Positions 1 to 64,000 of a stretch of DNA of 64,000 nt are shown here, piece by piece. The notes below the pieces were generated by a model. The model was not told the DNA's origin and searched no databases. It worked only from the letters and a program-made list of their open reading frames with translations. Both the position numbers and the translations under genes were made by a program. The stretch lies in the NCBI GenBank assembly GCA_017472925.1, contig JAFUNS010000047.1, forward strand, positions 1 to 64,000, written 5' to 3'. Every line of letters begins with the position of its first letter. Position 1 is the stretch's first letter. This DNA comes from Bacteroides sp. Its GTDB lineage: Bacteria > Bacteroidota > Bacteroidia > Bacteroidales > Bacteroidaceae.

Positions 1-95
<95 letters not shown>

Positions 96-106
96 TTTTT
101 TCAGAG

Positions 107-142
107 TCCTTCGATACAGAAATGTATCGGAGGATTTTTTTT
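107..142 (+). terminator. rRNA operon terminator
   Basis: An 11-bp stem (107-117 with 124-134, one G:U pair), a six-base loop and a run of eight T. It sits just behind the 5S gene and fits an intrinsic terminator. Confidence 0.85.
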
Positions 143-200
143 GTTCCTATATCCCATCTTCTCTTTTTTTTGTTAATGCTTGTTAATTGTTGCACTTTCC

Positions 201-232
201 CTTGTGTATTCTATTAATGTATTATATATTTG
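201..232 (+). promoter_or_regulatory. Promoter of the GntR/ABC operon
   Basis: TATATTTG at 225-232 fits the -7 box TAnnTTTG. CTTG at 201-204, with 20 bases between, is a weak -33 box (consensus TTTG). Confidence 0.65.
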
Positions 233-234
233 CA

Positions 235-256
235 GTGTACTAATAAACTAATACAC
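235..256 (+). promoter_or_regulatory. Probable operator for the GntR-type repressor
   Basis: GTGTAC (235-240) and ATACAC (251-256) form an inverted repeat, with one mismatch, around a 10-base centre. It starts three bases behind the -7 box and covers the expected transcription start. YtrA-subfamily GntR repressors are known to bind inverted repeats in front of their own ABC operon, and this operon encodes such a regulator. Assigning the site to that regulator is inference. Confidence 0.5.
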
Positions 257-269
257 TAATAATTCAATT

Positions 270-1139
270 ATGATACAAGTTAAAGACCTTACATTTGGTT
301 ATCATCGAAACAAGATGAATGTTTTGAATGATTTCTCACTTACCCTTGCTCCGGGAAAAGTTTATGGGCTGTTGGGTAAGAACGGGGCCGGGAAATCCAC
401 TTTGCTATATTTGATATGTGGATTGTTGACTCCTAAAAGTGGATGTGTAACCTATCGTGATGTGGATGTACGTAAACGGTTGCCTATTACCTTACGTGAT
501 ATGTTCTTGGTGCCTGAAGAGTTTGAATTACCTTCGGTATCATTGATTGATTACATTGAACTCAATGCTCCTTTTTATCCTAAGTTCAGTAAGGAGGATA
601 TGGTTAAGTATCTGAATCTGTTTGAAATGGATATAAATATCAAGAAACTGGATTCGCTTTCTATGGGACAAAAGAAGAAGGTGTTCATGAGTTTTGCCTT
701 GGCAACCAATACTTCTTTGTTGTTAATGGATGAGCCTACCAATGGATTGGATATACCTGGTAAAAGTCAGTTCCGAAAGTTTATAGCTTCGGGAATGAGT
801 GATGATAAGACGATTGTGATTTCTACGCATCAGGTACGTGATATAGATAAGTTGTTGGATCATATCCTGATTATGGATAATCAGCATGTATTGTTGGATG
901 CTTCTACTTATGAGGTTTCAAAGAAATTCATTTTCATGGAAAGTGATGATGCGGTTTTGTTGGCAAAGTCTGTATTTTCGATTCCATCCTTACAGGGCAG
1001 TTTGTTGATGTTGCCGAATGAAGATGACAGAGAAAGTGAAATCAATTTGGAATTGCTTTTTGGTGCAGTGACCACTTCACCTAATGAGTTTTATGCCTAT
1101 TATCAATCTAAAAATCAGAATGACGATGAAAGTAAGTGA
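270..1139 (+). CDS. ABC transporter ATP-binding protein
   Basis: Cytoplasmic ATPase subunit of an ABC exporter, 289 residues. The Walker A motif GLLGKNGAGKST is near residue 35, the signature LSMGQKK near 128, Walker B LLLMDEPTNGLD near 150, and the switch histidine is in STHQ. The C-terminal 90 residues after the ATPase core are not conserved by eye. The next gene overlaps its end by 14 bases and encodes the membrane partner, and a GntR regulator follows. This is the order seen in YtrABC-like systems, which respond to envelope stress. The substrate is unknown. Confidence 0.92.
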   Translation: MIQVKDLTFGYHRNKMNVLNDFSLTLAPGKVYGLLGKNGAGKSTLLYLICGLLTPKSGCVTYRDVDVRKRLPITLRDMFLVPEEFELPSVSLIDYIELNAPFYPKFSKEDMVKYLNLFEMDINIKKLDSLSMGQKKKVFMSFALATNTSLLLMDEPTNGLDIPGKSQFRKFIASGMSDDKTIVISTHQVRDIDKLLDHILIMDNQHVLLDASTYEVSKKFIFMESDDAVLLAKSVFSIPSLQGSLLMLPNEDDRESEINLELLFGAVTTSPNEFYAYYQSKNQNDDESK

Positions 1140-1971
1140 TGTATTTTTTAGTGGCAACCGCTTTGGCTATCTGTTCAAGAAGGAACTGATGGAAGATATG
1201 AAAAAGAATCTTATGCGGTGTATTGTATTGTTTGGCATTTTTCTGGTTTTGTTTTTATTTGTAGGTTTTAATTCTTATAATGTGAATCCTTACCGTGTAG
1301 CAACCTATGATAAACTTTGGGACCCTATGACTGTGTTTTTCATATTTGGTATTTTCATTGGTGCGTGTCTGAGCGCTACCTATATCACAGAAAAGATGAA
1401 GAACAAAACCGGTAAAATATCGGTGATGATGTTGCCGGCCACTTCCTTTGAAAAATTTTCGGTCAGATGGCTGACTTATTGCATCGGTTTCTTGTTGGTC
1501 TATTTTCTTGCTTTCGAATTGGCCGACTGGATAAGAGTGTTGGTATTGTCCAATTATTTCCCCAAGGAAACCATAAACAGTTTCCCGGTTTGGAGAGTGA
1601 TAACTACAGGGGAGTTTAGGACTGATGTGAATGTTTCTTACAAAGACCGCCTAATTGTGTTTATTGTGATTGCGGTATTTTGGGCCATGCAATCGTTTTT
1701 TGTGCTGGGCAGTACATTGTGGCAAAAGAATTCCTTTCTTAAAACAGCAGTTGCCCTCTTTGCACTATGTGCAGGGATTGGACTGGTAGCCTATTGGTCA
1801 ACAAAGTTGTTTATCCCTGATGATTTCTATATACGAATGAATAAATATGAATACATTTCAGAAGAAACGGGCCGTCTTATGGTATCAATTTTCTTCTATG
1901 CCATCGCTTTGTTCAATACAGTGCTTGCTTATTTCCGTTATAAGGAAATGGAAGTCATTAACCGTTGGTAA
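1126..1971 (+). CDS. ABC transporter membrane subunit
   Basis: Membrane protein of 281 residues with six hydrophobic stretches: near residues 25-45, 65-90, 120-145, 185-205, 215-240 and 255-275. The reading frame is open from 1084, but the start at 1126 (MKVSDVFF) leaves a 14-base overlap with the ATPase gene, typical of translational coupling, and removes a poor N-terminus. It has no recognisable domain beyond its topology and is assigned as permease from its place between the ATPase and the GntR gene. Confidence 0.8.
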   Translation: MKVSDVFFSGNRFGYLFKKELMEDMKKNLMRCIVLFGIFLVLFLFVGFNSYNVNPYRVATYDKLWDPMTVFFIFGIFIGACLSATYITEKMKNKTGKISVMMLPATSFEKFSVRWLTYCIGFLLVYFLAFELADWIRVLVLSNYFPKETINSFPVWRVITTGEFRTDVNVSYKDRLIVFIVIAVFWAMQSFFVLGSTLWQKNSFLKTAVALFALCAGIGLVAYWSTKLFIPDDFYIRMNKYEYISEETGRLMVSIFFYAIALFNTVLAYFRYKEMEVINRW

Positions 1972-1990
1972 CCATTAAATAGTTTGACGT

Positions 1991-2359
1991 ATGAATTTTA
2001 AGGATAGTAAAGGAATTTATCTTCAGATAGCCGACCGTATATGCGATGAGATACTTTTGGGCAATTATAAAGAAGATGCCCGTATCCCTTCGGTACGAGA
2101 ATATGCGGCTATGGTGGAAGTGAATGCCAACACCGTGATGCGTTCTTTTGAACACTTGCAATCGCAAGGAGTGATTTATAACAAACGTGGTATTGGATAC
2201 TTTGTATCTACGGGTGCCATTGAAATGATTCGGAATTATAGAAAGGAAGTTTTTATGAAAGAAGAAGCGGAATATTTCTTCAGACAAATCTATACCTTAG
2301 GATTGTCGCCTGAAGATTTGAAGAAAATGTATAGTGAATATATCAAGACTCAAAAATAA
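1991..2359 (+). CDS. GntR family transcriptional regulator, YtrA type
   Basis: DNA-binding repressor of 122 residues. A GntR winged helix fills residues 1-72 (IYLQIADRICDEIL, then IPSVREYAAMVEVNANTVMR and the wing KRGIGYFV). Only a short helical tail of about 45 residues follows, the length expected of the YtrA subfamily, which lacks a large ligand domain. It is the third gene of the ABC operon and probably represses it at the inverted repeat 235-256. Confidence 0.9.
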   Translation: MNFKDSKGIYLQIADRICDEILLGNYKEDARIPSVREYAAMVEVNANTVMRSFEHLQSQGVIYNKRGIGYFVSTGAIEMIRNYRKEVFMKEEAEYFFRQIYTLGLSPEDLKKMYSEYIKTQK

Positions 2360-2368
2360 GAAGTGATT

Positions 2369-3202
2369 ATGAAAAAGACTACATATATAATGATGGGCAT
2401 GCTGGTGGCTACCGTGTGCCTGATTGTTGGGGGAGTTGCTTTTTGGTCCACCCAAGGTGATGAGCGCGTATCTTCGTTGATTATACTCAAGGGGGAGGAG
2501 AAGGTTCTTTCGCTACCTGCCTGTAAATATGTGATGGTTAAGAAAGAAGGTATGCATGACGTGGAAGTGAAACCTGGTATTGTGGAGAGCTATCATAATT
2601 TTGTATTGGAGAATGATTTTCAGTTGGTGGGAACGGAAGATTCGGCTCCGGCATTGAAGATAGCCTCTGATTTGGAACCTTATATCCGCACGGAACTTCA
2701 AGGGGATACGTTAGTGATAGGTATTTCTACTCCTTGCAACCAATGGCCGGAAGGATTGGATGAAAGACACTTTTTGAGAGTAGTAACTTCTCCTGTTAGT
2801 TTGTTGCTGCCGAAGGATGTATCCTTGTTGAATGTGGATTTGAATATCCATCGTGCCAACTTGTTACAATTGAACCGACCCAAGTTTACGGTAAACTTTT
2901 CGACTAATGTTGAAGTGAATCATTGTAATTTTGATACGTTGGTAATAGAAAATACATCCTATATTCATTTGAATAAAGGACGGGCCGATCATCTTTATGT
3001 CAATAGCGATAGAGTCCGCAATTGGCAGGTAAATACCGATTCCTTCGATATAGATACGGAATATATCAAGGGGAACCGTTTTGTCCGTAATCAGATTTCT
3101 TCCAAAGAATGCCGCCGGTTGATTTATATGCCTACAGGGCCGGATGCCAAGTTGCAATTGGAAGTTACTGAACCAATAGAAGTGATCTTGAAAGACGAGT
3201 AA
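2369..3202 (+). CDS. Membrane-anchored or exported protein of unknown function
   Basis: A protein of 277 residues with one N-terminal hydrophobic segment (residues 7-28) that would serve as signal anchor; there is no lipobox. From about residue 145 on, short hydrophobic strands alternate with polar turns (for example LNVDLNIHRANLLQL and FDTLVIENTSYIHL), which suggests a beta-solenoid like those in DUF2807-type proteins. That is inference from pattern only. A GTG two codons upstream (2363) is an alternative start. The gene lies 9 bases behind the GntR gene and 2 bases before the thioredoxin-like gene, so it belongs to the operon. Confidence 0.7.
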   Translation: MKKTTYIMMGMLVATVCLIVGGVAFWSTQGDERVSSLIILKGEEKVLSLPACKYVMVKKEGMHDVEVKPGIVESYHNFVLENDFQLVGTEDSAPALKIASDLEPYIRTELQGDTLVIGISTPCNQWPEGLDERHFLRVVTSPVSLLLPKDVSLLNVDLNIHRANLLQLNRPKFTVNFSTNVEVNHCNFDTLVIENTSYIHLNKGRADHLYVNSDRVRNWQVNTDSFDIDTEYIKGNRFVRNQISSKECRRLIYMPTGPDAKLQLEVTEPIEVILKDE

Positions 3203-3204
3203 TT

Positions 3205-4611
3205 ATGAAGAAAAGTCTATTGTTGGCAAGTTTGATCCTTGCCGGATGTAATGCACCGGAAATTGCTACTTTGGTAGTAAAAACAGAGCCCAATGCCGAG
3301 ATTGTATATTGGGGAGCGGGAAAAGAAGAATTGTATGCTTATTCTTTAGGACAAAAGGATTCGGCGGATGCTAAAGGTTATCTGACTTATCAAGTGGAAT
3401 TGACCGATCCGAAAATAGTAGCCTTGAATATCTTACAAAGCCCTCATACTATTTATCTGACGCCAGGCAGTAAGGATACGTTGACTGTTACGAAAGATAC
3501 AATGTTTTTGTCTGGAAGCAATAAAACTTATAACGAGTGTCTTCAGGCAGTGGATGATTATATGCAGTATTGCGATAAAATATTATATACTCGTCATGAA
3601 TTGAAGTCGGTTAAAACACCCGATGAATTAAAAAGTATGTATGGCGTGCATTACAACAAAGCTGCTGAAGTAATTCGAAAATCCGGTCTTCCAACTGCTT
3701 TTGTAAAAGAACAAATGGCTCATCTTGATTATATTTCCCGGACAATTGTTGCCTATATCACCATGTATGCCATTCAAGACAAGACTGATGAATGGAAAGC
3801 TGTATTCAAACAAGTGGCAGATATGTCTTGGAGCGAAGAAGCTATGTTGACGTATCGTGGGCTTTCCAGATTGGCCAGACAATTGCCTCCAATGAAGTAC
3901 GCTATATTGGAAAATGGGGATGGTAGTGAGGTGAAAGATCCTAATCGATTTATGTTCGACCGGTGCAAGGATTGGTTTGAGGGAAAGGCGCTTGAAAAGG
4001 TATTGGCTGCTTTCATTTATGATGATATAATGCAACAAGCTCATACAGAAACCTATATAGATTTGTATGAGGAGTTCAAACAGAATTATCCCGAAAGCCC
4101 TTATTTGTCTGTGCTTGAGCCTGGAATGGAGGAAACTATTCGATTTCATAAAACCGAATTGGACGAAAGCCTTTATCCCCTCATCCCGTATGATTCTACA
4201 ATGACCACTTTGAAGGATGCTTGGAAGTCTTTGAAAGGAAAAGTGGTTTATGTAGATGTCTGGGCTACTTGGTGTGGCCCTTGCAAAGAAATGTTTCAAT
4301 ATGTACCTGCCTTTAAGGAAAAGGCTAAGGATTTGGAGGTAGCTTATCTTTATTTGTCTATTGACCGCCCACAAGCCGAGAAGGTATGGAAGAAATCGAT
4401 TCCTTATTATAACTTGAAAGGACACCATTTGTTGGCCGGAAAAGAGTTGGCGCAAGCTGTCTATCAGGAGTTGGGAAATGAACGAGGAATACTTTCCATT
4501 CCACGTTTCCTAATTGTAGATAAAGATGGGGATATAGTTGTATCTGATGCCGCTTCACCCAATCAACCGGAAAAATTGTTGGAACAATTAAAACAAGTGC
4601 TTGGAAAGTAA
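3205..4611 (+). CDS. TlpA-like thioredoxin-fold lipoprotein
   Basis: Exported lipoprotein of 468 residues. The signal peptide ends in the lipobox LAGC (Cys15), so it should be anchored to a membrane in the envelope. Residues 25-310 are an unassigned helical region; the C-terminal 150 residues form a thioredoxin-like domain with the redox motif WCGPC (Cys357 and Cys360). Bacteroidetes have many TlpA/ResA-like proteins of this build, used for thiol-disulphide exchange in the periplasm. It is the last gene of the GntR/ABC operon and is followed by a strong hairpin. Confidence 0.85.
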   Translation: MKKSLLLASLILAGCNAPEIATLVVKTEPNAEIVYWGAGKEELYAYSLGQKDSADAKGYLTYQVELTDPKIVALNILQSPHTIYLTPGSKDTLTVTKDTMFLSGSNKTYNECLQAVDDYMQYCDKILYTRHELKSVKTPDELKSMYGVHYNKAAEVIRKSGLPTAFVKEQMAHLDYISRTIVAYITMYAIQDKTDEWKAVFKQVADMSWSEEAMLTYRGLSRLARQLPPMKYAILENGDGSEVKDPNRFMFDRCKDWFEGKALEKVLAAFIYDDIMQQAHTETYIDLYEEFKQNYPESPYLSVLEPGMEETIRFHKTELDESLYPLIPYDSTMTTLKDAWKSLKGKVVYVDVWATWCGPCKEMFQYVPAFKEKAKDLEVAYLYLSIDRPQAEKVWKKSIPYYNLKGHHLLAGKELAQAVYQELGNERGILSIPRFLIVDKDGDIVVSDAASPNQPEKLLEQLKQVLGK

Positions 4612-4659
4612 TAATGTTGTTTAGTATGTCGATGAAGAAAACATCGGGATAGGACTAAG

Positions 4660-4694
4660 AAAACGTCGTTTTACATTTCGTAAAACGACGTTTT
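4660..4694 (+). terminator. Terminator-like hairpin with AAAACGACG motif
   Basis: A perfect 15-bp stem (4660-4674 with 4680-4694) and a five-base loop. The arms contain AAAACGTCGTTTT, the motif repeated in other gaps of the window. The T run is short, but the place behind the operon supports termination. Confidence 0.65.
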
Positions 4695-4770
4695 GTGTAA
4701 ACGAATGCGGTATGTTGTTCCTTGTCCGTTTTCTTGACTTATGTCAAACCGCTATGTGAGGGAATATTTG

Positions 4771-4778
4771 TAATTTTG
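4771..4778 (+). promoter_or_regulatory. -7 box of the MATE gene
   Basis: TAATTTTG fits TAnnTTTG, 24 bases in front of the start codon. No good -33 TTTG is visible. Confidence 0.5.
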
Positions 4779-4802
4779 CACGCTGTTTAAAAAGTACAAA
4801 GA

Positions 4803-6152
4803 ATGAACCTTAACAAGCGGAAGAACGGAATCAAGGTAGGGCTTCGCAAACTGGTAGCCCCCATCTTTATAGAGACGCTTCTCATCATGATGCTGGGTGC
4901 GGTAGATACCGTAATGCTCAGCCAATACTCCGACGAAGCTGTAGCAGCTGTAGGGGTGGTGAACCAATTGGTGATGTTCGCCTTCCTTATCTTCGAAATC
5001 ATCAATATGGGTACATCGGTGCTTTGCTCGCAATACCTCGGTGCCAAATTGCCTCAGAAGATGGTGCAGGTGGTGGGTGTGTCGTTGTTGCTCAATATAC
5101 TGATAGGTTTGGGCGTGAGTGCGGTACTTTATTTCGGCGCTCCCTGGCTGCTTCACATGATGGGTTTGCGGGCAGAGTTGATGACCTATGGGGTGAACTA
5201 TATGGAGATTGTGGGGGCTTTTGCTTTCTTCCAAGCCATTTCGCTTACCATTTCAGCCTCGTTGAAAAGTGCCGACAAGGCCATTTATCCCATGATGGTG
5301 GTCGTGGTGGTCAATGTGTTGAACATTATCGGTAACTATACGCTGATATTCGGTAAGTTCGGTATGCCTGCTCTGGGTGTGGAGGGTGCCGCTATCTCTA
5401 CTGCTTTTGCCCGTGGCGTGTCGATGGTGATTCTTTTCGTAATACTTTTCCGCAAACATATTTCCCGTTTCCCGTTGAAGTATTTTCGTCCTTTCCCCTG
5501 GATAGAACTGAAAAACTTATTGAAGATTGGTGTTCCCTCGGCAGGCGAGAACATGTCGTACAGCCTTTCCCAAGTGGTGCTTACGTATTTCATCAATTTG
5601 TTGGGCAACGAAGCGCTTGCCGCCCGTATGTATGTGGTGAATGTGGTGATGTTTGTCTACTTGTTTACCATTGCCATGGCGCAAGGGGGAGCCATCAGCA
5701 TCGGACACCTGGTGGGCAAGAAGCGTATTCGGGGCGCCTATTTGTTGGGCAAATACGTCATGCGTTTGTCGGTGCTGGTATCTGTAACTCTATCGTGCAT
5801 CTGGGCTTTGATGGGCAAGACGATGTTTGGTTGGCTGACCGACAATCCGGAGATTATTCACATGGGGGTCATGGTGCTTTATGTAGACATCATTCTTGAA
5901 ATAGGAAAGGCCATCAATATCTATGCTACCAATGCCCTTCGTGCAACGGGCGATGTGAATTATCCTTTCTATGTGGGTGTGGTGATGCAATGGGGTGTAG
6001 CCGTAGGTTGTGGTTATTTGTTTGGCTTGCATTGGGGATGGGGACTGGTAGGCATGTGGTTTGCCTTCCTGCTCGACGAGAACATCCGCGGTGTTATCTT
6101 CGTGCGTCGGTGGAATAGCATGAAGTGGGCCAAGAAAGGCTTTGTGAAGTGA
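4803..6152 (+). CDS. MATE family efflux transporter
   Basis: Inner membrane protein of 449 residues with about 12 hydrophobic segments in two similar halves, the layout of the MATE (NorM/DinF) family. The N-terminal stretch LVAPIFIETLLIMMLGAVDT and the following VAAVGVVNQ are typical of the family, which exports cationic drugs or other small molecules using a Na+ or H+ gradient. The gene has its own promoter and stands alone; the substrate cannot be told from sequence. GC content is higher than in neighbouring genes, by eye. Confidence 0.9.
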   Translation: MNLNKRKNGIKVGLRKLVAPIFIETLLIMMLGAVDTVMLSQYSDEAVAAVGVVNQLVMFAFLIFEIINMGTSVLCSQYLGAKLPQKMVQVVGVSLLLNILIGLGVSAVLYFGAPWLLHMMGLRAELMTYGVNYMEIVGAFAFFQAISLTISASLKSADKAIYPMMVVVVVNVLNIIGNYTLIFGKFGMPALGVEGAAISTAFARGVSMVILFVILFRKHISRFPLKYFRPFPWIELKNLLKIGVPSAGENMSYSLSQVVLTYFINLLGNEALAARMYVVNVVMFVYLFTIAMAQGGAISIGHLVGKKRIRGAYLLGKYVMRLSVLVSVTLSCIWALMGKTMFGWLTDNPEIIHMGVMVLYVDIILEIGKAINIYATNALRATGDVNYPFYVGVVMQWGVAVGCGYLFGLHWGWGLVGMWFAFLLDENIRGVIFVRRWNSMKWAKKGFVK

Positions 6153-6210
6153 TTTTCATTGCATTAAAAAACTTTATCATTCATTCGTGCGTTAAATCAA
6201 TAAAAAGCAT

Positions 6211-6218
6211 TATTTTTG
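6211..6218 (+). promoter_or_regulatory. -7 box of purB
   Basis: TATTTTTG fits TAnnTTTG and lies 36 bases in front of the chosen purB start (6255), which supports that start over the in-frame one at 6216 that would overlap the box. Confidence 0.6.
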
Positions 6219-6254
6219 CACCCTGATAATTATCAAGATAGAAAGAATACATTT

Positions 6255-7601
6255 ATGGAGCTCGATTTGCTTACGGCCATATCTCCGATTGACGGCCGCT
6301 ATAGAGGGAAGGCGGGAGCCTTGGCCTCTTACTTTTCGGAATTTGCACTCATCAAATATCGTGTGCAGGTAGAAATTGAATACTTTATTACTCTGTGTGA
6401 ACTTCCTTTGCCTCAGCTGAAGACATTGGATCATGCCCGTTTTGAATCCTTGCGTGCCATCTATCAGAATTTTACTGAAGCCGATGCACAACGTATTAAG
6501 GAAATTGAAAGCGTGACCAACCACGACGTGAAGGCTGTGGAATATTTTATCAAGGAAGAATTCGACAAGTTGGGCGGATTGGAAGAATACAAGGAATTCA
6601 TCCATTTCGGCTTGACTTCACAAGATATCAACAATACTTCTATTCCCTTGTCTATTAAGGAAGCGTTGGAACAGGTGTATTATCCGCTTATCGAAGAGTT
6701 GATTGCCCAATTGCAGGCATACGCAGAAGAATGGGCAAACATCCCGATGTTGGCCAAGACACACGGTCAGCCGGCTTCTCCTACTCGTTTGGGTAAAGAA
6801 GTGATGGTATTCGTTTATCGTTTGAACCGTCAGTTGGCTGCTCTCAAGGCTTGTCCTATCACTGCTAAGTTTGGTGGCGCAACCGGTAATTACAACGCTC
6901 ACCATGTAGCTTATCCGGAATACGACTGGAAGGCATTCGGCAATAAGTTCGTTGCTGAAAAGTTGGGCTTGGAAAGAGAAGAGTATACCACTCAGATTTC
7001 CAACTACGACAATTTGGGTGCCATCTTCGATGCCATGAAGCGTATCAATACCATTATGATTGACATGAACCGCGACTTCTGGCAATACATCTCGATGGAA
7101 TACTTCAAGCAAAAGATTAAAGCCGGTGAAGTAGGCTCAAGCGCTATGCCTCACAAGGTGAACCCCATCGACTTTGAAAATGCTGAAGGAAACTTGGGTG
7201 TGGCCAATGCTATTTTGGAACATTTGTCAAGCAAGTTGCCGGTATCCCGTTTGCAACGCGACTTGACCGACTCTACCGTATTGCGTAATGCGGGTGTTCC
7301 GTTTGGTCATATCGTTATTGCCATCCAGAGTTCTTTGAAGGGATTGCGTAAGTTGTTGCTCAACGAAAAGGCTATCTACGAAGATTTGGACAATTGCTGG
7401 AGTGTAGTGGCCGAAGCTATCCAGACCATCCTTCGTCGTGAAGCTTATCCACATCCATACGAAGCCTTGAAAGCGTTGACACGTACCAATCAGGCTATCA
7501 CTGAAACCTCCATCAAAGAGTTCATTGAAACATTGGAAGTGAGCGAAGACATCAAGAAAGAATTGCGCGTGATTACTCCGCATAACTATACGGGAATGTA
7601 A
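6255..7601 (+). CDS. purB: Adenylosuccinate lyase
   Basis: Cytoplasmic purine enzyme of 448 residues. It splits SAICAR to AICAR and adenylosuccinate to AMP, in both cases releasing fumarate. The N-terminus LTAISPIDGRY is typical of PurB. The fumarate-lyase signature GSSAMPHKVNP stands near residue 293 and carries the catalytic serine. The frame is open from 6216, but the start at 6255 gives the family's N-terminus and lies behind the promoter box. The gene is monocistronic. Confidence 0.96.
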   Translation: MELDLLTAISPIDGRYRGKAGALASYFSEFALIKYRVQVEIEYFITLCELPLPQLKTLDHARFESLRAIYQNFTEADAQRIKEIESVTNHDVKAVEYFIKEEFDKLGGLEEYKEFIHFGLTSQDINNTSIPLSIKEALEQVYYPLIEELIAQLQAYAEEWANIPMLAKTHGQPASPTRLGKEVMVFVYRLNRQLAALKACPITAKFGGATGNYNAHHVAYPEYDWKAFGNKFVAEKLGLEREEYTTQISNYDNLGAIFDAMKRINTIMIDMNRDFWQYISMEYFKQKIKAGEVGSSAMPHKVNPIDFENAEGNLGVANAILEHLSSKLPVSRLQRDLTDSTVLRNAGVPFGHIVIAIQSSLKGLRKLLLNEKAIYEDLDNCWSVVAEAIQTILRREAYPHPYEALKALTRTNQAITETSIKEFIETLEVSEDIKKELRVITPHNYTGM

Positions 7602-7660
7602 TAAAAGAGAAAATGAATGCCCGAGAGGGCCCTATGTAATAATTAAAAACAGATAAGATT

Positions 7661-8989
7661 ATGATGAACGAAAATGAAGGCAGATTTGAAGGCTCTGCCA
7701 ACGAAAACCGTGAAGGTGGTTACAATAGAAATTACAACAGAGAGTATACCAATTACAATCGATACAATAACGATGGCGAATCTCGTCCGTATCGTCCTCG
7801 TACCAATAATTATAATCAAGGAGGTGAACGTGTGTATCGTTCTTCTTATCAGGGTGGTTATGGTGAACAACGTTCTCAACGTCCCCGTTTCAATAGTGAA
7901 GGCGGCGAGCAACGTTCATATCGTCCTCGTACCAACAGCTATAACCAAGGGGGTTATGGTGAACAACGTCCTCAACGCCCTCGCTTCAATAGCGAAGGTG
8001 GTGAACAGCGTTCTTACCGTCCTCGTACCAACAGCTATAACCAAGGTGGCTATGGCGAACAACGTCCTCAACGTCCTCGCTTCAATGCCGAAGGTGGTGA
8101 ACAACGTCCGTTCCGTCCTCGTACCAACAGCTTTAACCAAGGCGGTTATGGTGACCAACGCCCACAGCGCCCTGCCCGCCCACAACGTCCGCGTACAAAT
8201 GGATACAATCCTAACGCTAAATACAGCCACAAGAAGCAGATTGAATACAAGGATGTTTTGACTGATCCTAACGAACCGATCCGTTTGAACAAGTTCTTGG
8301 CTAATGCCGGTATCTGCTCTCGTCGTGAAGCGGATGAATTCATTACAGCAGGTGTTGTAACTGTAAACGGTGAAGTGGTAACCGAATTGGGTACAAAGAT
8401 CAAGCGTACTGATGAAGTGAAGTTCCATGACCAACCGGTAAATATTGAACGCAAGGTATATGTGTTGCTCAATAAGCCAAAGGATTGTGTGACTACTTCT
8501 GATGACCCACAAGCTCGTAAGACTGTGATGGATTATGTTAAGGATGCATGTAAGGAACGCATCTATCCGGTAGGTCGTTTGGATAGAAATACAACCGGTG
8601 TATTGTTGTTGACCAATGACGGCGATTTGGCTTCGAAGTTGACTCATCCGAAGTTCTTGAAGAAGAAGATTTACCACGTATATTGCGACAAGAACGTGAC
8701 TAAGGCCGATTTGGATCAGATTGCAGCCGGTATCACCCTTGATGATGGCGAAATTCATGCAGATGCTATCAGCTATGCTTCAGAAACAGACAAGAAGCAG
8801 GTAGGCATTGAAATCCACTCGGGTAAGAACCGTATTGTACGTCGTATATTCGAATCGCTCGGTTATAAGGTGAGCAAACTTGACCGTGTATACTTTGCCG
8901 GTTTGACAAAGAAAGGCTTGAAGCGTGGTGACTGGCGTTATTTGACAGAATTGGAAGTGAACATGCTCCGCATGGGTTCATTTGAATAA
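7661..8989 (+). CDS. Pseudouridine synthase (RsuA/RluB family) with repeat-rich N-terminal extension
   Basis: A protein of 442 residues with two unequal parts. Residues 1-190 are low complexity, rich in Arg, Gly, Tyr, Gln and Asn, and include three tandem 32-residue repeats (64-159) and a partial fourth. The enzyme follows: an S4 RNA-binding domain at about 208-252 (RLNKFLANAGICSRREADEF) and the catalytic domain with GRLDRNTTGVLLLTNDGDL, catalytic Asp308. The family isomerises uridines of ribosomal RNA; which site this one modifies is not certain. Arg/Gly-rich tails bind RNA in other proteins, so the extension may hold the enzyme on rRNA. Confidence 0.92.
   Translation: MMNENEGRFEGSANENREGGYNRNYNREYTNYNRYNNDGESRPYRPRTNNYNQGGERVYRSSYQGGYGEQRSQRPRFNSEGGEQRSYRPRTNSYNQGGYGEQRPQRPRFNSEGGEQRSYRPRTNSYNQGGYGEQRPQRPRFNAEGGEQRPFRPRTNSFNQGGYGDQRPQRPARPQRPRTNGYNPNAKYSHKKQIEYKDVLTDPNEPIRLNKFLANAGICSRREADEFITAGVVTVNGEVVTELGTKIKRTDEVKFHDQPVNIERKVYVLLNKPKDCVTTSDDPQARKTVMDYVKDACKERIYPVGRLDRNTTGVLLLTNDGDLASKLTHPKFLKKKIYHVYCDKNVTKADLDQIAAGITLDDGEIHADAISYASETDKKQVGIEIHSGKNRIVRRIFESLGYKVSKLDRVYFAGLTKKGLKRGDWRYLTELEVNMLRMGSFE
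7850..8137 (+). repeat. Three tandem 96-bp repeats inside the pseudouridine synthase gene
   Basis: Each unit encodes 32 residues starting QGGYGEQR and containing RPRFN, EGGEQR and RPRTNS. Units two and three differ from the first by a few substitutions, and a shortened unit follows to about 8170. Because the unit is a multiple of three, gain or loss of copies keeps the frame. Confidence 0.9.
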
Positions 8990-9010
8990 TAATTTAAGAT
9001 GAAGATAGAA

Positions 9011-10414
9011 ATGGAAAAGATTCGTAGAACAAAAATAGTTGACCTTTTGCAACGCCGTGATTGGGGTGCTATGGTTAACGTAAAAGGCTGGGTGCGCACT
9101 CGTCGTGGCAGCAAGCAAGTTAATTTCATTGCACTGAATGACGGATCTACAATAAATAATGTACAGGTAGTCGTAGATTTGGCTAATTTTGAAGAAGAAG
9201 TAATCAAGCAAATTACTACCGGTGCATGTATCAGTGTAAACGGTGAGTTGGTGGAATCTATCGGTTCAGGACAAGCCGGTGAAATTCAGGCTCGTGAAAT
9301 TGAAGTGTTGGGTGGATGTGATAATACATATCCATTGCAGAAGAAGGGATGTTCCATGGAATTCCTTCGTGAAATAGCCCACTTGCGTCCCCGTACCAAT
9401 ACTTTCGGTGCCGTATTCCGTATCCGTCATAACATGGCTATAGCTATCCATCAGTTCTTCCACGATCATGGATTCTTCTATTTCCACACACCGATTATTA
9501 CAGCATCGGATTGTGAAGGAGCCGGACAAATGTTCCAGGTTACTACCAAGAATCTTTATGATTTGAAGAAGGATGAAAATGGAAGCATTATTTATGATGA
9601 TGATTTCTTTGGCAAGCAAGCCAGCTTGACCGTATCAGGACAGTTGGAAGGTGAATTGGCTGCTACTGCTTTGGGGGCTATCTATACATTTGGTCCTACT
9701 TTCCGTGCCGAAAACTCCAATACTCCACGCCACTTGGCTGAGTTCTGGATGGTAGAACCTGAAGTTGCTTTTGCAGATTTGCACGACTTGATGGATTTGG
9801 AAGAAGAGTTCATTAAGTATTGTGTACAATGGGCGCTTGACCATTGCAAGGATGATTTGGAATTCTTGAATAAGATGATAGACAAAGGCTTGATTGAACG
9901 TCTGCAAAAGGTGGTAAATACAGAATTTGTACGTTTGCCTTATACAGAAGGTATCAAGATATTGGAAGAAGCTGTGGCTAAAGGTAAGAAGTTTGAATTC
10001 CCAGTATATTGGGGATGCGACCTTGCCAGCGAACATGAACGCTATTTGGTGGAAGAACATTTCCAGAAACCGGTTATTATGACCGACTATCCGAAGGAAA
10101 TCAAGGCTTTCTATATGAAGCAAAACGAAGATGGCAAGACAGTTCAAGGTACTGATGTTCTTTTCCCTCAAATCGGTGAAATCATTGGAGGTAGTGTTCG
10201 TGAAGAAAGCTATGACAAGTTGATGAACCGTATTCAGGAATTGAATATTCCGATGAAGGATATGTGGTGGTATTTGGATACCCGTAAGTATGGTTCATGT
10301 CCGCATGCAGGTTTTGGTCTTGGTTTTGAACGTTTGTTATTGTTCGTTACCGGTATGGCTAATATCCGCGATGTGATTCCATTCCCACGTACGCCTCGTA
10401 ATGCCGAATTCTAA
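9011..10414 (+). CDS. asnS: Asparagine--tRNA ligase
   Basis: Class IIb aminoacyl-tRNA synthetase of 467 residues. The N-terminal OB-fold anticodon domain covers about residues 15-105 ([20 protein letters not shown]). Class II motif 2 is in [19 protein letters not shown] and motif 3 in [10 protein letters not shown] near the end. A second ATG at 8999 would add four residues; 9011 ([10 protein letters not shown]) is chosen because it gives the usual family N-terminus. The gene lies 21 bases behind the pseudouridine synthase gene and may be cotranscribed with it. Confidence 0.96.
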
Positions 10415-10431
10415 TAGAATCAAAGAAATAC

Positions 10432-10468
10432 AAAAGTGGATGTTGTTGAAATAACATCCACTTTTTTT
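10432..10468 (+). terminator. Terminator behind asnS
   Basis: A 13-bp stem (10432-10444 with 10453-10465), an 8-base loop and a T run. The arms contain GTGGATGTT, and the hairpin is also the first half of composite repeat copy 1. Confidence 0.85.
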
Positions 10469-10547
10469 GGGTACGGATTATGCGGATTGCACGAGTGAAG
10501 TTGTTGAAAATACACTGAAAACCGTGCTAATCCGTGTAATCCGTACC
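10432..10547 (+). repeat. Composite two-hairpin repeat, copy 1
   Basis: The terminator hairpin is followed at 10469-10547 by an imperfect palindrome that starts GGTACGGATTATGCGGATT and ends with AATCCGTGTAATCCGTACC. The same pair of hairpins recurs at 14414-14522 and, inverted, at 47449-47595; the palindrome alone recurs at 53819-53897. Confidence 0.8.
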
Positions 10548-10585
10548 TAAATTATAGGATGATACAGTTTCTTTGCCTTAAAATA

Positions 10586-10616
10586 TTTGATTTTTAAAAA
10601 CCTTTTCCTATTTTTG
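10586..10616 (+). promoter_or_regulatory. Promoter of the small secreted protein gene
   Basis: TTTG at 10586-10589, 19 bases, then TATTTTTG at 10609-10616. Both boxes match the Bacteroidetes consensus. Confidence 0.75.
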
Positions 10617-10658
10617 TATATTCACTTTCGAAAGTTCGTTAATTTAATACATATTACT

Positions 10659-11150
10659 ATGAAACGGCGTTATTTGTTTATCCTTGCGGCTGTATGTATG
10701 CTGTTTGGAAGTAGAGCGATGGCTCAGGTGGAAAGTGGATTTGCATCGGCGAATCTGAATGGTATTTGGCAGATGTGCTTCTATGTGTCGGGGAATCCGG
10801 AGATACCTGGTGAGTTGAAGCCGAGCAACTCATTCAAAATCCTTTCGGATGACGGAAAGTTTACGAATATGGTGATGATACCCAATCGGGGTGCCATTAT
10901 TATTGGTTCGGGTACTTACAAACAGACGGCTCCTAATTCATTTACAGAACATGTGGAAAAGAATCTTCATCTTCCGCAATTGGTAGGTGTGGACAATGTC
11001 CTTGAATTTGAAATGAAGGGTGGCGAGGTGATGATTGTGAAGTATTTTGTAAAGAAGGATAAGGAAGGTAATGACATTGATTCCTGGTATTATGAAACCT
11101 GGAAACGGGTGAAGATGCCGGCTGCATATCCAAAGGATTTGGTAAGATAG
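10659..11150 (+). CDS. Secreted protein, DUF4488-like
   Basis: Exported protein of 163 residues. A signal peptide (MKRRYLFILAAVCMLFGSRAMAQ) is cut after about residue 23. The mature part (NLNGIWQMCFYV, then SNSFKILSDDGKF and a final WYYETWKRV) resembles the DUF4488 family, small Bacteroidetes proteins with a lipocalin-like look. The family assignment is from memory. The frame is open from 10587, but that start would lie inside the -33 box, so 10659 is used. No function is known. Confidence 0.8.
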   Translation: MKRRYLFILAAVCMLFGSRAMAQVESGFASANLNGIWQMCFYVSGNPEIPGELKPSNSFKILSDDGKFTNMVMIPNRGAIIIGSGTYKQTAPNSFTEHVEKNLHLPQLVGVDNVLEFEMKGGEVMIVKYFVKKDKEGNDIDSWYYETWKRVKMPAAYPKDLVR

Positions 11151-11162
11151 TAAGAATAGACA

Positions 11163-11204
11163 ATATTAAAGGTGGGCATGTTTTGCATGCCCACCTTTAA
11201 TATA
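11163..11204 (+). terminator. Terminator behind the DUF4488-like gene
   Basis: A long stem (11163-11180 with 11186-11203), five-base loop, arms with GGTGGGCATG. It is AT-rich at its base and could work in both directions. Confidence 0.75.
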
Positions 11205-11264
11205 TAATAGGTAGTTGTTATTACGTGACGCTTAGGCGGATAGAATAAAAAATACTACAATTGT

Positions 11265-11296
11265 TTTGTCAGTTCAAAGAAAAGTCGTACCTTTGC
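11265..11296 (+). promoter_or_regulatory. Promoter of the rplM operon
   Basis: TTTG at 11265-11268, 20 bases, then TACCTTTG at 11289-11296. Transcription should start near 11303, leaving a leader of about 120 bases before rplM that could hold ribosomal-protein control; I see no strong hairpin in it. Confidence 0.8.
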
Positions 11297-11424
11297 AAGC
11301 CGATTATTATCAAAAGTTTATAAAAGATTAATTCTGAGTGTGTTAATCATTCTTTGTCCGGGAACGGTTGGCGCATGAGGAGAAAACTGTTTTTTAGTAG
11401 TTAACAATTTAAAAAGATTTAAGA

Positions 11425-11886
11425 GTGGATACTTTAAGTTACAAGACCATTTCTGCAAACAAGGTAACAGCTCAGAAAGAATGGGTTGTTGTTGATGCAA
11501 CCGATCAGGTCGTAGGCCGTCTCGGTTCAAAAGTTGCGAAACTGTTGAGAGGAAAGTACAAACCAAGCTTTACCCCTCATGTTGACTGCGGTGATAACGT
11601 TATTATCATCAATGCAGACAAAGTGAAATTTACCGGTAATAAGTGGAATGACAAGGTTTATCTGCACTATACAGGTTATCCTGGTGGTCAGAGAGCTACT
11701 ACTCCGGCTGAAATGATGAAGAAAGTAAACGGTGAAGAAAGACTGTTGAAGAAGGTAGTGAAAGGTATGCTTCCTAAGAACCGCTTGGGAGCTAAGTTAT
11801 TGGGCAACCTTTATGTATACGCTGGTAGCGAACATAAGCACGAAGCTCAATGCCCGAAAACAATTGATATTAATACACTTAAATAA
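11425..11886 (+). CDS. rplM: 50S ribosomal protein L13
   Basis: Large-subunit ribosomal protein of 153 residues. The core KEWVVVDATDQVVGRLGS and the stretch VKGMLPKNRLGAKLLGNLYVY are typical of L13. It starts with GTG; no ATG stands in a usable place and the family N-terminus MDTLSYKTISANK fits. rpsI follows after 6 bases, the usual L13-S9 pair. Confidence 0.97.
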   Translation: MDTLSYKTISANKVTAQKEWVVVDATDQVVGRLGSKVAKLLRGKYKPSFTPHVDCGDNVIIINADKVKFTGNKWNDKVYLHYTGYPGGQRATTPAEMMKKVNGEERLLKKVVKGMLPKNRLGAKLLGNLYVYAGSEHKHEAQCPKTIDINTLK

Positions 11887-11892
11887 TATAGA

Positions 11893-12279
11893 ATGGAAGT
11901 AATTAATGCATTAGGCAGACGTAAACGCGCAATTGCCCGCGTATTCGTAAGCGAAGGTACAGGAAAGATTACTATTAACAAGAGAGACCTTGCAGAGTAC
12001 TTTCCATCAACTATTCTTCAGTATGTAGTTAAGCAACCTCTGAACAAGTTGGAAGTTGCTGAAAAATATGACATCAAAGTTAATCTTTGTGGTGGTGGCT
12101 TTACTGGTCAGTCTCAAGCACTCCGTTTGGCTATCGCTCGCGCATTGGTTAAGATTAATGCTGATGACAAGAAGACTCTTCGTGCAGAAGGCTTCATGAC
12201 TCGTGATGCACGTTCTGTAGAACGTAAGAAACCGGGTCGTCCAAAAGCACGTCGTAGATTCCAGTTCAGTAAACGTTAA
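11893..12279 (+). CDS. rpsI: 30S ribosomal protein S9
   Basis: Small-subunit ribosomal protein of 128 residues. It starts MEVINALGRRKRAIARVFV and ends with the basic tail RPKARRRFQFSKR, whose last residues reach the P-site tRNA in known ribosomes. It is the second gene of the rplM operon. Confidence 0.97.
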   Translation: MEVINALGRRKRAIARVFVSEGTGKITINKRDLAEYFPSTILQYVVKQPLNKLEVAEKYDIKVNLCGGGFTGQSQALRLAIARALVKINADDKKTLRAEGFMTRDARSVERKKPGRPKARRRFQFSKR

Positions 12280-12298
12280 TATCCGGTTTTACTACGAA

Positions 12299-12340
12299 CT
12301 GGTTAAAAAGCGTTTAGTATCTAAACCAGCGGGATTCTTT
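12299..12340 (+). promoter_or_regulatory. Hairpin in the rpsI-rpsB gap, possible terminator or S2 leader
   Basis: GTTTAG (12312-12317) can pair with CTAAAC (12321-12326). CTGGTT (12299-12304) can pair with AACCAG (12324-12329), sharing three bases, so the two forms exclude each other in part. A T-rich stretch follows at 12335-12342. This may be the terminator of rpsI or a switchable leader of rpsB. Confidence 0.4.
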
Positions 12341-12412
12341 TTATTGGCAGACTACCCGATGGTTGGTTGAGAAAAACAAAAAAGAAAGTAAACGATTTAA
12401 AGATTTAAAGAA

Positions 12413-13249
12413 ATGTCAAGAACAAATTTTGATACATTATTGGAAGCCGGTTGCCACTTCGGACACCTTAAGAGAAAGTGGAACCCTGCAATGGCTCCTT
12501 ATATTTTCATGGAACGCAATGGTATCCATATCATTGACCTCCACAAGACAGTTGCTAAGGTAGATGAAGCTGCTGAAGCTCTGAAGCAAATTGCTAAATC
12601 AGGAAAGAAAGTCCTGTTTGTTGCTACTAAAAAACAAGCTAAGCAGGTGGTAGCTGAGAAAGCTGCATCTGTAAACATGCCTTATGTTATCGAACGTTGG
12701 CCAGGTGGTATGTTGACTAACTTCCCAACAATCCGTAAGGCTGTTAAGAAGATGGCTACTATCGATAAGTTGACAAGCGATGGTACTTATTCAAACCTTT
12801 CTAAGAGAGAAGTTCTTCAGATTTCTCGTCAACGTGCTAAGTTGGAAAAGAACCTTGGTTCAATCGCTGACTTGACTCGTCTTCCTTCAGCATTGTTCGT
12901 AGTAGACGTGTTGAAAGAAAACATTGCTATCCGCGAAGCTAACCGTTTGGGTATTCCTGTATTTGCTATCGTTGATACAAACTCTGATCCTTCAAACGTA
13001 GATTTCGTAATCCCAGCTAATGATGACGCTACTAAGTCAATCGAAGTTATCTTGGATGCTTGCTGCGCTGCTATGGCAGAAGGTTTGGAAGAAAGAAAAG
13101 CTGAAAAGGTAGACATGGAAGCTGCTGGCGAAAATGCTCCTAAGGCTGGTAAGAAGAGAACTTCTAAGGCTCGCATGGATAAGTCAGAAGAAGATGCTAT
13201 CAACGCATCTAAGGCTGCTGCATTCATGAAGGACGAAGAAGAAGCTTAA
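12413..13249 (+). CDS. rpsB: 30S ribosomal protein S2
   Basis: Small-subunit ribosomal protein of 278 residues. The N-terminus FDTLLEAGCHFGHLKRKWNP and the stretch VIERWPGGMLTNFPTI are diagnostic for S2. Compared with S2 of Escherichia coli (241 residues) it has a C-terminal tail of about 50 residues, rich in Lys, Glu and Ala, as usual in Bacteroidales. The gene is followed by tsf, the common S2/EF-Ts pair, but with a large inverted repeat between them. Confidence 0.97.
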   Translation: MSRTNFDTLLEAGCHFGHLKRKWNPAMAPYIFMERNGIHIIDLHKTVAKVDEAAEALKQIAKSGKKVLFVATKKQAKQVVAEKAASVNMPYVIERWPGGMLTNFPTIRKAVKKMATIDKLTSDGTYSNLSKREVLQISRQRAKLEKNLGSIADLTRLPSALFVVDVLKENIAIREANRLGIPVFAIVDTNSDPSNVDFVIPANDDATKSIEVILDACCAAMAEGLEERKAEKVDMEAAGENAPKAGKKRTSKARMDKSEEDAINASKAAAFMKDEEEA

Positions 13250-13257
13250 TATAATAG

Positions 13258-13354
13258 GTAGTCAAGTAGTAAGTAGTTAAGTAGTAGGTTCAGGCTTACT
13301 ACAAAAGAGTGGTCAAATTCTTCTGACTACTTAACTACTGATTACTTTGACTAC
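13258..13354. repeat. Long inverted repeat between rpsB and tsf
   Basis: Arms of about 28 bases (13258-13285 and 13326-13354) pair almost completely. They are built from the short unit AAGTAGT repeated several times. The right arm ends in TACTTTTG (13352-13359), a match to the -7 box TAnnTTTG, so the element may both end rpsB transcripts and supply a promoter for tsf. Confidence 0.75.
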
Positions 13355-13399
13355 TTTTGTTTTAAAGACTATTATTAACTTATTAAATATAGAGAAATT

Positions 13400-14392
13400 A
13401 TGGCTGTAACTATGGCTGAAATCACCAAGCTCCGTAAAATGAGTGGAGCTGGTATGATGGACTGTAAGAACGCTTTGAATGAAGCTAACGGTGACATCGA
13501 AAAGGCAATGGAAATTATCCGCAAGAAGGGTCAAGCTGTTGCTGCTAAGCGCTCGGATCGTGATGCTTCAGAAGGTTGTGTATTGGCTAAGACAACTGGC
13601 GAATATGCTGCTATCATTGCTTTGAAGTGCGAAACAGACTTCGTTGCTAACAACGCTGATTTCGTGAAGTTGACTCAAGATATTTTGGATGCTGCTGTAG
13701 CTAACAAGTGTAAGGACTTGGAAGAAGTGAAGGCATTGCCTATGGGTAACGGTACTGTACAAGATGCAGTTACTGACCGTAGCGGTATCACAGGCGAAAA
13801 GATGGAATTGGATGGCTATTGCTTCGTAGAAGGTGCTGCAACAGTAGTGTATAACCACCAAGGTAAGAATGGCCTTTGTACAATTGCAGCTTTCAACAAG
13901 GATGTAGATACTCAATTGGCTAAGCAGATTGCTATGCAAATTGCTGCTATGAATCCGATTGCTGTTGATGAAGACGGTGTTCCTGAATCAGTTAAGCAAA
14001 CAGAAATCAATGTTGCTATTGAAAAGACTAAGGCTGAACAAGTACAGAAGGCTGTTGAAGCTGCTTTGAAAAAGGCTGGCATCAACCCTGCACATGTAGA
14101 TAGCGAAGACCACATGGAAAGTAATAAGGCTAAAGGCTGGATTACTGAAGAAGATGTAGTGAAGGCTAAGGAAATCATTGCTACTGTTTCTGAACAGAAG
14201 GCTGCAAACTTGCCAGAAGCTATGATTCAAAACATCGCTAAGGGTCGTTTGGCTAAGTTCTTGAAGGAAGTTTGCTTGCTCAACCAAGAAGATATCATGG
14301 ATGGCAAGAAGACTGTAAGAGAAGTGTTGAAGGAAGCTGATCCTGAATTGAAGATCGTTGATTTCAAGCGCTTTACTTTGCGTGCTGAATAA
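13400..14392 (+). CDS. tsf: Elongation factor Ts
   Basis: Cytoplasmic guanine nucleotide exchange factor for EF-Tu, 330 residues. The N-terminal UBA-like domain (ITKLRKMSGAGMMDCKNAL) and the motif ALKCETDFVANNADF are typical of EF-Ts. The longer central part, compared with about 280 residues in Escherichia coli, matches the form found in Bacteroidetes. Gene order rpsB-tsf is conserved in bacteria. Confidence 0.97.
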   Translation: MAVTMAEITKLRKMSGAGMMDCKNALNEANGDIEKAMEIIRKKGQAVAAKRSDRDASEGCVLAKTTGEYAAIIALKCETDFVANNADFVKLTQDILDAAVANKCKDLEEVKALPMGNGTVQDAVTDRSGITGEKMELDGYCFVEGAATVVYNHQGKNGLCTIAAFNKDVDTQLAKQIAMQIAAMNPIAVDEDGVPESVKQTEINVAIEKTKAEQVQKAVEAALKKAGINPAHVDSEDHMESNKAKGWITEEDVVKAKEIIATVSEQKAANLPEAMIQNIAKGRLAKFLKEVCLLNQEDIMDGKKTVREVLKEADPELKIVDFKRFTLRAE

Positions 14393-14413
14393 TTTTAGCA
14401 AGAGTATAATGAA

Positions 14414-14522
14414 AAGTGGGTGTGCCGAAATGCGCATCCACTATTTTTTTTGGCACGGATTGCACGGATTAACACGGCCTTTAGTGTATGTTTACATTTA
14501 ATTTATCCGTGTAATCCGTGCC
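14414..14522 (+). repeat. Composite two-hairpin repeat, copy 2
   Basis: The terminator hairpin is followed at 14452-14522 by a palindrome with arms GGCACGGATTGCACGGATTA and TAATCCGTGCC, the clearest copy of the family. Confidence 0.85.
14415..14451 (+). terminator. Terminator behind tsf
   Basis: Stem AGTGGGTGTGC (14415-14425) with GCGCATCCACT, two wobble pairs, then a run of T. It is homologous to the hairpins at 10432 and 47562. Confidence 0.8.
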
Positions 14523-14551
14523 TAAAATACATTTATGATACACCTTCTTAT

Positions 14552-14890
14552 TTATTTCGTTTGAGTGTAACCTTCTACTTTCAGTAGTTCGATGATACGC
14601 TGTTTGAAGTCGCCTTGGATAATGATTTCACCCTCTTTGGCTGAGCCTCCTACGCCACATTTTGTCTTTAACCATTTACTCAAATCCTTCAAATCGTCTT
14701 CAGAACCTATAAAGCCTTTGATGATAGTAACCGTTTTACCTCCTCGTCCTTTTTTCTCTATACCGACGCGAAGCTTCTGCTGATTTTTGGGAAGTGTTTC
14801 AGCTTGTTCTTCCTCTATACATTCGTAGTTGAAATCTGGATTGGTAGAATAAACAACATTCAACCGATCTTTCCAATCATTGCTTTTCAT
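14552..14890 (-). CDS. SUI1/YciH-like translation initiation factor
   Basis: A protein of 112 residues whose C-terminal 75 residues form a SUI1 (eIF1) domain: RVGIEKKGRGGKTVTIIKGF, then LKTKCGVGGSAKEGEIIIQGDF. Bacterial members (YciH) bind the 30S subunit and affect start-site choice; the exact role in Bacteroidetes is not settled. It is a lone gene with a minus-strand promoter box close in front. Confidence 0.9.
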   Translation of the reverse strand: MKSNDWKDRLNVVYSTNPDFNYECIEEEQAETLPKNQQKLRVGIEKKGRGGKTVTIIKGFIGSEDDLKDLSKWLKTKCGVGGSAKEGEIIIQGDFKQRIIELLKVEGYTQTK

Positions 14891-14913
14891 GTGAATAATT
14901 TTTAATGTGTGCT

Positions 14914-14921
14914 CAAATATA
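14914..14921 (-). promoter_or_regulatory. -7 box of the SUI1-like gene
   Basis: Minus strand TATATTTG fits TAnnTTTG, 23 bases in front of the start codon. Confidence 0.55.
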
Positions 14922-14965
14922 CGACATTTTTTACTCTCCTATGAGGTTCGTTGCAAATAAAAGTG

Positions 14966-14973
14966 TAATTTTG
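14966..14973 (+). promoter_or_regulatory. -7 box of the rex operon
   Basis: TAATTTTG fits TAnnTTTG, 31 bases in front of rex. It stands back to back with the promoter of the SUI1-like gene. Confidence 0.55.
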
Positions 14974-15004
14974 CGGAGATATAAATCTAATAAGTAAAAT
15001 AGAG

Positions 15005-15655
15005 ATGGACATACGTATGCATACACTTTCGGATAAGGTGCCGGAACCTACCTTGCGCCGACTTCCTTGGTACCTCTCCAACGCCAAGCTGATGCGTGAT
15101 AAAGGAGAAACGTATGTTTCGTCTACGCAAATATCCAGACAAATCAATATTGATGCTTCGCAAGTGGCGAAGGACTTGTCGTATGTAAAGATTTCAGGGC
15201 GTACCAGAGTGGGTTATGAAATTAATTCACTTATCGAAGTTCTTGAAAGTTTTTTGGGATTTACCGATATGCATAAGGCTTTCTTGTTTGGGGTAGGTAG
15301 TTTGGGTGGCGCTTTGCTCCGTGATACAGGTTTGCAGCAATTCGGGCTGGAAATTGTGGGGGCATTCGATATCAATCCCGAATTGGTGGGAACAGAAATT
15401 AATGGTATCCCTATTTATCATTCCGACGAATTCGAAGCCAAGATGAAAGAAGCGTCTGTCAACATAGGCGTATTGACGGTACCCATCAGTATTGCCCAAG
15501 AAATAACAGACAAGATGGTAGCTGGAGGTATTAAGGCTGTATGGAACTTTACCCCTTTCCGTATTCGTGTCCCTGAAGATATTGTTGTGCAGAATACATC
15601 GCTTTATGCCCATTTGGCGGTGATGTTCAATCGCTTGAACTTTAATCAGAAATAA
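15005..15655 (+). CDS. rex: Redox-sensing transcriptional repressor Rex
   Basis: NADH-responsive repressor of 216 residues. Residues 10-80 form the winged helix (EPTLRRLPWYLSNAKLM, then STQISRQINIDASQVAKDLS). A Rossmann domain follows with the NAD motif GVGSLGGALL near residue 97 and a C-terminal helix that swaps between subunits in known Rex dimers. Rex represses fermentation and respiration genes until NADH rises. It heads a run of three closely spaced genes with the FAH protein and ispF. Confidence 0.94.
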   Translation: MDIRMHTLSDKVPEPTLRRLPWYLSNAKLMRDKGETYVSSTQISRQINIDASQVAKDLSYVKISGRTRVGYEINSLIEVLESFLGFTDMHKAFLFGVGSLGGALLRDTGLQQFGLEIVGAFDINPELVGTEINGIPIYHSDEFEAKMKEASVNIGVLTVPISIAQEITDKMVAGGIKAVWNFTPFRIRVPEDIVVQNTSLYAHLAVMFNRLNFNQK

Positions 15656-15656
15656 T

Positions 15657-16274
15657 ATGAAGATTATAGCAGTAGGCATGAATTATGTGGCTCATTGTCA
15701 CGAACTTCATGCTAACGAAAATTTACCCAAAGAACCGGTCATCTTTTTAAAGCCCGATTCAGCTTTATTGAAAGATGGTAAACCATTTTTTATACCCGAT
15801 TTTTCTAAGCAAGTCGATTATGAAACGGAATTGGTTGTCCGTATCTGTCGGTTGGGAAAAAATATAGCTCCTCGTTTTGCTCATCGTTACTATGATGCGG
15901 TGACGGTTGGTATTGATTTTACAGCTCGTGACTTGCAGCGCAAATTCCGTGCAGAGGGAAAGCCTTGGGAACTTTGCAAGGGGTTCGATAACTCGGCTGT
16001 TATTGGAGATTTTGTATCTGTAGACCGTTTTAAGGATGTGCAGAATTTGGAATTCCACTTGGATATCGATGGTAATAAGGTTCAACAGGGGAATACTCGT
16101 GACATGATTTTCAAGATTGATGAAATCATTGCATACGTGAGTCAGTTCTACACTTTGAAGATAGGTGATTTGTTGTATACTGGTACTCCGGTAGGAGTTG
16201 GACCTGTCAGCATTGGCCAGCATTTGGAAGGATATTTGGAAGGCGAAAAACTTTTGGATTTTTACGTAAGATGA
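15657..16274 (+). CDS. Fumarylacetoacetate hydrolase family protein
   Basis: A cytoplasmic enzyme of 205 residues, the short form that is only the FAH catalytic domain. Metal-binding acidic residues are in VDYETELVVRI, and the family core VGIDFTARDLQ and LLYTGTPVGVGPV is present. Members hydrolyse or decarboxylate beta-dicarbonyl acids such as acylpyruvates or oxaloacetate; the substrate here is not certain. It starts 1 base behind rex and overlaps ispF by 4 bases, so the three genes are cotranscribed. Confidence 0.88.
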   Translation: MKIIAVGMNYVAHCHELHANENLPKEPVIFLKPDSALLKDGKPFFIPDFSKQVDYETELVVRICRLGKNIAPRFAHRYYDAVTVGIDFTARDLQRKFRAEGKPWELCKGFDNSAVIGDFVSVDRFKDVQNLEFHLDIDGNKVQQGNTRDMIFKIDEIIAYVSQFYTLKIGDLLYTGTPVGVGPVSIGQHLEGYLEGEKLLDFYVR

Positions 16275-16747
16275 AGATTAGAGTAGGTTTTGGTTTCGAT
16301 GTGCATCAATTGGTTCCCGAACGTGATTTATGGTTAGGGGGTATTAAATTTGAGCATGAGTTGGGCTTGTTAGGCCATTCGGATGCCGATGTGTTGATTC
16401 ATGCCATTTGTGATGCATTGTTGGGCGCTGCCAATATGCGCGATATAGGTTATCATTTTCCTGATAATGCAGGGGAATACAAGAATATAGATAGTAAGAT
16501 TCTATTGGCCAAAACGGTTGACTTGATAGCGACAAAAGGTTATCGCGTCGGTAATGTGGATGCAACGGTGTGTGCTGAACGCCCTAAATTGAAAGCCCGA
16601 ATTCCCGAAATGCAGGAGGTGCTTGCTCATTTGATGCAAGTGGATATTGATGATGTATCCATTAAGGCTACCACTACGGAAAAGCTTGGATTCACAGGCC
16701 GTGAAGAAGGTATCTCGGCTTATGCAACAGTGTTGATTGAAAAATAG
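16271..16747 (+). CDS. ispF: 2-C-methyl-D-erythritol 2,4-cyclodiphosphate synthase
   Basis: Enzyme of the MEP isoprenoid pathway, 158 residues. The metal ligands Asp10 and His12 are in GFGFDVHQL and the third is in LLGHSDADVLIHA; the end TTEKLGFTGREEGISAYA is typical. A second gene of the pathway, dxr, lies at 31067 in this window. ATGA overlap with the FAH gene suggests coupled translation. Confidence 0.96.
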   Translation: MKIRVGFGFDVHQLVPERDLWLGGIKFEHELGLLGHSDADVLIHAICDALLGAANMRDIGYHFPDNAGEYKNIDSKILLAKTVDLIATKGYRVGNVDATVCAERPKLKARIPEMQEVLAHLMQVDIDDVSIKATTTEKLGFTGREEGISAYATVLIEK

Positions 16748-16780
16748 CAGCAAAATTATTGTTCCTATTTAATTAATGGC

Positions 16781-16788
16781 TACATTTG
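16781..16788 (+). promoter_or_regulatory. -7 box in front of the structured leader
   Basis: TACATTTG fits TAnnTTTG. A start near 16795 would put the whole nested inverted repeat 16895-17014 into the 5' leader of the HTH gene, about 255 bases long. The -33 box is weak. Confidence 0.5.
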
Positions 16789-16894
16789 CAGTTACATCTT
16801 AAAAACAGAATTGTAAATTGTATAAAAATAAACATTTGGAATAGCGTTTCCATTTATTACTTATTGAAGATATTGAGCTTTTGCTCTTATTCTC

Positions 16895-17014
16895 TATCCT
16901 GAAAACCGCCAATTTGATGTGTACGAGAATAAGCAGATGAAGGTTCACGTCCTTGCTGGGCGTGAACTATTTGTGCTTATTTGTACACAAGGTACTTGGC
17001 GGTTCCTCAGGATA
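16895..17014 (+). ncRNA. Five-tier nested hairpin, probable structured RNA leader
   Basis: Five pairs of arms nest in order: 16895-16902 with 17007-17014 (TATCCTGA), 16905-16912 with 16996-17003 (ACCGCCAA), 16918-16924 with 16983-16989 (TGTGTAC), 16928-16935 with 16974-16981 (AATAAGCA) and 16943-16952 with 16958-16967 (GTTCACGTCC, one G:U). All but the last are perfect, separated by short bulges, with a five-base apical loop. The element ends 35 bases before the HTH start codon. It could be a cis-acting RNA of that gene or an independent small RNA; I know no named family that it fits. Confidence 0.7.
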
Positions 17015-17049
17015 AAATAAGTCTCGAATGGTTCCGCCTTTTTTATATC

Positions 17050-17280
17050 ATGATACACATCGGCAAGATAATAGAAGAAGAACTTCGCAGTCAGGAACGT
17101 AGTGTAACCTGGTTGGCGGAAAAACTGTATTGTGACCGAACCAATGTGTATAAAATCTTCAAGAAGCGTAGTCTCGATGCCGAATTGTTGCTTCGCGTCT
17201 CTCATATTCTGCATATAAATCTCTTTCTTTACTATAGCGATGAATATGTCCGTGTGGAGGATGCGGCTACAGAAGTGTAG
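17050..17280 (+). CDS. Small helix-turn-helix protein
   Basis: A protein of 76 residues that is almost only an HTH of the lambda repressor (XRE) type: IGKIIEEELRSQERSVTWLA, then CDRTNVYKIFKKRSLDAELL and RVSHILHINLF. The frame is open from 16981, but 17050 (MIHIGK) gives the domain's natural start and clears the nested hairpin. Its own targets are unknown; the surface-protein operon starting at 17365 is the nearest candidate. Confidence 0.8.
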   Translation: MIHIGKIIEEELRSQERSVTWLAEKLYCDRTNVYKIFKKRSLDAELLLRVSHILHINLFLYYSDEYVRVEDAATEV

Positions 17281-17324
17281 CCAATGCGGCCACATTTGAT
17301 TCCTTAATTAACGTATGTTTTCCA

Positions 17325-17332
17325 TACTTTTG
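17325..17332 (+). promoter_or_regulatory. -7 box of the peptide/fimbrillin operon
   Basis: TACTTTTG fits TAnnTTTG and lies 32 bases in front of the 41-residue gene. The nearest upstream TTTG (17295-17298) is 26 bases away, longer than usual, so the -33 box is doubtful. Confidence 0.5.
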
Positions 17333-17364
17333 CAAAAAGTAATCAATAAAACAAAAGAAGAATT

Positions 17365-17490
17365 ATGGAAACAAAGAACGTATTTTATGTTGCTCCTGCA
17401 GTGGAGATTATCGAAGTGGAAGTAGAACGTGGTTTTGCTGAATCCGGTGATACGGCGGAGGGTTCTGACTTTGGTAATTCTGAAGGTTGA
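17365..17490 (+). CDS. Small peptide of 41 residues heading a surface-protein operon
   Basis: A short frame with ATG and a TGA stop encodes METKNVFYVAPAVEIIEVEV followed by ERGFAESGDTAEGSDFGNSEG. It has no signal peptide and is acidic, with a Gly/Ser-rich end. Promoter box, leader and a 13-base gap to the next lipoprotein gene support translation. Similar short acidic peptides with a YVAP-VEIIEVEVE-GFA pattern occur elsewhere in Bacteroides, as far as I recall, usually without function assigned. The GFAxSG part resembles the leader-like region of some modified peptides, but no modifying enzyme is near. Confidence 0.65.
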   Translation: METKNVFYVAPAVEIIEVEVERGFAESGDTAEGSDFGNSEG

Positions 17491-17503
17491 TTGAAATAGG
17501 ATT

Positions 17504-18439
17504 ATGAAAAAGTGCAGGATTGGAAGCGGGGCAATAATGGGATTGGCATTATTGCTGTCCGCTTGTTCGTCTAATGACTTGGATGAACACGCTTTGAATG
17601 GTGATGTTCGCCAATTGATTGTATCAGCAAAGGATTTTGTAATTGATGAGTCTGATGTTTCGAGCCGAACCAATATCGATCCTTCCAAAGGATTTTCTTG
17701 GGCTTCGAATGATACGATAGGCATTTTCCCGGAAAAAGGTGACCAATTGCCTTTTGCTATGGCTTCGGGCACTGGCACAAAGGTAGCTTTTATTACAGGG
17801 GGGAGCTGGGGCCTAAAAACTTCCCAAAAGTATGCTTCGTATTATCCGTTCAGTAGGCAAAACTATTTTACGGATAGAGCTAATATTCTCTTTAGCTATG
17901 TTGGTCAGGAACAGACAGGTGATAATTCTACGGAACATTTGGGGGCTTATGATTTGATGTCTGCTGATAATGCTGAGGCTGATGGTGATAATTTGAACTT
18001 CAGCTTTGTTCATTTGGGCTGTATTCTCAGAATGTATGTTACAGTGCCTAATGCGGGGACGTATTCGTCATTAACCTTGTCGGTGGATGAGAAGGCTTTT
18101 GCCTCCAAAGTAAAACTTGATTTGACAAAGACTCCCGCTGAGTTGACTGCAGTCGAAAGTTCCAAAACCATTACTTTGTCATTGAAGGACTTCACTACAC
18201 CTTCCGACAATTATCAGACAACATTGTTCCTGATAACCGTTCCGTTTGATTTGGCAGGGAAAACAATTACCTTAAAGTTGAAAAGTGCTAACGGGTACAT
18301 TTATTCGGGTACTTTCTCACCAAGTAAGGCTTATGTGGCACAAATGATGTATAATTTGCGTTTTACATCTTTGACCAAAGACAGCGCTCCGTCCATTGGT
18401 ATAGGAGGAGAATTTGAAACATCCGATGAAGAAATGTAA
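17504..18439 (+). CDS. Fimbrillin family lipoprotein
   Basis: Exported lipoprotein of 311 residues; the signal peptide ends in LLSAC (Cys21). The mature protein reads like the Mfa-like/fimbrillin family: SRTNIDPSKGFSWASNDTIG near residue 55, then a FVHLGCILRMYV strand and YSGTFSPSKAYVAQMMYN near the end. Such proteins are structural or accessory pieces of Bacteroidales surface fimbriae, exported as lipoproteins and often processed by gingipain-like proteases. It is the first lipoprotein of an operon of three, 13 bases behind the small peptide gene. Confidence 0.82.
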   Translation: MKKCRIGSGAIMGLALLLSACSSNDLDEHALNGDVRQLIVSAKDFVIDESDVSSRTNIDPSKGFSWASNDTIGIFPEKGDQLPFAMASGTGTKVAFITGGSWGLKTSQKYASYYPFSRQNYFTDRANILFSYVGQEQTGDNSTEHLGAYDLMSADNAEADGDNLNFSFVHLGCILRMYVTVPNAGTYSSLTLSVDEKAFASKVKLDLTKTPAELTAVESSKTITLSLKDFTTPSDNYQTTLFLITVPFDLAGKTITLKLKSANGYIYSGTFSPSKAYVAQMMYNLRFTSLTKDSAPSIGIGGEFETSDEEM

Positions 18440-18451
18440 AACCGAAATGTT

Positions 18452-19447
18452 ATGAAGAACTTGAAATTAGTGACAGCTTTGCTCTTTACCTTATTATATA
18501 TAGGGTGTAGCAATGTAGAGAATGTTCCGGAGCTGGAACCGGTACAAGAACCGGAAAGCTATACCATTTCATTGGGAATGGGCGATGGAACAGAAAGCCG
18601 TGCAGTCGGTAGTACCATTTATGGTATCAATGTATATTTCGATAAGGAAAAAGACGGTGTACAAGATGATATTTATGCGTATGGCTTGTTTGATGATCCA
18701 AGCAAGATGACCATTACCTTATATACTGGTTACGTCTATAAATTCGTTTGCTCTGCTGTAAAGAATGGAAAGAACGTACTTTATTATGCATCTTCTAAAT
18801 TTCAAGCTCCTTTTCAAACGGGTGCCAACAGTACAACTTTATTGGGCAATGAATTTATCATTAATCCAGGTACATATTTGAGTGGCTTGGGAACGGGAAA
18901 GGCTGTCTTGATGAATGATGATGGTACGTCTTCCAGTGTAACTCGTCCCTGTATTCAACGTTATTATGGGGAAGTGTCTGATTATACACCGGTGGCTAAT
19001 GGCTCTGTAAATATTCCATTGAAGAAAACCTATTTTGGCTCTCGTCTGGTGATTAATGGGGATTTGGATGGAACTGTAACGGTGACTTGTAAAATTGGTA
19101 GTGAACAACTATGGAGTGTAAATACTACAAAGGAATACGAAGAAAAAGAAGGAACCCTTTACTCTTACACAGATGTGTATGATTGTTGGAAGAATGAATC
19201 CAACTATACTGCTACAGTTACTTTGAACTATAATAGTAACCGTGGAGATTATTGGGATTTGAGTAATTCTAAAACCATTACCTTCAAACGGAATGTCATG
19301 ACTACCATTACCGTGAATGTTACTCCCGACTATTCTTCGGGTACTTTCAATGTCTTGGAAGAAGAATTTGGAGAAGAGTATTATTTCGATTACGAGATTA
19401 ATGGAGAAGGAGAATTGGATGTCCCTGTTACTCCTGATGAAGAATAA
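18452..19447 (+). CDS. Surface lipoprotein, paralog of the next gene
   Basis: Lipoprotein of 331 residues; lipobox YIGC (Cys19). No named domain is recognised. The order of motifs matches the next gene: YGINVYFD, then YAYGLFDDPSKMTITLYTGY, KFVCSAVKNGKNVL, QRYYGEVSDYTPVANGSVN and a C-terminal KTITFKRNVMTTITVNV. The end is acidic (TPDEE). It lies 12 bases behind the fimbrillin-like gene. A fimbrial tip or anchor role is possible but only inferred from the neighbours. Confidence 0.78.
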   Translation: MKNLKLVTALLFTLLYIGCSNVENVPELEPVQEPESYTISLGMGDGTESRAVGSTIYGINVYFDKEKDGVQDDIYAYGLFDDPSKMTITLYTGYVYKFVCSAVKNGKNVLYYASSKFQAPFQTGANSTTLLGNEFIINPGTYLSGLGTGKAVLMNDDGTSSSVTRPCIQRYYGEVSDYTPVANGSVNIPLKKTYFGSRLVINGDLDGTVTVTCKIGSEQLWSVNTTKEYEEKEGTLYSYTDVYDCWKNESNYTATVTLNYNSNRGDYWDLSNSKTITFKRNVMTTITVNVTPDYSSGTFNVLEEEFGEEYYFDYEINGEGELDVPVTPDEE

Positions 19448-19463
19448 CCTTAAAATGTGCTTT

Positions 19464-20396
19464 ATGAAATATTTTATTATGACAATATGGACTGCTCTAC
19501 TGCTGTCTATGGTAGGTTGCAGCCAAGAGGAAATCCCTTCTTTATCAGAAGAAAGCGCAGAAATCGTCCCTGTGAAAATCTCGTTGGGGGGTGATTTAAT
19601 TCAGACGGAGGAATCTCCTTTGTCGAGAGCTGAAACGGAATCGCGTGATCTTTACGGAATACAAGTGTATAGGGGTGGAGACTACTTTGCGTACGGTATG
19701 TTTGACAACACGAATGATATTACCATTAATTTGCTGGCTGATGGAATATATAGTTTTGAATGTACGGCTATAAAAGATGGAAAGGATGTGTTAGATTCTT
19801 ATTATACTTGGCCTTTTAGATGTTATGGAGCTTTGTCTGATTTGGGATTTTTTGAATATAGTTGGTATCATTTTGAAGATTTGGATACAAATTCTGCTGG
19901 TATTGGCAATTATGGAAGATACTGTAGAGAAATTAATCGCTATTATGGAAGGCTTTCAAATTATACTCCCAGTGTAAACGGAGTCGTAAACATGGAATTG
20001 AAGCGAGTGTCATTCGGTATAAAACTGAAAGTAACGAACCTGCAAGAAGGAACCGTATCTGTAACCTGTAAGAATGATTATAACACCTTTATCAACAAAT
20101 CAGGTTTGACAAGCGACTATGAGTCGGAAGGAGAGGTTTACTCAATGGCGAATGTATACGATGCCTGGCAATATGCAGCAAATGATTATACGGAGCCTTT
20201 GATTCTAACCGTTACATGGGATAGAGAAGGTGGCCTAATCAGTGATACTTGGACAAAGACCATTCAAGTAAAACGCAATGTCATGAATACTATCCGCATC
20301 AAGATGGGTACCGATGAAAAGGAAGATACTGGCATAGGTGTTACTCCCGAAGGCGGTGATGAAGGTGAAGAAGAAGAAGAAATCCCGTTGGGATAA
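19464..20396 (+). CDS. Surface lipoprotein, paralog of the preceding gene
   Basis: Lipoprotein of 310 residues; lipobox MVGC (Cys20). It shares with the preceding protein YGIQVY, YFAYGMFDNTNDITINLL, FECTAIKDGKDVL, NRYYGRLSNYTPSVNGVVN and KTIQVKRNVMNTIRIKM, so the two are a diverged tandem duplication. The frame is open from 19317 but the first part would overlap the previous gene by 130 bases; 19464 (MKYFIM) or 19455 is the real start. The C-terminus is very acidic (GEEEEEIPLG). Confidence 0.78.
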   Translation: MKYFIMTIWTALLLSMVGCSQEEIPSLSEESAEIVPVKISLGGDLIQTEESPLSRAETESRDLYGIQVYRGGDYFAYGMFDNTNDITINLLADGIYSFECTAIKDGKDVLDSYYTWPFRCYGALSDLGFFEYSWYHFEDLDTNSAGIGNYGRYCREINRYYGRLSNYTPSVNGVVNMELKRVSFGIKLKVTNLQEGTVSVTCKNDYNTFINKSGLTSDYESEGEVYSMANVYDAWQYAANDYTEPLILTVTWDREGGLISDTWTKTIQVKRNVMNTIRIKMGTDEKEDTGIGVTPEGGDEGEEEEEIPLG

Positions 20397-20421
20397 ATTA
20401 TAATTAGCAATAACAATAAGG

Positions 20422-20455
20422 GAGTGCTACGAGGAAACTTGTGGCACTTCTTTTC
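20422..20455 (+). terminator. Terminator of the lipoprotein operon
   Basis: Stem GAGTGCTAC (20423-20431) with GTGGCACTT, then CTTTT. It makes a GTG start at 20441 for the next gene unlikely. Confidence 0.6.
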
Positions 20456-20470
20456 TCAATAAATAAATTT

Positions 20471-21145
20471 ATGGAATATGATAAATACTTGGCTATGTTT
20501 TTCATAGCATTGGACAACGTAAAAGAAAAATATCTCGTTTATAATAATGAACCTGACGATAATGATTCAGATAAAGAAAAATATATAGAACATGTAGAAC
20601 GTGTATTTGCCTATGAACTATATCGTCAATGGGCCAATTTGTTGGAATACGATGAAGAATACGTATTAAATGCTGAAATAGGGAAGAGTGGCACGCATTG
20701 TATGGAAGGATATAAAAGATATGATGAAGATAATGCTTGGAAAAAATATATGGGAGATAAAACGAGCATATATCCTGATATGGTGCTACATTCCGGTCAA
20801 GGCACTTTGAAACATAAAATTGTTTGTGAGATTAAGCGGAATAAAAGTGTTGATGGCAATAATATGATGGCAGATTTGAAGAAACTGATGTTTATGACCA
20901 GTGACAATTTCTGTTCAAAAAATCCCTATGAATATGGTATATTTCTGTTGTTTGATACGACTTTTGAAAAAATCGTGGAAAGTCTTGATGTAAATAGTAT
21001 TAAGGTTTTTGAACATGAAAATAATTTTGAAAAGATTATTTTGGTTTCTTATGGTTTCTCAGATAGAGAAAACCATAAAGATTTGAAGATAGAATTTGAT
21101 ACATTAGCAAATGTCTTTTTCCCTTTGAGTTATAGAGGCTATTGA
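20471..21145 (+). CDS. Orphan protein with PD-(D/E)XK nuclease-like residues
   Basis: A cytoplasmic protein of 224 residues in an AT-rich stretch. I recognise no family. A possible PD-(D/E)XK core is visible: Glu49 in a helix (VFAYELYRQW), Asp103 in YPDMVLH, then Glu120 and Lys122 in IVCEIKR, spaced as in restriction-type nucleases. The stretch after it, NMMADLKKLMFMTS, fits the helix that follows the core. No partner methylase or toxin-antitoxin gene is near. The start is 20471, since the GTG at 20441 lies in the terminator. Confidence 0.6.
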   Translation: MEYDKYLAMFFIALDNVKEKYLVYNNEPDDNDSDKEKYIEHVERVFAYELYRQWANLLEYDEEYVLNAEIGKSGTHCMEGYKRYDEDNAWKKYMGDKTSIYPDMVLHSGQGTLKHKIVCEIKRNKSVDGNNMMADLKKLMFMTSDNFCSKNPYEYGIFLLFDTTFEKIVESLDVNSIKVFEHENNFEKIILVSYGFSDRENHKDLKIEFDTLANVFFPLSYRGY

Positions 21146-21160
21146 TTGTATAAAATGGTA

Positions 21161-22054
21161 TTACGAAAGAATCAATCCCAAACTTAGCAATACTCCAAAG
21201 AGGGCGATGTTACGGGCGGTTTCGCCAAGCACTTTGTTCAACTCTTTGCCTTTGTTGATTTTTACCATGTGTTGCCAGGTGTTGAGGTGCGGAAACAAAA
21301 ACAGTTGTGGAAGAATGGCTGCCCATAATTGACCGGTAATCACAAACAAAAGGCAAAGCAGACAAGCAATCAGACCTAATGCAAAGTACATCCATCGACC
21401 GGCTTTGGCGCCAAAGCGAACTACTAAGGTTCTCTTCCCGCTGATTTTGTCTTGTTCACGGTCGCGATAATTGTTCAGCATTAAAAGTAAATCGGATACA
21501 AGGCCACTGGCCAAACAAGCTATAGTGACACTCCATGTCCAGTCATGACACATGGTATAATAAGTACACCCCACGGGGACGAAACCGAAAAAGACAATGA
21601 CCAATACATCTCCCCAACCATGATAAGCTAACGGATATGGCCCTGCCGTATAGAGAAATGCAAAAAGGATACAAAGTAAACCTACGGGAATCATCTCCAA
21701 GCCACTAAAGAATAAAATTAATACTCCCCAGATACATGAAAGGATAGTGGCCGAAGCAATACCATGTTTCATGGCATTGAGTGTAATCCATCCTTGTGCA
21801 CATGCCCGTTCGGGGCCTAAACGGTCTTCACGATCACTTCCCTTTAAGAAATCAAAAAAGTCATTGATGAAATTGGCGTCTATTTGCATCGTAAATGCAA
21901 AGAGAAAGCAAAGGAGGGCAGGAATGAATTGTAGCCATCCGTCGGAGGCGGCAAGCGAGCATCCCAACAATACAGGAGTGGCTGCAGCTGCCAATGTCTT
22001 GGGGCGTGCTGCCAACACCCAAGCCTTTATTGAATTAGTCTTTACGGTTTCCAT
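21161..22054 (-). CDS. menA: 1,4-dihydroxy-2-naphthoate polyprenyltransferase
   Basis: Inner membrane enzyme of 297 residues with eight or nine hydrophobic segments. It joins a polyprenyl chain to dihydroxynaphthoate in menaquinone synthesis, the quinone of Bacteroides. The two Asp-rich prenyl-diphosphate sites of the UbiA family are visible as NFINDFFDF...DRED near residue 65 and NNYRDREQDKISGKRTL near residue 190. The gene stands alone with a minus-strand promoter. Confidence 0.94.
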   Translation of the reverse strand: METVKTNSIKAWVLAARPKTLAAAATPVLLGCSLAASDGWLQFIPALLCFLFAFTMQIDANFINDFFDFLKGSDREDRLGPERACAQGWITLNAMKHGIASATILSCIWGVLILFFSGLEMIPVGLLCILFAFLYTAGPYPLAYHGWGDVLVIVFFGFVPVGCTYYTMCHDWTWSVTIACLASGLVSDLLLMLNNYRDREQDKISGKRTLVVRFGAKAGRWMYFALGLIACLLCLLFVITGQLWAAILPQLFLFPHLNTWQHMVKINKGKELNKVLGETARNIALFGVLLSLGLILS

Positions 22055-22071
22055 GAGTCGTTTATTTCTTG

Positions 22072-22079
22072 CAAAGATA
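22072..22079 (-). promoter_or_regulatory. -7 box of menA
   Basis: Minus strand TATCTTTG fits TAnnTTTG, 17 bases in front of the start codon. Confidence 0.55.
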
Positions 22080-22092
22080 ACATTTCTCTTTC

Positions 22093-22110
22093 GTTAAAAC
22101 GACGTTTAAC
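22093..22110. repeat. Small palindrome with AAAACGACG motif
   Basis: GTTAAAACGACGTTTAAC: six-base arms around ACGACG. It lies between menA and the next minus-strand gene and contains the motif found in four other gaps. Confidence 0.55.
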
Positions 22111-22112
22111 TG

Positions 22113-22595
22113 TTATAAAAATGTAGCTATCCCCAAGATGTCGTTCAAGTTGGTTGCATTGCGGGCATTGATCAACTCGCCTTCTGGTGAATAGAAAAGT
22201 TGATATTGTGTGAGTGAATTGGGGGGAGAAATGAGGATTACTATCTGTGACGGATCGTTAGGAAACTCTACCAAAGTAACATCGTCTACTTGGTCGGTTG
22301 AGTAGGATCCGAATGTAAACGTATGGTAAACAGGCATAGGTACTTGATCCATGGTTTGCCAATCGGTTTGTTTCATTACCCAATGGCCGTGAGTATCAAA
22401 CCATATTTTTGTATTGAAACCCTTGTCTTGAAAAGAGGCCACATAGAAATAATCGTCGGTTGACCAACCAACGGTTTCTATTTGCGGATAAAGTCTTTTT
22501 AGGGAATCTTGTACAAGGGTAGGGGTATATCCTGCAGAAGCCGAAATGCAAAGGGCCGACATGGCGACCATGAGTGTAAATTTGAACTTGTCCAT
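22113..22595 (-). CDS. Secreted PepSY-like protein
   Basis: Exported protein of 160 residues with a signal peptide (MDKFKFTLMVAMSALCISASA). Two similar halves follow: SLKRLYPQIETVGWSTDDYFYVASF with WFDTHGHWVMKQTDW, and VTLVEFPNDPSQIVILIS with FYSPEGELI. This pattern fits the PepSY-like family of Bacteroidetes (beta-lactamase-inhibitor-like fold); the assignment is from memory and moderate. The start is 22595 rather than 22685, which would overlap the upstream gene. Confidence 0.72.
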   Translation of the reverse strand: MDKFKFTLMVAMSALCISASAGYTPTLVQDSLKRLYPQIETVGWSTDDYFYVASFQDKGFNTKIWFDTHGHWVMKQTDWQTMDQVPMPVYHTFTFGSYSTDQVDDVTLVEFPNDPSQIVILISPPNSLTQYQLFYSPEGELINARNATNLNDILGIATFL

Positions 22596-22644
22596 TTGTA
22601 TCGTTTTGATTGGATAACAAATGGACAAGTGTTTTGTTTGGATA

Positions 22645-23052
22645 TTAATAAGTGATAACTGGTTCCAATTCCTTGGCTTGTGCAATCATCTTTTCCAATT
22701 CTGATAATGAAGGAACGCGGTTGCAAAGATTCTTTTCAGCATTCACTTCTGTAACCTTAGCGTGAAGGTTAGCAGGAACACGATGACGGAATTCCTTCAC
22801 AGTGTCAACACCTGAAGCTTCCAACAATTCGGCAAACTGACCAGCAATACCATTGATGCGGAAGAGGTCTGCATGGTTAGTCCACTTCAAAATCAACTTT
22901 TCGCTGATACCAGTTTCTTCAGCCAATGCTACGCGGCCTTTCTTGGCTGCACACTTTTCCAATAAATCTTCAGTAGTCTTTACGCCAGCAGCTTGCAATT
23001 TTTCAGCATATACTGCACCAATGCCTTCAATTTGTTCAATCTTATATCCCAT
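22645..23052 (-). CDS. DUF4332 helix-hairpin-helix protein
   Basis: A protein of 135 residues made of two helix-hairpin-helix units: IEQIEGIGAVYAEKLQAAGV at the N-terminus and LFRINGIAGQFAELLEASGV in the middle. This is the DUF4332 layout, and such units bind DNA backbone in other proteins. No catalytic residues are seen. It ends 49 bases before the PepSY-like gene on the same strand. Confidence 0.85.
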   Translation of the reverse strand: MGYKIEQIEGIGAVYAEKLQAAGVKTTEDLLEKCAAKKGRVALAEETGISEKLILKWTNHADLFRINGIAGQFAELLEASGVDTVKEFRHRVPANLHAKVTEVNAEKNLCNRVPSLSELEKMIAQAKELEPVITY

Positions 23053-23116
23053 GATACTTTTATTATAAAGGTTAATAAATTGCGCTAAAGTAACTATATT
23101 TTTTTAGAATCCCATA

Positions 23117-23695
23117 TTAAATCAAACTTTTTTGAAGTTTGATTATTCTTTCCCAAACTTTGGGATGAACAAAGTAGCGTACATCCTTTCCGGCTTCCAA
23201 ACTTTCGCGGATAAAGGTGGAACTTACTTCGAGTAAAGGAGTCTCAACAAGGGTGATAGAAGGGGGAAGTTCGTCTTTATCCACTTCATATCCAGGACGT
23301 GGATACACCAATACTTTATGGCGGGCTATAATTTCATCTGCCGATCGCCAACGTGGGAACAAAGCCCAATTATCAGCCCCTATAATCAAAGTAAACTCAT
23401 GGTTTGGATAAGTTTCTTTCAATGCATTGAGTGTATGAATGGTAAACGAGGGACGTGGCAATTGAAATTCGATGTCACATACCTTAAACTTAGGGTAGTC
23501 TTCGGTCGCGAGACGAGCCAATTCCAAGCGCAAATCGTCATCCCACAATTGGGCGTTTCTTTTTAGGGGATTTTGGGGAGAAACCATGAACCATACTTCA
23601 TCCAAGTGGCTGAACTCACACAAATAGTTGGCAAGTGCCAAGTGGCCGATATGGATAGGGTTGAATGAACCTCCGAAAAGCCCGATCCTTTTCAT
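23117..23695 (-). CDS. nadD: Nicotinate-nucleotide adenylyltransferase
   Basis: Enzyme of NAD synthesis, 192 residues; it adenylylates nicotinate mononucleotide. The nucleotidyltransferase motif [16 protein letters not shown] stands at the N-terminus and STFIRESL near the end. The start 23695 overlaps the stop of the preceding small gene as ATGA, so translation is likely coupled; an ATG at 23710 is the alternative. Confidence 0.94.
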
Positions 23696-23877
23696 GCTTT
23701 CTTCTGCCATTGCTTGTAATTGTAATATTGGCAAGCTATAAGGAATACACCAAAAGCTGCTATATAGTATACTTTATCGAAAAGCGACCAAATCGTTAAT
23801 AGGGCGGCAAGAAAACCAATGATAACACATACATGCATCATAAATCGGGCTCTCTTTTGTTCTTTTGTAATGTTCAT
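23692..23877 (-). CDS. Small membrane protein of 61 residues
   Basis: Two hydrophobic segments (about residues 13-32 and 37-52) with a basic N-terminus ([12 protein letters not shown]) and a basic C-terminus (YKQWQKKA), so both ends should face the cytoplasm. No family is recognised. It lies 13 bases behind gmk and overlaps nadD by 4 bases, within the operon yicC-gmk-this gene-nadD. Confidence 0.7.
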
Positions 23878-23890
23878 AATGCACTTGGAG

Positions 23891-24457
23891 TTACGAATTC
23901 AAAAATTTCTGAAGGATATTCAGCGTATCAGCTTTGGCTTTGTCCAAATCATCGTTAACGATTACCACATCGAACTTGTCGGCAAAACTTAATTCGAATT
24001 CGGCTTTGGCAATGCGGCTTTCTATTACTTCCATGGAGTCTGTACCTCGGCCAATCAGACGTTTGCGGAGTTCTTCAACACTGGGTGGTTGGATAAAGAC
24101 CGACAAGGCACGTTCGCCATAATATTTCTTGATATTACATCCACCCACTACATCCACATCGAATACTACATTATAACCGTCGGCCAATTGTTTTTCGATG
24201 GGGGCTTTCAAAGTTCCGTAGAAACGGTTCTCGTATACTTCTTCGTATTCCAGGAATTCATTGTTGGCTATACGTTGCTTGAATTCTTCGGGGCTGAGGA
24301 AATAGTATTCCACACCATGTTGTTCTTTACCACGTGGAGCACGACTGGTAGCTGAAATGGAGAATGCCAAATTCAAGCCTTGTGTCAACAAGTAGTTGAT
24401 GATAGTGGATTTACCTGAGCCTGATGGGGCGGAGAATATAATCAGTTTTCCTTTCAT
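23891..24457 (-). CDS. gmk: Guanylate kinase
   Basis: Cytoplasmic enzyme of 188 residues; it phosphorylates GMP to GDP. The P-loop FSAPSGSGKSTI is at residues 8-19, the GMP site in SATSRAPRGKEQHGVEYYF and the lid region in VDVVGGCNIKKYYG. It follows yicC by 5 bases, an order common in bacteria. Confidence 0.96.
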   Translation of the reverse strand: MKGKLIIFSAPSGSGKSTIINYLLTQGLNLAFSISATSRAPRGKEQHGVEYYFLSPEEFKQRIANNEFLEYEEVYENRFYGTLKAPIEKQLADGYNVVFDVDVVGGCNIKKYYGERALSVFIQPPSVEELRKRLIGRGTDSMEVIESRIAKAEFELSFADKFDVVIVNDDLDKAKADTLNILQKFLNS

Positions 24458-24462
24458 GACAA

Positions 24463-25338
24463 TTACATTACGTTCAAAACTTGTTCCTTGATTTGTTCCA
24501 ATTCATCTTTCATGCGTACTACAATGTTCTGCATTTCGGCATGATTGGATTTGCTACCCGTTGTATTGATTTCGCGACCCATTTCTTGAGCAATGAATCC
24601 TAACTTTTTGCCTTGTCCATGTCCATTGTTCATGGTTTCGCGGAAATAATTCAAATGGTTGGCCAAACGTTGCTTTTCCTCGTTGATGTCAAGCTTTTCG
24701 ATGTAATAAATCAGTTCTTGCTCAAGTCGGTTCTTGTCATAATCCACACTGATAGTCTTTTCAAGCGCATCGGTGATACGTTCGCGAATCTTGGTAACCC
24801 GTTCGCTTTCGTAAGGTTCGATGGCTTTCATCAAAGCTTCAATATTGTCAATCTTTTCATTGAATTTCTTGGCGAGTGCCTGTCCTTCTTGTTTACGGAA
24901 ATCTACCAATTGTGCAATAGCTTCTTCAATGCCTTTGCGCACAACGGCCCATTCCTCGTCTGCAAGTTCTTGTACGTCTACTTTAGTCAGTACATCTGGC
25001 ATACGTAGCAAAGTGGCAAACAAGTCGCTGGGTAAAGGAATTTGTGTGGTTTCGTTGATAGCCTTGAATTGTTCGTAGTAATTGTTCATCAGTGCAGCAT
25101 TAATGGGCGTAGCTGCTTCGGTCGCTTCTTTTTCTACCCAAAGGCTGAAGTCCACCTTCCCGCGCTCCAACGATTGCGAAATGAGGTTGCGTATTTCCAT
25201 TTCTTTCTCGCGGTATAATGGCGCGATGCGTACCGACAAGTCCATCGCTTTGCTGTTCAGCGATTTTATTTCTACGTGAATTTTCTTCTCTCCGAATGGT
25301 ACGGTTGCTTTTCCGTATCCGGTCATTGATTGTATCAT
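24463..25338 (-). CDS. yicC: YicC family endoribonuclease
   Basis: A protein of 291 residues of the YicC (RlcC) family, reported elsewhere as an endoribonuclease that takes part in small-RNA turnover. The N-terminus MIQSMTGYGKA is diagnostic, as is the C-terminal LGFIAQEMGREINTTGSKS. The start is 25338; the frame is open for seven more codons upstream, but they would run toward the promoter box. First gene of the gmk-nadD operon. Confidence 0.93.
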   Translation of the reverse strand: MIQSMTGYGKATVPFGEKKIHVEIKSLNSKAMDLSVRIAPLYREKEMEIRNLISQSLERGKVDFSLWVEKEATEAATPINAALMNNYYEQFKAINETTQIPLPSDLFATLLRMPDVLTKVDVQELADEEWAVVRKGIEEAIAQLVDFRKQEGQALAKKFNEKIDNIEALMKAIEPYESERVTKIRERITDALEKTISVDYDKNRLEQELIYYIEKLDINEEKQRLANHLNYFRETMNNGHGQGKKLGFIAQEMGREINTTGSKSNHAEMQNIVVRMKDELEQIKEQVLNVM

Positions 25339-25356
25339 ATTCATTAAATATTTTTG

Positions 25357-25364
25357 CAAAAGTA
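25357..25364 (-). promoter_or_regulatory. -7 box of the yicC operon
   Basis: Minus strand TACTTTTG fits TAnnTTTG, 18 bases in front of the chosen start. Confidence 0.55.
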
Positions 25365-25396
25365 GTGTTTTTTTTCATTCGTAGGTAGGATTTTTG

Positions 25397-25404
25397 TATA
25401 TTTG
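25397..25404 (+). promoter_or_regulatory. -7 box of the M64 peptidase gene
   Basis: TATATTTG fits TAnnTTTG, 44 bases in front of the start. It stands back to back with the yicC promoter. Confidence 0.6.
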
Positions 25405-25448
25405 CGAACCTATCTGACCGCAAAAAGTAAAAACTTAATAAATATAGC

Positions 25449-26789
25449 ATGAAAAAGCAAAGTATTGTGGCGGGTCTTATGGCCCTTGTGGGTATTCTTC
25501 CGATGAACGCCCAAGTGAATTTTGACGATTATTTTACCCCGAAAACCATGCGTTTGGATTATTATCACGCTGGTGATGCCAAGTCTGAACATTTCTTTGT
25601 TGACGAGGTAATTGAAGAACCCTATTGGGCCGGTAACAAGAACTATCTGGTTGACGAACGTACCATGGGTAACCATATCTTCAAAGTGCTTGATAAAGCC
25701 AGCGGAAAGGTTATCTATTCTCGTGGATATAGTACGCTTTTCAACGAATGGCAAGCCACTCCAGAGGCTAAGACTACCAGTAAGGCGATGCCCGAAGGAG
25801 TTACTTTCCCTTATCCCAAGAACGATGTCATTGTAGAATTCTATACCCGCGAAAATTCTACCGGCAAGTATCACAAGAAGTTTGCTTATGAAATTGATGT
25901 GGACAGCTACTTCGTACGTAAGGCTAAGCCCAATTTGAATACTATTGACGTTCACTATACCGGTAATCCGGCTAAGCGAGTGGACATTGTTCTTATTTCA
26001 GAAGGCTATACTGAAGCCGAAAAACAAAAGTTTGTTGATGCTTGTAAGATTTTTGCCGAAGGATTCTTCAGCTACTATCCATACTCAGTAAATAAGGATA
26101 AATTCAATATCCGTGCCGTATGGGCGCCAAGTGCCGAATCGGGCATCTCCATCCCTGGTGAATATTTGTGGCGCAATACCGCATTGAAGACTCATTATTA
26201 TACTTTTGACTCTGAACGCTATCAGATGATTGAAGATTATCAATCCATTCTCGATGTAGCAGCTAATGTGCCTTATGAAATGATTTATATCCTCACCAAC
26301 TCTCAGAAATATGGTGGTGGCGGTATCTATAACTTCTATGGAATCAGTGCGGCAGATATTCCTGGCGCTTCTACCCGTAAGACTTATAGCCATGAATTCG
26401 GCCACTCGTTCGTTGGTCTTGCCGATGAATATGTGGGTGGATCGGAAATGAGCGACCTTTACTTCCCCAATGTAGAACCTTGGGAACAGAACATCACTAC
26501 CCTGACTAACCTTGAATCGAAGGATTGGAAGGAATTGTTGGGCAATGCTCCTGTACCTACTCCGGTAAAGGAAACCAATTGGGAATTGAATCCACAGAAC
26601 CCTGAATCGGCAGACTTTGACCCGAAGAAGCCTTGGAAACTTGGTGTGTACGAAGGAGGCGGATACTTGTCGGAAGGCGTTTATCGCCCATGGCCTAATT
26701 GTATGATGAACTGGTTCCACCGCATCGACGTGTATTGTCCCGTTTGTTGTCGTGAAATTCAGAATACCATCGATTTGTATACCAAGTAA
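25449..26789 (+). CDS. Secreted M64 family metallopeptidase
   Basis: Exported zinc peptidase of 446 residues with a signal peptide cut near residue 21 (PMNAQ). An N-terminal beta domain covers about residues 25-165 and the peptidase follows (RVDIVLISEGYTEAE). The zinc site is HEFGHSFVGLADEY, with His315, Glu316 and His319. The founding member of M64 is a gut bacterial IgA protease, but most Bacteroides members have no known substrate. A Cys pair near the end (VYCPVCCREIQ) and PNCMMNWF are conserved family features. The gene is monocistronic. Confidence 0.92.
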   Translation: MKKQSIVAGLMALVGILPMNAQVNFDDYFTPKTMRLDYYHAGDAKSEHFFVDEVIEEPYWAGNKNYLVDERTMGNHIFKVLDKASGKVIYSRGYSTLFNEWQATPEAKTTSKAMPEGVTFPYPKNDVIVEFYTRENSTGKYHKKFAYEIDVDSYFVRKAKPNLNTIDVHYTGNPAKRVDIVLISEGYTEAEKQKFVDACKIFAEGFFSYYPYSVNKDKFNIRAVWAPSAESGISIPGEYLWRNTALKTHYYTFDSERYQMIEDYQSILDVAANVPYEMIYILTNSQKYGGGGIYNFYGISAADIPGASTRKTYSHEFGHSFVGLADEYVGGSEMSDLYFPNVEPWEQNITTLTNLESKDWKELLGNAPVPTPVKETNWELNPQNPESADFDPKKPWKLGVYEGGGYLSEGVYRPWPNCMMNWFHRIDVYCPVCCREIQNTIDLYTK

Positions 26790-26812
26790 TACTATATTCA
26801 GTTATAAATAGG

Positions 26813-26853
26813 AAAGCGTCGTTTTCTCACTCGGAAAACGACGCTTTCTTCTT
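26813..26853 (+). terminator. Terminator behind the M64 gene, with AAAACGACG motif
   Basis: A perfect 14-bp stem (26813-26826 with 26834-26847) and a seven-base loop, then a T-rich end. Its arms carry the same GTCGTTTT core as the hairpin at 4660. Confidence 0.75.
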
Positions 26854-26970
26854 TGTAAAACGATGAGTTGTACTAAAGTGTAGTCAGTAAGTCAGAAGAG
26901 TCAGTTGTTTTTTGGCTATACATTCTCCTAAGGAAACTCGAAAAATAGCGATGTTTTTCAATAAAAAGTG

Positions 26971-26978
26971 TATCTTTG
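26971..26978 (+). promoter_or_regulatory. -7 box of tsaB
   Basis: TATCTTTG fits TAnnTTTG, 26 bases in front of the chosen tsaB start. The earlier in-frame ATG at 26912 lies upstream of the promoter. Confidence 0.6.
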
Positions 26979-27004
26979 CACCATATTATAGAAAGATTGC
27001 ATTT

Positions 27005-27694
27005 ATGTCGTGTATTTTGCATATAGAGACCTCTACGGAGGTTTGTTCGGTAGCCGTTAGCGAAGACGGATTGGCAGAATTCAAAAGAGAAGATTTTCAA
27101 GGTCCCCAACATGCCGTGCAATTAGGTGTGTTTGTGGATGAGGCGTTGTCGTTCGTAGATAGTCACGCTATGCCTCTTGATGCGGTGGCCGTAAGTTGTG
27201 GTCCCGGCTCATATACCGGTTTGCGTATTGGTGTATCGATGGCGAAGGGTATTTGCTACGGTCGCAATCTTCCTCTGATTGGTATTCCTACCTTGGAGGT
27301 GATGTGTGTACCCGTACTCTTGCAACAGGAATTGCCCGAAGATGCTTTGCTTTGTCCTATGATTGATGCCCGCCGTATGGAAGTATATGCAGCCTTGTAT
27401 GACAGAGCCTTGAACGTGAAGCGTGAGATAGCTGCCGATATTGTAGATGAGCAATCGTATCTGAACTTTTTGGAGGAACACCCCGTTTATTTCTTTGGTA
27501 ACGGAGCCGCTAAATGTCGTGAAAAGATAACTCATCCCAATGCTCATTTTATAGACAATATCCGTCCGTTGGCCCGATGGATGTTCCCATTGGCAGAGAA
27601 AGCCATGAGCCAAAAGAATTTCAAGGATGTGGCTTATTTTGAACCTTTCTATTTGAAGGAATTTGTGGCATCTGTGCCTAAAAAACTAATTTGA
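27005..27694 (+). CDS. tsaB: tRNA threonylcarbamoyladenosine biosynthesis protein TsaB
   Basis: A protein of 229 residues, part of the TsaBDE complex that makes t6A37 in tRNAs reading ANN codons. The ASKHA-fold start CILHIETSTEVCSVAVSEDG and the stretch VAVSCGPGSYTGLRIGVSMA are diagnostic. TsaB is the scaffold partner of TsaD and is not itself catalytic. The start 27005 is set by the promoter box and the family N-terminus. Confidence 0.94.
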   Translation: MSCILHIETSTEVCSVAVSEDGLAEFKREDFQGPQHAVQLGVFVDEALSFVDSHAMPLDAVAVSCGPGSYTGLRIGVSMAKGICYGRNLPLIGIPTLEVMCVPVLLQQELPEDALLCPMIDARRMEVYAALYDRALNVKREIAADIVDEQSYLNFLEEHPVYFFGNGAAKCREKITHPNAHFIDNIRPLARWMFPLAEKAMSQKNFKDVAYFEPFYLKEFVASVPKKLI

Positions 27695-27719
27695 AGAAAC
27701 AAGCATACAAAAATAAAGA

Positions 27720-28343
27720 ATGGAATATAATACCCAGCGAAAAAAGATGCAGCTTCCCGAATACGGACGAAGCGTACAGAATATGGTTGACCATGCGTTG
27801 ACTATTGAAGACCGTGCCGAGCGTCAGCGTTGTGCAAACACCATTATCAAGATTATGGGAAACATGTTCCCGCATTTGCGTGATGTGCCCGACTTTAAGC
27901 ACAAGCTGTGGGATCATTTGGCTATTATGTCCGATTTCAAGCTTGATATTGATTATCCCTTTGAAGTGGTGAAACCCGAAGAGTTCGTTATGCGTCCTGA
28001 ACGGATACAATATCCGCAGGGAAAAATCCGCTATCGCCACTACGGACGATTTGTAGCCGATTTAGTGAAGAAAGCTGCCGTGATTGAAGACGAACAACTA
28101 AAGAAGCGTTTGATTCGTTTGCTTGCCTTGCAGATGAAGAAGAGTTTTGTCAGTTGGAACAAGGATGGGGTAGAAGACCAGAAGATAGCCGATGATATGT
28201 GTGAATATGCCGAAGGTAAGTTGAACTTAACTGCTGAGGATTTACATTTGAACGAGCAACGGAATTTGTTTAACAACAATAACAACAATCAGCGCCGTCA
28301 GAACAATCAGCGTCGTCAGAATAACCAACGTAGAAGATATTAA
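27720..28343 (+). CDS. DUF4290 protein with Asn/Gln/Arg-rich tail
   Basis: A cytoplasmic protein of 207 residues that fits DUF4290 of Bacteroidetes (MEYNTQRKKMQLPEYGRSVQ, mainly helical). The function is unknown. The last 25 residues are low complexity: a run of Asn, then QRRQNN repeated, encoded by a short tandem DNA repeat near 28270-28340. It lies 25 bases behind tsaB and 18 bases before murA, so the three are probably one transcript with the genes that follow. Confidence 0.85.
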   Translation: MEYNTQRKKMQLPEYGRSVQNMVDHALTIEDRAERQRCANTIIKIMGNMFPHLRDVPDFKHKLWDHLAIMSDFKLDIDYPFEVVKPEEFVMRPERIQYPQGKIRYRHYGRFVADLVKKAAVIEDEQLKKRLIRLLALQMKKSFVSWNKDGVEDQKIADDMCEYAEGKLNLTAEDLHLNEQRNLFNNNNNNQRRQNNQRRQNNQRRRY

Positions 28344-28361
28344 TCCTTTAAACCCTATACC

Positions 28362-29666
28362 ATGGCTTCATTTGTCATAGAAGGCGGACATAAACTGCAT
28401 GGAGAAATCACTCCACAAGGTGCCAAGAACGAGGTGCTACAAATTCTTTGTGCCACATTGCTTACTTCGGAAGAAGTGACCGTCCATAATATTCCCGATA
28501 TTCTTGATGTGAACAATCTGATACAATTGTTACGCGAAATGGGGGTTAAAGTCTCCAAAACAGGACTTTCTACCTATACCTTCCAAGCGGATTCGGTGGA
28601 TTTGAACTATTTGGAAAGTGATGAATTCTTGAAGAGATGTTCCAGCCTACGTGGTTCTGTAATGTTGGTAGGTCCGTTGGTGGCCCGTTTTGGGAAGGCT
28701 CTGATTTCGAAACCTGGAGGCGATAAGATTGGTCGTCGTCGTTTGGATACCCATTTCTTGGGCATTCAGAAATTGGGCGCCGATTTTGAATACGATGCTT
28801 TACGGGGAGTATACCAAATCAAGGCTACCCAATTAAAGGGAACCTATATGCTGTTGGATGAGGCTTCGGTAACAGGTACGGCAAACATCGTGATGGCATC
28901 TGTACTTGCTAAAGGAAAGACAACTATCTATAATGCAGCTTGTGAACCCTATCTGCAACAACTTTGCAAGATGTTGAATGCTATGGGAGCACGTATCTCG
29001 GGCATTGCATCAAACTTGCTCACCATTGAAGGCGTGGATAGTTTGGGAGGATGTACACATACCGTATTGCCTGATATGATTGAAGTGGGTAGTTTCATTG
29101 GTATGGCGGCTATGACGCAAAGCGAGATAACCATCAAGAACGTGTCATACGAAAATTTGGGTATTATACCCGATAGTTTCCGACGTTTGGGTATCCAGAT
29201 GGAGCAAAGAGGAGATGACCTCTTCATTCCTGAACAAGAACACTATCAGATTGAATCCTTCATGGATGGTTCTATCATGACCATTGCTGATGCACCATGG
29301 CCAGGATTGACACCCGACTTGCTCAGTGTGATGCTGGTGGTGGCTACGCAAGCCAAAGGAAGCGTATTGATTCATCAGAAAATGTTCGAAAGTCGCTTGT
29401 TCTTTGTTGATAAACTGATTGATATGGGTGCTCAGATTATCCTGTGCGACCCGCATCGTGCCGTGGTAATCGGTCACGACCATAACTTCCATCTTAGAGG
29501 CGGTAATATGACTTCGCCTGATATTCGTGCCGGTATTGCTTTGCTGATTGCCGCAATGAGCGCTGAAGGAAGTAGTCGTATTCACAATATCGAACAGATT
29601 GACCGTGGCTATCAAAACATAGAACATCGTTTGAATGCCTTGGGTGCAAGAATAACCCGTATCTGA
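28362..29666 (+). CDS. murA: UDP-N-acetylglucosamine 1-carboxyvinyltransferase, Cys-to-Asp form
   Basis: First committed enzyme of peptidoglycan synthesis, 434 residues; it transfers enolpyruvate from PEP to UDP-GlcNAc. The family frame is clear ([19 protein letters not shown], then [13 protein letters not shown] and [21 protein letters not shown]). At the active-site loop the residue that is Cys115 in Escherichia coli is Asp121 here ([10 protein letters not shown]). In other bacteria Asp at this place keeps activity but prevents the covalent attack on fosfomycin. Next come rimM and an M23 peptidase on the same strand. Confidence 0.95.
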
Positions 29667-29668
29667 TT

Positions 29669-30190
29669 ATGATTAGGAAAGACGAAGTTTTTAAGATTGG
29701 CATGTTCAACAAGCCTCATGGGGTAAAAGGAGAAATCTCGTTTACCTTCACCGACGATATTTTCGATCGGGTAGATGGCGAATATCTCATCTGTTTGTTG
29801 GACGGAATCTTCGTTCCCTTCTTTATGGAAGAATATCGTTTCCGTTCGGATACTACAGCTTTGGTGAAATTGGAACGTGTGGATACCGCTGAACAAGCCC
29901 GTAAGTTTACAAATGTGGAAGTCTATTTCCCCCAAAAGTTTGCCGAAGCAGATGACTCGGACGATATTCCTACTTGGAATTATTTTGTAGGCTTCGAGGT
30001 GAATGATATTCATCATGGGCGCTTGGGCGAAATTGTAGCCGTTGACGATAGCACGATGAATGTACTTTTTGCTATTGAACGTGAGGATGGAGAGGAAATA
30101 CTTTTGCCGGCTCACGAAGAATTCATCGTCAAGATTGAAAAGAAAAAGAGAGTGGTTACGGTGGATATGCCTGAAGGATTATTGGACTAA
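29669..30190 (+). CDS. rimM: Ribosome maturation factor RimM
   Basis: A protein of 173 residues that binds S19 and helps to mature the head of the 30S subunit. The N-terminal barrel starts [19 protein letters not shown], and the C-terminal PRC-type barrel contains [17 protein letters not shown] and [12 protein letters not shown]. It starts 2 bases behind murA. RimM is more often beside rpsP or trmD, so the murA link looks specific for this group. Confidence 0.94.
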
Positions 30191-30211
30191 TACTAACGGA
30201 GAGGAAGCAGA

Positions 30212-31063
30212 ATGAAGAATAAACGGAAAGCATTTTGGAAGAACTTCAAGTTCAAATACAAACTTACCATAACCAATGAGAATACGTTGGAAGAGGTGGT
30301 TGGTATTCATGTGTCCAAATTGAATGGGGCGTCGGTGCTACTTGCTTCTGTAACGGTTATCTTCTTGGTAGCTGCTACCATCATAGCCTTTACCCCGTTA
30401 CGTAATTATTTGCCAGGTTATATGAATAGTGAAGTGCGTGAACAAGTGGTGACCAATGCTTTGCGTGCCGATTCACTTCAAGAAGCCTTGAACAGACAGA
30501 GCCTCTATATAATGAATATCCAAGATATCTTTCGTGGAGAGGTTCGAGCGGATACGATACACTCCATCGACTCGCTTACGGTTGCCCGTTCGGAAGAATT
30601 GATGGAACGCACCCGTCAAGAGGAAGAGTTTCGTAAGCAATACGAAGAAAAGGAACGCTATAACCTAACGGCAACAGACTATAATCTGACATCGGGAATC
30701 ATCTTTCATCGTCCTACACGAGGTATGATTTCGTCGGAATTTGATGCCAATAAAAAACATTTTGGCGTAGACATTGCCGCTACTCCTAATGAAAGCGTGT
30801 TGGCAACACTCGATGGAACGGTGATTCTTTCTACTTATACAGCTGAGACAGGTTATGTAATCCAAGTGCAACATGGTCAGAATATGGTATCAGTCTATAA
30901 GCATTGCGGATCATTGCTGAAGAAAGAAGGAGATACCGTAAAAGCAGGTGAGGCCATAGCTTTGGTGGGAAATACAGGTGAAAAGACTACGGGTCCTCAT
31001 TTGCATTTTGAATTGTGGAACAAAGGTCGTGCACTCGACCCTTCTAAATACATTGTATTCTAA
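30212..31063 (+). CDS. M23 family metallopeptidase, membrane-anchored
   Basis: A protein of 283 residues, probably a cell-wall hydrolase or activator. A cytoplasmic basic N-terminus is followed by one transmembrane segment (about residues 42-65), a coiled-coil part (about 80-150, rich in Glu, Arg and Gln), and a LytM/M23 domain with the zinc residues in HFGVDIAATP and HLHFELW. The build resembles the division-linked peptidases of Gram-negative bacteria. The start at 30212 lies 21 bases behind rimM. Confidence 0.9.
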   Translation: MKNKRKAFWKNFKFKYKLTITNENTLEEVVGIHVSKLNGASVLLASVTVIFLVAATIIAFTPLRNYLPGYMNSEVREQVVTNALRADSLQEALNRQSLYIMNIQDIFRGEVRADTIHSIDSLTVARSEELMERTRQEEEFRKQYEEKERYNLTATDYNLTSGIIFHRPTRGMISSEFDANKKHFGVDIAATPNESVLATLDGTVILSTYTAETGYVIQVQHGQNMVSVYKHCGSLLKKEGDTVKAGEAIALVGNTGEKTTGPHLHFELWNKGRALDPSKYIVF

Positions 31064-31066
31064 GTG

Positions 31067-32215
31067 ATGAAAAAGAAACAAATAGCTATATTGGGATCTA
31101 CAGGTTCTATCGGAACTCAAGCCTTACAGGTTATAGAAGAGCATCCCGATTTATACGAAGCCTATGCTTTAACTGCTAATAATCAGGTAGAGTTGTTGGC
31201 AGAACAAGCAAGAAAATTCATGCCTGCTGCTGTAGTGATAGCCAACGAATCCAAATATGCGCAATTAAAGCAGTTGTTGGCCGATTTACCTATCCAGGTA
31301 TATGCAGGTGCCGACGCTCTTTGCGAGATAGTAGAAGCCAAGCCCATTGATGTGGTGTTAGCGTCTATGGTGGGATATGCCGGTTTGCGCCCTACTATGA
31401 ATGCAATCAAGGCAGGAAAAGCAATCGCATTGGCCAACAAGGAAACTTTGGTGGTGGCTGGTGAGTTGATTAACGCTTTGGCCCAGCAGTATCACACTCC
31501 TATTCTGCCGGTAGATTCAGAACATTCGGCTATCTTCCAATGCTTGGAAATGAATAATCCGTTGGAAAAGGTTATACTTACCGCCTCGGGCGGACCTTTC
31601 CGTACATTTACTAAAGAACAGTTGCAATACGTAACCAAGGAACAGGCTTTGAAGCACCCCAATTGGGATATGGGAGCTAAAATAACCATCGATTCGGCTA
31701 CGATGATGAATAAGGGTTTTGAAGTGATTGAGGCCAAGTGGTTATTTGGTGTGCGTCCCGATCAGATTGAGGTTGTAGTACACCCACAGTCGGTTATTCA
31801 TTCCATGGTGCAATACGAGGATGGCGCAGTGAAGGCTCAATTGGGAGTGCCCGATATGCGTTTGCCTATTCAATATGCCTTTTCGTATCCACAACGTATC
31901 AAGGCATCGTTTGACAGATTGGATTTTTCACAGATGAAAGCGTTGACCTTCGAACAACCTGATACGGACCGTTTCCGTTGTCTGGCTTTGGCTTACGAAG
32001 CGTTGAATCGGGGTGGTAATATGGCTTGTATTGTCAATGCTGCTAATGAAGTGGTGGTGTCGGCCTTTTTGCATGATCGTATTTCCTTCTTGCAGATGAG
32101 TGAGGTGATAGAACAAACTATGGGTAAGGTGACGTTTATCCAGACACCATCGTATGAAGATTATGTGGCAACCGATGCCGAAGCACGTCGTGTAGCCCAG
32201 AGCCTAATAAAATGA
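31067..32215 (+). CDS. dxr: 1-deoxy-D-xylulose 5-phosphate reductoisomerase
   Basis: MEP-pathway enzyme of 382 residues. The NADPH motif ILGSTGSIGTQALQV is at the N-terminus. The metal and substrate site contains PVDSEHSAIFQCLE and the flexible loop HPNWDMGAKITIDSATMMNK. A GTG one codon upstream would be an alternative start. It begins 3 bases behind the M23 gene. Known as the target of fosmidomycin in other bacteria. Confidence 0.96.
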   Translation: MKKKQIAILGSTGSIGTQALQVIEEHPDLYEAYALTANNQVELLAEQARKFMPAAVVIANESKYAQLKQLLADLPIQVYAGADALCEIVEAKPIDVVLASMVGYAGLRPTMNAIKAGKAIALANKETLVVAGELINALAQQYHTPILPVDSEHSAIFQCLEMNNPLEKVILTASGGPFRTFTKEQLQYVTKEQALKHPNWDMGAKITIDSATMMNKGFEVIEAKWLFGVRPDQIEVVVHPQSVIHSMVQYEDGAVKAQLGVPDMRLPIQYAFSYPQRIKASFDRLDFSQMKALTFEQPDTDRFRCLALAYEALNRGGNMACIVNAANEVVVSAFLHDRISFLQMSEVIEQTMGKVTFIQTPSYEDYVATDAEARRVAQSLIK

Positions 32216-32245
32216 ATAGATTAACTAAATAGATATAGATTTTAG

Positions 32246-33589
32246 ATGGAAACATTTTTAATTCGCGCTCTCCAATTGATAATGAGCCTGTCGTTGCTGG
32301 TTATTATTCACGAGGGGGGACATTTTTTCTTTGCAAAACTTTTTAAGGTACGCGTAACCAAATTTTATTTGTTCTTTAACCCTTGGTTCTCTTTGTTTAA
32401 GTTTAAGCCCAAGAATAGCGAGACAGAATATGGTGTCGGTTGGGTGCCATTAGGTGGCTATGTGCAAATAGCAGGTATGGTGGATGAAACACAGAATTCG
32501 GAAGATTTGAACCATCCTGTAGAAGAGTGGGAGTTCAGAGCAAAGCCGGCTTGGCAACGCTTGCTTATTATGGTAGGTGGCGTATTGATGAACTTCTTGT
32601 TGGCCTTGTTCATTTATTCCATGATATTGTTTACTTGGGGAGATTCTTACGTGGCATTGAAGGACATGACTCATGGTATGGAATTTAATGAACGTGCCGA
32701 AAAGATTGGCTTTTGCGATGGTGATATTTTGTTGAGTGCAGATGGTCAACCACTGGAACGTTTTAATATGGATATGCTTCGTATAGTGACAGAAGCTCGT
32801 TCAGTGATGGTTAATCGTGACGGTCAGGAAGTGGAAGTGTTTATGCCCGAAATCAGTTTGTTGGATATCGCCAAGGATGACCCGGCATTTGTTGCTCCTT
32901 TGATTCCGAATGTGGTGGATTCTGTTGTAGCGGGAATGCCTATGGCTAACGCTGGAATACAAGCGGGAGATACTCTGTTGACCGTAAATGGGAAGCGTGT
33001 CAGTTCTTGGAATGTCTTCCTTGATGCAATGGCCAGTTTAAAATCGATTGCTCAAGAAGAAGGCAAAACGCAAGCTGACTTAACGTTGGTTTATTCGCGA
33101 GGAGGCGTGCGTGATACATTGGCATTGACTACCGATTCTTTGTTCCAAGTGGGTGTAGTTAAATCTGCACTTTTAGATTATAAGCAAACTAATCTGAAAT
33201 ATGGTTTCTTTGAATCTTTCCCGGCAGGTATTACTTTAGGAGTAAACACCTTGAAAGGATATGTGAACGATTTGAAATATGTATTTACGAAGGAAGGCGC
33301 CAAGAGCGTAGGTGGTTTTGGAACGATAGGAAGTATCTTCCCTGAAGTGTGGGACTGGCATCGTTTTTGGGAAATGACAGCTTTTTTGTCTATTATTCTG
33401 GCATTTATGAATATTCTGCCTATACCGGCATTGGATGGAGGACATGTATTGTTCCTGCTTTATGAAATTATTGCTCGTCGCAAACCGAGTGACAAGTTTA
33501 TGGAATATGCACAGATGACTGGTATGATTTTGTTGTTTGCTTTGCTGATATGGGCAAATTTCAATGATGTATTGAGATTCCTGTTTTAA
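32246..33589 (+). CDS. rseP: Site-2 protease RseP
   Basis: Intramembrane zinc protease of 447 residues. The zinc motif HEGGH stands in the first membrane segment (His22, Glu23, His26) and the second metal motif in PALDGGHVLF near the C-terminus. Two PDZ regions lie between (the second around GIQAGDTLLTVNGKRV). The family cuts anti-sigma factors and remnant signal peptides. It follows dxr by 30 bases, an order also found in other bacteria. Confidence 0.95.
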   Translation: METFLIRALQLIMSLSLLVIIHEGGHFFFAKLFKVRVTKFYLFFNPWFSLFKFKPKNSETEYGVGWVPLGGYVQIAGMVDETQNSEDLNHPVEEWEFRAKPAWQRLLIMVGGVLMNFLLALFIYSMILFTWGDSYVALKDMTHGMEFNERAEKIGFCDGDILLSADGQPLERFNMDMLRIVTEARSVMVNRDGQEVEVFMPEISLLDIAKDDPAFVAPLIPNVVDSVVAGMPMANAGIQAGDTLLTVNGKRVSSWNVFLDAMASLKSIAQEEGKTQADLTLVYSRGGVRDTLALTTDSLFQVGVVKSALLDYKQTNLKYGFFESFPAGITLGVNTLKGYVNDLKYVFTKEGAKSVGGFGTIGSIFPEVWDWHRFWEMTAFLSIILAFMNILPIPALDGGHVLFLLYEIIARRKPSDKFMEYAQMTGMILLFALLIWANFNDVLRFLF

Positions 33590-33637
33590 GGATAAAAAAA
33601 AGAGCAAAAGTTCATCACTGAACCCGCTCACCTTTGA

Positions 33638-33668
33638 AGAACCCCCACCAAAACGGGGTTCTTTTTTT
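33638..33668 (+). terminator. Terminator behind rseP
   Basis: Stem GAACCCC (33639-33645) with GGGGTTC (33655-33661), then seven T. It closes the long tsaB-murA-rimM-dxr-rseP run. Confidence 0.85.
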
Positions 33669-33860
33669 GTTTTAGTTTGTGTGTTATCCTTTTTACTTAA
33701 AACCTTAAAAACAAATTATTTAAATACCTTTTGAAAACTAATTCCAATACAAAGGTACGACTTCTTTTGAAATCTGCAAGGAGTAAAATAAATAAAGTGT
33801 AAAAAGTACGCTTTTTCTTGACTTATGTCATGAAATGGCGGATTTTCTGTAGCATGAGAG

Positions 33861-35276
33861 CTACTCTTTGGGGGTAAGTCCCATTTTCTTGGCGCGTTCA
33901 ATCATAAAATGAAAGGCTGCATCGTGTTCATTGGGAATCACTCCATCCAAAATAGCATCTTTGATGGCACTTTTCAAACTGCCTACTTCCCTGCATGGTT
34001 CCAATCCGAATACTTGCATAATCTCAGCTCCATCAACAGGAGGTTGAAAGTTGCGGATACGGTCCTTTTCTTCCAAATCCTTCAGCTTTTGTCGAACCAG
34101 TTTGAAATTGTCAAGGAAACGTTGTTTCTTAACTTCGTTCTTAGAGGTGATATCGGCTTCACAAAGCAACATTAAATCATCTATGTCATCACCAGCTTCG
34201 AAGAGTAGACGACGTACGGCCGAATCGGTCACTTCTTCATCCGCTATCACGATGGGACGCATGTGTAGACCAACCAACTTTTGTACGTATTTCATCTTCT
34301 CGTTCATGGGCAGTTTCATCTTACGGAAAATGTCCGGTATCATTTTTTCGCCGATATAGTTATGGTTGTGGAAGGTCCAGCCAACTTTGGGCTCCCAACG
34401 CTTGGTGCGTGGTTTACCGATATCATGCAACAAAGTAGCCCATCGTAACCAAAGATTGTCGGTGTGTTTGGCAATATTGTCCAACACTTCAAGAGTATGG
34501 TAGAAATTGTCCTTATGTGCGCGTCCGTTCCTAACTTCTACTCCTTGTAAAGCACTCATCTCAGGGAAGATGAGCGGGAGGAGTCCGCAACGATCCAATT
34601 CTACAAATCCTTTGGAAGGAATCGGAGAGAGGATAATCTTATTCAGCTCATCGGCTATGCGCTCACGAGAAATGATGTTGATGCGTTCTTTGTTTCTTTC
34701 CAATGCTTCAAACGTTACATCGTCGATGTAAAAATTCAGTTGGGTGGCAAAACGGATGCATCGCATCATTCGAAGCGGGTCATCGCTGAAAGTGATATCA
34801 GGGTCTAATGGTGTACGTATAGTACGCTCCTTCAAGTCATCCAAACCGTTGAATGGATCCACTAATTCTCCATAACGTGCTTGGTTGAGGCATACCGCCA
34901 TAGCGTTGATGGTAAAATCGCGCCGGTTTTGGTCGTCTTCCAATGTGCCGTCTTCTACAATGGGTTTACGGCTATCGTGACTATATGACTCTTTTCGGGC
35001 ACCAACGAATTCAACTTCGGTATCGCGGTATTTTACTTGAGCGGTCCCAAAATTACGAAAGACTGATACATGTGCTTTTTTACCTAACTTCTGTCCAAAA
35101 GCTTGAGCCATTTCTATACCGCTCCCTACTACCACTACGTCAATGTCTTTCGATGGACGGTTCAAAAAAATATCGCGTACATAACCGCCTACTACATAGC
35201 ACTCCAAACCCAATTCGTCGGCAGTTTGGGATATCAAATGAAATATTTTATCGTTAAAATGTTCTTTCAATTCCAT
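33861..35276 (-). CDS. cca: tRNA nucleotidyltransferase (CCA-adding type) with HD domain
   Basis: A class II nucleotidyltransferase of 471 residues. The head domain has the motif [11 protein letters not shown] and the catalytic acidic pair in KDIDVVVVG; the [10 protein letters not shown] motif and the [13 protein letters not shown] neck follow. The C-terminal half has an HD hydrolase domain (HTLEVLDNI, then [13 protein letters not shown]). This build fits CCA-adding enzymes; a poly(A) polymerase activity cannot be excluded. The minus-strand promoter is shared back to back with the next lipoprotein gene. Confidence 0.92.
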
Positions 35277-35297
35277 ATATTCTTAAGAATAGGTGTG

Positions 35298-35305
35298 CAA
35301 AAATA
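35298..35305 (-). promoter_or_regulatory. -7 box of cca
   Basis: Minus strand TATTTTTG fits TAnnTTTG, 21 bases in front of cca. Confidence 0.55.
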
Positions 35306-35316
35306 CAACTTTTTTG

Positions 35317-35324
35317 TACATTTG
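35317..35324 (+). promoter_or_regulatory. -7 box of the 35347 lipoprotein gene
   Basis: TACATTTG fits TAnnTTTG, 22 bases in front of the start and 11 bases from the divergent cca box. Confidence 0.55.
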
Positions 35325-35346
35325 CCCTGACTAAAAAGTAAAATGT

Positions 35347-36159
35347 ATGAAAAAGATAGTTGGAATAGCCATTTGTGCTGCCTTGTTTATGTCAAGTTGC
35401 GGTGATGGAGGTGAGAAAAAAGCCCAACTGCATTTGCAGAAAGCTGAAGTTGCTTTGGCTCAAGAGAACTTTAGTGAGGCCAAATTGCAGATAGATAGTA
35501 TAAAGGTATTGTATCCGAAAGCTTTCGAAGCTCGCAAGCAAGGTATCAAGCTGATGCAACAAGTGGATTTGAAAGAGCAACAAAAGAGTTTGGTGTATCT
35601 GGATAGTATGATGTTGGTGAAACAACATCAGTTGGATTCCATTAAGGGAAAATTTGTTTTGGAGAAAGATACTGCTTATCAAGAGATTGGCAATTGGTTT
35701 TATCCGACTCAAGTGGTAGAAAAGAATTTAGGTCGCTCTTTCTTGCGTGCACAAGTCAATGAATTGGGGGAAATGTCAATGACCTCTATTTATTGTGCCG
35801 GAGGGAGCATTCATCATACAGCGGTAAAGGTTAGCGTAGGCGAATTGTTTGCCGAGACTCCTCCAACTAAAGATAGTTATGAAAGTACGGATTTAGGTCG
35901 TCCTATTGAAAAGGCTGATTACAAAATGGGTGAAGACGGGGGTGTGATTGGTTTTGTGGCTTCAAATAAAGATAAGAATATCCATTTGTCATTCTTGGGC
36001 GATCGCACTTATAAAACGACCATGCAACCCAATGACCGCAAAGCTTTTGCCGAATTGACAGAATTGGCGCGTATTCTTTCAGCAATGGAACAAATCCGTA
36101 AAGAGCAGAAAGAGGCCAACTTGAAGATTCAGTTTGTAACAAGAAAAATGCAGGAATAA
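35347..36159 (+). CDS. Lipoprotein of unknown function with coiled coil
   Basis: Exported lipoprotein of 270 residues; lipobox MSSC (Cys18). Residues 25-60 look like one TPR-like helical pair (AQLHLQKAEVALAQENFSEA), residues 65-105 form a coiled coil, and the rest is mixed beta (ALIKE strands such as DGGVIGFVASNKDKNIHLSF). The last 30 residues are again helical and charged. No named family is recognised. It is widespread in Bacteroides as far as I recall. Confidence 0.75.
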   Translation: MKKIVGIAICAALFMSSCGDGGEKKAQLHLQKAEVALAQENFSEAKLQIDSIKVLYPKAFEARKQGIKLMQQVDLKEQQKSLVYLDSMMLVKQHQLDSIKGKFVLEKDTAYQEIGNWFYPTQVVEKNLGRSFLRAQVNELGEMSMTSIYCAGGSIHHTAVKVSVGELFAETPPTKDSYESTDLGRPIEKADYKMGEDGGVIGFVASNKDKNIHLSFLGDRTYKTTMQPNDRKAFAELTELARILSAMEQIRKEQKEANLKIQFVTRKMQE

Positions 36160-36173
36160 GGCTATTCCTGCAT
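36148..36173. terminator. Hairpin between converging genes
   Basis: An 11-bp perfect stem (36148-36158 with 36163-36173) with loop AGGC. It overlaps the stop codon of the lipoprotein gene and faces ruvA. No T run is present, so the terminator role is moderate. Confidence 0.5.
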
Positions 36174-36185
36174 GTAATGAATGCT

Positions 36186-36782
36186 TTATAGTCGTTTTAA
36201 AGCCAACTTGATAACCTTTTCTACAGGTAGAGTAGGCTCTTCTTTCAGGATGGATGATACTACTTTTTGTGAAGGCGCTTGTGGGAATCCCAACATGGTG
36301 AGTGCTGCAACCGCCTCCTCGTGTACTTCGGAATGGGTAGCTGAAGCGAATAGTACTTCTCCACCTGTCTGATTGATATCAACGCCAGCTATCTTGTCTT
36401 TCAAGTCTACAATAATACGTTGAGCCGTTTTTAAGCCGATGCCTTTCACGGTTTTTAGTAACTTGTCGTTTCCTGAACTGATTACATTGCATAATTCCGA
36501 TGGCGATAGGGCTGATAGAATCATTCGTGCCGTATTTCCTCCAATTCCAGGAACGGAAATGAGCAAAAGGAATAATTCACGTTCTTGTTTGGTGGAAAAA
36601 CCATATAAGACATAGGCGTCTTCGCGTATACCTTCATATATATATAATTTCACCGTATTCTTGCCTTGAATGGCTGTATAGGTGTTTAGTGAGATATTCA
36701 CTCCGTAACCTATTCCATTGCAATCGACTACTGCCATAGTAGGCGTAGATTCGGCCAATTCTCCTTTTAAATATTCTATCAT
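36186..36782 (-). CDS. ruvA: Holliday junction DNA helicase subunit RuvA
   Basis: A protein of 198 residues that binds four-way junctions and carries RuvB. The N-terminal OB domain starts [20 protein letters not shown]; two helix-hairpin-helix motifs follow ([19 protein letters not shown] and [20 protein letters not shown]); the C-terminal domain III ([13 protein letters not shown]) binds RuvB. The start 36782 is chosen over the longer frame from 36824, which would run into the promoter. Confidence 0.95.
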
Positions 36783-36812
36783 GTCAGAATTCTTATGAAT
36801 GTTATTTTTATG

Positions 36813-36820
36813 CAAAAATA
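36813..36820 (-). promoter_or_regulatory. -7 box of ruvA
   Basis: Minus strand TATTTTTG fits TAnnTTTG, 30 bases in front of ruvA. Confidence 0.55.
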
Positions 36821-36906
36821 GCATTTCTATCTTATAAAAAGTAAGTTCTTGAAGATTATTTTGAAATTATTAGGTCCGAATGTGGGTTTTTCTAAAGCAA
36901 AATGCT

Positions 36907-36914
36907 TATTTTTG
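36907..36914 (+). promoter_or_regulatory. -7 box of ddh
   Basis: TATTTTTG fits TAnnTTTG, 41 bases in front of ddh. Confidence 0.55.
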
Positions 36915-36955
36915 TGCCGTAATAAAAGATAATAGTAACGAAAAACGATAAAAGG

Positions 36956-37855
36956 ATGGAAAAAATTAGAGCTGCCGTAGTAGGATACGGTAATATTGGT
37001 AAGTCGGTTGTCGAAGCACTTCAAGCGGCTCCCGATTTTGAAATAGCAGGTATTGTACGTCGCAGTGGTGCCGAAAACAAACCGGCCGAATTGGCTGACT
37101 ATGAGGTCGTAAAAAGTATCAAGGAATTGAAAGATGTGGATGTGGCTATTTTGGCAACACCTACCCGTAAGGTAGAAGAGCATGCCAAGGAAATACTCGC
37201 CATGGGTATCAATACGGTAGATAGTTTTGATATTCATACACAAATTACTTCATTGCGCCGTTCGTTGGATGAATCGGGAAAAGCAGGGAATGCTGTAGCT
37301 ATTATATCAGCAGGATGGGATCCGGGTAGTGATTCGGTGGTACGTGCTTTGCTCGAAGCTATTGCTCCTAAAGGTGTAACTTATACCAATTTTGGTCCTG
37401 GTCGTAGCATGGGACATTCGGTAGCAGTTCGTGCCATTGATGGAGTAAAGGATGCTTTATCTATGACTATCCCAACGGGTACAGGTATCCATCGCCGTAT
37501 GGTGTATGTGGAATTGGAAGAAGGAGCTGATTTCAAAACGGTTGAGGCTGCAGTTAAATCTGATCCTTATTTTGTAAACGATGAAACCCATGTAAAGCAA
37601 GTTCCTTGTGTAGACGATTTGAACGATGTAGGTCATGGAGTGAATTTGGTGCGTAAGGGTGTATCGGGCATTACTCACAACCAAATGTTCGAATTCAATA
37701 TGAAAATCAATAATCCCGCTTTAACAGCTCAGGTGATGGTTTGTTGTGCCCGTGCTTCCATGAAACAACAACCGGGATGTTATACGATGATTGAAGTGCC
37801 TGTCATTGATTTGCTTTGCGGAGACCGTGAAGAATTAATTGCACACTTGGTATAG
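36956..37855 (+). CDS. ddh: meso-diaminopimelate dehydrogenase
   Basis: NADPH enzyme of lysine and peptidoglycan precursor synthesis, 299 residues; it aminates tetrahydrodipicolinate directly to meso-DAP. The Rossmann motif AAVVGYGNIGKSVVEAL stands at the N-terminus. The substrate domain has SAGWDPGSDSVVRALLEAI and NFGPGRSMGHSVA, typical of Ddh. Many Bacteroides use this one-step route, some beside the aminotransferase route. Confidence 0.94.
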   Translation: MEKIRAAVVGYGNIGKSVVEALQAAPDFEIAGIVRRSGAENKPAELADYEVVKSIKELKDVDVAILATPTRKVEEHAKEILAMGINTVDSFDIHTQITSLRRSLDESGKAGNAVAIISAGWDPGSDSVVRALLEAIAPKGVTYTNFGPGRSMGHSVAVRAIDGVKDALSMTIPTGTGIHRRMVYVELEEGADFKTVEAAVKSDPYFVNDETHVKQVPCVDDLNDVGHGVNLVRKGVSGITHNQMFEFNMKINNPALTAQVMVCCARASMKQQPGCYTMIEVPVIDLLCGDREELIAHLV

Positions 37856-37938
37856 GATAAATTTTAATTGGATACATATAATTTGCATACATTTACTTTT
37901 TTTGTTTCCTTTGTATCGTCAAATTAAAATGGAATTAT

Positions 37939-38748
37939 ATGTTGGCAAGTATAGTATGGGATGTTGACCCCACGATATTCGAGATTGGAGGACGTGAAAT
38001 ACGTTGGTATGGTTTGATGTGGGGGATAGGTTTTCTCTTGGCCTATAAATATGCTGAATGGATATTCAAGAAAGAGAACCGTCCGGAAGAATGGACAGAC
38101 CGATTGTTTGTCTATAGTATGGTTGGCGTGATAGTAGGTGCCCGTTTAGGACATTGCTTGTTCTATCAATGGGATTATTATACTTCCAATCCGGTTGAAA
38201 TCTTGAAGATTTGGGAAGGTGGATTGGCCAGTCATGGTGGTACCTTGGGCGCTATATTAGCTGCTTGGCTCTTCTCTCGTAAGATAACCAAACAGAGTGT
38301 ATGGTGGTTGTTCGACCGTATCATCCCCAGTGTAGCCTTACTCTGTTTTTGTATCCGTTTTGGTAATCTGATGAATTCCGAAATCTTTGGTTATCCTACC
38401 ACCATGCCTTGGGGGTTTGAATTTGTCCGTTCTCGTGAGTGGAACCAATTATATGCCGGTTTGCCTTGTCATCCTACACAAATATACGAAATGCTTTATT
38501 GTTTGGTGGCAGGTGTTACTTCGTATGTAATGTATACCAAATTCCATTTGCAAAAGTACGTGGGATTGATAACCGGTGTCAGCTTGCTTATTTTCTTCGG
38601 AACTCGTTTTGCCTTGGAATTCATGAAGAACCCGCAAGTGTCCGAAGAAGTGGGTATGACATTGAACATCGGTCAGTTGCTTAGTTTGCCACTCATTTTG
38701 TTGGGCGCATATTTGATTTGGAGTAGTCGTACAGCCCGCGAAAAATAG
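37939..38748 (+). CDS. lgt: Prolipoprotein diacylglyceryl transferase
   Basis: Inner membrane enzyme of 269 residues with seven hydrophobic segments. It adds diacylglycerol to the lipobox cysteine of prolipoproteins, which this window encodes in number. The essential region is visible as GGLASHGGTLGAILA and RFGNLMNSEIFG, and the C-terminal HPTQIYEML is typical. It is a lone gene behind ddh. Confidence 0.95.
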   Translation: MLASIVWDVDPTIFEIGGREIRWYGLMWGIGFLLAYKYAEWIFKKENRPEEWTDRLFVYSMVGVIVGARLGHCLFYQWDYYTSNPVEILKIWEGGLASHGGTLGAILAAWLFSRKITKQSVWWLFDRIIPSVALLCFCIRFGNLMNSEIFGYPTTMPWGFEFVRSREWNQLYAGLPCHPTQIYEMLYCLVAGVTSYVMYTKFHLQKYVGLITGVSLLIFFGTRFALEFMKNPQVSEEVGMTLNIGQLLSLPLILLGAYLIWSSRTAREK

Positions 38749-38799
38749 GACAGAATAGAAAAAGTCCTTCAAAAATAACATTTAATACCCTAAAAATGA

Positions 38800-38833
38800 G
38801 GGATAATAAGGTACAACATATCTTATTATTCCT
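38800..38833 (+). terminator. AT-rich hairpin behind lgt
   Basis: GGATAATAAGGTA and TATCTTATTATTCC pair around a five-base loop, with one bulge and one G:U. A T-rich stretch follows, which also holds the -7 box of the next gene, so it may end lgt transcripts and overlap control of that promoter. Confidence 0.55.
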
Positions 38834-38841
38834 TATTTTTG
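38834..38841 (+). promoter_or_regulatory. -7 box of the first DUF4842-type gene
   Basis: TATTTTTG fits TAnnTTTG, 43 bases in front of the chosen start; it touches the hairpin 38800-38833. Confidence 0.55.
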
Positions 38842-38884
38842 CAAAATCCTATATAGTATCATGATAATACATAACATTTTAAAT

Positions 38885-41032
38885 ATGAAGAGGAATTTCT
38901 TTTTTGCAGTCGGTCTGGTTTTGAGTTTGTTTGCTTGTGACAATAGTCACGATAATATGTATGACCCGACATGGGTACGCGAACAGTACGAAAATCAGTG
39001 GAAATTACATTTTGGAGAGATAGATCCTAACCAGAATTTCAATATGGCTAAACAGGTTACGGCTAATATTTCCATTAAAGAAGATGCTTTATCAGAGTAT
39101 ACATTCAAAATTTATACGGCAAATCCTTTATGTGATGCGGGAGCAAAATTATTGGCAAGAACCAAAGTTACTACTGATGCAGAAGGATTCGCAGAAACAT
39201 CAATTGCTTTTGATGCACTTGTAGGGCAAGAAAATTTCTATGTGGTTCGTGTGAATTCTTATGGTCGTCGTTTGGTAGAGTCTGTATTAGCAAAAGAAGG
39301 TAAAATAAATGTTGAATTTGGACTCGATGCGTTAGCGCTTAGTCGTGCGACAGAAATAAGTGATTTCCCAACAATGGATTGTCCTTATACTGCTGAAGAC
39401 GTAAATAAACTTATAACTGACGGATATAGAATTAGTCAAGGTTTCAATAATATGAATAATATTTGTGATATTGAAAGATTGACTTATGGAACTGGTCATC
39501 CATTACATTCGTTGGTATTGGATACTGATTTCGAAAATCAATTGTTTCTTGAACTTTGGGGGTATACAGATGTAGGTAATAATAAATGGGTTGATAGTGG
39601 ATTGAGTGTTGGTGATTTTAAAGTTGTTGTGGCTGATGGCGTTACTTGGAGTTATTGGAAGAATAACCCTAATCAAGAAGCAAAGCTAAGATATGTTGAT
39701 ATTATTGTTGCAAGTGGGGGAGTTCTTGAACTCTATTCCTATATAAATATGGGCGATTTTGGACGAATTATCGTAATGCCTGGAGGTAAAATTGTTGATA
39801 AAACTACTAGTACGGCTATTACATTCAATAATAACGCATCCACTTCTTTGATTTATAATGCAGGAACAATGGAGGGAATTCGTTGTATATTGCAGAATAG
39901 TGGAAAAACTTATATAGATCATAATGGAATATTAATGGGTGATAAAATTTCATTGCAGAATAATGATTGTGTGTTGACTAACTGGGGAAAAATAGATGTA
40001 AATATAATCGAAGGTAATGGTAATCAGGGTACTATAAATAATGCTTGCTTGTTACGTTCTGATGAGAAAATTCAGGTACTCTATCTAAATCAGAATGCAA
40101 ATACTGCTGTTGAATGTAATGAAATTTATGTAAATCATGTTATTTTACGTGAAAATTCTTTACTCCGCTCCAAACATTTGGATATGAATGGTTCAGGTTC
40201 ATTTATAGATTATAAAGGTGCTTCTGGGTCCTCGGCTTTGGTGTCGGCTTTATGGCTTGGAGTGAATAATGCTAATACGAAGGTTACAGGTTCAATTTAT
40301 GTTGAAGTGGGAGAATTTGAGAATGATGCAGATCGTATAGGATTAGAGACAACGTCTAAGTGGACTAAGGTCGGTGAGGCAGATTTTGCTATATTCCCCG
40401 TATATACAGGTAATGAATTGAAGGAATCTGATTGTACAGGAGGTGGTAATATTCCAACAAATAATGTTCCAGAGCAAAAAGATGAAACTCAAACCTGGAT
40501 TGTCGCTTGTGAAGATTTGGGGTCGATTGGCGATTATGATTTTAATGATGTTGTTTTTGAAGTGAGTTATGCAAATGGTGATACGGAAGCTTATGTAACA
40601 GCATTGGCTGGAGGGGGTACTCTTGCGGCTTACATATGTAATGGCGCTAATGTTGTTGGCGAAATTCATGAAATGTTTGGATTTGATGATATTACTTTGA
40701 TGATTAATACTGGTGTAGATTATGAATGGAATGGTCGTAATGGCTTTAAAGGTAAAACTGTCAAAATAGAGGTTCCGTCGGGTTTTGCAATGTCTGATAA
40801 TATGGGAGGTTTTTATCTCAAGGTAATGAACGGTGATGGGCAATTTGAGAATTCGAAAATTGGGCCAAGTGTAGGCGTGGCTCCTCAAATGATTTGTGTG
40901 CCTTCGCCATGGAGATGGCCAACAGAAACAATTAGAATAAATGAAGCTTATCCTCTTTTTGGAGATTGGGGTAGTGGTTATGACTATAAAGGTCATTGGT
41001 GCTTAACATCAATTGAGGATTTTTTATACTAA
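38885..41032 (+). CDS. Large lipoprotein with C-terminal DUF4842/LruC-type domain
   Basis: Exported lipoprotein of 715 residues; lipobox LFAC (Cys18). It starts with a short region shared with the gene at 41623 (DNMYDP, then FGEIDPNQNF). Residues 40-140 may be an Ig-like domain. The middle is rich in Asn and Gly strands and looks like a beta-solenoid. The C-terminal 180 residues have the acidic motif EDLGSIGDYDFNDVVFEV, typical of DUF4842 (LruC) domains and probably calcium binding, and end with VAPQMICVPSPWRWPTE. An upstream ATG at 38861 is less likely. Role at the cell surface is inferred. Confidence 0.82.
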   Translation: MKRNFFFAVGLVLSLFACDNSHDNMYDPTWVREQYENQWKLHFGEIDPNQNFNMAKQVTANISIKEDALSEYTFKIYTANPLCDAGAKLLARTKVTTDAEGFAETSIAFDALVGQENFYVVRVNSYGRRLVESVLAKEGKINVEFGLDALALSRATEISDFPTMDCPYTAEDVNKLITDGYRISQGFNNMNNICDIERLTYGTGHPLHSLVLDTDFENQLFLELWGYTDVGNNKWVDSGLSVGDFKVVVADGVTWSYWKNNPNQEAKLRYVDIIVASGGVLELYSYINMGDFGRIIVMPGGKIVDKTTSTAITFNNNASTSLIYNAGTMEGIRCILQNSGKTYIDHNGILMGDKISLQNNDCVLTNWGKIDVNIIEGNGNQGTINNACLLRSDEKIQVLYLNQNANTAVECNEIYVNHVILRENSLLRSKHLDMNGSGSFIDYKGASGSSALVSALWLGVNNANTKVTGSIYVEVGEFENDADRIGLETTSKWTKVGEADFAIFPVYTGNELKESDCTGGGNIPTNNVPEQKDETQTWIVACEDLGSIGDYDFNDVVFEVSYANGDTEAYVTALAGGGTLAAYICNGANVVGEIHEMFGFDDITLMINTGVDYEWNGRNGFKGKTVKIEVPSGFAMSDNMGGFYLKVMNGDGQFENSKIGPSVGVAPQMICVPSPWRWPTETIRINEAYPLFGDWGSGYDYKGHWCLTSIEDFLY

Positions 41033-41071
41033 TATTGACTCCTAGGTTTTATCAGATTTTATGTTGGTTGG

Positions 41072-41102
41072 GTTTCGAAAGAACTTGACCAACTTTTTTA
41101 TT
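41072..41102 (+). terminator. Terminator behind the first DUF4842-type gene
   Basis: GTTGGTTGGGTT pairs with AACTTGACCAAC through three wobble pairs, and a T run follows. TTGACCAAC is repeated just behind it, near 41109-41117. Confidence 0.55.
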
Positions 41103-41216
41103 TATATTGACCAACAATCTGACAAAATGTTGGCCTGGGTATTTTTAGGTTATTCTACCTAAATTCTCTATGCAAATTGTTAATAATCTTTGTATTTTGT
41201 TTTTCACATCGTTACT

Positions 41217-41243
41217 CATCGTTTTGTAATGTGTAAAACGATG
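41217..41243. repeat. Small hairpin with AAAACGATG motif
   Basis: CATCGTTTT (41217-41225) pairs with AAAACGATG (41235-41243). It is a variant of the AAAACGACG hairpins at 4660 and 26813, but without a gene end directly in front. Confidence 0.6.
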
Positions 41244-41552
41244 TTTTGTACATGATAACTCGTTGCTTTCTTCCTGTCCTTCCACTACCTCTCCTGCATG
41301 TTCGATTCTATAGATTAGGAAACTGATATATTGGTCGGGAAGGTGGTATCAAATAGCCTTTTTTGAAGAATGACTTTGATCAATGTTCTTGAATGCAATT
41401 GCAAATTAATTGTGTACAATTGTTTGTTATATTTAAGGGTGTAAAATGTTAACTAACGTTTTTAACTTGAAAAATAAGAATGTGGGTATTCTTATCATTT
41501 TATGGGTGTTTTTATCAATCTTTCAAAGTTAGAGAAATTTATTTCATTATTA

Positions 41553-41584
41553 TTTGATGAACGTTTTTTAAAGACCTAACTTTG
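41553..41584 (+). promoter_or_regulatory. Promoter of the second DUF4842-type gene
   Basis: TTTG at 41553-41556, 20 bases, then TAACTTTG at 41577-41584: both boxes match the Bacteroidetes consensus, 38 bases in front of the start. Confidence 0.8.
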
Positions 41585-41622
41585 TTGCCGTTGAATTAAT
41601 GCAAATAATAAAAAATAAGATA

Positions 41623-42735
41623 ATGAAAATGAAGAAACTTTTAGGACTTTTGTTGATGGGTGCTGCTATGTTCTCATCATGTGGTAATGACCACGAAGAT
41701 TTGTATGATCCCAATGCGGCTGCTTTAATGAAAGCAAATGAGTATGCCAAAGCATTTGTTAAAGAATTTGGTAAAATCGACCCTAATCATACTTGGGGGT
41801 TTGGTGATGTCTTAGGTTCACGTGTGTCTGAACCGGGGGCGGCAGATAATCCTATAAATTTTAGTGATGTGATATTACCTGATGCATTGAGTCAATCTGA
41901 AATTACTATGGTATCGGAATGGTTTGCTACTCATAAGAATCCGAATTCGTTGTCTGTAAATTGGTCTGACTTCTGGGTGCAGCAGGTAAGTAGTTTGGAT
42001 AATAGTATATATATGAATTCATTAGGGGCTAATGGTAATCATATTCATAGTTTCAATGGTGGTAAATTTGATAGATCTAATACTACAGCTATGTATATGA
42101 TAAATAATGGTTCTGCTTATTTTAGTTATCAAAACTCAGGAATGTCTAGTTGGGTAGATGATAAATTTACAATTCAATGTATTAATGGTGAATATTATGT
42201 TGGGTTTGATTTTGAATTTCCAGAAAAAGGTATTATGGCTGATGGCTATTATAATGATTGGATTGTAAAAATTGTACCTGGTGAATATCAAAAGTCTTAT
42301 AGAATTATAGCAGAAGATTTAGGTGATTCGGATGATTTTGATTTTAATGATGTCGTGTTTGATGTTGCTTTTAATGGGGGGGGGGCTGTTGTTATTTTGC
42401 AAGCTGCTGGTGGAACCTTGCCGTTGTTCATTAATGACATTGAAGTTCATGAAGCTTTTGGTGTCCCTGTTAAGACAATTGTAAATACAGGACTAGGTGA
42501 GTCTAAAGAAAAAGTTATTTTTAGAATTCCAGATGTTTGGAATCTTAATGGTATTAAACTGACGGTGGATAATCAAAAGGTTGGTGTTTATCAGCTGAAT
42601 ACAGAAGTTGGTAGTGCTCCTCAAATGATATGTGTTGATACTAATTTTGAATGGCCTGCTGAGCGTGAAAATATTAAAAATAAGTATAATGAATTTAAAA
42701 CTTATGTTGGAAACCAAGCAACAGCGTGGTACTAA
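41623..42735 (+). CDS. Lipoprotein with DUF4842/LruC-type domain and internal G10 tract
   Basis: Exported lipoprotein of 370 residues with lipobox FSSC. The N-terminus repeats that of the gene at 38885 (DLYDPNAAALMKANEYAKAF, then FGKIDPNHTWGFGD). The C-terminal domain has EDLGDSDDFDFNDVVFDVAF, then AAGGTLPLFI and VHEAFGVP, and ends in GSAPQMICVDTNFEWPAE, all shared with the other gene. The two are paralogs that differ mainly by the long middle of the first. Ten G in a row at 42376-42385 encode Gly252-254 and start Ala255; a slip of one base would remove the last 116 residues. Confidence 0.84.
   Translation: MKMKKLLGLLLMGAAMFSSCGNDHEDLYDPNAAALMKANEYAKAFVKEFGKIDPNHTWGFGDVLGSRVSEPGAADNPINFSDVILPDALSQSEITMVSEWFATHKNPNSLSVNWSDFWVQQVSSLDNSIYMNSLGANGNHIHSFNGGKFDRSNTTAMYMINNGSAYFSYQNSGMSSWVDDKFTIQCINGEYYVGFDFEFPEKGIMADGYYNDWIVKIVPGEYQKSYRIIAEDLGDSDDFDFNDVVFDVAFNGGGAVVILQAAGGTLPLFINDIEVHEAFGVPVKTIVNTGLGESKEKVIFRIPDVWNLNGIKLTVDNQKVGVYQLNTEVGSAPQMICVDTNFEWPAERENIKNKYNEFKTYVGNQATAWY
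42376..42385 (+). repeat. G10 homopolymer inside the DUF4842-type gene
   Basis: Ten G, within codons 252-255 of the gene at 41623. In the present length the frame is open to the natural stop. It is by far the longest G or C run that I see in the window. Confidence 0.9.
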
Positions 42736-42782
42736 TTGAAAGAAAATCCTAATCTTATTATAGTTTAACTAAAGTTACATGA

Positions 42783-42826
42783 AGGGTGGGTGTAGATGTG
42801 AATCTGCGTCCACCCTCAATTATTTT
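42783..42826 (+). terminator. Terminator behind the second DUF4842-type gene
   Basis: AGGGTGGGTGTAGAT pairs with ATCTGCGTCCACCCT through wobble pairs around GTGA, then a T-rich stretch. It resembles the first hairpin of the composite repeats (GTGGGTG with CATCCAC) but lacks the second. Confidence 0.7.
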
Positions 42827-42854
42827 GTGTTGTCAAAACAAATATGTACCTTTG
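42824..42854 (+). promoter_or_regulatory. Promoter of the DUF3256 gene
   Basis: TTTG at 42824-42827, 19 bases, then TACCTTTG at 42847-42854, 23 bases in front of the start. Confidence 0.8.
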
Positions 42855-42877
42855 GACATTCTAACAGGAAAAAGAAG

Positions 42878-43507
42878 ATGAAACAAATACTGACAATTCT
42901 TATTTTATGGATATGTACGATGTCGGCTTCAGCGCAAGAAATGAAGACGATATTCGTCAATTTACCCGATTCCATCGAACCTTTGCTTACTAAAGTGAAT
43001 AAGGAAGACTGTGTGGATTTCTTGGATAGCGGTATGAAAGCAGTGGTAAAAAACCGTTTCGACCGTTCGGCGGAACTGAAGGTCTTGACATCCGATTATT
43101 TACAGATGCAACTCTCCGATGTGAGTACTTTGGAATTGAAACTCCTCCCTTTGAAAGATTCCGTTCGTGTAATTTGTATGGTTAAGACGGTTTGTGCTTC
43201 GGCTTGTGATAGTGATATCCGCTTCTTTGATACAAAATGGAATGAACTTGATGCGTCTGACTTCTTGAAATATCCAGTTGAGGATGCTTTTTATTTACCC
43301 TTGGATTCGTTAACTGATGATGTACAGGAATTAAGAGCAAAGGCTGATATCAGTTTGATGAAAGCTACACTCTCGGCTGATGATACATCCTTGACTTGGG
43401 AATATACTACTCCTTTGACTTTGCATAAAGATGATTGCGAGAAACTAATCCCTCTGTTGCGTAAAGAACCTTTGATTATGCAGTGGGTTGAAGGACGATT
43501 TGAATAA
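42878..43507 (+). CDS. Secreted DUF3256 protein
   Basis: Exported protein of 209 residues with a signal peptide cut near ASAQ (residue 18). It reads like DUF3256, a Bacteroidetes family of unknown function: FVNLPDSIEPLLTKVNKEDC near the start and EYTTPLTLHKDDCEKLIPLL near the end. The frame is open from 42779, but that would lie in front of the promoter. Confidence 0.85.
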   Translation: MKQILTILILWICTMSASAQEMKTIFVNLPDSIEPLLTKVNKEDCVDFLDSGMKAVVKNRFDRSAELKVLTSDYLQMQLSDVSTLELKLLPLKDSVRVICMVKTVCASACDSDIRFFDTKWNELDASDFLKYPVEDAFYLPLDSLTDDVQELRAKADISLMKATLSADDTSLTWEYTTPLTLHKDDCEKLIPLLRKEPLIMQWVEGRFE

Positions 43508-43546
43508 TAATAAAGGGCCGCATCAAATGATGCAGCCCTTTATTAT
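43504..43546. terminator. Two-way terminator between the DUF3256 gene and L31
   Basis: A long stem, ATAATAAAGGGC with GCCCTTTATTAT plus an inner CATC/GATG part, loop AAAT. The arms give a T-rich 3' end on both strands and the genes converge here. Confidence 0.8.
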
Positions 43547-43571
43547 GAAAACCGGAAAGGTTTCAAAATTA

Positions 43572-43823
43572 CTTCTTCATGCGGTTACCGTAACGGCTCA
43601 TGAACTTATCAACACGACCAGCCGTATCCACCAACTTAGACTTACCAGTATAGAACGGGTGAGAAGTGTTAGAGATTTCCAACTTAACCAATGGATAAGT
43701 TTCGCCTTCGAATTCGATAGTATCCTTAGTGTTGCAAGTAGAACGTGACAAGAACATATCGCCGTTAGACATGTCCTTGAATACTACCGGACGGTAATTT
43801 TCTGGATGAATTCCTTTTTTCAT
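43572..43823 (-). CDS. rpmE2: 50S ribosomal protein L31 type B
   Basis: Ribosomal protein of 83 or 84 residues, the zinc-free C-minus form: [20 protein letters not shown], then [20 protein letters not shown]. No CxxC motif is present. The stop is at about 43569. The longer frame from 43883 is not used because the promoter box lies inside it. Confidence 0.95.
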
Positions 43824-43895
43824 TTGAGTATGTTTTTTATTGTTATTATTGCTTTTTTGGTAACAATAATGTGTAATGGTCACATTTTGGACTGC

Positions 43896-43903
43896 AAAGA
43901 TAG
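43896..43903 (-). promoter_or_regulatory. -7 box of the L31 gene
   Basis: Minus strand TATCTTTG fits TAnnTTTG, 72 bases in front of the start. Confidence 0.5.
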
Positions 43904-44138
43904 AGCATTTATTTGAAACAGAGAAGAGAAACTCAAACTTTTTTTCTTTTTCCTTGTTTTTTTAGAACTGCTTGTTTGTCTCCATTCGTTAATAGGCTTG
44001 TATCATAATAGAAATCTTTGCAAAGTGGACATTACAAAGCGACACCTTTAAGAGTCTAAGAAGAAGATTTTGACAGAAAACGAATGGAATGATAAGATAT
44101 TTTTAGATGGTTTTTGCCTTTAATTTGGCATTATTGCT

Positions 44139-44146
44139 TAATTTTG
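44139..44146 (+). promoter_or_regulatory. -7 box of the aldolase gene
   Basis: TAATTTTG fits TAnnTTTG, 42 bases in front of the start. A TTTG at 44113-44116 is 22 bases upstream. Confidence 0.6.
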
Positions 44147-44188
44147 CAGTGGATTTGAAATTACTAACAATTAAATAAATATAGTACA

Positions 44189-45184
44189 ATGGTAAATTAC
44201 AAAGAATTAGGTTTGGTAAACACAAGAGATATGTTTGCTAAGGCAGTTAAGGGTGGCTATGCTATTCCTGCTTTCAACTTTAACACAATGGAGCAAATGC
44301 AAGCAATTGTACAAGCTGCCGTTGAAACAAAGTCTCCAGTTATCATGCAAGTTTCTAAGGGTGCCCGCAACTATGCTAACGGTACTATCCTCCGTAACCT
44401 TGCTAAGGGTGCTGTAGAGTATGCTAAGGAACTTGGCTGCGAAAACCCTGAAATCGTTCTTCACCTTGACCATGGTGATTCTTTTGAAATCTGTAAAGAA
44501 TGTATCGATAATGGTTTCTCTTCTGTGATGATCGACGGTTCACACCTTCCTTACGAAGAAAACGTTGCACTTACCAAGAAGGTAGTTGACTACGCTCACC
44601 AATTCGACGTAACTGTTGAAGCTGAACTCGGTGTATTGGCCGGTGTTGAAGATGAAGTTTCTGCTGCAGAATCTCACTATACTAAGCCAGAAGAGGTAAT
44701 CGACTTCGCAACTCGTACAGGTTGCGATTCATTGGCTATCTCTATCGGTACTTCTCACGGTGCTCACAAGTTCACTCCCGAACAATGCACATTGGTAAAC
44801 GGCGTATTGGTTCCACCTCCATTGGCATTCGATATCCTTGCCGAAATCGAAGAAAAGCTTCCTGGATTCCCTATCGTACTTCACGGTTCTTCTTCAGTTC
44901 CTCAAGAGGAAGTTGAAACTATCAACAAGTATGGTGGTGCTTTGAAGGCCGCTATCGGTATTCCTGAAGACCAACTCCGTCAAGCTTCTAAGTCGGCTGT
45001 TTGCAAAATCAACATCGACTCAGACTCTCGTTTGGCTATGACTGCTGCTATTCGCAAGCACTTGGCTGAAAACCCATCTCACTTCGACCCACGTCAGTAC
45101 CTCAAACCTGCTCGTGACAACATGAAGAAGATGTACATTCACAAGATTGTAAACGTACTTGGTTCAGACAACAAGTTGGGTTAA
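44189..45184 (+). CDS. fba: Class II fructose-bisphosphate aldolase
   Basis: Zinc aldolase of glycolysis, 331 residues. The zinc and catalytic residues lie in IVLHLDHGDSFE and SVMIDGSHLPYEEN; the glycine-rich SISIGTSHGAHK and LHGSSSVPQEEV bind the phosphates. Codon use is strongly biased to a few codons, as in highly expressed genes of this window such as tsf and rpsB. It is monocistronic with a strong terminator. Confidence 0.95.
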   Translation: MVNYKELGLVNTRDMFAKAVKGGYAIPAFNFNTMEQMQAIVQAAVETKSPVIMQVSKGARNYANGTILRNLAKGAVEYAKELGCENPEIVLHLDHGDSFEICKECIDNGFSSVMIDGSHLPYEENVALTKKVVDYAHQFDVTVEAELGVLAGVEDEVSAAESHYTKPEEVIDFATRTGCDSLAISIGTSHGAHKFTPEQCTLVNGVLVPPPLAFDILAEIEEKLPGFPIVLHGSSSVPQEEVETINKYGGALKAAIGIPEDQLRQASKSAVCKINIDSDSRLAMTAAIRKHLAENPSHFDPRQYLKPARDNMKKMYIHKIVNVLGSDNKLG

Positions 45185-45201
45185 TGATTATATCATAAAT
45201 G

Positions 45202-45235
45202 AAAAGGCTGCTTCCTAAAAGAAGCAGCCTTTTTT
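45202..45235 (+). terminator. Terminator behind the aldolase gene
   Basis: A 13-bp perfect stem, AAAAGGCTGCTTC with GAAGCAGCCTTTT, loop CTAAAA, then T. It should work in both directions, as the next gene converges. Confidence 0.9.
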
Positions 45236-45254
45236 AATATAACAGTGATTGTTA

Positions 45255-45803
45255 TTATCTTGCAGCGAAGAAAGTAGTACTACCGATAGCAGCACGTGCA
45301 GCTGCAACTCCTTGCATATCGGGTATAACAGTCATAGAAGTACCATTTTGCATGTTGATGGAAACGGTTCCATTATCGTTCATCTTCACCAATTCGATGT
45401 TTTCTGTAGCGGTAACGGCATTCCAAGTCTTGGTTTCTTCATTATATACCAAATCCATTGATTGGTTGTCGGCTTTGTTAGTAATGGTATAACCATTTTC
45501 GTTGCTCTGTACCAAATAATCACCGTTTTCACCTTTTATTTCTTTGGTTTCGTTAGAGGCAACAGGATTTGAGCCCGACCAGAATTCAATGCTGTTCAGT
45601 ACAAGGACGTCTGCCAAATAAGCGATTTCATAAACAGGGACGATATGGAGGGCGATGAACAACAGCTCGTTTACAAACTTATTGCTTACTCCTTGGTTCC
45701 AGTCTTTCAGGTTATTCCACAATTTGAATGAACCGATACATGAAGTGAAAAGCATACTTCCGGCCAATACGGCGCATACCAAAGTCATTTTGTTCTTTCT
45801 CAT
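45255..45803 (-). CDS. DUF3332 lipoprotein
   Basis: Exported lipoprotein of 182 residues; lipobox FTSC (Cys22). The build fits DUF3332: FKLWNNLKDWNQGVSNKFVN after the signal, a hydrophobic segment (about residues 45-70), then a beta-rich C-terminal half. The function is unknown. ATG at 45809 is two codons upstream and possible. Confidence 0.85.
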   Translation of the reverse strand: MRKNKMTLVCAVLAGSMLFTSCIGSFKLWNNLKDWNQGVSNKFVNELLFIALHIVPVYEIAYLADVLVLNSIEFWSGSNPVASNETKEIKGENGDYLVQSNENGYTITNKADNQSMDLVYNEETKTWNAVTATENIELVKMNDNGTVSINMQNGTSMTVIPDMQGVAAARAAIGSTTFFAAR

Positions 45804-45919
45804 AATCATTTGATTTTAAATTTATAATTGTAAAATAATATGCATTTAGGTACTTTCTTGTTATTCTGTTAGTAGAATCGCGGGAAAGGAATTCAAAATG
45901 ATATTTATCCTTTCTGCTG

Positions 45920-45927
45920 CAAATTTA
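45920..45927 (-). promoter_or_regulatory. -7 box of the DUF3332 gene
   Basis: Minus strand TAAATTTG fits TAnnTTTG, but 116 bases in front of the start, so a long leader is implied. Confidence 0.4.
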
Positions 45928-45968
45928 GAACTTTTTATCAGATATAGAAACATATCCCGAAAAAAATG

Positions 45969-45976
45969 TATCTTTG
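45969..45976 (+). promoter_or_regulatory. -7 box of the MFS gene
   Basis: TATCTTTG fits TAnnTTTG, 40 bases in front of the start. Confidence 0.6.
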
Positions 45977-46016
45977 TGCAATCATGTTGAATAATTATTA
46001 ACTAAATAATCAAAAA

Positions 46017-47411
46017 ATGAAAGAATTGGTTCAAAAAAAACTGAATGACTCGCCGTTCATGAGATGGACGGCATTGGTGTTGGTGGCATCGGCTATGTTC
46101 TTTGCCTACATGTTTGTCGATGTATTGTCTCCACTGCAAACTATGTTGGAAACACAGATTGATTGGAGTGCCGACACGTATGGAACTTTTGCAAGTTCTG
46201 AATATTTCTTGAATGTGTTTGTATTCTTCCTGATATTCGCAGGTATTATCCTCGATAAGATGGGAGTACGTTTCACCGCTATCCTCTCAGGATCTGTTAT
46301 GTTGATTGGTGGCGCTATTAAGCTTTATGCCATCAGCTCGTATTTTGTAGAGGGAAATGCACTTTATGACTTCTTGAATTCTTTCTGGACTTCTTTCCCT
46401 GCTAATGCTAAATTGGCTTCGGCTGGTTTTGCTATCTTTGGTTGTGGCGTGGAAATGGCCGGTATCACTGTATCTAAAGCTATTGTAAAATGGTTTACTG
46501 GTAAGGAAATGGCATTGGCTATGGGACTTGAAATGGCAATTGCCCGATTGGGTGTGTTTGCTGTATTTCGTTTGTCTCCTTATGTAGCAAATTTAGGTAC
46601 TCCCGATGCTGTTCGTCCGGTAGCAGTTGTTTGCGGTTTGCTTTGTGTAGGTCTGATTTCGTTTATCGTCTATTCGATAATGGATAAAAAGCTCGATGCC
46701 CAATTGGGTGCAGCTGCCGCAGGCGAACCGGAAGATCCATTCAAAGTGAGCGATTTGGGTAAGCTCTTTACCAGTAAGACTTTCTTGATTGTAGCAGGTC
46801 TTTGCGTTCTTTATTATTCGGCTATCTTCCCATTCCAAAAGTTTGCTACCAGTATGTTGGAAAATCGTTTGGATATGTCAACCGAAGATGCTTCGGCATT
46901 GTTCTCTTGGTTCCCAGTTGGTGCCATGATACTTACTCCATTGTTAGGATGGTTCCTTGATAATAAAGGTAAAGGTGCTACAATGTTGATTTCAGGAGCC
47001 TTGCTGATGAGTGCATGCCATTTGATCTTTGCTATTTATCCATTGAGCGGTGACACTTCCAGTTATGTAGTGGCATACGCAGCTATTATCCTTTTGGGTG
47101 TATCTTTCTCATTGGTACCTGCTGCTTTGTGGCCTTCTGTTCCTAAGTTGGTGGAAAACCGTTATTTGGGTTCGGCTTATTCAGTTATTTTCTGGATTCA
47201 GAACATTGGTTTGTGGGCATTCCCTATTATTATTGGTAAAGCTTTGGTGTGGGCCAATCCTGGTGTAGAGGCTGGAGGTCAGTATGATTATAAGGTACCG
47301 ATGTTGATATTTGCCAGCTTAGGCGTATTTGCCTTCCTCTTAGGAATTTGGTTGAAGGCTGAAGACAAGAAAAAGAAGTATGGTTTGGAAGAACCGAATA
47401 TCAAGAAATAA
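46017..47411 (+). CDS. MFS transporter
   Basis: Inner membrane protein of 464 residues with about 12 hydrophobic segments and a central cytoplasmic loop (DKKLDAQLGAAAAGEPEDPF). The motif between segments 2 and 3, GIILDKMGVRFTAILSG, is the major facilitator signature, and its second-half counterpart is LGWFLDNKGKGATML. The substrate is not known; lack of large neighbouring operon partners gives no hint. Confidence 0.88.
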   Translation: MKELVQKKLNDSPFMRWTALVLVASAMFFAYMFVDVLSPLQTMLETQIDWSADTYGTFASSEYFLNVFVFFLIFAGIILDKMGVRFTAILSGSVMLIGGAIKLYAISSYFVEGNALYDFLNSFWTSFPANAKLASAGFAIFGCGVEMAGITVSKAIVKWFTGKEMALAMGLEMAIARLGVFAVFRLSPYVANLGTPDAVRPVAVVCGLLCVGLISFIVYSIMDKKLDAQLGAAAAGEPEDPFKVSDLGKLFTSKTFLIVAGLCVLYYSAIFPFQKFATSMLENRLDMSTEDASALFSWFPVGAMILTPLLGWFLDNKGKGATMLISGALLMSACHLIFAIYPLSGDTSSYVVAYAAIILLGVSFSLVPAALWPSVPKLVENRYLGSAYSVIFWIQNIGLWAFPIIIGKALVWANPGVEAGGQYDYKVPMLIFASLGVFAFLLGIWLKAEDKKKKYGLEEPNIKK

Positions 47412-47448
47412 TATGATATAAAAAGAGAGTGTGTCATAATATAATTTA

Positions 47449-47595
47449 GGCACGGATTACACGGATTGCACGGATAAATTTGATGTAAAACATACACTAG
47501 AGACCGTGCTAATCCGTGACGTGTTGTTGAGGACTTCGTCCGAAAAAATCCGTGCCTAAAAATAAGTGGATGCGTATTTTGATACACCCACTTAT
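47449..47595 (-). repeat. Composite two-hairpin repeat, copy 3 (inverted)
   Basis: The palindrome GGCACGGATTACACGGATTG... to ATCCGTGCC fills 47449-47556, and the GTGGATG hairpin follows at 47562-47595. Read on the minus strand the order equals copies 1 and 2. This copy has about 25 extra bases near 47519-47545, with the small hairpin GGACTTCGTCC. Confidence 0.82.
47562..47595 (-). terminator. Hairpin between converging MFS and DUF4831 genes
   Basis: ATAAGTGGATGCGTA pairs with ATACACCCACTTAT through wobble pairs. Its T-rich side in the minus direction (AAAAATAAG on the plus strand) suits the end of the DUF4831 gene. Confidence 0.6.
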
Positions 47596-47612
47596 ATTGT
47601 CCATCTTTTATT

Positions 47613-48662
47613 TTAATCCTTGTCTATTTTAACGATTCCCCCTGTGATAGGATCAAAAATGACACGAGTATTTACTTTTTTATTGAATAAACTGTTGACT
47701 AACACTTCGGTTTCTCCTAATTGGGCAAAAGAAATTTCGTGTTCGTAATACACCTTATGGTTATCTTTTATAGTTACAAGAGCTTTTCCTGGAATGTTAT
47801 AGATAACTCCGTTCAATTGTTTCTTCTTCATACCTTCCTCATCGGCTGGTGGAAGAGTGTTTTGAGAAATGATGGAAATGTAAACCGGTTCACCGGCTAA
47901 ATTATCTGCATTCAAAATGCCTAATTTGCTGGAAATACGGCAGATAACTTTGTTCTTAATATCTTTATCCGGGCTTATAGTGAAAGTAAATGTCTTTTCG
48001 GTTACTTCGGTGAAACCGGCAAACATTTCTGTTAAAGCCTTTTCCTGAGCGTTTAAGTTGTCCAGCATAATTTGGAGTGCATCACCATCCTTTGGCATAT
48101 AGTCGGCCTGTCCACGGGTGAGGCTGTTCTTGCTCTCCCGAATGTTATAGATTTCTTTTGCTACCAATTCGGCCATTTTGATGCTTGAACCTGCCATCAA
48201 AATTTCTTCGGTCATAAAATTGCGCGGATTCACACGCTCTGTTTTCTTGACCGCTGCTTTTTGAGGGATAACATCTTCTGGCACATTTGTATTAATGGCT
48301 CGGATAATTCCTTCTTTGGTCAGTTGCACTTCTGAAGCAACTGATTTATCTTTTAATTTGATGGAATAGGCCCTTTCTGGGTTTGGGACGCCTTTAGGAG
48401 TCACTTCAATGGATTGAAGATTCCATTGCACTTGTGGTTTAGGAGCCACATTTTGCAAACGCAGATATCGGTCGGCATATTGACAAAATTCTCCAGGAGT
48501 ATAAGTGGTTTTGGTAGCGGTAACCTTTATTTCTAATTCTGTTTTGGGAAGATAATAAACAATACCTTCCGGCGTAGCACCAGGAGTGTATGGCGTTACA
48601 TCTTGTGCATGGAGATTCCATGCAGTCAACAAACTAATAGCAATGATTCCTTGTTTTAACAT
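47613..48662 (-). CDS. Secreted DUF4831 protein
   Basis: Exported protein of 349 residues with a signal peptide (MLKQGIIAISLLTAWNLHAQ). The sequence fits DUF4831: YTPGATPEGIVYYLPKTELEIKV at the mature start and NTRVIFDPITGGIVKIDKD at the end. It has an LLxxA-type exported start without lipobox. The function is unknown. Its own promoter box lies 29 bases upstream. Confidence 0.85.
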   Translation of the reverse strand: MLKQGIIAISLLTAWNLHAQDVTPYTPGATPEGIVYYLPKTELEIKVTATKTTYTPGEFCQYADRYLRLQNVAPKPQVQWNLQSIEVTPKGVPNPERAYSIKLKDKSVASEVQLTKEGIIRAINTNVPEDVIPQKAAVKKTERVNPRNFMTEEILMAGSSIKMAELVAKEIYNIRESKNSLTRGQADYMPKDGDALQIMLDNLNAQEKALTEMFAGFTEVTEKTFTFTISPDKDIKNKVICRISSKLGILNADNLAGEPVYISIISQNTLPPADEEGMKKKQLNGVIYNIPGKALVTIKDNHKVYYEHEISFAQLGETEVLVNSLFNKKVNTRVIFDPITGGIVKIDKD

Positions 48663-48690
48663 TATTCTATCTTTTCTTTTATGTGACAGG

Positions 48691-48698
48691 CAAATATA
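48691..48698 (-). promoter_or_regulatory. -7 box of the DUF4831 gene
   Basis: Minus strand TATATTTG fits TAnnTTTG, 28 bases in front of the start. Confidence 0.55.
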
Positions 48699-48725
48699 GC
48701 GATTCTTTCTTATATTTTATAGGCT

Positions 48726-50234
48726 TCAGGAAATTTTCTTCCAAGCTTGTGGCAATGCTGCTATGATATCTCCAGAAGTCATGCCTATTTGCGACATTGT
48801 TTCAGCGGCTATATCACCGGCCAAACCATGAACATATACACCTAATTGACAGGCTTCTTCTTGGCTGTATCCTTGCGCTAAAAGAGCTAACAGAATGCCA
48901 GTGAGTACATCACCGCTTCCTGCTGTTGCCATTCCCGGATTTCCGGTAGGATTTAAGAAGCAACGGCCATCGGGGTTAACGATAATTGTCCAGGCGCCTT
49001 TGACAATGATATAACTATGTAGGTAAGCAGCCAGTTCCTTTACTTTGGTCAAACGCTCATAAGTGTCCATGCATTTCCCGGTCAGTCGTTCCAGTTCCCC
49101 TAAATGAGGAGTTAGAATGCTTTGTTTCGGTAGTCGGCTTAACCAGTTGCGATGACTACTCAGTATATTGATGGCATCAGCGTCAAGTACCACAGGTATG
49201 TTGCTGGCTTGTATCTGTTCCATCATGGCAAGGGCGGTGTCTTCTTCTTGCCCTAATCCCGGACCAATGGCAAGAGCTTTGTATTTACTTAAGTCTACAG
49301 GTTCAGCAAAATATCGTTCATGGATGTCTGTTTGTACGATAGCTTCGGGCACAGTAGTTTGAAGCAGGTCGTGATTGTAAATGGGAACATGGACGGTCAA
49401 TAGCCCAATTCCTGATCGTAAACAGGCCTTAGCCGATAAAATGGAAGCTCCTGCCATACCATAAGATCCGGCTATCAGGAGTCCATGACCGAAACTGCCT
49501 TTATGTGCAAATCGTTTTCGCGGCTTGATTAATGAGCGGATTTGTTCTTCTTCTAATATAGAATAAGGACTTTCGGCTGCTTGGATAAAAGATTGCTTCA
49601 GCCCGATATCCAATAATTCCCATTCTCCCACTATCTCTTCGTTCTCGGGGAAGAAGAAGGAAAGTTTGGGTAGTTGTATGCTTAAAGTAACATCGGCCCG
49701 GACAATGTGCGGACGAATGTTGTAAGTATTGTCTTCTCCCATCAATCCGGAAGGGATGTCAATGGCAACTACAGTTGCTTTGGAAGCGTTGATGTATTTT
49801 ACTACAGCTGCAAAGCCTCCGTTCAGTGGTTTGTTCAATCCGGTGCCGAATAAACCATCAATGACGACATGGTTTTCTGTAAGGATGGGTGGATCGAATT
49901 GGGTACTTATTTCTGTAAAATAGATAGAACCACATGTCTTTAAACGATGCAAGTTTGTTTGGCATTCTTCCGAAAGTCTCCCCTTAGTATTGAATAGGAA
50001 AACTTCTACGTGGTAGCTCTTTTGTGAAAGCATGCGTGCTACGGCAAGTGCATCGCCCCCATTATTGCCGGGGCCGGCAAAGACAACTATAGGATGAGAA
50101 GTATCCCAACGGCGGATAATGGCCTCGGTCAATGCTTGGGCAGCCCGTTCCATTAAGTCGATGGAGGCAATGGGTTCTTGCTCCATGGTGTATTTGTCCA
50201 GTTCCTTCAGTTGGTTACTCGATAGAATTTTCAT
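48726..50234 (-). CDS. nnr: Bifunctional NAD(P)HX epimerase and ADP-dependent dehydratase
   Basis: Repair enzyme of 502 residues that converts hydrated NADH and NADPH back to the active forms. The N-terminal epimerase (YjeF-N) domain covers about 1-215 with VFAGPGNNGGDALAVARML. The C-terminal carbokinase-like dehydratase has GPGLGQEEDTALAM and GNPGMATAGSGDVLTGILLA. ATG at 50243 is three codons upstream; 50234 (MKILSSNQ) is chosen as the usual start. Confidence 0.93.
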   Translation of the reverse strand: MKILSSNQLKELDKYTMEQEPIASIDLMERAAQALTEAIIRRWDTSHPIVVFAGPGNNGGDALAVARMLSQKSYHVEVFLFNTKGRLSEECQTNLHRLKTCGSIYFTEISTQFDPPILTENHVVIDGLFGTGLNKPLNGGFAAVVKYINASKATVVAIDIPSGLMGEDNTYNIRPHIVRADVTLSIQLPKLSFFFPENEEIVGEWELLDIGLKQSFIQAAESPYSILEEEQIRSLIKPRKRFAHKGSFGHGLLIAGSYGMAGASILSAKACLRSGIGLLTVHVPIYNHDLLQTTVPEAIVQTDIHERYFAEPVDLSKYKALAIGPGLGQEEDTALAMMEQIQASNIPVVLDADAINILSSHRNWLSRLPKQSILTPHLGELERLTGKCMDTYERLTKVKELAAYLHSYIIVKGAWTIIVNPDGRCFLNPTGNPGMATAGSGDVLTGILLALLAQGYSQEEACQLGVYVHGLAGDIAAETMSQIGMTSGDIIAALPQAWKKIS

Positions 50235-50256
50235 ATATGTCAAGCTAATTTGGGTA

Positions 50257-50264
50257 CAAAGATA
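50257..50264 (-). promoter_or_regulatory. -7 box of nnr
   Basis: Minus strand TATCTTTG fits TAnnTTTG, 22 bases in front of the start. Confidence 0.55.
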
Positions 50265-50318
50265 GCACTATTTGTAAAAAGAGGGGGTGGGAAATGCGGG
50301 ATACTTAGAAGAAATTAT

Positions 50319-50326
50319 TATTTTTG
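50319..50326 (+). promoter_or_regulatory. -7 box of the adk operon
   Basis: TATTTTTG fits TAnnTTTG, 34 bases in front of adk. Confidence 0.6.
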
Positions 50327-50360
50327 CACCAATTTATACAACTAAAGAAATTAGAAAGAA

Positions 50361-50930
50361 ATGTTGAACATTGTTATTTTTGGTGCACCAGGTTCAGGCA
50401 AAGGTACTCAAAGTGCACGTATTGTAGAAATGTATGGCATCAATCACATCTCGACAGGTGATGTGCTTCGTGCAGAAATCAAGGCAGGAACAGAATTGGG
50501 AAGGACTGCTAAAGGTTATATTGACCAAGGCCAATTGTTGCCTGACGAATTGATTATTGATATTTTGGCAAGTACTTTGGATAGCTTCAAGGAAAGTAAG
50601 GGAGTAATATTCGATGGCTTCCCAAGAACCATTGCGCAAGCTGAAGCATTGAAGAAAATGTTGGCAGAACGTAGCCAAGAAGTATCTGTAATGCTTGATT
50701 TGGATGTGCCTGAAGAAGAATTGATGACTCGCTTGATTAAGCGTGGTCAAGAATCAGGTCGTGCCGATGATAATGAAGAAACCATCAAGAAGCGTTTGGT
50801 AGTTTATCATTCACAGACTTCTCCATTGATTGATTGGTATAAGAATGAAGGTAAATACCAACATATCCAGGGAGTGGGTACTATGGAAGATATTTTTGCT
50901 GAAATATCAGAAGTGATTAATAAGATTTAA
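50361..50930 (+). CDS. adk: Adenylate kinase
   Basis: Enzyme of 189 residues, AMP + ATP to 2 ADP. The P-loop FGAPGSGKGTQS is at residues 6-17, the AMP site in HISTGDVLRAEI and DGFPRTIAQAEAL. The lid is the short form without zinc cysteines. It is followed closely by obg, pgeF and two small genes, probably one transcript. Confidence 0.96.
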   Translation: MLNIVIFGAPGSGKGTQSARIVEMYGINHISTGDVLRAEIKAGTELGRTAKGYIDQGQLLPDELIIDILASTLDSFKESKGVIFDGFPRTIAQAEALKKMLAERSQEVSVMLDLDVPEEELMTRLIKRGQESGRADDNEETIKKRLVVYHSQTSPLIDWYKNEGKYQHIQGVGTMEDIFAEISEVINKI

Positions 50931-50950
50931 TAGAATAAATTGAAGGACTA

Positions 50951-52138
50951 ATGGCTGAATCTAATTTTGTTGACTATGTGAAGATTTATTGCCGCTCAGG
51001 AAAGGGCGGAAGAGGCTCTGTGCATATGCATCGTGCCAAATATACGCCTAATGGAGGCCCTGATGGCGGTGATGGCGGTAGAGGAGGCCATGTTATCTTA
51101 CGTGGTAACCGTAACTATTGGACTTTGCTCCATTTGAGATATGACCGTCATGCGTTTGCTACTCATGGAGGCAATGGCTCTAAGAATAAGAGTTTCGGCA
51201 AGGATGGAGAGGATAAGATTATCGAAGTGCCTTGTGGAACAGTGGCTTATAATGCAGAAACAGGGGAATATTTGTGCGATATTACCGAACATGGCCAGGA
51301 AGTAGTGCTTCTGAAAGGAGGTCGCGGAGGTTTAGGTAACTGGCATTTCCGTACAGCTACTCGTCAGGCGCCTCGTTTTGCACAACCGGGCGAACCTATG
51401 CAAGAGCTTACTGTAATTCTTGAATTGAAGATGTTGGCCGATGTTGGTTTGGTTGGATTCCCCAATGCAGGGAAGTCTACTTTGCTCTCGTCGGTTTCGG
51501 CTGCCCGTCCTAAGATTGCCAACTACCCTTTTACTACGTTGGAGCCTAATTTGGGTATTGTCTCACATCGTGAAGGTACCTCCTTCGTAATGGCAGATAT
51601 TCCAGGTATTATCGAAGGTGCCAGTGAAGGAAAAGGATTGGGACTCCGTTTCTTACGCCATATTGAACGCAATTCATTGTTGCTTTTTATGGTGCCGGGG
51701 GATACGGACGATATTCGTAAGGAATATGATATTCTGTTGAACGAATTGGCACGATTCAATCCTGAGATGCTCGATAAGCAGCGTGTGTTGGCTATAACCA
51801 AGAGTGATATGCTCGATGAAGAATTGATAGAGATGCTGGAACCCGGATTGCCGGAAAATGTACCGCATATCTTTATATCTTCCATCACAGGTATGGGTAT
51901 CCAGCAATTGAAGGATATTCTTTGGGAAGAACTGAATAAAGAAAGTAATAAATTGGGTGGTGCAAGTACCGAATCCATTGTACATCGTGCTAAGGATGTA
52001 ATCAAGCTTCAGCAGGAGTTGAAGGATATGGGTGAAGACGAAGAATTCACTTTTGAGTACGAGGACGATGATTTTGAGGATGACTTTGAATACGAGTACG
52101 AAGAAGAGGATTGGGACGACGAAGATAACGAAGAATGA
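50951..52138 (+). CDS. obg: GTPase Obg
   Basis: Ribosome-linked GTPase of 395 residues. The glycine-rich Obg fold covers residues 1-160 ([15 protein letters not shown]). The G domain has [15 protein letters not shown] near residue 167, [16 protein letters not shown] and the TKSD base-recognition motif. The C-terminus is a very acidic tail of about 45 residues, mostly Glu, Asp and Tyr, in place of the usual OCT domain. The stop overlaps the start of pgeF by 4 bases. Confidence 0.95.
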
Positions 52139-52917
52139 AAGAACTGACTTCAGATAAGCGAATGTTGGAATACGGACAAATGAAGTCGTATTCCAACATT
52201 TCTTGTTTCTCTACTACCCGTTACGGAGGATATAGTGAGGGAAACTATGCTTCTTTCAATTGTACACATTATTGTGGAGATCAGGCAGAGCATGTTGCTC
52301 TGAACAAGGATTTGCTTTGTTCTTTATTATCTCCACGTCCAACCGCCTTGGTTATTCCCCGTCAGACACATAGTACGAATGTAAAAGTCATCACTTCTTC
52401 GGATGATATGCTCCATTTGGAGGAGGTGGATGCGGTAGTAACCCGTTTGCCAGGTTTTTGCCTTTGTGTATCTACGGCCGATTGTATTCCTGTTATGCTA
52501 TATGATAAGGAGAAGCAGGTGGTCGCGGCCATTCATGCCGGTTGGCGAGGTACTGTAGGACGTATTGTAGAGAAAACGATACATGTAATGAAAGATATCT
52601 ACCGTACCGATGAAAAGGATATAATTGCATGCATTGGCCCTGGTATTTCGTTGGAATCGTTCGAAGTGGGCGATGAAGTTTACCAAGCTTTCGAAGAAGC
52701 TGGCTTTGATATGTCGTTTATTGCCAGGAAATATGCCAAATGGCATATAGATTTATGGGAAGCCAACCGGTTGCAGCTGTTGGGCTTGGGGGTAAAAGAA
52801 GAACATATTGAAGTGGCGGGAATTTGTACATATCGGTCTTATGAGTCTTTTTTCTCAGCACGTAGGATGGGAATTCGGTCGGGACGTATCTTGTCAGGCA
52901 TTATGTTGCATAAATAA
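52135..52917 (+). CDS. pgeF: Peptidoglycan editing factor PgeF (YfiH family)
   Basis: A cytoplasmic protein of 260 residues of the DUF152 family, earlier called polyphenol oxidase or laccase-like; PgeF prevents L-Ser errors in murein precursors in Escherichia coli. The metal-type residues are visible in [23 protein letters not shown] and [14 protein letters not shown]. It begins in an ATGA overlap with obg. The stretch [17 protein letters not shown] is also a family mark. Confidence 0.9.
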
Positions 52918-52926
52918 AGAGGAATT

Positions 52927-53586
52927 ATGAAAATAGAAGTATCGAAAGAAATCAGGGAAGCCTGTCCTTCGTTTGCGGGAATTGCTGTGCTGGCTACGGT
53001 AGAGAATACCCCTTATAGCGAAGCGTTATGGAAAAAGATTGATGAATTTACCATTCGTTATCGGGAAATGTATACAATCGATTCCATTAAGGATATGGTT
53101 ACTATCCGGGCTACCCGTGAAGCATATAAGAAGTGTGGTAAGGATCCGAGCCGTTATCGTCCTTCGGGGGAAGCGTTGTGTCGACGTATTCTTCGGGGAA
53201 TTCCGCTTTACCAAATTGATACGTTGGTGGATCTGATAAACCTTGTATCCATTCGCTTTGGATATTCTATTGGTGGGTTTGATGCAGATAAGATAGTAGG
53301 TTCTTCGTTGGAGTTAGGCATAGGAAAGGCTGGCGAACCTTATGAAGGTATTGGCAGAGGTACTCTTAATATTGAAGGTATGCCGGTGTATAGGGATGCA
53401 GAAGGTGGTATAGGTACTCCAACCAGTGATCACGAACGAACAAAGTTGGGATTGGAAACCACTCATCTGTTGACTATCATCAATGGATACAGCGGTAAGG
53501 ATGGTTTGCAAGAAGCTGCTGACTATATGGTGGAATTGTTAAAAGAATATGCTTCGGCTACGGAAGTGTCTGTTTTTGAATTTTAA
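52927..53586 (+). CDS. B3/B4 tRNA-binding domain protein
   Basis: A protein of 219 residues that is only the B3/B4 domain, the part that in the PheRS beta subunit edits Tyr-tRNA(Phe). Typical stretches are RATREAYKKCGKDPSRYRPS and LVDLINLVSIRFGYSIGGFD. Stand-alone members may edit mischarged tRNA, but this is not shown for this group. It starts 9 bases behind pgeF and its stop shares one base with the next gene's first start. Confidence 0.88.
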   Translation: MKIEVSKEIREACPSFAGIAVLATVENTPYSEALWKKIDEFTIRYREMYTIDSIKDMVTIRATREAYKKCGKDPSRYRPSGEALCRRILRGIPLYQIDTLVDLINLVSIRFGYSIGGFDADKIVGSSLELGIGKAGEPYEGIGRGTLNIEGMPVYRDAEGGIGTPTSDHERTKLGLETTHLLTIINGYSGKDGLQEAADYMVELLKEYASATEVSVFEF

Positions 53587-53789
53587 TGGGGAATTTTATG
53601 GATATAGAAAAGATTTTAACGCAAGGAGTGGTCTTTAAGAAAGGAAGTTCTTCAAGTAATCAAAAGGAAGATAAAGTAAAGACCAAGGCTAAAAAGAAAA
53701 CGTATATCACAGGACTTCACGGATCGGGTGCAGCTAAGATGAAAGCGGATATCCGTAAGAAGCGAGCCAATCGTCATAAAGGGAAATAA
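53586..53789 (+). CDS. Small basic protein of unknown function
   Basis: A protein of 67 residues (63 if the ATG at 53598 is used, which has GGGGA in front). The N-terminus MDIEKILTQGVVFKKGSSSS is followed by a strongly basic part (KVKTKAKKKTYITGL and KADIRKKRANRHKGK). It could bind nucleic acid. No family is recognised. It closes the adk-obg-pgeF run. Confidence 0.65.
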   Translation: MGNFMDIEKILTQGVVFKKGSSSSNQKEDKVKTKAKKKTYITGLHGSGAAKMKADIRKKRANRHKGK

Positions 53790-53818
53790 CAAGGAAAGAT
53801 AATTCGTTCCTCTTTTTA

Positions 53819-53897
53819 GGCACGGATTATACGGATTAAACGGGACGTTTTAGTGTCTTATTCACTAAAAGTCGCATTAATCCGTGTAATCCGTGCT
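53819..53897 (+). repeat. Composite repeat, copy 4 (second hairpin only)
   Basis: The palindrome GGCACGGATTATACGGATTA to TAATCCGTGTAATCCGTGC, with an inner hairpin (TTTTAGTG with CACTAAAA). The GTGGATG hairpin of the other copies is missing. Confidence 0.82.
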
Positions 53898-54103
53898 TAA
53901 TTTTTGAATATAAAAATAGTCCAAAGGCTATCATTTTTTGATTAGTGCCTGCTTAATTTTTATACATTCCATAATTTGATGTTGTTTCTTTGAATGGGGA
54001 AAATCATTGTTTTAAGTACTTGTAATAGGGGAAATATGCGTTTTTAGAGAAAAATGTATCATATGTAGAGAGTTTGTTGCTTTGGTAAAGATTCATGTTT
54101 CAT

Positions 54104-54116
54104 TGGTTTTAAACCA
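54104..54116. promoter_or_regulatory. Palindrome at the susC promoter
   Basis: TGGTTTTAAACCA is a perfect palindrome around one T, and overlaps the place of the -33 box. It is a candidate operator for the hybrid two-component regulator encoded at the window end or for another activator; the assignment is inference. Confidence 0.45.
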
Positions 54117-54132
54117 TTCGGATATTATAAAA

Positions 54133-54140
54133 TATATTTG
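54133..54140 (+). promoter_or_regulatory. -7 box of the susCD operon
   Basis: TATATTTG fits TAnnTTTG. No clear -33 TTTG stands at the right distance, as expected for a promoter that needs an activator. Confidence 0.55.
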
Positions 54141-54290
54141 CAGCTGTGAAAAAGTATGATAATTGTTAATGAAAACCAAAGGAACTATGAAAACGTAAAA
54201 TGAATGCTAAGCCGGCAAGGAATCTCAATCGGTTCGTTGCAAATGAAAAACAAGAAACATATTATTTAATACCTAATTTATATTATATGT

Positions 54291-57200
54291 ATGAGAAACA
54301 TTAATTTTTCCAAATGGCTGGGGCTATTATTATTTGCTATGATGATGCCTCTTTGTGCAAATGCACAGAACATTACAGTAAAGGGTAATGTAAAAGATGT
54401 AAACGGTGAACCTCTGATTGGGGTGAACGTTTTGCAGGTAGGAACAACCAATGGTATTATTACCGACTTTGATGGTAACTATCAACTCAATGTTCCTTCA
54501 AACGCAAAATTGTCTTTCTCTTTTATTGGTTACAGAACACAGTATGTGACTGTAAATGGTAGAAAGCAAATTAATGTAACTTTGGAAGAAGACGCAAGAA
54601 CTTTGGAAGAAGTGGTAGTAGTAGGTTACGGTACCATGAAGAAGAGTGATATCTCTGGTGCTGTGACAACAGTTAATCAAGAAGCTGTTATGCGCCGAGT
54701 ACCTCAGAATATCGGTCAGGCTTTGCAAGGTGCAGCTGCCGGTGTGATGGTAACTCAACAAGACGGTGCTCCTGATGCTAACGCAGCTATCCGTATTCGT
54801 GGTGTCGGAACCATCAATGGTGATGCTTCTCCTCTTTATGTAGTGGATGGTGTACAGGTAGGTACTAACGCAAACTTCGTTAACCCATCGGATATCGAAC
54901 GTATCGAAATCTTGAAGGATGCTTCTGCAACTGCTATCTACGGTTCTGCCGGTGCTAACGGTGTGGTAATGATTACTACTAAGCATGGTAAGAAGGGCGC
55001 TTCTCAAATTAATATTACAGCCGACTTCGGTCTCCAAACTCTTCCTTATACTTTGAACACTTTGGGTATCGATGAATATGCTGCAAGTATCCGTGAAGCT
55101 CGCGCAAACGATGGTAACGGTCTTTACAACCAGATTTGGGACCAAAAATTTGATGGCAAGCGTCAATATATCAATTGGCAAAAGGAAATGACTCGTCCGG
55201 CTCTCCGTCAACAATATGGTATTTCTTTGAACGGTGGTAATGACAAAACTCAATACAGCTTGTCTGCAGGTTATATGGACGTTGAAGGTTTGGTTGTAAA
55301 TACCAACTATAACCGTTTCACTATGCGTGCCAATGTAAATTCTAAGATCAATAAGTTCTTGGAAATTGGTGGTGATATCAACTATGTACGTTCTTCAAGC
55401 CACGGTTCTAACATGGCTTTGGGTAACAACGGTAACATGTCATCTCTCCGTGACTTCGCCTTCATGACTCCGACTTTGGACTACTTGGTAGGTAATAGCA
55501 TCAACGGTGAACTTATTCATGTAAACTTGGAAAATCCTGACGGTACTTATGGTACTGGTTTCTTGGATACATCAGATGGTTGGGAAGGTAATACTTCTAT
55601 CTTCAATAACCCGTATGCTTCTCAGATGGAAAACGGTGAACGCAACCGTAATGCAAGCCATCGTATCCAAACTACAGGTTATATAGATTTGACATTCTTG
55701 GATACTAAGAACCACAAATTGAACATCAAGACTCAAGGTTCTTATACTTACTCTGGCAACCACAGTTCAGACTTTACTGGTGGTCACAAGCGTTATAACT
55801 ACATTGGTGGTAAGTTGACTGAAATTGAAGAATTCCAAACTAAGACTGACCAGATTTATAACTTCTCTATGAACCAGAGTGTTTATAACAGCCTCGGTAT
55901 TCAGACTTATTTGACTTATAACTTCCAAAATGACCTCCACAGCTTGAACTTGATGGTCGGTAATGAAGTAAGCAAGTCTTGGGGCGAATGGTTGAACGCT
56001 AGCGTTAAGGACTTCCCATCTGTAAACAACCGTGATATGGGCTTGACTCAAAACCCAAGTTCTAAGCAATCAGGTGGTGCTTACAATGCTGAAGTTCGTA
56101 GCATCTCTTACTTTGCTCGTGCATCTTACGTGTTGATGGACCGCTATATCTTGACAGGTACTATCCGTCGCGACGGTTCTTCTAACTTCGGTACTGGTAA
56201 TCGTTGGGGTACATTCCCATCAGCAGCAGCTGCATGGCGTATCAGCGAAGAAGGTTTCATGAAGGATATTGAATATATTGACAACTTGAAGCTCCGCGTG
56301 GGTTGGGGTCAAACTGGTAACTCTGGTAACATGACCGGTCGTGCTGTTGCTGCATTGAGTGGTGATGCTGCTTATAACTTCTATCCAGCAGGTGGTCATG
56401 CCGGTGCTTTCGGTGGTAACCGCGATCGTTTGACTGGTTGGTATGCTGGTTTGGTGGACACAAACTTGAAGTGGGAAACCAATGAAATGTTGAACTTCGG
56501 TGTTGATTTCAGCTTCCTCGAAAATTGGGATGTTACTTTGGAATACTTTATTAAGAACACTAAGGACTTGTTGTTGACTCAACAAATTCGTCCGACAGCT
56601 GGTTTCACTTCTATCTATACTAACTACGGTGAAATTGAAAATAAGGGTTTTGAATTTACAGTGAACTATCACAAGCAAGTGAACAAAGACTTCGGTTTCA
56701 ATGTATCTTTGAACGGTTCTACTTTGAGCAACAAGGTTAAGAAGATGGGTGATCCTATCTATAGCACATGTTCGGCTAACGGTGCCGGTACACTCGACGG
56801 TTCTAACGTACAGGCAGTAGGTGACCCGAACGGTTTCAAATGGGGCGACCACTCTATCTGTATGGAAGGCGAAGCAGTAGGTTCATTCTACGGTTTCTTG
56901 ACTGACGGTATCATTAAGAATGAAGCTGAATTGGCAGAATATCAAAAGAATATTGTTTCTGATAGCTACGGTTCAGGTGCAAGTGTAGGTGATTTCCGTT
57001 ATAAGGATGTGAATGGTGATAAGGTTATCGATGGTAACGATAGAGTAATCTTGGGTAACGGTTTCCCAGCATTGAACTATGGTATTACTGTAGGTGCTAC
57101 TTATAAGGATTGGGACTTCAGTATGGCTATGAACGGTGTATTTGGTCAAGAAATCTTCTCTTACTCTGCTATGCGTTTGAGCACTATGTTTGCTTCTGAT

Positions 57201-57575
57201 GACCAGACAACTGTAAATATGTTGAAGGAATCTTACGATGAAGTATTCCGTAATGGTAAGGGCTCATTGCCACGTGCTTCATTGCTTGACTTGAACTCTA
57301 ACCGTCGTGCCAGTGATGCATGGGTGAAGAACGGTGACTTCTTCCGTATCAGCAACTTGCAAGTAGGTTATACTCTTCCTAAGGAAATTTCTAAGAAACT
57401 TTCTATCCAGAAGGCTCGCGTATATTTGGGCGTTCAGAACTTGTTACTCCTCTCTGGTTACAAGAAGTATGGTGATCCTGAAGTTGGTCAAGGTTCAGTT
57501 CTTTACACTGGTTTGGATACAGGTCGTTACCCAATGCCACGTACATTCATGGCTGGTTTGAATGTTACATTCTAA
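54291..57575 (+). CDS. SusC/RagA family TonB-dependent outer membrane protein
   Basis: Outer membrane importer of 1094 residues. A signal peptide (ends in CANAQ) is followed by a carboxypeptidase-D regulatory-like domain (about 27-112, ITVKGNVKDVNGEPLIGVNV), the plug (VVVVGYGTMKKSDISGAVTTV, then YGSAGANGVVMITTKHG) and a 22-strand barrel to the C-terminus ending in a strand with final Phe. It forms a pedal-bin complex with the SusD protein that follows. There is no long N-terminal STN domain, so anti-sigma signalling is unlikely. Substrate unknown. Confidence 0.96.
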   Translation: MRNINFSKWLGLLLFAMMMPLCANAQNITVKGNVKDVNGEPLIGVNVLQVGTTNGIITDFDGNYQLNVPSNAKLSFSFIGYRTQYVTVNGRKQINVTLEEDARTLEEVVVVGYGTMKKSDISGAVTTVNQEAVMRRVPQNIGQALQGAAAGVMVTQQDGAPDANAAIRIRGVGTINGDASPLYVVDGVQVGTNANFVNPSDIERIEILKDASATAIYGSAGANGVVMITTKHGKKGASQINITADFGLQTLPYTLNTLGIDEYAASIREARANDGNGLYNQIWDQKFDGKRQYINWQKEMTRPALRQQYGISLNGGNDKTQYSLSAGYMDVEGLVVNTNYNRFTMRANVNSKINKFLEIGGDINYVRSSSHGSNMALGNNGNMSSLRDFAFMTPTLDYLVGNSINGELIHVNLENPDGTYGTGFLDTSDGWEGNTSIFNNPYASQMENGERNRNASHRIQTTGYIDLTFLDTKNHKLNIKTQGSYTYSGNHSSDFTGGHKRYNYIGGKLTEIEEFQTKTDQIYNFSMNQSVYNSLGIQTYLTYNFQNDLHSLNLMVGNEVSKSWGEWLNASVKDFPSVNNRDMGLTQNPSSKQSGGAYNAEVRSISYFARASYVLMDRYILTGTIRRDGSSNFGTGNRWGTFPSAAAAWRISEEGFMKDIEYIDNLKLRVGWGQTGNSGNMTGRAVAALSGDAAYNFYPAGGHAGAFGGNRDRLTGWYAGLVDTNLKWETNEMLNFGVDFSFLENWDVTLEYFIKNTKDLLLTQQIRPTAGFTSIYTNYGEIENKGFEFTVNYHKQVNKDFGFNVSLNGSTLSNKVKKMGDPIYSTCSANGAGTLDGSNVQAVGDPNGFKWGDHSICMEGEAVGSFYGFLTDGIIKNEAELAEYQKNIVSDSYGSGASVGDFRYKDVNGDKVIDGNDRVILGNGFPALNYGITVGATYKDWDFSMAMNGVFGQEIFSYSAMRLSTMFASDDQTTVNMLKESYDEVFRNGKGSLPRASLLDLNSNRRASDAWVKNGDFFRISNLQVGYTLPKEISKKLSIQKARVYLGVQNLLLLSGYKKYGDPEVGQGSVLYTGLDTGRYPMPRTFMAGLNVTF

Positions 57576-57624
57576 TCCAAAGGAGATTCGTTTAATTGAA
57601 TTATAAATAAATAAGATTACATAT

Positions 57625-59529
57625 ATGAAAGCAAAATATATATTTGGAACGTTGGTTTGCAGCGCCATGGCTCTCGGCTTCACATCATGTGACAATGACG
57701 AGTTCCTGAATGTAACCCAATACAATGTCATTGAAATGGCAGCCATGTATGAAAATGATGCCAATGCCAAGACTGGTTTGAATGGTGTGTATGATATGAT
57801 GTACCCCAATGGTTCTTATGACGGTGACTGGGGTTTCAAACCAAACCTCTTTACAGGTTCTCACCCAACTATCGATACACAGGCTACCGGTTGGGATAAG
57901 GACTGGAACGTACAGAACTGGAATGCGTCAAGTGGTGAATTGCTTAACGGTTGGAAGCATGTATATGCAGCTATCTGTCGTGCTAATGATTATTTGACAG
58001 GTTTGGAAGCTTCTGAAAAAGTAAGTGCTCCTGTTAAGGCTAAGTTGGAAGGTGAAGGTCGCGCACTCCGTGGTTTCTTCTATCATTGGTTGGGTTCTAC
58101 ATTCGGTCGTGTACCAATGTTGGCTACAGGTGAAAACTTCTCTAATACTCCTCAGAAAGCTCGTGCAGAAACTTATGCTGAAATGTGGGACTTTGTAATC
58201 GAAGACTTCAAGGCTGCTGCCGAATTACTTGATTGGGAACCATTGGATGGACAATATGGTCGTGCTACCAAGGGTATGGCTTTGGCTTATTTGGCTGATG
58301 CTTACATGTGGAAAGCTTATCGTTTGACAGACGGTGACAATGGTATGGGTAAAGATGAAGCTACTGCCAAGCAATGCTACGAACAAGCTAAGACTGCTTT
58401 GAAGCAAATCTTGGATAGCGGTACTTATGAATTGAACCGTTCATTTACTACTAACTGGGACCCTGCTTCTGCATGGGGTAAGGAAGCTATCTGGGTTGAA
58501 CAATTGGACGAAGGTGGCAACTGGAGCAGCTGGGGCGACTTGACTTCTAACATCAACTTGAAGTGGTATGTAGCATGTCCTGAAGGTAATGGCGGTTGGG
58601 GTTCACTCTTCTTGTCATGGGAATGGTGGTCATCTTATGAAGTAGGTGACAAGCGTCGTGAAGGTTCGGCTGTAACTGGTGCTGTTCCTCAGATTAATCC
58701 GAATGATCCTGCTTACGATCCTCAATACGAAGGTTGGTATGTAGAATCTGTATATGGTAAGCATCCTTATTTGCAAGAAAGCTTAGGTAATGGTACAGTT
58801 GAAACTGAAACAGATCAATTCCACTTCTATAACGGTGAATATGCACCTTCTATTTGGAGTTCTAAATTCTGGCGTACTGCTTCTGCTCAATATAACTCTT
58901 GGGGTGGTGGTATGTGGAGTTCTGCTCCTATCTATTGGAAACGTCTCCCGAACGTAATGTTGGACTATGCTGAATGTTGCTTTATCTTAGGTGATGAAAC
59001 AGAAGGTTGGAAGCAAATCAATGCTCTTCGTCAACGTGCATTCGGTAAGTTAGAAGATGGTCATGAAGCAGAATTGACAGCTAAGTTCTTACCATTCTAT
59101 AATGGCTTTGCTACATTTATCAACGGTATGGGTAATGCTAACGCTGTTCAGCTTACTGAATATCCTATCCCATTCGGTAGTTATGTAGACGAAGTGGTTG
59201 ATGCCAAGACTTATTATACTGCATTGCATGATAAGAAGGGCTTCTCATCTCCAGTTTGGAAGGTTGCTGTTAACGAAGAACGTCGTAAGGAATTCAACTG
59301 CGAATGGTGTCTCCGTCCGGATATGCAACGCTCTAACTATATGGAAGACCACGTGAAGACTAACTATCCTAAGAAGGTTTGGGGTGAAGGTGAAGCTCTT
59401 AAGAACATTCCTTGGACTAACCGTGACTATGATTACAACGGCTTGAAGATGGATATGCCTATCCCAGAAGACGAATTGAACAAGAATCCGCTTTGTGATC
59501 AGAACCCGGCTTATGCAGGACAAAAATAA
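57625..59529 (+). CDS. SusD/RagB family surface lipoprotein
   Basis: Outer membrane lipoprotein of 634 residues, the lid and binding partner of the SusC protein before it. The lipobox is FTSC (Cys16); the mature start CDNDEFLNV is typical. The SusD-like N-terminal domain has NAKTGLNGVYDMMY and the TPR part around CRANDYLTGLEA; the C-terminal part has LPNVMLDYAECCFILGDE and NEERRKEFNCEWCLRPDMQR. Many Trp residues fit binding of a glycan. It begins 49 bases behind susC. Confidence 0.95.
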   Translation: MKAKYIFGTLVCSAMALGFTSCDNDEFLNVTQYNVIEMAAMYENDANAKTGLNGVYDMMYPNGSYDGDWGFKPNLFTGSHPTIDTQATGWDKDWNVQNWNASSGELLNGWKHVYAAICRANDYLTGLEASEKVSAPVKAKLEGEGRALRGFFYHWLGSTFGRVPMLATGENFSNTPQKARAETYAEMWDFVIEDFKAAAELLDWEPLDGQYGRATKGMALAYLADAYMWKAYRLTDGDNGMGKDEATAKQCYEQAKTALKQILDSGTYELNRSFTTNWDPASAWGKEAIWVEQLDEGGNWSSWGDLTSNINLKWYVACPEGNGGWGSLFLSWEWWSSYEVGDKRREGSAVTGAVPQINPNDPAYDPQYEGWYVESVYGKHPYLQESLGNGTVETETDQFHFYNGEYAPSIWSSKFWRTASAQYNSWGGGMWSSAPIYWKRLPNVMLDYAECCFILGDETEGWKQINALRQRAFGKLEDGHEAELTAKFLPFYNGFATFINGMGNANAVQLTEYPIPFGSYVDEVVDAKTYYTALHDKKGFSSPVWKVAVNEERRKEFNCEWCLRPDMQRSNYMEDHVKTNYPKKVWGEGEALKNIPWTNRDYDYNGLKMDMPIPEDELNKNPLCDQNPAYAGQK

Positions 59530-59596
59530 TTTTGAAAGAGAAAACTTTTAAAATATAAGCTTAGCGTTTTTTTTATAGGTAATTTAAAGTGTGTGG

Positions 59597-59640
59597 GGCC
59601 ATCTCTAAGTGATTAGGGGTGGCTCCGATTTTTATAAAAG
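59597..59640 (+). terminator. Terminator behind susD
   Basis: GGGGCCATCTC pairs with GGGGTGGCTCC through wobble pairs, followed by GATTTTTATA. Confidence 0.7.
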
Positions 59641-59651
59641 GTTCAAAAACG

Positions 59652-59961
59652 TCCTTCACATCTGTCACATTATTCTAAATGATTGATATCCAGTGAACAG
59701 TTGTGAAGGATGTCTTCTTTCACGCTCTTTCACATCTTTCACAGGTTTTACATCTTGTTGACTATAGGGTTATAAAGCGGTGTTTTACACTTCGAAATAC
59801 GTCGTTTTATCATGAATAAACCGTCGTTTTACTAATCCTTACTTGGAAAAAAACAGATTTATGCTTCAAGTGTGAAGGATGTGAAAGATATAAATCATGC
59901 ACTTCCTTCACAGCTACTTGTTGATAATTAAGGGATTACAGCGCTGTGAAGGATGTGAAGG
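59652..59961. repeat. Field of short TTCACATC/GATGTGAA repeats
   Basis: At least six copies of TCCTTCACATC-like words occur in both directions: 59652-59662, 59703-59713 (inverted), 59717-59743 (two in a row), 59872-59891 (inverted, double), 59902-59913 and 59944-59961 (inverted). The pair 59904-59913 and 59944-59953 can form a ten-bp stem. Confidence 0.7.
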
Positions 59962-59984
59962 CAGATTTAAGACTTTTTTCTTTT

Positions 59985-61448
59985 TTAATTTTTATGGAAG
60001 GTTACATCTATACCGGCACTGGTCTTGGCTGTGCGACTGATGCTATAGCCGTCTGTCTGTACCTTACCCGATACAAATTCTGGTACATTGAAGGATTTCA
60101 TCAGCTTGTCATAGTATTGGATATCCTTTTGAGGTAAAAGGAAGGGTTTGTGAGCTTGCCCATTCTCGTCTATGTAAGCAATGAAAGGCTGTGTGTATAG
60201 TCCGTTCTCCCGGCGACTGCTGAAAACTACCCAACGGCCATTGCTACTCCAGGAATGATAACTTTCCACGTCGGCACTATTCAAGGTTTGCATAGGACGA
60301 ATCTCACGGCTTTGTATATCTGCCAGATAGAGGTCGGCTTCTTTATGCCAGATGGAGAAGTTCCCATACGATGAAAGGGTAAACATCAGGTATTTGCCAT
60401 CGGGTGAAACGCGTGGAAATGATACACTCTTGTTCTCTTTCTGTGCATGGAATAGAGTATCCACTTGGGTACCAAAAGTGCGGCTCTCGGCATCATATGC
60501 AATGGAGCATAGGCTGTATTTCACTTGTTTATAATCATTTGGCATGGCTACGCTGTCGGCCGAACAAAAGTATAAAGTCTTCCCGTCGGGTGAGAAGTTG
60601 GGGAATGTTTCGAAAGAAGTGGGGGAGAACAACTGTGGGGCTGTAAAGATTTCGTGTCTCTTTACATCGTACACCACTACATTCGAGGCGAAGTCCATCA
60701 CTTCTATCCGGTTAGGGTCGGTGGTATGGAACATTTGCTTGGTGTTGTTCACTGAAAAGGCAATGTAATCACCCGAGGTGTGCCACGATGGATACACCAA
60801 TGCGTATTGTGTCTGGGGTGTTTTGGTATTCAATTTTTCTATATTTCCTTGATCGATAAGGTAAGTGCCTCCATAATCTACCCGAAGGTGCAGCATCATC
60901 TTGTCAGGATTATATTGGTGGAAGGAATGGCAATTCATACAGCCATACCCCGTCATCTTGTTGGTAAGGATGGCGCTTTCGTCAAAGTTCTCCAGACATC
61001 GTTGGTAGATGCCCATTTCGTTCCATATTTCATACCCCGGCTCTATCAGGCGGTAGGCCAGATGAGAGTCTATCTTGTCCTTTTTCACATATATAGGAAA
61101 TGGAGCATATTCCTTCCATTTGCCTTCCTTTTCCACTTGGATACACACTTGGATGGAATCATCTGCCTCTTGCATTAATTCTTTCCATTCCGAAGCCGAT
61201 GGGGCGATTTGGTGCGAGCCTCTAACGGTCACTTGTTTGTTGCTCGAACGGAAGATAGCATTCAACTGGGTAACCTTGCAACTATCGGGTACACCAAAAT
61301 GAAGCGGAGCGATGTTGACAGGTACCGTTACTCCGATATAATCGGGGGTTATGGCAGGATGAGTGGAAAGGGTTTGCTCTACTTGTATATTGGATGAACA
61401 TGCGGTAAACAGGGCGCATATACTTGTTAATATGGTAGTTTTTTTCAT
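59985..61448 (-). CDS. Beta-propeller (TolB-like) lipoprotein with one c-type haem motif
   Basis: Exported lipoprotein of 487 residues; lipobox FTAC (Cys17). Residues 40-165 are a beta-rich domain, followed by a single CxxCH motif (GCMNCHSFH; Cys170, Cys173, His174). From residue 215 on are WD40-like/PD40 blades: YPSWHTSGDYIAFSVNN, FPNFSPDGKTLYFCSAD, FPRVSPDGKYLMFTLSS and YHSWSSNGRWVVFSSR. Proteins of this build are sometimes named cytochrome c biosynthesis proteins in Bacteroides, without proof. It begins in an ATGA overlap with the membrane protein gene upstream. Confidence 0.85.
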   Translation of the reverse strand: MKKTTILTSICALFTACSSNIQVEQTLSTHPAITPDYIGVTVPVNIAPLHFGVPDSCKVTQLNAIFRSSNKQVTVRGSHQIAPSASEWKELMQEADDSIQVCIQVEKEGKWKEYAPFPIYVKKDKIDSHLAYRLIEPGYEIWNEMGIYQRCLENFDESAILTNKMTGYGCMNCHSFHQYNPDKMMLHLRVDYGGTYLIDQGNIEKLNTKTPQTQYALVYPSWHTSGDYIAFSVNNTKQMFHTTDPNRIEVMDFASNVVVYDVKRHEIFTAPQLFSPTSFETFPNFSPDGKTLYFCSADSVAMPNDYKQVKYSLCSIAYDAESRTFGTQVDTLFHAQKENKSVSFPRVSPDGKYLMFTLSSYGNFSIWHKEADLYLADIQSREIRPMQTLNSADVESYHSWSSNGRWVVFSSRRENGLYTQPFIAYIDENGQAHKPFLLPQKDIQYYDKLMKSFNVPEFVSGKVQTDGYSISRTAKTSAGIDVTFHKN

Positions 61449-62959
61449 GGTCTTGGTATATTCGTTCCGATAAATTTTTGGATGGCCTTCAGATATTGTT
61501 CTGTTGCATGATGGGAAGGATTCTGCTTGAGGATTTCTTCCAGATCCTTATCCAATCCCATGTTACCGGCAAAACGGTTGTCAGGGAAAATACATTTTCT
61601 TTTAGCCCCAAGGATAGGGTCTGCTTCCAACAAGGAATCGTTGTGAAGGAAAGCCCGTTGTGCTTTTGCCCATTCTTGATAGAATAAGGTTTTCTCCAAT
61701 ATCTGTATGTATTTCATGGCAAGTTCGTAATGGCCATAGACGAGGCTTGTCTGTACCAATCTCTTCAGCAACTTGGGCGAAAAGCCACCCATGCTCTCAT
61801 TGGCTTCAAAGGCATATCGTTGAGAGAATGAAATATGTCCCATCGAAAAATAAATGTCGTTTAGCAATGCAGATATATATGGTGTTTTGTTGCCACTAAT
61901 GAATAGACTTTGTATGCCGATATTGGGATAATGTTTCAATTCTTGTAGCAAACAATCTTTTTCGGCAAAAGCCAAATTCAAGCAATTCTGGTGAAGCAAG
62001 TTGGTCATAGGAATATCCTTACATCGGTCAATAATTGCATCCCATTGCCCGTTGTCTATGAGGCATGTCAGTTCCTTGAATGTTTCATTGTCTTTTGAAA
62101 TGTATTGGGGCGCTCCTTGATAGAGAAAGATGCCTACTACTATACCTTGTGTGATTAACCATATTCGGTTGAGATTGGGTTTGTTGGGCAAATAACGGAA
62201 AAGTCCACCAACAAGGAATAATCCGATGGATATTCCCCATGGAAGATGTATGGCCGAACCGGCTGGTAGTCTGCGGGTGAAATAGGCATCGGCCAATAGG
62301 GTGTGTTTCCATTCACCAAACCATCCTTCCCATAAGGCATATTGAGCCAAGAGGTATACTACTAAAATCAAGAAAAGATATACAACGGATTTTTTAGGAG
62401 AAATAAAAACCTCCATAATAATCAGTAAAATAACGTAGAGGGTTGCGATAGAACCGGCTGTTGCAAAAAGAAAAACGGTATAGCACAAAGAGTAAATGAA
62501 ACGTGAGATGGTGTTCCGGATACGAAGGTGGAATGTAAGTCCAACCAACATGAGAAGAAAAGCAAGGGTACCCTCATAGAGGTAATTGGTATTGAAATGC
62601 ATAAAGGCCAGCGCAATAACAGGAAGTAGGGCAGAAGGCCATAACCGGTTGTCTCCCGTCCAACGCTTTAGAATGCGAGCCATTAACAGGAAGATGGCAC
62701 TCAACAGAAAGGCGGTAATCAAAATGCCTGCTATGGGAGCATGGAAGAACTGAATAAGAAAGCCTGCCATTAATTGGGCAAATCCACCCGGTTGCTTCAA
62801 TGTATGTGTGATGTATGAGGAGTCGTACACAAACGTATGCCATTGTTCCAGGTAACAGAAATTATATGTCCCCATTATATAAAAGAAGGAAGATATGGCA
62901 ATGAATGTAAACATCCATGCAACGAATAGGTCTAACGGTTTAGGAATACTAATTTTCAT
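61445..62959 (-). CDS. DUF6057-like polytopic membrane protein
   Basis: A protein of 504 residues. The N-terminal 290 residues have about nine hydrophobic segments; the C-terminal 210 residues are soluble and helical, with TPR-like pairs (FKELTCLIDNGQWDAIIDRC, LVQTSLVYGHYELAMKYIQI). I place it with DUF6057 from memory; function unknown. It overlaps the two-component gene before it by 11 bases and the haem-motif gene after it by 4, so the three are translated from one message. Confidence 0.78.
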   Translation of the reverse strand: MKISIPKPLDLFVAWMFTFIAISSFFYIMGTYNFCYLEQWHTFVYDSSYITHTLKQPGGFAQLMAGFLIQFFHAPIAGILITAFLLSAIFLLMARILKRWTGDNRLWPSALLPVIALAFMHFNTNYLYEGTLAFLLMLVGLTFHLRIRNTISRFIYSLCYTVFLFATAGSIATLYVILLIIMEVFISPKKSVVYLFLILVVYLLAQYALWEGWFGEWKHTLLADAYFTRRLPAGSAIHLPWGISIGLFLVGGLFRYLPNKPNLNRIWLITQGIVVGIFLYQGAPQYISKDNETFKELTCLIDNGQWDAIIDRCKDIPMTNLLHQNCLNLAFAEKDCLLQELKHYPNIGIQSLFISGNKTPYISALLNDIYFSMGHISFSQRYAFEANESMGGFSPKLLKRLVQTSLVYGHYELAMKYIQILEKTLFYQEWAKAQRAFLHNDSLLEADPILGAKRKCIFPDNRFAGNMGLDKDLEEILKQNPSHHATEQYLKAIQKFIGTNIPRP

Positions 62960-64000
62960 GCTCTTGTTGACTGTCTAAATGTTCTTTATAAGCTGAGGGT
63001 GACACTCCAAACAAATCCTTGAAAGCAGTTGAGAAATTGTTTGGGTTGGTAAAACCAGTCAGTTCAGCCACCTCGGTTATGCTTTGTTTCTTTTCACTTA
63101 AAAGTTCTGCAGCTTGTTTCAAACGGCAGTTCTTGATGAATTCTCTGGCGGTTTGATTGGTCAGTTCTTTCAACTTTCTGTTCAAGTGTACTCGGCTGGT
63201 TCCTACTTCGGATGCAATCATTTCTACCGTCAGGTTGGGATCACTCATGTGGTTGTTGATTACCTTCATGATTCGGCTCATCAACTTTTCATCGGGCGAT
63301 TCAACTTCAATCTTTTCCAACTTGTCGTTATGTTCCTGATGTCCGCTATAGGTATTCTTCAGCTTTTCTCTAGAAAGAATAAGGTTACTGATGGTCTTTT
63401 CCAGAATCTTGCTGTTGAATGGTTTGGTAAGGTATGCATCCGCTCCCTTTTCCAAAGCTTCTATGTTGTCTTCTTCTTGCGCCTTGGCTGTCAGTAAGAT
63501 AACGGGTATATGGTTCAAATTGATGTTGCTCTTCAGTTTCCGACAAAGAGTAAGACCGTCCATTTCGGGCATCATCCAATCGCTCACCACCAAATCGGGA
63601 GCTTTCTTGAATATTTCTTCCATGGCCTCTTTACCATTGCTACATTCTCTGACATGGTATTTGGAGGATAGTTCCAACGATATGTAACGTCGTATTTCTT
63701 CGTTGTCTTCCACAACCAGAATATGGTGCTTGATATTCTTGCTCTTTTCTTCTGAATTTTGTTCTTCTTCCATGTAAGAGGTGTCGAAGAAATTTTCCTG
63801 TTCATTAGGCTTGACAGGTGTCTTTTCAAAACACAAGTCTTCTTGGGTTAAATGACGATTGCCCAAAGGTATTCTCACAATGAATTGGCATCCAGGAGCA
63901 GGAGTGTTGTTCTTGCAAGATATTTCGCCATGGTGAAGCTCTACCAGAGAATGGGTAAGGTGGAGCCCGATACCTGTTCCCTTGCTACCCTTAGTCGCAT
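62949..64000 (-). CDS. Hybrid two-component regulator, C-terminal part (gene cut by window end)
   Basis: The frame runs on, without a start, to the last base of the window. The visible 350 residues begin in the kinase ATPase domain (G2 box GSKGTGIGLHLTHSLVELHH), then a receiver domain (ILVVEDNEEIRRYIS, phosphate-accepting Asp in LVVSDWMMPEMDG, and YLTKPF) and a C-terminal AraC-type HTH (VGTSRVHLNRKLKELTNQTA, then ITEVAELTGFTNPNNFSTAF). In Bacteroides such one-protein systems sense a sugar in the periplasm and activate a susCD locus. The sensor part lies outside the window. Confidence 0.93.
   Translation of the reverse strand, partial: ATKGSKGTGIGLHLTHSLVELHHGEISCKNNTPAPGCQFIVRIPLGNRHLTQEDLCFEKTPVKPNEQENFFDTSYMEEEQNSEEKSKNIKHHILVVEDNEEIRRYISLELSSKYHVRECSNGKEAMEEIFKKAPDLVVSDWMMPEMDGLTLCRKLKSNINLNHIPVILLTAKAQEEDNIEALEKGADAYLTKPFNSKILEKTISNLILSREKLKNTYSGHQEHNDKLEKIEVESPDEKLMSRIMKVINNHMSDPNLTVEMIASEVGTSRVHLNRKLKELTNQTAREFIKNCRLKQAAELLSEKKQSITEVAELTGFTNPNNFSTAFKDLFGVSPSAYKEHLDSQQEHEN

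Follow-up and report, generated by a model that had tools for sequence, protein, structure and literature searches.

A candidate two-state RNA family in the 5′ leaders of regulator and exported-protein genes of Bacteroidota

A structured leader before a small regulator gene

The DNA considered here, called the window, is a stretch of 64,000 nucleotides from a Bacteroides contig. On its forward strand, to which all features described below belong, a small HTH regulator gene of 76 aa is located at 17050–17280, recognized from its ORF, from homologues that carry the same leader, and from a structural model of the protein with five helices (mean pLDDT 89). Pfam gives no match to the protein at a threshold of 0.1, and among nine homologues one is matched by HTH_3 at 0.0097 and one by RHH_5 at 0.0064. 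The gene is preceded by an element that spans 16886–17044, and further upstream by a promoter-like −7 box of the form TAnnTTTG (TACATTTG) at 16781–16788, exactly where the initial annotation had placed one. Between box and element is a palindrome, GGAATAGCGTTTCC (16838–16851), which appears as GGAAAAGCGTTTCC or GGAATAGCGATTCC in close relatives and is possibly an operator or an extra hairpin.

Five nested arm pairs had been described at 16895–17014, and these are present in the sequence, together with an apical loop of 5 nt at 16953–16957 in the computed fold. From the outside inward, P1 pairs TATCCTGA with TCAGGATA (16895–16902/17007–17014), P2 pairs AACCGCCAA with TTGGCGGTT (16904–16912/16996–17004), P3 pairs TGTGTACGA with TTGTACACA (16918–16926/16981–16989), a further pair joins AATAAGCA and TGCTTATT (16928–16935/16974–16981), and the innermost joins GTTCACGTCC and GGGCGTGAAC (16943–16952/16958–16967). 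This structure is called the rod below. Its stability is far beyond chance: the fold of 16880–17030 reaches −66 kcal/mol, whereas shuffled sequences average −32.1 (z −9.4) and 0 of 200 equal it.

Two parts of the original description had to be revised. The extent given for the hairpin was too short, because the element reaches from 16886 to 17044 and has a conserved GAGC-TTTT-GCTC just 5′ of it (16875–16886). Furthermore, the statement that no T run follows was wrong, given that CCGCC-TTTTTT is found at 17034–17044, five bases before the ATG at 17050. When the full element is considered, four strands can be distinguished. Strand 1 (CTTATTCTC, 16886–16894) is able to pair with the start of strand 2 (GAGAATAAG..GTTCACGTCC, 16925–16952), which is the antiterminator strand and pairs alternatively with strand 3 (GGGCGTGAACTATTTGTGCTTATTTG, 16958–16983). 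Strand 3 in turn has either strand 2 or strand 4 (AAAATAAGTCTCGAATGGTTCCGCC, 17014–17038) as its partner, and strand 4, the terminator strand, is followed directly by the U run at 17039–17044. According to relatives' sequences and to folds of growing prefixes, the GAGC-TTTT-GCTC segment either makes a small hairpin or lengthens strand 1 when strand 1 is paired with strand 2.

For the leader in the window, the computed energy of the rod is −85.0 kcal/mol, compared to −58.0 kcal/mol when the pairing of strand 3 with strand 4 (3:4) is enforced and the P2 contact is not counted. In growing-prefix folds, the pairing of strand 1 with strand 2 (1:2) appears first and is later displaced by the rod.

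A role for this RNA in controlling the genes behind the regulator had also been suggested. These were named a peptide/fimbrillin operon in the initial annotation, and Pfam names none of the four ORFs scanned there. This suggestion is not supported, because tblastn with the first three ORFs behind the HTH gene reached a best E of only 0.42 at the eight other loci first found (1.37–1.5 kb behind the leader were covered), and because the operon carries its own TAnnTTTG box at 17325–17332. A GTATG..CATAC palindrome at 17313–17332 overlaps this promoter-like box (TACTTTTG) and is possibly an operator for the small peptide/fimbrillin-like genes.

Covariation of two mutually exclusive folds

Construction of a covariance model from homologous leaders had been put forward as a check, and the arms do covary, which supports an RNA. 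In 38 aligned sequences, 95.7% of the 1476 cells of the rod are paired, and cells with a double change number 132 against 37.4 after shuffling; of five measures, four were never reached in 500 shuffles and one was reached twice. The alternative fold, 1:2 together with 3:4, has 94.9% of its 1212 cells paired and a both-sided change in 18 of its 32 pairs. None of its measures was reached in 500 shuffles, and sliding drops the pairing to 42–50%. Individual helices of the same 38 sequences can be inspected as well: 98.8% of cells are paired between strands 1 and 2, with both-sided change in 4 of 9 pairs, while the values are 100% and 6 of 6 modelled pairs for P1, and 88.4% and 5 of 6 modelled pairs for P3. 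The 5′ arm of P2 (AACCGCCAA) is nearly invariant in close relatives, and 7 of 8 P2 pairs are constant among the 38, but P2 covaries in the wider family. Overall, the five-tier rod as initially described is real and conserved, and a second conserved fold exists beside it.

Evidence of another kind comes from duplex energies computed for strands of the same element and for strands swapped between elements. For 67 sequences (L116, L078, and L048 having been left out), own duplexes are at −29.85 kcal/mol against −23.36 for swapped ones with strands 3:4, and −25.62 against −21.80 with strands 2:3, and 0 of 2000 permutations gave such a difference in either case. A wide set of 80 sequences, chosen by hand to limit repeats, yields z −14.3 for 1:2, −14.4 for 2:3, −20.7 for 3:4, and −18.8 for P2 (each 0 of 5000), whereas the control pairings are flat (strand 2 with 4, z 0.5; strand 1 with 3, z −1.2). 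Most of these 80 were found with the covariance model R1, which was made from the 38 sequences and in which strands 3 and 4 are represented by sequence but not by pairing. Both 2:3 and 3:4 are possible at −15 kcal/mol or lower in 79 of the 80, and a 1:2 helix at −5 kcal/mol or lower is possible in 69, the remaining 11 being weak. The same signals are found in 20 weak matches from outside the order Bacteroidales, from which one short opposite-strand match had been left out (1:2 z −5.8, 2:3 z −6.1, 3:4 z −6.7, P2 z −6.2; each 0 of 5000). There, the control of strand 1 with 3 gives z −0.6, whereas some signal is left in that of strand 2 with 4 (z −2.7, 23 of 5000).

The 3′ arm of P2 is set within a further conserved feature. 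It is flanked by GGn..nCC, the third position of which pairs in 76 of the 80 wide sequences (U-A 56, C-G 11, U-G 9), as compared to a shuffled mean of 67.2 and 0 of 5000 shuffles that reach 76. In the window these flanks, called P4, are GGUAC..GUUCC (16991–17006) and have U-U at the third position. A core made of P2 and its GGY..RCC flanks is conserved in the 5′ leader, for which binding of a protein is as probable a function as a riboswitch-type aptamer.

An indication of the strand that carries the structure comes from pairs of the wobble type. Cells with G.U outnumber those with A.C by 168 to 13 in the rod and by 140 to 17 in the fold 1:2 plus 3:4, an excess that fits an RNA of this strand. 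Together with the covariation, the promoter box, and the location before gene starts, the ratio of 168:13 bears out the earlier proposal of a folded RNA in the 5′ leader. It also speaks against a dispersed DNA element, such as a MITE, a REP-like palindrome, or an attC-like site. Such an element would be suggested by multiple copies (as many as 27 in a genome), by long inverted repeats, and by the fact that some copies in one genome, G412, are identical. A DNA element is nevertheless very improbable given the one-strand ratios, the covariation of two alternative pairings, a fixed position and orientation before genes, and copies that are mostly diverged: for 44 elements in five genomes, the median identity is 0.59–0.77. 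Where copies are alike, in G412, the flank behind the element is as alike as the element itself, as is expected for duplicated genes. Furthermore, blastn with the window element, which detects only close sequence, gave no match in 50,697 phage records and a single one among 72,556 plasmid records. A strand-symmetric palindrome of the MITE or REP type was rejected on the basis of the G.U asymmetry and the position before ORF starts. Dispersal of the element to unrelated places had been named beforehand as a sign of a DNA repeat, and dispersal is literally what was found, but it is not read in this way because the copies covary, precede gene starts in a single orientation, and mostly differ from each other even inside the same genome.

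Two exclusive helices that share a strand and are both conserved are what is expected of an attenuator, and the 3:4 stem located directly before the U run is an intrinsic terminator in form, as one state of two. Attenuators of the trp or erm type, in which the fold depends on whether a ribosome occupies a short ORF over strand 1, come to mind because the strand logic (1:2 and 3:4 versus 2:3) is that of the trp type. However, ORFs that begin with an ATG no more than 70 nt 5′ of strand 1 and end inside the element are found in only 9 of 153 family members, whereas base-shuffling of the upstream stretches predicts 55.7 (ATG starts only), and the window has no ATG in 16797–16885. This depletion of entering ORFs makes a leader-peptide mechanism unlikely, to the point that we give it next to no weight. 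A short ATG ORF inside the rod was considered separately and set aside, as it is not kept in relatives.

Distribution of the family and the genes that follow it

The leader was found in eight of the 60 genomes searched, the window's own included, as nine sequences, two of them from the own genome. In all nine cases the gene directly behind is this small HTH gene, while the surroundings vary. When the HTH protein was used for a search, 197 relatives were obtained and the best 80 of these were kept, and the leader is recognized by sequence at 36 of the 80 loci. Among 26 distinct leaders listed, 23 end 0–18 nt before the ATG, and for the remaining three the distance is 33, 145, and 248 nt. A second covariance model, R2, from which P3 is missing owing to alignment gaps and which served for this leader count alone, matches the plus strand above its best reverse-strand score of 40.2 bits at 40 of the 80 loci, approximately ten of which were among its own sequences; L098, L108, and L092 fall below that score. 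The other half of the 80 loci have other leaders or none that was recognized. By eye, nine of the HTH loci (L029, L031, L032, L033, L041, L042, L055, L061, and L119) have a second leader type, GGCGTGGGCT..GGGCAATGCGAGRGCC..CCCACGCTTTTTT, which likewise ends in a T run and is possibly a sister RNA that differs in its apical part.

The element is also encountered far beyond this gene family. R1 has matches at E ≤ 0.01 in 136 of 393 genomes of the order Bacteroidales (120 of 325 among good genomes) and at E ≤ 1e-6 in 34 of 395 genomes of the phylum Bacteroidota. Of these 34, two belong to the order (one being the window's own), another 18 to its class, and 14 to different classes. These counts are lower bounds because the filters were strict and few candidates were scored per genome. 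The E-values of R1 are rough, and a strong member reaches 44 bits on the wrong strand. The shared core is visible by eye in seven loci of 64–75 bits, and the 20 weak matches from outside the order (49.6–59.8 bits) all have GGn..nCC, and 18 of them have at least four consecutive U near the end. Outside the order there is also a subtype (L246, L250, L251, L255, L260, L262, and L264) with an apical GCGUCC..GGACGC and a strand 4 that ends in ..GUUGCGUCC before the U run, in which the sequence is different and the four-strand logic is kept.

Copy numbers can be high. Six genomes, picked because matches in them are numerous, contain 5, 19, 27, 6, 8, and 25 matches at E ≤ 1e-5 when 150 candidates are scored per genome. 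The last number belongs to G412 (L165–L184), where 11 of the 20 elements fetched sit 52–55 nt before members of one exported-protein family (..WDNSWRDDFNWDAA..), and these elements are accordingly not independent of each other. The single place among plasmid records is a copy of 82.4% identity at 124243–124456 of OY725981.1, an unannotated record of 125 kb listed as a plasmid of Phocaeicola massiliensis.

Additional family-wide counts were made for ORF position, U runs, promoter boxes, and entering ORFs, with the weak L116, L078, and L048, two reverse-strand matches, and L155, which overlaps L154, left out. At least six T in eight are present near the 3′ end of 136 of 153 members, against 15 of 153 for a control stretch, and a clear U run is absent in the other 17 (in L046 and L118 by eye). 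A TAnnTTTG box comparable to that of the window occurs within 160 nt 5′ of the element in 94 of 153 members; for the reverse strand the count is 30 of 153. The distance from box to strand 1 is 60–100 nt for 64 of 101 boxes. These numbers bear on the idea that the element is a constitutive barrier, a terminator or insulator against upstream transcription whose rod is a by-product of strong complementarity. The 3:4 helix with its U run is strong and terminator-like, as a barrier would need, but a promoter box of its own precedes many elements, and strands 1 and 2 as well as P1, P2, and P3 covary, none of which a plain terminator needs. We therefore regard a mere barrier as decidedly unlikely.

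A same-strand ORF of at least 60 aa starts within 100 nt of 85 of the 110 elements that have at least 200 nt behind them, compared to 15 of 118 in a mirror control; the remaining 25 elements have no such start. The 87 genes located within 110 nt comprise 19 HTH genes, 13 lipoprotein-like genes, 36 with a crude signal-peptide score (the background of which is 6 of 38, and among which the G412 paralogues are included), and 19 others. For 15 of the 19 HTH genes, the start is 1–4 nt from the end of the model match. Pfam finds no family in more than two of the 55 proteins scanned out of 57 listed downstream, and the families include BspA-type LRR, CsgG, BACON, and a response regulator. DNA methyltransferases of three kinds are each seen once, as an EcoRI methylase, a type III methylation subunit, and an N6_N4 methylase. 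By eye, the elements L133, L134, L135, and L142 are 44–53 nt before DNA methyltransferase-like genes, and outside the order L161, L163, and L164 are 231–288 nt before genes whose start resembles that of SusC/TonB-type receptors.

Not every element is so closely tied to a gene. In the window's own genome, the two copies of a tandem pair (L154 and L155; contig C35 of G000, 35348–35551 and 35648–35847) are each preceded by a TATCTTTG box. Between them, no ORF of at least 50 aa starts, and 158 nt are left to the contig end. By eye, the pair adjoins AAA ATPase-like and PIN-type protein-like genes. At L045 and L052, the element is 145 and 248 nt before the HTH gene, with a promoter-like box in the gap. 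These four elements look like free RNAs. They give some encouragement to the view that the family consists of separately acting small RNAs, for which 3:4 would be the terminator and the rod the functional fold, and where the gene behind would be expressed by rare read-through or from its own promoter. The promoter box and the U run that elements possess are in accordance with this view as well. Against it stand the frequent ORF starts within 100 nt, the distances to genes, which are often alike (as for the HTH genes and for the G412 copies), and a strand 4 that competes with strand 2, which a free small RNA does not need. Overall, small RNAs of this kind are an unlikely explanation for the family, if one that deserves to be kept in mind.

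A probable attenuator and its relation to known systems

The reading that we prefer, with a probability of roughly 70%, is a cis-acting transcription attenuator in which the rod permits read-through and the fold 1:2 plus 3:4 terminates. What is observed directly comprises both pairing schemes with their covariation, the run of U, the promoter box, and the place before gene starts. Transcription would begin near 16795. In one state, strand 2 pairs with strand 3, P1 to P3 close, and strand 4 is kept off strand 3, such that no terminator helix would precede the U run and RNA polymerase would read into the gene. In the other state, strand 1 would be paired to the beginning of strand 2, and strands 3 and 4 would join in a helix of about 20 base pairs that leads straight into the U run and would act as an intrinsic terminator. 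P2 could persist in this second state as a contact between two hairpin loops.

By computed energy the rod is far more stable, and formation of the terminator may therefore need help or be confined to the course of transcription. Because the rod is stable and displaces 1:2 in growing prefixes, the default is probably read-through. A factor bound to the conserved core (P2 with the GGY..RCC flanks) would select the fold, and termination would presumably result when 1:2 or the core is held by a binder. Candidates for the trigger include a small molecule, a protein, possibly the HTH protein itself, or an RNA.

A broader proposal can be made, to which we give about even odds: that these RNAs form a switch class found throughout the phylum Bacteroidota, absent from Rfam and present in up to 27 copies per genome, which sets the expression of exported proteins and of the small HTH family to one shared signal, through a four-strand exchange of terminator and antiterminator that uses no leader peptide and has a conserved loop-pairing core. 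How common the element is, along with covariation of both states, suggests a regulon of surface proteins and regulators. The three competing strands and the core provide a defined handle for finding the ligand or protein, and might also be adapted as an expression switch for laboratory Bacteroides strains. There is perhaps a general lesson for the annotation of such genomes, which is that “long hairpins” should be inspected for a second fold before they are filed as terminators.

The initial annotation knew of no named RNA family that the structure fits, and Rfam scans agree. Rfam 15 over the whole window at the gathering threshold yields 5S rRNA only, and the leader at E ≤ 10 gives two matches, both at chance level. 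Scans of 18 and 12 relatives at E ≤ 1 produced four and three matches, all below the gathering score and all to miRNA, snoRNA, and Brucella sRNA models. The portions of the open-licence PMC literature that were available hold no description of this RNA that we could find.

Several reports nevertheless touch on similar subjects. FopS and GibS resemble the present family in being multi-copy RNAs of Bacteroidaceae, and FopS is described, in the available part of its report, as a single-stranded 5′ stretch with one terminator hairpin that has been deposited in Rfam (PMC11697453). Identity with these small RNAs was rejected on that description, since here the rod covers the element, there are two states, and Rfam gives no match, whereas FopS has an unpaired 5′ seed and a single terminator hairpin. 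In the portion available of the study by Fremin and Bhatt 2021, HTH-XRE genes occur within 5 kb of 100 candidate structured RNAs and palindromic Bacteroidetes candidates are predicted as terminators (PMC8040213). Given the HTH-XRE genes near those candidates, some members of the present family may be among them; the two-state model does not appear in the text available. The Bacteroides-2 and GUCCY-hairpin motifs of Bacteroidetes carry no Rfam number in the accessible text of Weinberg 2010 (PMC2864571) and lie outside what Rfam scans exclude. Long 5′ UTRs are noted in a B. thetaiotaomicron transcriptome, in whose available text this element was not found (PMC7366714), and 64 structured 5′ regions are given for a Flavobacterium in the part available of another report (PMC9723704). 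Overall, the RNA family is apparently undescribed, and it has no match in Rfam 15.

To our knowledge, few cis-regulatory RNAs special to Bacteroidota are known. Riboswitches with an expression platform combine a conserved core with an exclusive terminator and antiterminator in a 5′ leader. The family resembles them in its exclusive helices and perhaps in its conserved core, and it differs from them in that it has no Rfam match and that the genes behind it encode regulators and exported proteins and do not belong to one pathway. Attenuators of the trp type set 1:2 and 3:4 with a U run against 2:3, and this four-strand logic in a leader is shared by the present RNA. Unlike the trp type, the RNA shows no sign of a leader peptide, and it has a long rod (P1–P3), a conserved core, and a place before many unrelated genes.
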